Shown one piece after another: positions 1 to 21,934 of a DNA stretch of 21,934 nt. The first letter of the stretch is position 1. The number at the start of each line of letters is the position of its first letter. The stretch covers positions 1 to 21,934 of the IMG/VR virus record IMGVR_UViG_3300010313_000007; one strand, written 5' to 3'. The position numbers were made by a program, and so were the translations under genes. Under the pieces are notes generated by a model. It was not told the DNA's origin. It saw only the letters and a list, made by a program, of their open reading frames with translations, and ran no database searches. The DNA comes from a virus.

Positions 1-616
1 AACGAAAGGCGATGAACTTGTCGCGCGGGAAACTGGCAAGCGTGATGGCGTTCGACTGGTTGCCGCCAAGCAGCACGACCTTGGAACCGTCGACACCGGC
101 CACAAAGCCGACATGACCTGAAGAGGCCGACCACTTGATGACGCCGATCGAGCCAACTATTGGCGCACGCGCGCTGATCCCGAAGCCTGCCCATGCCTGA
201 GCCCAGAACGGATTGGACGGAAGTGGCTCGGCGGGCAGCACCTTAGCGATGCAGCTTTCCACCGCATCGCCACACCAGGGCAGCGATGCGGGATCCCCCA
301 AGAATCTGCCGATTCTGAGAAAGTCGATCAGTCGCGACTTATCGCGGACTTCGTGCAATCCCATGCGACGATGCATCTCCGCCATCCACGGCGGCATGGT
401 CTCGGCCGGCGCCGGACGATGATCTTCCCTGCCATCGGTCGGCAGCGACTTCAGCGCCGCTTCCGTGGCCCTGTCCGTCACCCCGGTGACAGAGAGCCCC
501 ATGCGCTTCTGGAAGTCCTTCAGCGCCGCGATCGACACGCGACCCCAGTCGCCATCGGTCGGCACGGCAAAACCGTGCAGCACCAGGCGCGACTGCACCC
601 ACTGTTCGTAAGTCAT
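1..616 (-). CDS. Endolysin: peptidoglycan-binding domain plus TIGR02594-type peptidase, 3' end cut by window
   Basis: Probable cell-wall hydrolase for host lysis. I translated it by hand from the ATG at 616-614; the frame stays open for 205 codons to the window edge and the stop lies outside. An AAGGA Shine-Dalgarno stands about seven bases before the ATG. Residues 1-58 look like a PG_binding_1 domain (LVLHGFAVPTDGDWG, then AALKDFQKRMGL and VTGVTD). Residues about 75-205 match the TIGR02594/CHAP-like amidase or endopeptidase pattern: LPWCGD with likely nucleophile Cys115, GHVGFV with likely catalytic His168, and LLGGNQSN with Asn186. The ending FPRDKFIAFR is typical of the last strand of this family, so only a few residues are probably missing. 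It is divergent from the plus-strand cassette and so is separated from the structural operon. No signal peptide is visible, so a holin outside the window is expected. Catalytic roles are inferred from the family. Confidence 0.85.
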   Translation of the reverse strand, partial: MTYEQWVQSRLVLHGFAVPTDGDWGRVSIAALKDFQKRMGLSVTGVTDRATEAALKSLPTDGREDHRPAPAETMPPWMAEMHRRMGLHEVRDKSRLIDFLRIGRFLGDPASLPWCGDAVESCIAKVLPAEPLPSNPFWAQAWAGFGISARAPIVGSIGVIKWSASSGHVGFVAGVDGSKVVLLGGNQSNAITLASFPRDKFIAFR

Positions 617-741
617 GGTGATTTCCTTGTTTTCCGGTGGAAGGGTTGGCGCCAATTCAGCGTTGCCGGATATTCGGTCTTGAGTAAGCAGGTATCTTGC
701 TGCATTGCTGCACCCGGCGGGCCGGAGACAGCGAGGGATTG
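617..741. promoter_or_regulatory. Divergent intergenic region between lysin and the plus-strand cassette
   Basis: These 125 bases separate two genes transcribed away from each other, so promoters for one or both probably lie here. I find no convincing -35/-10 pair and therefore place no promoter. Visible structure: the lysin Shine-Dalgarno at the left end, an 8-bp tandem direct repeat at 697-712, a short inverted repeat CCGGC-GG-GCCGG at 714-725, and GAGGG at about 732-736, which is the likely ribosome-binding site for the gene starting at 742. Confidence 0.45.
697..712. repeat. 8-bp tandem direct repeat upstream of the cassette
   Basis: TTGCTGCA occurs twice head to tail (697-704 and 705-712), followed two bases later by the palindrome CCGGC-GG-GCCGG. 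It lies 30 bases before the start codon of the plus-strand cassette. It could be an operator or a chance repeat; the sequence alone does not decide. Confidence 0.6.
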
Positions 742-2370
742 ATGAGCATCAAGTCCAAGATCAAGAAAACCATTAAATCCGTTCCTGGCGCTTACCGGCT
801 TGCAAAGGCTGTCGGTTTGGTTCGCGACTATCACGCCGAGTTCCTCGCCGACTGTCGGCGCGTCTATGATCGCTACCTGGCCGAGCATGCGGCCAAGGAA
901 CCGACAGGCTACGTGATCCTGATGGACATCAATCACCGCATCACGACCGGCCTGATGGTGCCCGTTTCACTGGCTCTCTTGAAGCGCGGCTATGCGGTGT
1001 GCTCCGTGATCAAGGGCCGTATGAACGAGAACGTCTGGCCTGAGCTCGATGGGATATCCGGCGCCATTGCCCACGGAGGCTGGGCAGTCGACGGCACTGT
1101 TGCAATCAATCACCTCGTCAAACAATGGACGATCGACTGGGATGCCGGGATCGTCTCCTGCGATGGCGTCAACTACTTCCCGTTTTTCCTCGAACGTCTC
1201 AGCAAGCTTTCAAAGAGTTATCGAGGCAGCCTGACGACAAAGGCGGAGATCAGCCTGTTCAACGCGATGCTACGGCAGAGCGATGCGGTGCTCGCCGTCT
1301 GCGATCGGATCATCAAGCTCGCCGAGAAGGGGCGACCCATTAGGCTCGTTGCAATGGATAGCCATTTCGCCCCATGGGGTGTGATCAGGCGCTGGTGCGA
1401 TGCTGTCGGCAAAGCACATGACATCAACTTTATCGCGCTCTCCAGCGGCTATGAGAACTACTATTCCAACCTTTCGACGATGGAGGCTACCACCCTGGCC
1501 GTCGAAAACCTGACGGCAAATCCAGACCTCCGGCATCCGTTTCTGGGTGGGCAGAAGCGTTTCGAAGAGTTCATCGCGAAACACCCGGAAACGCTGGAAG
1601 GCAAGGCAACCGCGCTGGGATGGATCAAAGTCAACAGGAGTCGCGTCACATCGGACGACCCGGCACGAACTGAGGTGCAGCAAAAGGTGCAAGAGGCACG
1701 CATGGCCGGGCGTCCCGTGTTCGCCGCTTTCGGCAAGGTGCTGATCGACTTCGCCGCGCCAGACGACTGCGGCAATGTCTATCCAGACTTTCCGACCTGG
1801 ATGAACGGGCTGGTGGACCTCGCATCCGAGAGCCAGAGCCTGCTCATCATCAAGCCTCACCCGCACGAGATAAGGCCAGAGATCGTCAACGACGGAGTCC
1901 AGGTTCTCCGCGATCTACTCCCGCACGACCTTCCCGAGAACGTGATCTTTCTCAACCACAACTCTTTCAATTCCTACGAACTGGCAGGGATGGTCGATGC
2001 ATCGTTCGTCTGGAACGGGACGATCTGTTGTGAATTTCCGGTTGTCAACTGCCCTGTCGTGCCCGAAAGCATTTGGGCCGCACGCGATTACCCCCTCGGT
2101 CTTCCCACAATGAGATCTGAGCCGGAGTACCGAGACTTATTCTCAGGCCGCAGCAAAGTGACACTAGACGAAAGCGTGGAAGATCGAGCAGCAGCTTTCC
2201 TGCACTTCCTCAAGTCCGAAGATGTCATGATCCCGTTCCGATATCTCAGGCGCGCCGGGACAAACCAGACGATTGGAAAAAACTGGCTCTATCACAGCGC
2301 GCTCCGTAAACTTGAAAAAGAAGGCGATCCAGCAATAGACCGGGTCGTCTCGCGCTTCTTCATCTCATAG
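742..2370 (+). CDS. Putative capsule-polysaccharide/GT-B glycosyltransferase-like protein (phage moron)
   Basis: 542 residues, no membrane segment seen, probably cytoplasmic. I chose the ATG at 742 (MSIKSKIKK) because GAGGG stands six bases before it; the frame is open to a further upstream ATG at 697 that has no such site. The C-terminal half has the signature of Capsule_synth/GT-B proteins: a strand-turn at 325-333 (PVFAAFGKV), LLIIKPHPHE at 367-376 (KPHP is the classic nucleotide-sugar or phosphate-side motif), then SYELAGMVDASFVWNGT at 411-427 followed by EFPVVNCPVV, which matches the 'ad.vv..nS...E....g.PV' loop of this fold. The N-terminal half (VILMDINHRIT at 58-68) is less recognisable. 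It stands alone with a small partner on the strand opposite to the virion genes, between fibre and lysin, where phages often carry accessory genes. Modification of host surface sugar is inference; the substrate is unknown. Confidence 0.55.
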   Translation: MSIKSKIKKTIKSVPGAYRLAKAVGLVRDYHAEFLADCRRVYDRYLAEHAAKEPTGYVILMDINHRITTGLMVPVSLALLKRGYAVCSVIKGRMNENVWPELDGISGAIAHGGWAVDGTVAINHLVKQWTIDWDAGIVSCDGVNYFPFFLERLSKLSKSYRGSLTTKAEISLFNAMLRQSDAVLAVCDRIIKLAEKGRPIRLVAMDSHFAPWGVIRRWCDAVGKAHDINFIALSSGYENYYSNLSTMEATTLAVENLTANPDLRHPFLGGQKRFEEFIAKHPETLEGKATALGWIKVNRSRVTSDDPARTEVQQKVQEARMAGRPVFAAFGKVLIDFAAPDDCGNVYPDFPTWMNGLVDLASESQSLLIIKPHPHEIRPEIVNDGVQVLRDLLPHDLPENVIFLNHNSFNSYELAGMVDASFVWNGTICCEFPVVNCPVVPESIWAARDYPLGLPTMRSEPEYRDLFSGRSKVTLDESVEDRAAAFLHFLKSEDVMIPFRYLRRAGTNQTIGKNWLYHSALRKLEKEGDPAIDRVVSRFFIS

Positions 2371-2382
2371 AGGAGAGACACG

Positions 2383-2586
2383 ATGTCCACGAATCTGCCA
2401 TCCAACTTCACAGGCGGGCGCAGACCAGAAGATGACGTAACCGATTACGAGTATGAACTCTATACTCGCCTCAGACCTGAGCCGGTCGAAGAAGATCTTC
2501 CAGAACCAACGGCTCTTGAGAGAATAGCTTGGCTCTTCCGCAACTTAGCCGAGCGCTTCAAACAGCTTTTCGAAAAGAAAAGATAG
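2383..2586 (+). CDS. Small hypothetical protein downstream of the glycosyltransferase-like gene
   Basis: 67 residues, not recognised. The ATG at 2383 is preceded by AGGAGAG with good spacing, beginning right after the stop of the previous gene, so the two are very likely co-transcribed (12-base gap). The first 43 residues are acidic and low in hydrophobic residues, with Pro/Glu-rich stretches (RPEPVEEDLPEPT). Residues about 44-67 (LERIAWLFRNLAERFKQLF) form a likely amphipathic helix ending in a basic tail, suitable for membrane-surface or protein-protein contact. The gene ends 10 bases from the convergent fibre gene, and no terminator hairpin is visible between them. A helper of the upstream enzyme is possible but unproven. 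Confidence 0.6.
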   Translation: MSTNLPSNFTGGRRPEDDVTDYEYELYTRLRPEPVEEDLPEPTALERIAWLFRNLAERFKQLFEKKR

Positions 2587-2596
2587 CTTAGCCAGC

Positions 2597-3304
2597 CTAA
2601 TACCAACGACCCTCCGCTGACCAGTTGACGATGACGGGCGATGTGTTCGTTCGTAGAACGGCAATCTGCGCATTCGTCGCCGTGATAGTCTGCCAGCCAT
2701 CTTGTGTTTGAGTGTTGGAGCCATAGTTCATTGAAGTCATGACGCGTGGCGCAGTGGAAAAAGACAACGGGAAGGTGACTGTGGCTGCCGTGATCGTGTT
2801 CGCGACAGGTGTGATTGTAACCTGACCCCACGAACGCATGTACCCGCTTTTGTGGCGAATATAGTCAAACGATGAACCAAACTCGATAATGTTGGCCTCA
2901 TCGACAACGACCCAGGCGGCACCAGTGTTGGCAATCGTGACGCTTTGATGCGGCAGCCGCAGGACTAGAGTATTAGCGCCGTCGATTGTTTCTGACGCAT
3001 TTCCGTCAATCGTGACGGCATTCGCACTGGTGTCAGTCTTCTTGACGGTGACATAGAAGCCTTCCGGAACATCAGCCGCGGCCGGCAGATTAACCGTCCG
3101 CGCGCCTCCGTTCGCATCCATGCCGATAACCGCGCCGACGTCTGCAGCGGAGACCGTGTAGGTGGCGCTTTTGGGTGAATAGGAAAACGGCGCCCTGAGA
3201 GCGTCCGCTTCTGATAAAGCCGTAAGGGCAGATTGCAACCCAGTGATTTGAGAAATGGGTAGCGCCTCCACGACACCGGCTGATGCTTTTGTCGGAGCGG
3301 CCAT
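2597..3304 (-). CDS. Short tail fibre / receptor-binding protein with gp53-like C-terminal domain
   Basis: 235 residues. Residues 1-35 are a helical linker (PISQITGLQSALTAL resembles trimeric fibre leader segments). Residues 45-135 form a beta domain rich in Thr/Val/Asp (TVSAADVGAVIGMDA, NASETIDGANTL) common in phage tail appendages. Residues about 155-235 fit the gp53-like fibre tip pattern: RSWGQV, VTFPLSFSTAPRV, and the end VNWSAEGRWY. That tip is a receptor-binding module in related phages. The start codon overlaps the stop of the large tailspike as TAATG, so the two are translationally coupled and probably made in set proportion. It is the last gene of the minus-strand structural operon. 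Sure of a tail appendage; the exact domain name is by eye. Confidence 0.75.
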   Translation of the reverse strand: MAAPTKASAGVVEALPISQITGLQSALTALSEADALRAPFSYSPKSATYTVSAADVGAVIGMDANGGARTVNLPAAADVPEGFYVTVKKTDTSANAVTIDGNASETIDGANTLVLRLPHQSVTIANTGAAWVVVDEANIIEFGSSFDYIRHKSGYMRSWGQVTITPVANTITAATVTFPLSFSTAPRVMTSMNYGSNTQTQDGWQTITATNAQIAVLRTNTSPVIVNWSAEGRWY

Positions 3305-5985
3305 TACTTTGCCCTTTCAAGTGCGTTGAGACGATCGGTAACGCGGCGCTCGAATTGCTTCTGACGCGCAATCATGAGCGGCACAAGTTTTGAGTAGTCG
3401 ACACCCCACGGACGGAATTCGCGCTCCCCAGGTTCACCTTCGCCGACCGTAACGGCTGACGGAAACACGGCGTGAAGTTCTTGCGCCACAAGCCCAAAAT
3501 AACGACCGTCAGTCGCCTCTAACGTCGTCCCGCTCAACATGGTGTAAGCCAACGGCTCTACCGCAGCCCACACCGCATCGAGGTCAACTTCATCCTCAAT
3601 GGGCACGCGATCGATCTTCAAGCGCCCGTCGGATGTCGTCTGGAATGTCGTTGACGTGCCGCCCCCGACAATACCGCCGATATAGCCGTTTGAATTGTAG
3701 ACGCCAAAATAAGTGCGGCTGACGGAACCAGCATTGTAGCCGATGTAACCGGCTGCAGCGCTATCAACCCCTGCGACAAAGTTTGCTTCCGCCGGAGGGT
3801 TAGTCGTCGCGGATAGTCCGGCGCGCACCCGCTTGAATATCGCATTCCAGCGGAAAGCTTCCTGCCATTTCGAATCGTCGGTAGACGACGGGACGAAATC
3901 GCCGATCATGGCTAGAATCGATTTATTGCCCCCAGAATTACCAGGCTCGCCGCAGACGAACGTTGCAATCCAGTGGTCACCAACCTTCACAGGTGCCATG
4001 TAACCAGTCGCCCAGTTCGGTACCGGTGTCACGATCTTCCAGTCAACTGCCGGCGAAAGCGCATCCCAGTTGCCGTTTGCCGCCCACAATGCGTCGGCAT
4101 CCGCGGACGCGATCAACATGTGATGATCGAACCCGTCGATGCCGCGACCGCCGCGGCCGAATGCAACGAAATGAAAACTGTTCGTCTCCGGATCTGCGAA
4201 ACAACACGGCGGGTTTCCGCCAAGATTGATGTTGCTCGGGCGAGCGCTACCCCAGCTCAGAAGGTTGGTGGTGACGAAACACGCAGCTTCGTCACGCCAG
4301 CCGCCAGCATCCTGACAGCGCAAATAGAAAATCCACTTGTCTTCGCCAGGAACTCGCCCCCCGGACCACTCCGAGAGCGCAGTGATTGCCGTGCCAGTAG
4401 CGGGGGTATGCGTGAGGTTCGCGACGCCTGTTGCTACCGTGTAGGTTTCCCAATTGTCGGCAGTGCTGATGCGACCATAAGAGCCGGCACCGACAAAGCC
4501 GAAAGCGATGAAACCAAGGGTGTCGTGTCCGCCCTGCGACGCCGGGAACTCGATGATACCGCCGTTGGACGCAAAGGTGTATCCTGTCGGCGTCGTCAAC
4601 GTCTTCGTGCTGAACGTCTCGAATTCGTCATCCGAGTAAATCAGCAGCGGCGAAAAGTGGGCGGTTCCTTCGTCCTGCCGGTTGACCATGAAACCGGATC
4701 GACCGTTCGCAAACAGCCGCGGGGCGTCCGGTCGCGCGTCGTGGGACGCATTTGTGTAGATCAGGCGATCGTTCTCGAGAGTGGCGCCCTGGTCATAGCT
4801 GTCGACAGCGCGAACCTGCGCGCCATCTGTGATCGCATGGCTGCTGGCTTTTCGGTAAATCAGCGTCCACTTCCCCGACGGGAAGACGAGCCAGCCGCTC
4901 GGAAGACCATAGTGGGCGTCGTATCGCTCACCGAGCAGCACACGAATACCGGCATGCCCGAAAGGCAGATCAGTATCCAAAATCCGGGCGTCATTTGATC
5001 CGCCGCCCTCATTGATCAGCGTCATGATCGCAGGGTCGATCTGATCTTCACCGACTGCACCTGCTGCGATTTTCGGCCGCGTCACCGAACCGTCCGGCGG
5101 CACGTCTTCCAGTGCAAAAGCAGGGACGTGATGCACTTCGGCATTGATCGCCACACCATCACCCGGCCACGTCCCGCCGACAGGTGTTATGACGCCGGCC
5201 GTGATCGACCAGGTGCTTTTGAACTGATACACCCCATCGATGAACAGATGGATCTGCTCGGCGATCGCATCTTCATTGCCCGTGTCGATCGACTGCACGC
5301 CCCCACCCACTGCGGCCTCGACTTTGGCGAAAGGTTGGAATGAACCCGTGATCGACAGAATATCGGAAAGCACATCCTCAGCCTGCGCAATGATAGAAGC
5401 CGAGACCTGGTCGCTAACCAGACGGAAGACAGAGCCGCTGACACGCCCCATGACGAGCATGCCGGCCTGAAGTCCGCCAATGGCAATGTCATTGCCGCTG
5501 TTTGACTTGATAGTCAGCAGATCGCCTTCATTGAACGTCACCGTCACCGGAGAGGCGGTGTTCGTGTCTGTGATCGCCATCAGGACCAGGGCCGATCCGG
5601 AAATCGGGATCGAAGATGTCGCTTCTATCGCATTCGGCGTTCCGGATCCGCTGTTCTGCGCCGAAATGAAGCTGTACGGAAGGTCGGCACTCCTCACCCA
5701 TGAGCCGGACCCGGAAGCACCGACCTTGCGGTAGATTGCATTGTCAAAGGCGACTTCATCACCGACGACCCAGGCAAGCGTATTGGCTTCCTTGGAAAGA
5801 TCGGCATCGAGCGCCGCCTTGTTGGCGTAGATGAATCCGCCATTATTGGTGAATGTCGTGATCGACTGCTCGACCCAAGCGCCCCACGCGCGAAGATCGG
5901 GCTTTCGGATTTCGTGCGGCCCGGAGGAAGGCACGCCGTCGGTGACATAATCCCGCGCGACTTCATTCATCAAGGGTGCGGCCAT
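3304..5985 (-). CDS. Tailspike/tail fibre: beta-propeller-like centre and C-terminal peptidase S74 chaperone
   Basis: 893 residues. Residues 1-110 look like a virion-attachment region (MNEVARDYVTDGVPSSGPHE, VVGDEVAFDNAIYRKVGA). Residues about 360-700 hold degenerate Asp-box motifs, strongest at 396 (SYDQGATL), 451 (SDDEFETF) and 508 (TADNWETY), with weaker ones near 572 and 627, spaced 55-64 residues, as expected for sialidase-type propeller blades. The C-terminus is a peptidase S74 intramolecular chaperone: TSDGRLK gives Ser785 and Lys790, the S-x4-K dyad of self-cleaving spikes, then YFGLVAQELHAVFPSAV and WGVDYSKLVPLMI. Cleavage before Ser785 would release about 109 residues after trimer folding. 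GAGG lies 8-9 bases before the ATG. Role: receptor binding and possibly polysaccharide degradation; enzyme activity is inference. Confidence 0.85.
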   Translation of the reverse strand: MAAPLMNEVARDYVTDGVPSSGPHEIRKPDLRAWGAWVEQSITTFTNNGGFIYANKAALDADLSKEANTLAWVVGDEVAFDNAIYRKVGASGSGSWVRSADLPYSFISAQNSGSGTPNAIEATSSIPISGSALVLMAITDTNTASPVTVTFNEGDLLTIKSNSGNDIAIGGLQAGMLVMGRVSGSVFRLVSDQVSASIIAQAEDVLSDILSITGSFQPFAKVEAAVGGGVQSIDTGNEDAIAEQIHLFIDGVYQFKSTWSITAGVITPVGGTWPGDGVAINAEVHHVPAFALEDVPPDGSVTRPKIAAGAVGEDQIDPAIMTLINEGGGSNDARILDTDLPFGHAGIRVLLGERYDAHYGLPSGWLVFPSGKWTLIYRKASSHAITDGAQVRAVDSYDQGATLENDRLIYTNASHDARPDAPRLFANGRSGFMVNRQDEGTAHFSPLLIYSDDEFETFSTKTLTTPTGYTFASNGGIIEFPASQGGHDTLGFIAFGFVGAGSYGRISTADNWETYTVATGVANLTHTPATGTAITALSEWSGGRVPGEDKWIFYLRCQDAGGWRDEAACFVTTNLLSWGSARPSNINLGGNPPCCFADPETNSFHFVAFGRGGRGIDGFDHHMLIASADADALWAANGNWDALSPAVDWKIVTPVPNWATGYMAPVKVGDHWIATFVCGEPGNSGGNKSILAMIGDFVPSSTDDSKWQEAFRWNAIFKRVRAGLSATTNPPAEANFVAGVDSAAAGYIGYNAGSVSRTYFGVYNSNGYIGGIVGGGTSTTFQTTSDGRLKIDRVPIEDEVDLDAVWAAVEPLAYTMLSGTTLEATDGRYFGLVAQELHAVFPSAVTVGEGEPGEREFRPWGVDYSKLVPLMIARQKQFERRVTDRLNALERAK

Positions 5986-6046
5986 AGCGATACCTCATGG
6001 GAAAACGCCCGCAGCAGCGAGCAATAAAACTGAAAGAAGCGGTTGA

Positions 6047-8146
6047 TCAGGTGACGGTGAATGCGCCTGTCGCCACCGCGGCAGATGCGATGCCGGACGA
6101 ATTCACGCTGGTCAGGAAGCCGTATTTCGTACCTGCAGACAGGCCTGTAACAACGCGGCCGTCTGCGATATTCGGCGGCCCATATTCAGTGGCGACAAGC
6201 GTCGCGCCGGAAAAGCTGTCCACGGTGTTGATGTAGATCCGCACGGCCGCGAAATTTGCCGAGTTCGGCGCCACCCAGGAAAAGCTCCCTTGGCCCGCGC
6301 CGCCAGTGACGCCGGCGCCCGTGACGACGCCAGGCGCGACCGGATCGGCAACAGCCGTGACCAGCTGGTAGTCGGTCCACTCAGAAGGCGTCCCACCTCC
6401 CCAGGCGCGCAGCCGGACGCGATACTGCTGGCCATCGACCAGGTAACCGGAGCGAACGAAATTCTCCCCATCTCCAGCAAATACGGACTGAACACCGGTC
6501 GAGCCGCTGGTGCGCTCATACTCCATCTCATAGCGGAGGCTGCTGTCGCCGGCGGTCCACTGACCACGCAGATAGGCCGCAGTTGAGCTGCCTGTGATGA
6601 CCTCGTTGAGAACGGTCACCGTGAAGCCAACTGGCACCGGAACACCTTCGGATTCGATCGGCGGCGGCGATGCGCCAGGGACACCTTCTTCCGTCGCAGC
6701 GTCGAAAGAATACAGACTGTCCGTCACCAGAATGCCGCTAAAACTCACCCGCATGTTGCGCAGATCAAGCGAAACCGTGGATGTGATCTCAACGATTGCC
6801 TCGACGAGCCCGCGACTCGGATAGTGCACCCGGACGAACCGACGATAGGCGCAGTTCTTGGCGGCGCTATAATCCGCCGTGATCGTGATCCGTCTGGCAT
6901 TCGCACGGATGTAAGTCAGTTTCTGCTTGCGCTGGCAGTGGTTGTGAGACTGCACGGCGGCGTTATCAAAGGTCTTGGTGCGCTCAGTCTCGTCGATCTC
7001 GCCATAGGGGTCGCCGTAGAGAGAGGCGTCCTCCGTGTTGTAGTCCTTTGCGGGGTTCTGATAGCGGCCGCGCACCGCGAGCACGGTAGAGGACAGCCTC
7101 TTGTTCTTGTCGACTTCGATCGCAAAGATGCTCTCCTGCGTAAGGCGAACATCGGGAGCAACGAACTCGCCGGCATGCACGCCGATCTTCCCGTCGTTGC
7201 GCTCATAGACGACCAGCTCAGCCGCCTCGTCGAGGGTGCGACCGACCTCGACCGGATCATTGTTCGTCCGAAACCACAATCCGCCCCAATAGCGCCGCTC
7301 GGTGCCGCCGCTGCGGTTGGTGACGATCTCGTCACAGACATTGGCGGCATGCATCCAGTCCGGCATGAACATGCGCTGATAACCGAGCTTGCCGCCGAAC
7401 GGCTGTGCCAGATGGTCCAGCCGCATCAAAGCGATGTTGCTGGAAAACTCCCAGGTATTCGGGTCAGCATGTCGGTGCGAACCGGACCCACCGGGCTGGG
7501 TTGAATCCTTGCGCGGGTCATAAAGCAGCACGCCGTCACCGATGGCGGAATGCTCCGGCATCTGGTTAGGAAAGATGCGGAGATAATACTTGTCCTCGGG
7601 CGTCTTGGCGCGCATACGGACCGAAGCGAGACCATCGCCACGATGGTTGTTCGTCCATGCCGCCGGAAAGGCTGCAACCACGTCAGCATAAGCTGTCTCG
7701 GCATCGAGGCCGACCCTGCTCAGGATGTTGACGTAGGGATTGCCGCTGCGCACATAGGCGTTGGTGACATTGCCCGAGCCATCAAGGTTCAGCGCCTTGT
7801 CATGCCCGTAGTGTCGCACGAACCCTTGTATACGCCGGCCGCACCAGACGATGATGTGGTAGGCGATCCCATTCGTCTCCTCGAGGAAGACGTAGTCTCC
7901 GCCCTTCTTGACCCGACCGTAGACGATCGGCAGAGGTGGCACATTCTGCTTGAGGTTATAAGAGCCGTCCTCGGGCCTCGGCACTGAGGGCTTTTGCACG
8001 AACAGCGACTGCAGAAGACCAGCGCCGTATGCCAGGCCACCGTATAGCGCCGCCATCGTCCCGAGATAGATCAGGTTCGACGCGATGACGCTGGTGGTGC
8101 CGATCGAAGCGACGATCGTCAGGACGAGAGATTCCAGAATGCCCAC
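6047..8146 (-). CDS. Tail tip attachment protein, J-like, with C-terminal FN3-like domains
   Basis: 699 residues; the central tail-tip or host-specificity protein. The start is GTG at 8146, sharing one base with the TAG of the previous gene (TAGTG). Residues 5-48 are strongly hydrophobic and Gly/Ala-rich (LVLTIVASIGTTSVI and on), a feature of many J-type N-termini. Residues about 68-110 (PPLPIVYGRVKKGGDYVF, HIIVWCGRRIQGFV) begin the tail-hub core. Residues 230-480 continue the hub with WGGLWFRTNNDPVEVGRTL and VRGRYQNPAKDYN. From about 505 to 699 there are two FN3-like sandwiches (RYEMEYERTSG, YRVRLRAWGGGTPSEWTDY; then AAVRIYINT and GLSAGTKYGFLTSVN). Position after the DUF6950 gene and before the fibres supports the call. 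It is much shorter than lambda J, so it is probably a compact version. Confidence 0.8.
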   Translation of the reverse strand: MGILESLVLTIVASIGTTSVIASNLIYLGTMAALYGGLAYGAGLLQSLFVQKPSVPRPEDGSYNLKQNVPPLPIVYGRVKKGGDYVFLEETNGIAYHIIVWCGRRIQGFVRHYGHDKALNLDGSGNVTNAYVRSGNPYVNILSRVGLDAETAYADVVAAFPAAWTNNHRGDGLASVRMRAKTPEDKYYLRIFPNQMPEHSAIGDGVLLYDPRKDSTQPGGSGSHRHADPNTWEFSSNIALMRLDHLAQPFGGKLGYQRMFMPDWMHAANVCDEIVTNRSGGTERRYWGGLWFRTNNDPVEVGRTLDEAAELVVYERNDGKIGVHAGEFVAPDVRLTQESIFAIEVDKNKRLSSTVLAVRGRYQNPAKDYNTEDASLYGDPYGEIDETERTKTFDNAAVQSHNHCQRKQKLTYIRANARRITITADYSAAKNCAYRRFVRVHYPSRGLVEAIVEITSTVSLDLRNMRVSFSGILVTDSLYSFDAATEEGVPGASPPPIESEGVPVPVGFTVTVLNEVITGSSTAAYLRGQWTAGDSSLRYEMEYERTSGSTGVQSVFAGDGENFVRSGYLVDGQQYRVRLRAWGGGTPSEWTDYQLVTAVADPVAPGVVTGAGVTGGAGQGSFSWVAPNSANFAAVRIYINTVDSFSGATLVATEYGPPNIADGRVVTGLSAGTKYGFLTSVNSSGIASAAVATGAFTVT

Positions 8147-8550
8147 TAAAGTCTCCAGATCGCCAGCGGCCTGGCAGTGATGCGCTTGAACCCGTCAGGC
8201 GCCCGCGTGAGCCACCCTTCGCCGTCGTGGATGACACCGAACTGCCGGGTGATGTTGCGGACGCTTCCGACCACACCGAAATCGCCGCACCGGGGATCGT
8301 CGACGCGCCAGGCACCGATCGACAGGGCAGCCTGCTCGATCAGCGGAACGGCGCCCCCATGCGCGGCCAACATGTCGATCTGCCCCTGCCCCGCCTCATA
8401 CGACCCGCGAAATCCTTCCACGGGATCACGGAAGCCCAGCCACTTGGCCCACTCCGCAATGATGAGGCAGCAGTCGACCTTGTTGCCCGGAGTCCACGGC
8501 GCACGCTCGTAGGCTTCGATGAAGTCGCGGAGGATTACCAACTCGGCCAT
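8146..8550 (-). CDS. DUF6950-like tail-tip assembly protein (NlpC/P60-like)
   Basis: 134 residues, matching the small DUF6950 family found between hub proteins and J in many siphophages. Visible family features: VDCCLIIAEWAKWLGF (residues 25-40) with Cys27 in the place of an NlpC/P60 nucleophile, DPVEGFRGSYEAG (42-54), GGAVPLIEQ (65-73), CGDFGVV (88-94), FGVIHDGEGWL (104-114) with His108 as a possible partner, and the terminal aromatic ARPLAIWRL. The family occupies the position of lambda gpK and of the GTA cell-wall peptidase, so cutting peptidoglycan or a tip-assembly role are both possible. Its start lies inside the end of the previous gene (16-base overlap) and its stop overlaps the J-like start. 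Confidence 0.7.
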   Translation of the reverse strand: MAELVILRDFIEAYERAPWTPGNKVDCCLIIAEWAKWLGFRDPVEGFRGSYEAGQGQIDMLAAHGGAVPLIEQAALSIGAWRVDDPRCGDFGVVGSVRNITRQFGVIHDGEGWLTRAPDGFKRITARPLAIWRL

Positions 8551-9101
8551 CGAATTCTCTTGTCCCTCAATCCCGGAACCCGTTCAGCGAACCTATCTAG
8601 AGCGGCAGAGGGGTTCAGCCGCTTAGACCGCTCTTTCTGATCAACGTCGGACAGGACGGCGCCATTGTTGAGCACCCGCAGCGTGAAAGCGTTGACGACC
8701 TCGACAGTCACCACCGACTGCGACATATCCTCAGTCGCCTGGTCGGCCACCTTCATGTTGTCGATCGTGCCAGTGAACTTCACCTCAGGCTCGCCGACCG
8801 GCTGCTCGAAATCGTCGAGCTCCTGGATCTTGATGACGACAGGAGAACCGACGACGCTGCTCGTCTCGTCATAGTTCCAGATTTGGTCGCCGGTGGAGGT
8901 TCCGATGTTGATCAGCGACAGCGTGAGCGTGAACGCCTCGCCATTGATGGCAGCTTCTATGCTTTCGAGACTACCCTCAGCGAACTGCGCAGCACGATAG
9001 ACCTCTCCCTCTTCATCGACGAAGGCACCCCCCGATCCATCCCAGAGCCGCAGCACGGTGTCAGGCAACGTGATTTCGACAAGGATCTTCAACGAAGCCA
9101 T
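8535..9101 (-). CDS. Tail-tip/hub protein (DUF2163-like)
   Basis: 188 residues from the ATG at 9101, chosen because it makes the TGATG overlap with the preceding gene and begins the clearly structured MASLKILVEITLP; a longer frame exists upstream but overlaps the neighbour by 31 bases. It is a beta-rich protein: LRLWDGSGGAFVDEEGEVYRA, then SLESIEAAINGEAFTLTLSL, then a C-terminal stretch LSDVDQKERSKRLNPSA with DRFAERVPGLRDKRIRWP. The arrangement of a substrate-like beta domain ending in 'DQ..RS..NP...F....G..DK.I.W' resembles hub proteins of the DUF2163 type in the third position after the tape measure. The family name is tentative; the tail-tip role rests on position and overall look. Confidence 0.6.
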   Translation of the reverse strand: MASLKILVEITLPDTVLRLWDGSGGAFVDEEGEVYRAAQFAEGSLESIEAAINGEAFTLTLSLINIGTSTGDQIWNYDETSSVVGSPVVIKIQELDDFEQPVGEPEVKFTGTIDNMKVADQATEDMSQSVVTVEVVNAFTLRVLNNGAVLSDVDQKERSKRLNPSAALDRFAERVPGLRDKRIRWPSW

Positions 9102-9820
9102 CAGACGAGACCCAGCGCGAGCGCGTTCCAATAATCGGTCGCCTCGACGAACCGGAGCGAGGGATATGACGTCCGCGAGACAGCCTCCTGGGTGACATCC
9201 ATCCCGCGATCGTCAGCGAGGTGGCAGAGACAGGTTGGCCGATCAAAGTCGAGATCAGCATCTGCAGGGATCAACTCGCGCACAGTTGGCGAGATCGGCA
9301 CCTCCCAGATGTCGCCGTCGATGCTGAGCACGGGCCCCGTCTCGTAAAGCGCGTGATTGTAGGAGAACCGCACACCGACCAGGTTGTCGTCACCATGGAT
9401 GACGCGCAGCCGGATCGTCGTCGCCCCGATCGCAGTTACCCCGACAGATTTCACGCTGATGGCGCCCTGCGCATAATGAGATCCATCGCTGAAGTTCGAT
9501 CCATCGCTATGGGTCGTTGCTGGCATCGGCTCGAATGACCCCGAAGCATAGGGAGCGGACAAGGCGGAGCGCACAGGAACCGCGATCAGCCCTGATCGGC
9601 CGCCAAGCTTCTGCCGAATGGCTTGCCACGTCTGCCACTGGGCCTTGTGGCGGTTCTGGAGGATTACGTTCATGTAATCGATCGACCAGTATCCGAGGTC
9701 TGTCCGATAGGACGGCGTGATGCCGCCCAACGTGGCGCCACCCGATCGGGTAAACGGCACCAGGTTTGCCGCCACCTGTTGCGGTCGCAGGATGCAATGC
9801 GGCCAGATCATCCGCGCCAT
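9101..9820 (-). CDS. Distal tail/tip protein, alphaproteobacterial siphophage type
   Basis: 239 residues. The ATG at 9820 lies inside the last codons of the tape measure (13-base overlap). The first 80 residues (WPHCILRPQQVAANLVPFTR, YRTDLGYWSIDYMNVIL, WQTWQAIRQKLGGRSGLIAV) resemble the N-terminal belt of tail-tip proteins often found next to the tape measure in rhizobial prophages. The middle is Ser/Gly/His-rich (TTHSDGSNFSDGSHYAQG, about 122-139), followed by a beta domain ending near VPISPTVRELIPADADLDF. The position immediately after the tape measure is that of distal tail protein (Dit). I recognise no catalytic motif. Confidence 0.6.
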   Translation of the reverse strand: MARMIWPHCILRPQQVAANLVPFTRSGGATLGGITPSYRTDLGYWSIDYMNVILQNRHKAQWQTWQAIRQKLGGRSGLIAVPVRSALSAPYASGSFEPMPATTHSDGSNFSDGSHYAQGAISVKSVGVTAIGATTIRLRVIHGDDNLVGVRFSYNHALYETGPVLSIDGDIWEVPISPTVRELIPADADLDFDRPTCLCHLADDRGMDVTQEAVSRTSYPSLRFVEATDYWNALALGLV

Positions 9821-11778
9821 TCCGCACCCGCCTTTTCGTTCTGGTATCGAGCCATGGTCGGAACCACGCGCTGCGTTGATTGCTGAACGGCGACCTGGAC
9901 AATCGTGCCGCTTGCCGTCTGGATCCGCTGATCGGCGGTTTCAGCGATGACTGAACGGTCGGCCGCAAGGTTGACGGTGATCGTCTCTGCACCGCCACGC
10001 ATCTTGCCGCCGCGCGGAATGACGACTTCGCCGCGCTGCAGGATCGCCGGCACTTCACCGGGAGCAAGGCCAGCAATACCGCCTGAGTGATAGCGCCTAG
10101 CGCCCCTGAAAACCGAGGGAGACACAGCACGACCATGGCCGTAGCCGTCCTTCCCGGCAACACCGCCGGAGTGAAGGATCCCGGGTATGATGAAGCCACC
10201 GAGCAGACCACCGCGCCTACCAGCACCCATTCCGCCGAAGATATTGCTGATGAAGCTGTCGAGCGCACCGTCCAGCAACTTACTGATGACGCGATCGAGC
10301 GCATTCGAGAGAATGTCGGCCCCGCTCTTGCCGGCCCGAAGATCAGAGATGATCCCGCCCAGAACGTCTTTCGCGACGTTCTGCAGTTCCTGCATCGCCT
10401 CTTTGTTGGCCTTCAGCGCCTCACGCTCGGCATAGGTCGCCTCGACGAGCTGCTCGATCTTGGCTCGCTGTTCGTCGGTCGCTGCAGCGCCTGCACGACG
10501 GAGCGCGTTGGCTACTTCACGCTCGACATCGGTCGCGCCAAGGATGCTCTGCTCGAATTCCAGCTGCTCGATGAGATCCGCAACAGCCTTTTTCTCGCGC
10601 TCGGCATCGCTGATTGCTTTCGACCGGCCACCGCCGCCACGGGTCTTTGGCAGCCCTGTCAATTCGATCAACGGGCGCGACTCTGGCGTCGGCCCGTTTT
10701 CGGGCGTCATGAAGCCAGGGTTCTGGATATTGCCATCAGCGCTGCGCTCGACCCCGGCATAGGTGCCGCGCGTCGGATAGAGCGCAGTCGTCGCGGCGCC
10801 ACTGGCTGCGTTCAGCTGCTGGACACTACCAGCGGCAGAAAGCGCAGACGCCGAGAGCTGGTCGAACATTGCCCGGAAAGAATCGAGCGCAGGAATGCCC
10901 GTGCTGTTGATCGCCGCAGCCAGCGCATCCTGGACGCGCTGGACGTCCTCGACGCTCAGGGAGCCGTCATTCGCAGCCGCGGCGAAATCACTGAAGGCAT
11001 CCTGAAGGCCGAGGACGACATCGGTCTCTTCGCCGGCCGCCTGCAGCTGACTGATCAGGTCGCCGAGCTCGACACCCACGCTCGCGATCTCGGATCGCGT
11101 CGCCTCGAGCGTTCCGGCATTGACAATCGCCACACCTTCGCGGAGATCCGCAAGCTTCTGCGTGCGCTCCAATTCATCGGCATATTCCCGCAGCGCCGGA
11201 ACAGCATCGCCCCAATCCCTCGCAAGCTGCTGGATCAGCTGGCCCTGCTTTTTCAGGGTCTCGGCTGTTTTCTCCCCATCCGACAGCAGGCTCGTGAAAT
11301 ACTGTACGGCCGAGCCGCCCAGCGCGATGATCCCGATCGTCGCCAGCGAGACCGGATTGAGCAGCGACGTGAAGGCACCGGCGAGAGCCGACACGGCACC
11401 GCGAGCACCGACACCGCTTCCGAGCGCCTGCGTGATCTGGCTGCCCTGCTGGAGGGCGATGAGGAATGGCGACTGCCCGCCGGCAAGCTGGACGCCGATA
11501 TCGTTCAGCTGCGCTGCAAGGTTGCCGGTCTGGACGGTGGAAGCCTTCATCGCCTCCTGGTAACGTCGACCGCTATTCGCAGCGGAATTGAATGCCTTGT
11601 TGCTGTTTGCGGCCACACCAGCAAACGCACCAGAGGCAGCCTTGTCGATGCCGCCAAAGGCTTCCTCGATCGCCTTTGTGTCGCGCTGCGTCTGCCCGAC
11701 AAGTCCTTTCAGCTGACGCTGGATCTGGCGGACGTCGGCGCTGATGCTCAGCACCAGCTGTTCATTGTCAGTCGCCAT
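9808..11778 (-). CDS. Tail tape measure protein
   Basis: 656 residues from the ATG at 11778 (MATDNEQLVLSISADVRQ), preferred over a longer frame because it lies just inside the end of the frameshifted chaperone, as is usual. It sets tail length and is injected with DNA. Features: N-terminal helices (1-110); the family signature LAAQLNDIGVQLAGGQSPF with LIALQQGSQITQALG; a hydrophobic segment around 145-170 (LLNPVSLATIGIIALGGSAV); a central coiled-coil region; and a C-terminal Gly-rich part with RYHSGGIAGLAPGEVPAIL and GEVVIPRGG, hallmark of lambda-type tape measures. At roughly 1.5 A per residue (literature rule) it predicts a tail of about 100 nm. The gene lies downstream of the chaperone pair, as in lambda and HK97. 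Confidence 0.95.
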   Translation of the reverse strand: MATDNEQLVLSISADVRQIQRQLKGLVGQTQRDTKAIEEAFGGIDKAASGAFAGVAANSNKAFNSAANSGRRYQEAMKASTVQTGNLAAQLNDIGVQLAGGQSPFLIALQQGSQITQALGSGVGARGAVSALAGAFTSLLNPVSLATIGIIALGGSAVQYFTSLLSDGEKTAETLKKQGQLIQQLARDWGDAVPALREYADELERTQKLADLREGVAIVNAGTLEATRSEIASVGVELGDLISQLQAAGEETDVVLGLQDAFSDFAAAANDGSLSVEDVQRVQDALAAAINSTGIPALDSFRAMFDQLSASALSAAGSVQQLNAASGAATTALYPTRGTYAGVERSADGNIQNPGFMTPENGPTPESRPLIELTGLPKTRGGGGRSKAISDAEREKKAVADLIEQLEFEQSILGATDVEREVANALRRAGAAATDEQRAKIEQLVEATYAEREALKANKEAMQELQNVAKDVLGGIISDLRAGKSGADILSNALDRVISKLLDGALDSFISNIFGGMGAGRRGGLLGGFIIPGILHSGGVAGKDGYGHGRAVSPSVFRGARRYHSGGIAGLAPGEVPAILQRGEVVIPRGGKMRGGAETITVNLAADRSVIAETADQRIQTASGTIVQVAVQQSTQRVVPTMARYQNEKAGAEWRG

Positions 11779-12348
11779 CAGAGTTTCCGTTGAGCCATGT
11801 CCAAAGCTCATCCTTCTCGGACTCGCTAAGTTTCTTGTCGCCTTCCGGATCATTGGCCTGGATGAAGCCATCGAGGGCGGCGAGATATTCGAAGATTGAC
11901 AGGCCCATCACCTCTTGCGGTGACAGCCCCATCGCTATTCCGTTTCCGATGATGGCGGCAAATCGGAATTTACCGTTGGGGAGCGGTCGCTCCCCTCCTC
12001 CGGACTTGCCGCCTCCGATTTTTTTCCGACATCCTCCTCCGGCGCACCGACGACGCCGGCACCGAGGACGCGCTGCGCGACAACAAGGCTTTCCAGCGGT
12101 GGGCGTTTTTCGACTTCGGACGCGACCAGATCCAGCGCGGCCTGCGTGTCGACACCGGCACCGATCAGGCCCCACTTGATGACCTCGGAGATATCCTGAA
12201 GCTTCCAACGACCGCTCAGAAGCCTGTCGAGAACGACGTAGGGCCCGGCGTCGCAGGCTTCCTGGATCTTCATCAATTCCCGCCACCCAAGGCGGAAATA
12301 GGTTTTTCGCCCGTTGAACGGGACCTCGCAGGAACCGTCGCGGCTCAT
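11768..12348 (-). CDS. Tail assembly chaperone G-T-like fusion made by -1 frameshift
   Basis: 193-residue product: 110 codons of the short chaperone frame, slippage on seven adenines (12025-12019 on the minus strand), then 83 residues in the -1 frame to the TGA at 11768-11770. The -1 segment reads KKIGGGKSGGGERPLPNGK, then FRFAAIIGNGIAMGLSPQE, FEYLAALDGFIQAND and an acidic end WTWLNGNSDGD. It has no start codon with a ribosome site of its own, which supports a fusion. By analogy with lambda G and GT, the shorter form coats the tape measure and the fusion brings in the tail tube. The last 11 bases overlap the tape measure start. The -1 half resembles the small protein after GTA gp10 in alphaproteobacteria (family link by eye). 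Confidence 0.8.
11935..12348 (-). CDS. Tail assembly chaperone, GTA-gp10/TAC-like (unshifted form)
   Basis: 137 residues ending at TAG 11935. The fold region FNGRKTYFRLGWRELMKIQE, then DRLLSGRWKLQDISEVIKWG and LIGAGVDTQAALDLVASEVE (residues about 11-80) fits the Phage_TAC_11 / GTA gp10-like tail chaperones, about 110 residues long in that family. After residue 108 the tail is low-complexity (PEEGSDRSPTVNSDLPPSSETE), as expected for the region read only when no frameshift occurs. The ATG overlaps the tail tube stop (TGATG). Most translation should give this form. It binds the tape measure during tail assembly and is absent from the mature virion in known systems. Confidence 0.85.
   Translation of the reverse strand: MSRDGSCEVPFNGRKTYFRLGWRELMKIQEACDAGPYVVLDRLLSGRWKLQDISEVIKWGLIGAGVDTQAALDLVASEVEKRPPLESLVVAQRVLGAGVVGAPEEDVGKKSEAASPEEGSDRSPTVNSDLPPSSETE
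11978..12040 (-). promoter_or_regulatory. Programmed -1 ribosomal frameshift site
   Basis: Three elements stand in line on the minus strand. First, an internal Shine-Dalgarno-like GGAGGAGG at 12040-12033. Second, seven bases later, the slippery heptamer A AAA AAA (12025-12019), read in the zero frame as GGA AAA AAA TCG. Third, a stem-loop GGGGAGC-GACC-GCTCCCC at 11995-11978. An upstream SD, an A-rich heptamer and a downstream hairpin are the known stimulators in dnaX-type -1 shifts. The 23-base gap from heptamer to stem is longer than usual, so the hairpin may matter less than the SD. The -1 frame continues as a full-length tail chaperone extension. Confidence 0.85.
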
Positions 12349-12797
12349 CAGGGAGTTGCCGGCGTGACGGTGCGGACCATTTCGCCATCAGACTGCATGG
12401 ACACGTTGAGCGTCGCGCGTCCCGCGTTTGCAGCTCCCGCTTCAAGGCTCTCGATGTGCACAAAGCCTGTCCAGGTGATGGTCTTGGTGGGGAATTCCCA
12501 TTCGACCTTGGCGGGAACGGAGTCGATACTGTCGAAGCCGTCGAGCCAAGTCTCGACGCTCTGCTCGGCAAGCACGCCCTCGCCACTGATCGACATCGAG
12601 AGCGAGGTCGCGTCGCGGCCAAGCCAATCGACCTTGTCGGGGTCGTCGCAGTCGGGAATGTTCACCTCTTCGAGGCCTTTGTTCAGCGCGATCGAGCGCT
12701 GCGTGAAGCCGCAGGCCGCAGAGTAGACGATCGGATCGGAATCGTCGCCGAGGAGGACGCGGAACTTCCCGCCCTTGATGGTGGTCGCCTTGGCCAT
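12348..12797 (-). CDS. Major tail tube protein
   Basis: 149 residues. It polymerises into the tail tube around the tape measure. Sequence fits tail tube proteins of alphaproteobacterial siphophages: KFRVLLGDDSDPIVYSAACG, FTQRSIALNKGLEEVNIPDC followed by DDPDKVDWLGRDATSLSMSI and GEGVLAEQSVETWLDGF, then strands EWEFPTKTITWTGFVHIESL and a final NAGRATLNVSMQSDGE. Its length is in the usual 140-200 range. It has the best ribosome-binding site of the window (AGGAGG at 12808-12803, five bases before the ATG), fitting a virion protein needed in many copies. It follows the tail-completion protein and precedes the chaperone gene, the standard order. Confidence 0.85.
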   Translation of the reverse strand: MAKATTIKGGKFRVLLGDDSDPIVYSAACGFTQRSIALNKGLEEVNIPDCDDPDKVDWLGRDATSLSMSISGEGVLAEQSVETWLDGFDSIDSVPAKVEWEFPTKTITWTGFVHIESLEAGAANAGRATLNVSMQSDGEMVRTVTPATP

Positions 12798-12802
12798 AGT
12801 TG

Positions 12803-12808
12803 CCTCCT
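12803..12808 (-). promoter_or_regulatory. Perfect Shine-Dalgarno for the tail tube gene
   Basis: AGGAGG (minus strand) five bases before the ATG at 12797. It is the only exact consensus site I see in the structural operon, while most neighbours rely on overlap coupling or weaker sites. It fits the high copy number of tube subunits. Confidence 0.85.
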
Positions 12809-12816
12809 GATGGCAG

Positions 12817-13221
12817 TTAGGGTTGTTCCGCGAAGCCTTCGAAGGTCATCACGGCATGTGAGGTGAGCCCATCGGGATCGCGGAGAAACCGCGTCTGCCG
12901 GTGGCGGAAGTCGACGAGTGCGTTTGTCGGCAGTGTCAGATCAGCGGACTTGATCGCCTCGCGAACCTCTTCGCTGATGCGCTTGGCCTCTGGATAGCCG
13001 TTCGCCCGCGACCAGATGTCGATATCGAGAGAGATCTCGAAGCCGTCGATGCAGTCCGCATCGTCACTGGTCTCGTCCCCTTCTCCGACGGTGATGTATG
13101 GGAAGGCAGCACCGGCAGGAACTGCGTCATAGACACGTCCATTGACGGTTCCCGACAGCCCTGCCCACGCCTTCAGGCGCGCTACGATCGCGCCCTGCAG
13201 TTCCAGCGACGGTGAAGCCAT
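12817..13221 (-). CDS. Tail completion protein, DUF3168 family
   Basis: 134 residues, matching the DUF3168/gp17-like tail terminator family: LELQGAIVARLKAWAGLSG, VNGRVYDAVPAGAAFPYITV, GEGDETSDDADCIDGFEISL, DIDIWSRANGYPEAKRI, EEVREAIKSADLTL and a final HAVMTFEGFAEQP. The 'vyd.vP....fPyi.ig' and 'DIWS...G..eak.i...v...l' patterns are characteristic, and the length is normal for the family. It caps the tail at the head-proximal end in related phages. Its ATG directly abuts the TAA of the gp10-like gene (TAAATG). Confidence 0.88.
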   Translation of the reverse strand: MASPSLELQGAIVARLKAWAGLSGTVNGRVYDAVPAGAAFPYITVGEGDETSDDADCIDGFEISLDIDIWSRANGYPEAKRISEEVREAIKSADLTLPTNALVDFRHRQTRFLRDPDGLTSHAVMTFEGFAEQP

Positions 13222-13647
13222 TTACTTGCTCTTCGCTTTCTTCACGGCCTTGCGCACAGCCGCTGCCATGTTGCGACGAACGCGCTTCCGCTCCTGACGC
13301 CAGGTCGGAAAGATATGCGGACGCTTCGCCATTTTGACCGTCCCGAATTCCAAGAAGCGCCAGATGAAGTCGGCAAACACGCCGGTCGCGTTCGGATCTT
13401 TGGTGTTGCTGTTCGAAGCACCGCCACCCAGAGCCCGCTCTTTCGGCCGATCGGCCAGACGCGCAGCCTGAATGCTGGCCTGGTATGCCCCGGTGCGTGG
13501 ACCAGGCGCGCGCGGCTTGATCTTGTTCGCCACCGACTGCGCGCCTTCCAGTTGCGCCTGGGCGAGCTCCTTCTCGGCCTCAGGCACGATCTGGTTCAGC
13601 AGCCGAGCGACCTTCTCACGGCCCAGCATCTTAGCCTTGATCGCCAT
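13222..13647 (-). CDS. HK97-gp10-like head-tail joining / tail completion protein
   Basis: 141 residues from the ATG at 13647 (MAIKAKMLGREKVARLL). I prefer it over a GTG six codons upstream because AAGGGG lies six bases before the ATG. The family pattern is visible: GREKVARLLNQIVPEAEKEL, helices to about 45, ANKIKPRAPGPRTGAYQASI (47-66, the 'k..aP..tG.l..si' core), then ADFIWRFLEFGTVKMAKRPH (93-112, the 'y...vEfGt....rP' signature) and a highly basic C-terminal helix. It is the usual partner of the DUF3168 protein next to it. It overlaps the preceding small gene by 17 bases. Confidence 0.85.
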   Translation of the reverse strand: MAIKAKMLGREKVARLLNQIVPEAEKELAQAQLEGAQSVANKIKPRAPGPRTGAYQASIQAARLADRPKERALGGGASNSNTKDPNATGVFADFIWRFLEFGTVKMAKRPHIFPTWRQERKRVRRNMAAAVRKAVKKAKSK

Positions 13648-13816
13648 CAGAAACCCCTTCGGCACCAGCTCGATCGAGCGAGACGGCCTTGCCGGCAGCG
13701 ACCGCGCGCGCGGCGCACTCGCGCTTGACTGTCTTTTTCATTCCCGCCCGATACCCAATCGTGACCTGCGGCGTGGGCTTGTAGTCAAAGTCGTGAGTAA
13801 AAAGGACTTTAGCCAC
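13631..13816 (-). CDS. Small conserved hypothetical phage protein
   Basis: 61 residues, GTG start at 13816 with AGGAG six bases before it. Its first 45 residues (KVLFTHDFDYKPTPQVTIGY, then RAGMKKTVKRECAARAVAAG) look like a short protein repeatedly found between head-closure and gp10-like genes of alphaproteobacterial siphophages; the pattern 'F..DFD..P.p..tiaYraG....V...ca..Ai..GkA' is kept. No function is known to me. The last 15 residues are Gly/Asp-rich and overlap the next gene, so they may be a recent extension. The position suggests a head-tail interface role; this is inference. Confidence 0.75.
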   Translation of the reverse strand: MAKVLFTHDFDYKPTPQVTIGYRAGMKKTVKRECAARAVAAGKAVSLDRAGAEGVSDGDQG

Positions 13817-13825
13817 TTCCGGCTC

Positions 13826-14170
13826 CTATGCCGCCACGCCGCTCTCAGCAGTGATGTCAACCCACATTCTGTCCGACGTCTGGATTATCGATCGAACCGC
13901 ATAAGCAGTCGCGGTTCTGAGATCTCGGATTTGCCAATCGGTGGTGATCGCTCTGGTAGCACTGTCCGAACGAACTCTGATGATCACCGGTTGCCGGCCC
14001 TGCAAGCGAGAAGCAATCACTGCCTCGCTCCCACGGAGGAATGTGAAGCCCGCTCGGCGTTGAAACCGTTCACTCCAGACTCCCTCCGAATTCCCATAGC
14101 CGTCGTCGACTTGGGTTCGCGCATCGAAGGCCACACGCTCCCTAAGATCGCCGGAACCGAAATTGCTCAT
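13826..14170 (-). CDS. Head closure / head-tail adaptor protein (gp16/gp9-like)
   Basis: 114 residues, typical of the SPP1 gp16 / HK97 gp7-like head-tail joining family (PF05521). Pattern: GDLRERVAFDARTQVDDGYG (the 'gdL..Ri.i......D.yG' opening), GVWSERFQRRAGFTFLRGSE, AVIASRLQGRQPVIIRVRSD, then TRAITTDWQIRDLRTATAYA and VRSIIQTSDRMWVDITAESG. It forms the ring under the connector that closes the DNA channel. The gap to the connector gene is three bases and AGGTGA precedes the ATG. Confidence 0.88.
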   Translation of the reverse strand: MSNFGSGDLRERVAFDARTQVDDGYGNSEGVWSERFQRRAGFTFLRGSEAVIASRLQGRQPVIIRVRSDSATRAITTDWQIRDLRTATAYAVRSIIQTSDRMWVDITAESGVAA

Positions 14171-14173
14171 AGA

Positions 14174-14782
14174 TCACCTGTAGACCCGATACGGCGACAG
14201 CAGCGCATCCACCGCGAAAGGGAGGGCTTCCACAGTCGCGCCCAACACGACTGGTTCACGCGTCCGGTACCACTGGGCAACAAGCATCATCACGGCAACT
14301 TTGATGGGCGTTGGAGCGTTGTTCACCAGCTTCGAATCGTCAGAGGGATCTGTCTTGCCGTAGCCGGCACGGTACCGAATCTTGACCGCTTCGGTTATGT
14401 CGTCAGTTGACGGCCAATCGCCATTATCAGCAGGACGCAAGCCGTGAGCTGTCGTGAGGTAATGTGCGGGAGGGAGCGTCACAACACTCCCGCCATCATC
14501 GACGTACGACACAGAGGTGACGTCAATCAGCGGTTCAAACGGCAGCAGGATCTCGTCAGAGCATCCTTCCGCTATGAACCCGTCGAGCGTCAGTTCAAGC
14601 GTCTGTACGCCCAGCGTTCTGCCGAGCCAGCCGGAAGGTCCATCGATCCAGGTCGTGGCGGCAAGCACCAGGCTCTCCACATAGGACCGGTCCTCAGTCG
14701 GAACCTCGACAAGATGCGAAACCGCCTCGTCGACTGTTACGATCGGCTGAGGCGGATCGATGACCCTTACGCGGCGGTCCAT
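14174..14782 (-). CDS. Head-tail connector protein (gp6-like)
   Basis: 202 residues, in the range of the long gp6-like connectors (TIGR02215 type). Features: VIDPPQPIVTVDEAVSHL, EDRSYVESLVLAATTWIDGP (the helical part, about 20-50), LGRTLGVQTLELTLDGF, the segment LPFEPLIDVTSVSYVDDGGS, AHYLTTAHGLRPADNGDWPS, AVKIRYRAGYGKT, and the terminal helix TPIKVAVMMLVAQWYRTREP with VDALLSPYRVYR. The 'p...i...i.yvd..g......p..y', 'i.v.y.aGyg' and 'r..ll..yr' signatures are clear. It docks on the portal. Only two bases separate it from the preceding gene, with AAGGA upstream. Confidence 0.9.
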   Translation of the reverse strand: MDRRVRVIDPPQPIVTVDEAVSHLVEVPTEDRSYVESLVLAATTWIDGPSGWLGRTLGVQTLELTLDGFIAEGCSDEILLPFEPLIDVTSVSYVDDGGSVVTLPPAHYLTTAHGLRPADNGDWPSTDDITEAVKIRYRAGYGKTDPSDDSKLVNNAPTPIKVAVMMLVAQWYRTREPVVLGATVEALPFAVDALLSPYRVYR

Positions 14783-14784
14783 GA

Positions 14785-15243
14785 TCAGTCCTTCTTTGCT
14801 GTCGCAGCAGTTTCAGCCTTCGCCTTCGCAACGGCGTCTTCGGCGTCGGCTTTCACCTTGGCGAGCTCGTCCGCATGCTGCTTCCTGGCGGTTTCCAGAT
14901 CGGCTTGCGCATCGACAGCATCCTTGCGGGCGGCGTCGATAGCCGCCTGGGCTTCGTCCCGTACCTTGGCGACGTCTGCAGCCGCTTGCTTCCGTACCTT
15001 CTCGATTTCGGCTTTCGTGCCATCAGTGACACCTTTTCGGGAAGAGATGGCCGCAGCCTTGGCGCCTTGAACGCCGATCTTCCTTCGGTCGTCCGCCGCC
15101 TTGAGATCGGCAGCCGTCGCAGCCTTGTAACCGCCTGCCTTGATCATCCTTTCGGCCTGACTTTTCGTGACACCTTTGACGATGTCCCCCTTCTTCAGGC
15201 GACCAAAGTCACCAAACACGCCACGCGTTGCGATCAGATCCAT
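14785..15243 (-). CDS. Ala-rich coiled-coil protein between capsid and connector genes
   Basis: 152 residues from the ATG at 15243, chosen for its AAGGAG seven bases upstream; an in-frame upstream start has no such site. Residues 1-44 form a small domain (LIATRGVFGDFGRLKKGDIV, KSQAERMIKAGGYKAAT) similar to short phage proteins that follow the capsid gene. Residues 60-152 are a long charged Ala/Lys/Asp/Glu helix (EIEKVRKQAAADVAKVRDEA; DLETARKQHADELAKVKADA), a strong coiled-coil candidate ending in TAATAKKD. It could be a capsid decoration or fibre anchor, or an internal factor; I do not recognise a function. The C-terminal low complexity differs from its neighbours. Confidence 0.65.
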   Translation of the reverse strand: MDLIATRGVFGDFGRLKKGDIVKGVTKSQAERMIKAGGYKAATAADLKAADDRRKIGVQGAKAAAISSRKGVTDGTKAEIEKVRKQAAADVAKVRDEAQAAIDAARKDAVDAQADLETARKQHADELAKVKADAEDAVAKAKAETAATAKKD

Positions 15244-15270
15244 GGTCACTCTCCTTCGGTTCATAGAGCA

Positions 15271-15291
15271 GCGGGCAGCAGAGCTGCCCGC
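15271..15291 (-). terminator. Hairpin after the major capsid gene (attenuator or processing site)
   Basis: A perfect 8-bp GC-rich stem GCGGGCAG / CTGCCCGC with a five-base loop lies 18 bases past the capsid stop and 28 bases before the next start. There is no run of U after it on the minus strand, so it is not a complete intrinsic terminator. It may act as a partial terminator or protect the capsid mRNA end, reducing downstream expression. It is the strongest inter-gene hairpin noticed in this operon. Confidence 0.5.
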
Positions 15292-15308
15292 CTTGATGAG
15301 TTGGAGTC

Positions 15309-16814
15309 TCAGGGAGTCGGCGCAGGAACGGCTGCGATGGCGGTGGTGAAGTCACCAGACACCAGCGCCTGCGAGCGCTTCACAGCGAGTGCAAGGCGCT
15401 TCTCGGCGCGAACCGTCAGCATGTTTTTGATGAAGTTGTCCCGATCTTCAGAGGAGATCAGAACCTCCGTATCCATACGGTCCCAGATCTTCGCAGCCAT
15501 CCGGAAAGCGCCGACGAGGAACTCGTCGGTATCCATCGCCTGCGTGGAGATCACCGGGCGTCCCCAGAGCTGCGGACCGGCCATCTGGATGACACTGGCA
15601 AAGATGTAGCGGTTCTCCCCATCCTTCGTCAGTTCGATATCTGCCCAGTCGACCGGGTTGATGACGACACCGTCCGCCGAGTACTCAGCCAGCGATGCCT
15701 GCAGCAGGGCAAGGCGGAGGATGTCGATCTTGGTAGCTCCCTGAACGACGATCCCTTGATCAGCATAGGCAGTCGCCTGCGGGACGAGCCCGTGCAGGTG
15801 CTGTCCGGTACCATCGCCCTTGAGGATCTCGGTTTCTTCCACCAGGTCGAGACCGTAGCGCAGTTCGCCATCGATCTCGCTCTGTAGCTGCGGGATATCG
15901 TCCATTGCCTGGCGCGAGACCGGGATCCAGTGGGCAATGGTGCGCACCGGGGCGTCGTCCTGTTCCCACACGTAGTTCGATTCCGGCTTCTGCGCACCTT
16001 CGGCCACCACTCCCGCCGCGTTGGTGCGGGTGACCATGCGCGCGTACTCAATACTGTTCGAGGTAGTTTCGCCGACCTGCAAAAGCTGCCGGATGGTCAT
16101 CTGACGACGCGGAATACCAACAATCTCGGTATCGCGCTGAGGAGTGATGAGAGCGCCGGCAGAACCAGTGGCAGACGTGATGGCATTGGCAACGGTGATG
16201 CGCACGGCACCCTTAGCGCCGCTCCGCTCGAAGAAGTTCTTCACATCTTCGGAGGCGGTCACCATTTGGCCAAGCGACTTCGGCTCGTCCTGGCCATTGC
16301 TGCCACGACGCGAGGCGATTTTCTGCTCGATGTCGGTGCTGCGGGTCTCAAGAGCCTCCAGCTTCTCCGTCAGCTTGTCGTGAGCGGCAGAAAGCTTGCC
16401 CTGAGCCATGAGGAGCTCGTCGGCTTTCTGCTTCACTTCCGCCGAAAGAGAACCGGATTCCTTGGACTGCTTAAGCGCATCCTCGGCGGTGCGCTTCACG
16501 TCATCGCCGACGCGCTGCAGTTCCTGGCGAACCTCGCCAAGAAGCTTCTCGATGTTTTGCGCATCATTCCGAACGGAGCCAACCAAACCGGCGGGACGCG
16601 CAGACATCAGCGCTGGCACGGAAACCGAAGGCATTGCGTCTTTCCGGAACTCGGAAAGAACAGACGCGGGAACAGCTGCCACTGCGGCGACTGCCATGGA
16701 GATGTCTGGATGTCCGACGGACGCGAATGCGACGTCGATGCCAGGCGCGAAGAACGTGACAGTAAGGGCAAAGGCGACGAACGCCAGCGCCCCGCAGAGT
16801 GTGCGGAGTTTCAT
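15309..16814 (-). CDS. HK97-fold major capsid protein with delta domain and hydrophobic N-terminus
   Basis: 501 residues. Residues 3-31 (LRTLCGALAFVAFALTVTF ... DVAFA) look like a Sec signal peptide with an AFA|S cleavage site; 32-80 are Ala/Pro/Val-rich. Residues about 82-170 form a coiled coil (NIEKLLGEVRQELQRVGDDV, ADELLMAQGKLSAAHDKLTE), the usual delta or scaffold domain removed by the prohead protease. The mature shell probably starts near 175-200 and carries HK97-fold signatures: GALITPQRDTEIVG, RTIAHWIPVSRQAMDD, YGLDLVEETEILKGDGTGQH, VVINPVDWADIEL, GRPVISTQAMDTDEFLVGAF, MLTVRAEKRLALAVKR. GAGG lies six bases before this ATG, 24 bases past the protease stop; later starts have weaker sites or leave a 200-base gap. 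Confidence 0.92.
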   Translation of the reverse strand: MKLRTLCGALAFVAFALTVTFFAPGIDVAFASVGHPDISMAVAAVAAVPASVLSEFRKDAMPSVSVPALMSARPAGLVGSVRNDAQNIEKLLGEVRQELQRVGDDVKRTAEDALKQSKESGSLSAEVKQKADELLMAQGKLSAAHDKLTEKLEALETRSTDIEQKIASRRGSNGQDEPKSLGQMVTASEDVKNFFERSGAKGAVRITVANAITSATGSAGALITPQRDTEIVGIPRRQMTIRQLLQVGETTSNSIEYARMVTRTNAAGVVAEGAQKPESNYVWEQDDAPVRTIAHWIPVSRQAMDDIPQLQSEIDGELRYGLDLVEETEILKGDGTGQHLHGLVPQATAYADQGIVVQGATKIDILRLALLQASLAEYSADGVVINPVDWADIELTKDGENRYIFASVIQMAGPQLWGRPVISTQAMDTDEFLVGAFRMAAKIWDRMDTEVLISSEDRDNFIKNMLTVRAEKRLALAVKRSQALVSGDFTTAIAAVPAPTP

Positions 16815-16838
16815 GACAAACCTCGTTTAGTGGAACGC

Positions 16839-17696
16839 TTAGGCGTTCGTTTGGATGGACTTGATTTCAGAAAGGAGGCTCGAAACCTCGGCTAGAACGG
16901 CAGCGCCAGACATGCCGGTTGGGGCAGCGCCAGACATGCCCCCTTTCATCGCGGAGAGAAGCTCTCTCCGCTCCGATTTCGCGACACCCGCGCGAGCGAG
17001 CAGCGTGTCAATCTTGTGAGCCGCGACCAACGGCTTGCTTTCGGATGAGTTTTTCGCCTTGCTGTCGATATCATCAGCAGACAGCAGGGCGTCCGCAAAG
17101 CCTTTTTCCACTGCATCAGCGCCGCCGATCCATGTCTCTCGGTCCAGCATGCGGGCGATTTCCTTCTCGTCCATGCCGGTGCGTGATGCATAGATATCGG
17201 TCGCAGTCATATCGAAAGGCTCAAGCCAGGCAGCAACATCACGCAGTGCATGCCGGTCACCGACAGCGACCACCCAGGTGTTGTGGATCATCAGAAAGCC
17301 AGCTCGGGCGATCTGAACTTCGTCGGCCGCCATGGCGATGACGGAAGCAGCCGAGGCTGCAATCCCGACAATCTTGGCTGTGACTTTCGCAGGATGCTCT
17401 CGTAGCAGATTGTAGATCGCGAGCCCCTCGAAGTAGTCGCCGCCCGGAGAGTTGATCGTGACAGTGACCTCTTTCTTTCCAATGTTGCGGAGGGCAGCGG
17501 AAACGCGCTTTGCGGTGACGCCGTCACCGAACCAGTCAGCTCCGATGGGATCGAGAATGGAGATGGTGGCCTCTTCCTCGTCCTTAGCGGCGGCGCGGAT
17601 TTCGGAATTCCAGCGATCAAGCGCTGAAGGCGCCAGCTCCGAGCGAAGCCCGGGCCGGACATTCACCTTGGCGGCCGGAAGGTCACGGATGGTCAT
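16839..17696 (-). CDS. Prohead protease, ClpP-like (S14)
   Basis: 285 residues. It cuts the delta domain from the capsid protein during head maturation. ClpP-fold features: VTVTINSPGGDYFEGLAIYN (77-96, oxyanion strand), KIVGIAASAASVIAMAADEV (108-127) with nucleophile Ser115, GFLMIHNTWVV (133-143) with His138, and ARMLDRETWIGGADAVEKGF (181-200) with Asp184 as the probable third residue. A C-terminal tail of about 80 residues beyond the catalytic domain is normal for this phage class; it holds an 8-residue tandem repeat (MSGAA at 254 and 262) and helices that may tie the enzyme to the capsid. The start overlaps the portal end by 14 bases. It lies directly before the capsid gene. Confidence 0.92.
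   Translation of the reverse strand: MTIRDLPAAKVNVRPGLRSELAPSALDRWNSEIRAAAKDEEEATISILDPIGADWFGDGVTAKRVSAALRNIGKKEVTVTINSPGGDYFEGLAIYNLLREHPAKVTAKIVGIAASAASVIAMAADEVQIARAGFLMIHNTWVVAVGDRHALRDVAAWLEPFDMTATDIYASRTGMDEKEIARMLDRETWIGGADAVEKGFADALLSADDIDSKAKNSSESKPLVAAHKIDTLLARAGVAKSERRELLSAMKGGMSGAAPTGMSGAAVLAEVSSLLSEIKSIQTNA
16899..16940. repeat. In-frame 18-bp direct repeat in the protease C-terminus
   Basis: GGCAGCGCCAGACATGCC occurs at 16899-16916 and 16923-16940 with a period of 24 bases, exactly eight codons. It encodes the doubled MSGAA motif in the protease tail. It looks like a recent slippage or duplication in a region under loose constraint. Confidence 0.8.
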
Positions 17697-19026
17697 TGGC
17701 TTGCCTTTCTTCGGCCTGTTGCAGCTGAATACCCAAGAAGGCTCGCATCGCAGCGCGCGCCGAATTGGTCTCGCCAGCTGTCCCGAGTTGGTCCAGAGGC
17801 GCGAGGTTTGTCTGAGCGGTCAGAATGTCGCCGCCATCCTTGCGTGGCAGATTCAGCTTTGCCCTACCCTCGTTGCGGGTCATCAGCCCGTTCTGCGTCA
17901 TCGTCGACAGGAATGCCGCCTTCGACTTGCTATCCATCTGGAGTAGGGCTTCGCGGTTGAACTCGGCATACCGGCGGCGATTCCCCGTGGGCCGGATGAG
18001 TTGCTTCTTGATGCGAGCCTCGATCCGGTCACAGAGAGGGTCAATACCGAGGGTCAGCCACGCTAGCAGGATCTGTTCGACGCCTGAGCCCCACATGGTC
18101 TGCCCCTGCGCAGCATGCCCAATGATGATCGGCGGGACGCCCCACCAGCGGCAGATCTCTTCGACGCTAAAACGCTTGCTCTCCAGCATCTCGGCGTCGA
18201 CCGGAGAAAGTGCCAGGCGGTCGTATTTTAGGCCTGCCTCCAGGACCATGAGCTTGCCGGCATTAGTGGAGCCGACGAACCGTTCCATGATCGCCTGGAG
18301 CTGCTCGCGCTGATCCTTGTCAAGCGTCTTGTCCGACGAGAGCACGCCGCTCGCTTGCAGTCCGTTGCCATAGAGCTTAGCGGATGCTTCATCGATCGCG
18401 ATGGCCGAGCCGAAAGCCTGCGCTCCAAACTGAATCGGCGACAGCCCAATATCGCCGCCGAACCCAAATCCTTTGAGGTGAAACACCTTTTCTCGCGGCA
18501 GTATCTCGGACTTACCACGGTCAGTGTAGTTGTATTTCAGCACCCCATCGGCATCGCGAAACGGATAGCAGTGGGTGCTAGGCATTGGCGGATGCAGTGC
18601 CACCAGTCCCCGTCGGCCGTCTACCTTTTCGGAATAAGCGTTGCCCGTTGCGGCCATCCAGGCCACCATCGACTCCCAGTATTCCAGAGGCGTCTGATCT
18701 TCATTAGGGCTATCACAGATGACCTCTGCGACACCCTCGTCATCCACCCGCACCCGGTTGTCGTCGCCGCGTCGCTCGTACATCGCGATCGGTAGGCAAG
18801 AGACAGCCTGCGCGGTCAGCCGGATACAGGCCCAGGCAGTGGCGAGCTGAAGCACCGAATTGAGGTGGACCGCCTTGCCGGCATGATTGGTGGTGCCGAA
18901 AGCAGCCGCCCAACCTCTACCGTCCTTGAGGGCGAGACGCTTGCTTTTGGCGACCTCCTGGTCACGCGTCATGTTCGCCGGCAGCATTGTCGACTGCCTG
19001 CTCCGCTTTTTGCTGCGAGTAGCCAT
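17683..19026 (-). CDS. Portal protein, HK97 family (phage_portal, PF04860)
   Basis: 447 residues; it forms the dodecameric DNA entry ring at one capsid vertex. Signatures in order: ATAWACIRLTAQAVSCLPIA (62-81, the 'v..ci..ia..va.lpl' helix), TGNAY (127-131), EILPREKVFHLKGFGFGG with GLSPI (174-198), AEMLESKRFSVEEICRWWGV followed by PP (278-299, the 'R....eeIaraFgVPp.ll' signature) and MTQNGLMTRNEGRAKLNLP with GGD (376-400, the 'G.mT.NE.R...glp...gGd' signature). The length is ordinary for HK97-type portals. The first 30 residues are basic and may be disordered. The ATG shares a base with the terminase stop (TAATG). Confidence 0.96.
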   Translation of the reverse strand: MATRSKKRSRQSTMLPANMTRDQEVAKSKRLALKDGRGWAAAFGTTNHAGKAVHLNSVLQLATAWACIRLTAQAVSCLPIAMYERRGDDNRVRVDDEGVAEVICDSPNEDQTPLEYWESMVAWMAATGNAYSEKVDGRRGLVALHPPMPSTHCYPFRDADGVLKYNYTDRGKSEILPREKVFHLKGFGFGGDIGLSPIQFGAQAFGSAIAIDEASAKLYGNGLQASGVLSSDKTLDKDQREQLQAIMERFVGSTNAGKLMVLEAGLKYDRLALSPVDAEMLESKRFSVEEICRWWGVPPIIIGHAAQGQTMWGSGVEQILLAWLTLGIDPLCDRIEARIKKQLIRPTGNRRRYAEFNREALLQMDSKSKAAFLSTMTQNGLMTRNEGRAKLNLPRKDGGDILTAQTNLAPLDQLGTAGETNSARAAMRAFLGIQLQQAEERQANDHP

Positions 19027-20795
19027 TATGCCCCGACCATTACCGGATTAGAGAGGAAATCGTTCAAGCTCTCGATCTTGAACGGCACGGGATTTCTGGC
19101 CATCAGCGTTGCTGCGTTGAACATCGCCATAGCCGGATCGATCTTGGCGTCACCGGCAGTCTGCTTGGTGGCACGGATGGCGGTAGCCGTCGGCTCGATC
19201 TTCAGATTTGATACACACCACTCCATCAACGCTCCGCCGGAGTGCCTGAAAAGCTTACTTTTCAGTCGCCGCTCGACGGTTTTTATGGCGTTCATCATGC
19301 CGATACCCTGCGGCGCGCCGACAAGCAGGCCATTGTCGACGGTAACATCGATGTCCGCCAATACGTCGATCAAATCCCCCAAACCGGCCGGGTCAACTGA
19401 CACGCCACCAAGCTTGCCTTGCGACTTAACGTAGTCGATGCGTTGGACGATCTCTGCCATATCGGAGAGACCGTCATCCACGATAGTCAGACGCTTCTCG
19501 TTCTTGATGTCGAGGAGCTTCGGTGCGATCTTCTTGCGCGTTCTCAGCAATCCCTCATCGCACCACGCGTGGGACCACGAGAGCCACCGAGCCATAGACA
19601 CCCAACGCTTGTCGCCGTCTATTTCAACTTCAACCTCGATCTGCCCCGGTTCTCGGCCGAGTGCGGAGAACCCAAAAAGGTCATCGAGGCCACCACCATC
19701 TATTCCGATCACAACGCATTCCGAACGGCGCACGACTTCACGGAAAGCGTCGATATGCGGTAGCTCCGTGAGTTTCGGATCAGAGCCCGAAATCCAGAGT
19801 GAAGAACCAGCCCATCGATCGGCACGATTTCTCATGCCGATCTGGATGTTGAGATGCTTGGCAAGGAAGGACTGGATGGTATCACCCTCCTCGTCCTCTC
19901 CGGACTGAACCTTAGCGAGCTTGCGCTCCAGCCAGTCTTGCCTGACAGAACGGCCCATATTTGGGTTGGTCACATAGAAATTCGCGGGGTCGAGGTAGCT
20001 CTTGTTCTCTACCATCGCATCCGGAAATTCGTAGAGGACCGGAACGCTGCGGGGATCTTCGATCTTCCCATCCCGCACGTCCCGGAAATAGTCGAGCTTT
20101 TCTTTGAACACACCTTCCGGAGGCGCGTCCGATTGGGTGGTGATATAGATCACGAACCCTTCGGGGCGGGAGATAAGTCCGCCTGTGGCTTCCTGCAACA
20201 TTGAGGAAGCGCCAGCCTGCTTGCCAAATAGCCAGAGCTCCTCAATCAACACGAAAGCGGCCTTCTTGCCCGACGACGTCTTAGAGTCCGCAGAAATGAC
20301 TTTCAGGACCGCCTTTGTTCGCAGATGTGTGATCTTCTTCAGGTTCCTGTTCACGTCCAGGAAGACCTGAAGCTCGGGATCGGCCTCAACCATGTCGGCT
20401 GCCGGGCCGAACGAATTCCCCGCAATCTCTTGCGTCGGTGCGAGGATCAGGAGTTCCTGCGAATGCCGCCAGTTCCGGATGAGAGCTGTCAGCATAATAC
20501 CGGCCGCAAGCGTACTCTTGATGTTCTTCTTCGAGATTAGGAGGAAGAACTCCTCGATGAGACGATGCCCACTCTCTGCGTCATAGGCGCCAAAGATCGC
20601 CCTCACGAAGTCGAAAACATAATCCTCGCACGCTTCCCCGAACGTGGGCTGCCCCGCCACATCGACAATCCGGAGAGACTTGAAAACGTCCAGCGCCGCT
20701 TCTGCCTCATCGGGGAACAGGGGCTTGAAGGGAATCAGTGATTGCCGATTAAGTATGCGCTCTTCCCAATCGAGACACGCTGTAGACCACTTCAT
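19026..20795 (-). CDS. terL: Terminase large subunit, HK97-type (Terminase_1)
   Basis: 589 residues. DNA-packaging motor ATPase and nuclease. The ATPase domain shows an aromatic adenine-binding region near 58-70, a deviant Walker A LLISKKNIKST (85-95, Lys93 before Ser94), strand ELLILAPT (114-121), Walker B AFVLIEELW (180-188; Glu185-Glu186 where Asp-Glu is common) and coupling motif VIYITTQSD (215-223). The nuclease domain shows VVIGIDGGGLDD (361-372, Asp366), VSVDPAG (465-471, Asp468) and KIDPAMAMFNAATLMARNP (551-569, Asp553), the three acidic clusters of the RNase H-like fold. It starts within the last codon of the small subunit (ATGA, 4-base overlap). Length and order match HK97-like terminases. 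Confidence 0.94.
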   Translation of the reverse strand: MKWSTACLDWEERILNRQSLIPFKPLFPDEAEAALDVFKSLRIVDVAGQPTFGEACEDYVFDFVRAIFGAYDAESGHRLIEEFFLLISKKNIKSTLAAGIMLTALIRNWRHSQELLILAPTQEIAGNSFGPAADMVEADPELQVFLDVNRNLKKITHLRTKAVLKVISADSKTSSGKKAAFVLIEELWLFGKQAGASSMLQEATGGLISRPEGFVIYITTQSDAPPEGVFKEKLDYFRDVRDGKIEDPRSVPVLYEFPDAMVENKSYLDPANFYVTNPNMGRSVRQDWLERKLAKVQSGEDEEGDTIQSFLAKHLNIQIGMRNRADRWAGSSLWISGSDPKLTELPHIDAFREVVRRSECVVIGIDGGGLDDLFGFSALGREPGQIEVEVEIDGDKRWVSMARWLSWSHAWCDEGLLRTRKKIAPKLLDIKNEKRLTIVDDGLSDMAEIVQRIDYVKSQGKLGGVSVDPAGLGDLIDVLADIDVTVDNGLLVGAPQGIGMMNAIKTVERRLKSKLFRHSGGALMEWCVSNLKIEPTATAIRATKQTAGDAKIDPAMAMFNAATLMARNPVPFKIESLNDFLSNPVMVGA

Positions 20796-21274
20796 CCGCG
20801 GTTATCCACAATCAGCTTCGGGCCAGATGGCGGCGCAAACTTACCCGACACATCCTGGGCCGCCATGCGCCGCTCTTCCTTCTTGCCGAGCTTCTTTGCC
20901 TTTTCCTGTCGGGGAGCTTCTCTAGCTTTGAACTTGGCCTCCGCAGCATCAGCACTGACCTTATCCAGCATCGTCAGCGCCGCGTTGAGGGCGGAGGCAT
21001 TCCCACTTATCCCCAGCTTGATCTGCTCTACCCTCAGTTTCGTACGCAGCCGCTCCAGCATCAGGTCCCGATTTTTGATCAAGTGCAAATAATGTTTTCG
21101 AAATGTCGGCAGTGACAGCCCAAGCTGGCTTGCGACTTCCTTGTTCGTTTGGCCTGCTGCCAGCAACACCATGACAAATATGATGTTTTCTTCAGTGGGC
21201 TCATGCTCCGGCCTGCCCCGCTTTGGGTCGTCCGTAATGAGAGGGTTGCCGAAGAGGTCAAAATCCATGGCCAT
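20792..21274 (-). CDS. Small terminase-like DNA-binding protein
   Basis: 160 residues from the ATG at 21274; a second ATG six bases on (21268) is equally plausible, and neither has a clear Shine-Dalgarno. The frame stays open to 21355 (TTG), but that extra part is Pro/Arg-rich and unlike protein. DFDLFGNPL and KRGRPEHEPT open the protein, followed by an HTH: NIIFVMVLLAAGQTNKEVAS, then LGLSLPTFRKHYLHLIK. This pattern is common in short proteins just before TerL in rhizobial phages. A helical part (ERLRTKLRVEQIKLGISGNA) and a basic Lys/Arg/Ala tail follow. It would recognise the packaging site and recruit TerL. The ATGA overlap with TerL fits. Confidence 0.78.
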   Translation of the reverse strand: MAMDFDLFGNPLITDDPKRGRPEHEPTEENIIFVMVLLAAGQTNKEVASQLGLSLPTFRKHYLHLIKNRDLMLERLRTKLRVEQIKLGISGNASALNAALTMLDKVSADAAEAKFKAREAPRQEKAKKLGKKEERRMAAQDVSGKFAPPSGPKLIVDNRG

Positions 21275-21358
21275 CAGAAAAAAATTGTGCGCGTGAGAGG
21301 GGCGCGGGTGGGGAAGCCAAGGGTCTCTGAACTTTCGACCCTCCCCCCCTGCCAAGGG
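21275..21358. other. Gap upstream of the small terminase with repeats; candidate packaging site
   Basis: 84 bases with no convincing gene. A 10-bp direct repeat GCCAAGGGTC occurs at 21316-21325 and 21351-21360. GGGTC (21321-21325) can pair with GACCC (21337-21341), and the second copy could pair with the same GACCC instead. There is a run of seven C near 21343-21349 and of seven A near 21278-21284. Phages with HNH and terminase genes side by side carry cos here or nearby. No cut site can be assigned from sequence alone. Confidence 0.35.
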
Positions 21359-21547
21359 TCAGCCGTCCGCCTGGTCGGCCTCGTCACCATCGACTTCGAT
21401 GACGACCGTGGTCGCGCCGAGCGCGAGGCCAGCGAGTGCGATCAGCCGAACTGCCAGCCACATGCGGAAGCGGTAGGTACGAGTGACTGTAAAGGTCATG
21501 GTCATGCTGCTCATCAGCTGACCTGCGTCGACGTTGAGAGATGCCAT
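21359..21547 (-). CDS. Small hypothetical protein with one hydrophobic segment
   Basis: 62 residues, ATG at 21547, five bases after the HNH stop. Residues 12-30 are MSSMTMTFTVTRTYRFRMW; residues about 30-50 (LAVRLIALAGLALGATTVVI) are hydrophobic enough for one membrane helix; the end is acidic (EVDGDEADQADG). The 'MTMTFTVTR...fr.wla..li.lA...lG..i.ie' pattern resembles a short protein that recurs in rhizobial phages near the terminase genes. No function is known to me. Its TGA immediately precedes the long in-frame extension of the small terminase. Confidence 0.65.
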   Translation of the reverse strand: MASLNVDAGQLMSSMTMTFTVTRTYRFRMWLAVRLIALAGLALGATTVVIEVDGDEADQADG

Positions 21548-21552
21548 CGTCG

Positions 21553-21918
21553 CTATCGGGACTGAGCCCGCTCCTGTTTTTGCTTCTCGCTATCGTGGTA
21601 GGCTTTGCTGACCGTCTCGATGTTCTCGGGGTCCCAGAACAACACCGGATCACCACGATGCGGGATCTTGTGGTCAGCGACTGGGCTATTGTCGGCAGGA
21701 TACTTGCCGATGCAGAGCACGCCCGTCTTCTGGCAGCGGTAGTGATCGCGAGCCCAGACCTGACGCCTCAGCTTCTTCCAACGCTCTGTGCCGTACCAGC
21801 TACGCCACTCGACGTTATGATCTCGCTCCTTGAGCCGAGCCTTCTCGTCACTAGGCGCTCGACCTATCCGAGGAGCGAGAGAACCGATGCGAGGAGCCAG
21901 TGTCTTCAGCTTGCCCAT
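21553..21918 (-). CDS. HNH endonuclease next to the terminase genes
   Basis: 121 residues from the ATG at 21918; the frame stays open to the window edge and no clear ribosome site is visible, so an upstream start outside the window is possible. The core WYGTERWKKLRRQVWARDHY (41-60) and RCQKTGVLC precede the HNH motif: VADHKIPHRGDPVLFWDPEN (80-99) with Asp82-His83 and Asn99, and SKAYHDSEKQKQE (104-116) with His108. The zinc-binding cysteine pairs of many phage HNH proteins are not kept: one Cys remains at 62 and another at 69, and the C-x2-C before the last His reads VSKAY. The N-terminus has a 7-residue tandem repeat (APRIGSL APRIGR). Such proteins assist cos cleavage with terminase in HK97-type phages. 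Confidence 0.88.
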   Translation of the reverse strand: MGKLKTLAPRIGSLAPRIGRAPSDEKARLKERDHNVEWRSWYGTERWKKLRRQVWARDHYRCQKTGVLCIGKYPADNSPVADHKIPHRGDPVLFWDPENIETVSKAYHDSEKQKQERAQSR

Positions 21919-21934
21919 AGGACCAGAGACGGCA

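Follow-up and report, generated by a model that had tools for sequence, protein, structure and literature searches.

A pair of plus-strand open reading frames, P0001 and P0002, lies between the tail-fibre and lysin genes of a virus record from IMG/VR (IMGVR_UViG_3300010313_000007, positions 1 to 21,934; the whole 21,934-nt stretch is called the window here), in which the minus strand otherwise carries tail and lysis genes of a siphophage-type genome. What the pair is, and what it could do for the phage, is the question addressed here. An initial annotation had read it as a sugar-polymer cassette that changes the host surface. We give a probability of roughly 60% to the reading that the cassette is a lysogenic-conversion moron, in which P0001 would act as a pseudaminyl-type transferase altering a surface polymer of the host.

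The cassette and its surroundings

Both open reading frames of the initial annotation were found on the plus strand (742 to 2586), and the neighbors were confirmed as a CHAP lysin, from which the cassette diverges, and tail-fibre proteins, on which it converges (Table 1). P0001 is a real gene, since relatives at 41 to 53% identity span nearly its whole length; its 542 codons also exceed the longest open run in 500 shuffles (259 codons). P0002 starts 12 bases past the P0001 stop, behind AGAGGAGAG, and is likely rather than proven to be coding, because its sole match in the search was the same phage in another contig. The role of partner to P0001 that had been proposed for it was dropped, adjacency being all that joins the two. 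A second IMG/VR contig is identical across 10,777 bases spanning the P0001/P0002/fibre junction, which rules out misassembly of a single record as the origin of this junction. Promoter and terminator scanning gave no sigma-70-like match above chance, including in the gap at 617 to 741; the cassette is on the opposite strand and has this divergent gap ahead of it.

Table 1. Features of the window around the cassette, with predicted functional residues of P0001
Feature	Position	Strand	Description
P0003	2-655 (lysin, 2..616)	-	Lysin, PG_binding_1 and CHAP domains, runs off contig end; one slot border
Intergenic gap	617..741	.	125 bp separating the starts of the divergent lysin and P0001 genes; presumed promoter region
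P0001	742..2370	+	542 aa, KpsC/WbbB-fold glycosyltransferase-like, predicted CMP-pseudaminate-type transferase
Y237-E238	1450..1455	+	Tyr-Glu pair, putative general base as judged from KrkA/KpsS1
G331-K332-V-L-I-D336	1732..1749	+	KxxxD where the nucleophile motif QxxxD would stand; candidate nucleophile D336
K371-P-H-P-H-E376	1852..1869	+	(K/R)xHP CMP-binding motif
W424-N-G-T427	2011..2022	+	Conserved WNGT, at the presumed position of the Ser pair that binds the CMP phosphate
P0002	2383..2586	+	67-aa open reading frame, strong ribosome-binding site
P0004	2597..3304	-	Second tail-fibre protein, gp53-like C-terminal (weak); other slot border
P0005	3304..5985	-	Tail fibre, C-terminal S74 chaperone
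P0006	6047..8146	-	J-type tail protein

By sequence comparison, the phage of the window is related to Rhizobium phage 16-3: the N terminus of P0005 is 66% identical to 16-3 p023, and the J-type tail protein has 63 relatives, among them one in a 60,195-bp record (L100) at 65% identity. Relatives whose J protein is 79 to 80% identical were located in contigs of bacteria or genomes of isolates, which makes this a lineage of temperate phages; integration genes were not found within the 21.9-kb window.

The fibre itself had been called a putative depolymerase spike, and a joint scheme of cleaving on entry and remodeling after infection had been built on it. The spike was not borne out: domain and sequence searches of P0005 returned the S74 chaperone and no glycanase domain, and the middle part of the protein (window 3676 to 4998, ~440 aa) was matched only in the same phage and not at all in the PDB. 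The joint scheme is unproven for this reason, as far as sequence searches of the fibre go.

Predicted fold and active-site motifs of P0001

P0001 had no match in Pfam (none at E<1), PHROGs, NCBIfam, or PDB sequences, did not exceed the gathering score of the PF05159 Capsule_synth profile, and had no relatives among 50,697 named phage records; PDB sequence and profile searches gave chance matches or none. Its relatives were collected from viral contigs, genomes, and plasmids. An AlphaFold model (me1605c1dbafd) made from an alignment of seven phage versions reached a pLDDT of 80.4 and a pTM of 0.83 (single-sequence prediction, pLDDT of only 38). The structure-based search that the initial annotation had proposed was run with this model, and its top PDB matches were KpsC beta-Kdo transferases (probability 1.00, E 4e-7), a fold linked to glycan metabolism; WbbB with CMP-Kdo was likewise matched. 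TM-scores were low (~0.3 by query length, 0.46 by target) and the rmsd was large. The model is nonetheless predicted to have the modified GT-B fold of KpsC/WbbB-type CMP-ulosonate transferases.

Profile comparison aligned GKxxxD, KPHPHE, and WNGT of P0001 to the motif regions of PF05159 (probability 78%, E 2e-5). QxxxD is known from the literature as the nucleophile motif and (K/R)xHP as the CMP motif, and a Tyr-Glu pair is the base in KrkA and in the pseudaminyltransferase KpsS1 (PMC12887879). Across 13 aligned sequences, K371-P-H-P and D336 are invariant; Y237-E238 is invariant in the closer relatives. QxxxD itself is absent from P0001, where the Asp is kept and the Gln is replaced by Lys (K332), giving KxxxD, and P0001 was therefore not placed within GT99, GT107, or GT140. 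Fold comparison, motifs, and relatives in capsule loci agree with the earlier label of a GT-B/capsule-synthesis-like protein, though no family library recognizes P0001, and the prediction that it is a glycan-polymer enzyme of KpsC/WbbB fold is supported.

Pseudaminic-acid genes in hosts and host loci

Host relatives are mostly the C-terminal parts of 900- to 1500-aa proteins, some of them fused to PF05159 and TPR; the Sinorhizobium domain has both fusions and adjoins pse genes and kps exporters. Among the 17 host loci with enough flank to be informative, 15 have pseB, pseC, or pseI within 10 kb (pseB and pseC only in L025 and L127), and L126 and L122 have none. Two loci of 3 to 8 kb (L016, L131) were set aside, and the query-gene source (L007) and a locus with weak matches only (L129) were omitted from the 17. 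None of nine phage loci has pseB, pseC, or pseI near the P0001 relative. The cassette's pair was not found as ordinary chromosomal genes, an arrangement that the initial annotation had regarded as adverse to it; relatives of P0001 are chromosomal in some hosts, and their siting in pseudaminic-acid and capsule loci favors the glycan reading.

All four sequenced genomes with a prophage copy of the family (G001, G103, G167, G646) carry PseI (62 to 100% identity, the 100% being G646, itself the query source) and PseB. Among 200 sampled genomes of the hosts' family, 17 have PseI at E<1e-80, and three of these are the lysogens themselves; pseudaminic-acid genes thus occur in 4/4 bacteria with prophage copies versus 7 to 9% of their family. 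By our own calculation, the chance of such agreement for the three sampled lysogens is ~5e-4. This co-occurrence is not mere linkage, since the pse locus and the prophage gene are on different contigs in three of the four (G103, G167, G646). The link to host surface sugars drawn in the initial annotation is thereby strengthened, as the family shares loci with pseudaminic-acid genes and occurs in hosts carrying such genes.

One prophage, in Aliihoeflea (L033, G001:C5), directly adjoins an ABC-type exporter and pse genes of its host (pseB at 21.4 kb, pseI at 25.8 kb, family gene at 39.6 kb), which makes this copy less clearly phage-borne. A family of 340- to 400-aa proteins was seen near P0001-family genes in two phage cassettes (L026:7599-8645, L037:2199-3401) and in a host pseudaminic-acid locus (L128:8022-9050). 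It has no NCBIfam match, its L026 copy has no Pfam match, and it is probably a functional partner of the P0001 family.

The tie to pseudaminic acid could also be one of association only, with P0001 transferring another sugar in capsule assembly, such as Kdo, glucuronic acid, or a non-ulosonate. KxxxD departs from QxxxD, the Sinorhizobium K-antigen contains glucuronic as well as pseudaminic acid, and the 1360-aa host protein has two glycosyltransferase modules, either of which may be the pseudaminyl one. We consider this somewhat unlikely, given that sialyl- and Kdo-transferases have KxHP as their CMP motif and that the association with pse genes also holds for TPR-glycosyltransferase proteins that have no PF05159 module.

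The fibre-lysin slot and the proposed role of the cassette

Genes of the P0001 family stand beside tail or fibre genes in seven other phage loci (L026/L034, L027, L033, L035, L037, L038, L039; the neighborhood in L037 is less clearly annotated), mostly on the strand opposite to the tail genes; L038 and L039 have the gene in the same direction. In the tree, phage copies fall in at least three places, i.e., at least three acquisitions, one of them within the Sinorhizobium K-antigen clade. Two of the prophages have a 713- to 715-aa TPR-type protein directly beside the P0001 relative (L027:11041-13188, L033:7127-9268), and a putative sugar O-methyltransferase (TIGR04371) is present in L027 as well.

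The place between fibre and lysin holds other glycan enzymes in at least 14 of the 45 J relatives with enough sequence past the fibre, the slot counts being lower bounds because occupants were picked by size ahead of Pfam scans. Two matches to the L054 occupant (L067, L093) span only 65 to 71 residues and were left out of this count. The enzymes comprise GT2, GT4, GT8, GT92, GT61/RgpF, GT29, Capsule_synth, and WcbI types, acyltransferase-3 proteins, a sialate esterase, a sugar epimerase, and methyltransferases. The closest relatives carry acyltransferases where the window has its cassette: L042 (J 80% identical) has an Acyl_transf_3 protein, and L125 (J 79% identical) has, at 6348 to 8433, two adjacent paralogous genes (329 and 342 aa) that are acyltransferase-like by resemblance only. 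The cassette is thus an extra gene set missing from close relatives at the same site, and this comparison of phages with and without it agrees with the moron-like insertion described in the initial annotation. Phage phiLM21 has an opposite-strand FkbM methyltransferase in the slot, and phage 16-3 has at the equivalent place immXu/immXl, described as its immunity region. One occupant (L070:14616-16568) combines a GT4 part with a GT29 (sialyltransferase) domain, which is unusual for a bacterial virus. AAA_21/OLD-like ATPases, possible anti-phage genes, occupy the slot of two further phages (L048:14782-16539, L068:14678-16546), so it is not restricted to glycan genes.

P0001 and P0002 could also be passenger host genes acquired through recombination and of no use to the phage. 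Recent capture is evident in L038 and L039, whose copies share 82 to 90% identity with one another and with a protein of a Sinorhizobium K-antigen locus, and P0002 is an orphan. This is highly improbable, because the family was captured independently at least three times into sites of one kind, the frames are intact, and the slot is enriched for functionally similar genes.

The main rival reading gives P0001 a protein acceptor, with the tail fibre of the phage itself as the likeliest target and host flagellin as the other one, in the manner of TPR-containing cytoplasmic O-glycosyltransferases. Phage copies adjoin fibre genes, the co-directional gene in L038 and L039 would suit late expression with them, many relatives have TPR domains or TPR neighbors that could point to a protein acceptor, and Caulobacter FlmG is a precedent for TPR plus glycosyltransferase with pseudaminic acid. 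FlmG was set apart as a homologue of P0001 by length rather than alignment (glycosyltransferase part of ~283 aa versus ~490) and serves as an analogy only. We judge protein glycosylation unlikely: in hosts, the relatives are encoded in capsule loci alongside kps-type exporters or are fused to Capsule_synth, the slot is otherwise filled by typical polysaccharide enzymes, the acyltransferase-3 proteins among them, and the family gene opposes the late genes in most phages. Moreover, a Pfam-type domain scan of P0001 itself gave no recognized TPR part.

Lysogenic conversion with a pseudaminyl-type transferase is accordingly the reading we prefer. It draws on the fold match, the CMP motif, the alignment of D336 to the known nucleophile position, the association with pseudaminic-acid loci and hosts, the recurrence beside fibre genes, and the other glycan enzymes in sister phages. 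The Lys in place of the conserved Gln, the low TM-scores and large rmsd, the co-directional copies, and the TPR regions and neighbors count against it. The cassette would be a moron of a 16-3-like temperate phage, presumably expressed from the prophage. P0001, in the cytoplasm, would probably take host-made CMP-pseudaminic acid or a close nonulosonate and add the sugar to, or divert, a capsule/K-antigen or LPS polymer of the host. The benefit would most likely be an altered surface receptor that blocks related phages from the lysogen, or progeny kept off debris. Phage 16-3 adsorption reportedly involves host RkpM, which belongs to the K-antigen genes, making a receptor change a sensible benefit; superinfection exclusion by the cassette is plausible by analogy, because the equivalent slot of phage 16-3 holds immX.

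A further, tentative proposal is that P0001 founds an undescribed KxxxD pseudaminyltransferase family that may shuttle between host K-antigen loci and a fibre-adjacent slot that 16-3-like phages would reserve for receptor remodeling, converting a pseudaminic-acid capsule, the receptor type used by the tail, to exclude rival phages. A protein family recognized by no library is in this way given an activity, a donor sugar, and active-site residues that can be tested, and a swappable slot is exposed in which 16-3-like phages keep surface-rewriting genes beside surface-reading genes. K-antigen genes affect adsorption in the classical genetic system formed by phage 16-3 and its Sinorhizobium host, so the idea that temperate phages match a receptor-altering enzyme to their type of fibre is open to direct testing.

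Among known systems, the retaining beta-Kdo transferases KpsC (GT107), WbbB (GT99), and KrkA (GT140) share with P0001 the KxHP CMP motif and the Asp at the nucleophile place; KpsC and WbbB are alike in predicted fold, and KrkA has the same YE pair. P0001 differs from them in having no significant sequence-family match, in KxxxD rather than QxxxD, in its larger size, and in the association of its family with pseudaminic acid, not Kdo genes. The Sinorhizobium rkp-3 K-antigen genes represent host loci where pse genes and kps-type exporters accompany a P0001-family domain, there within a host-encoded multidomain protein of ~1360 aa (possibly RkpY), unlike the 542-aa P0001. The immX region of phage 16-3 fills the corresponding position directly after the tail fibre, has a gene on the opposite strand, and belongs to a phage of the same family, but its genes are small and annotated as acetyltransferase and repressor-type immunity, with no detected similarity to P0001. 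KpsS1 (GT118) of Acinetobacter, compared here by its YE pair from the literature alone, is a KpsC-like pseudaminic-acid transferase (PMC12887879), which sits in a bacterial capsule pathway, whereas P0001 is in a phage. Prophage-driven capsule conversion is known in Acinetobacter (PMC13228068), where the prophage O-acetyltransferases Atr29 and Atr30 act on pseudaminic or legionaminic acid of the host capsule (PMC6586298). Atr29 and Atr30 acetylate an existing sugar, whereas P0001 is a predicted sugar transferase, and these prophages are a precedent for the general kind of system proposed here, a phage gene that alters a nonulosonate-containing host capsule.
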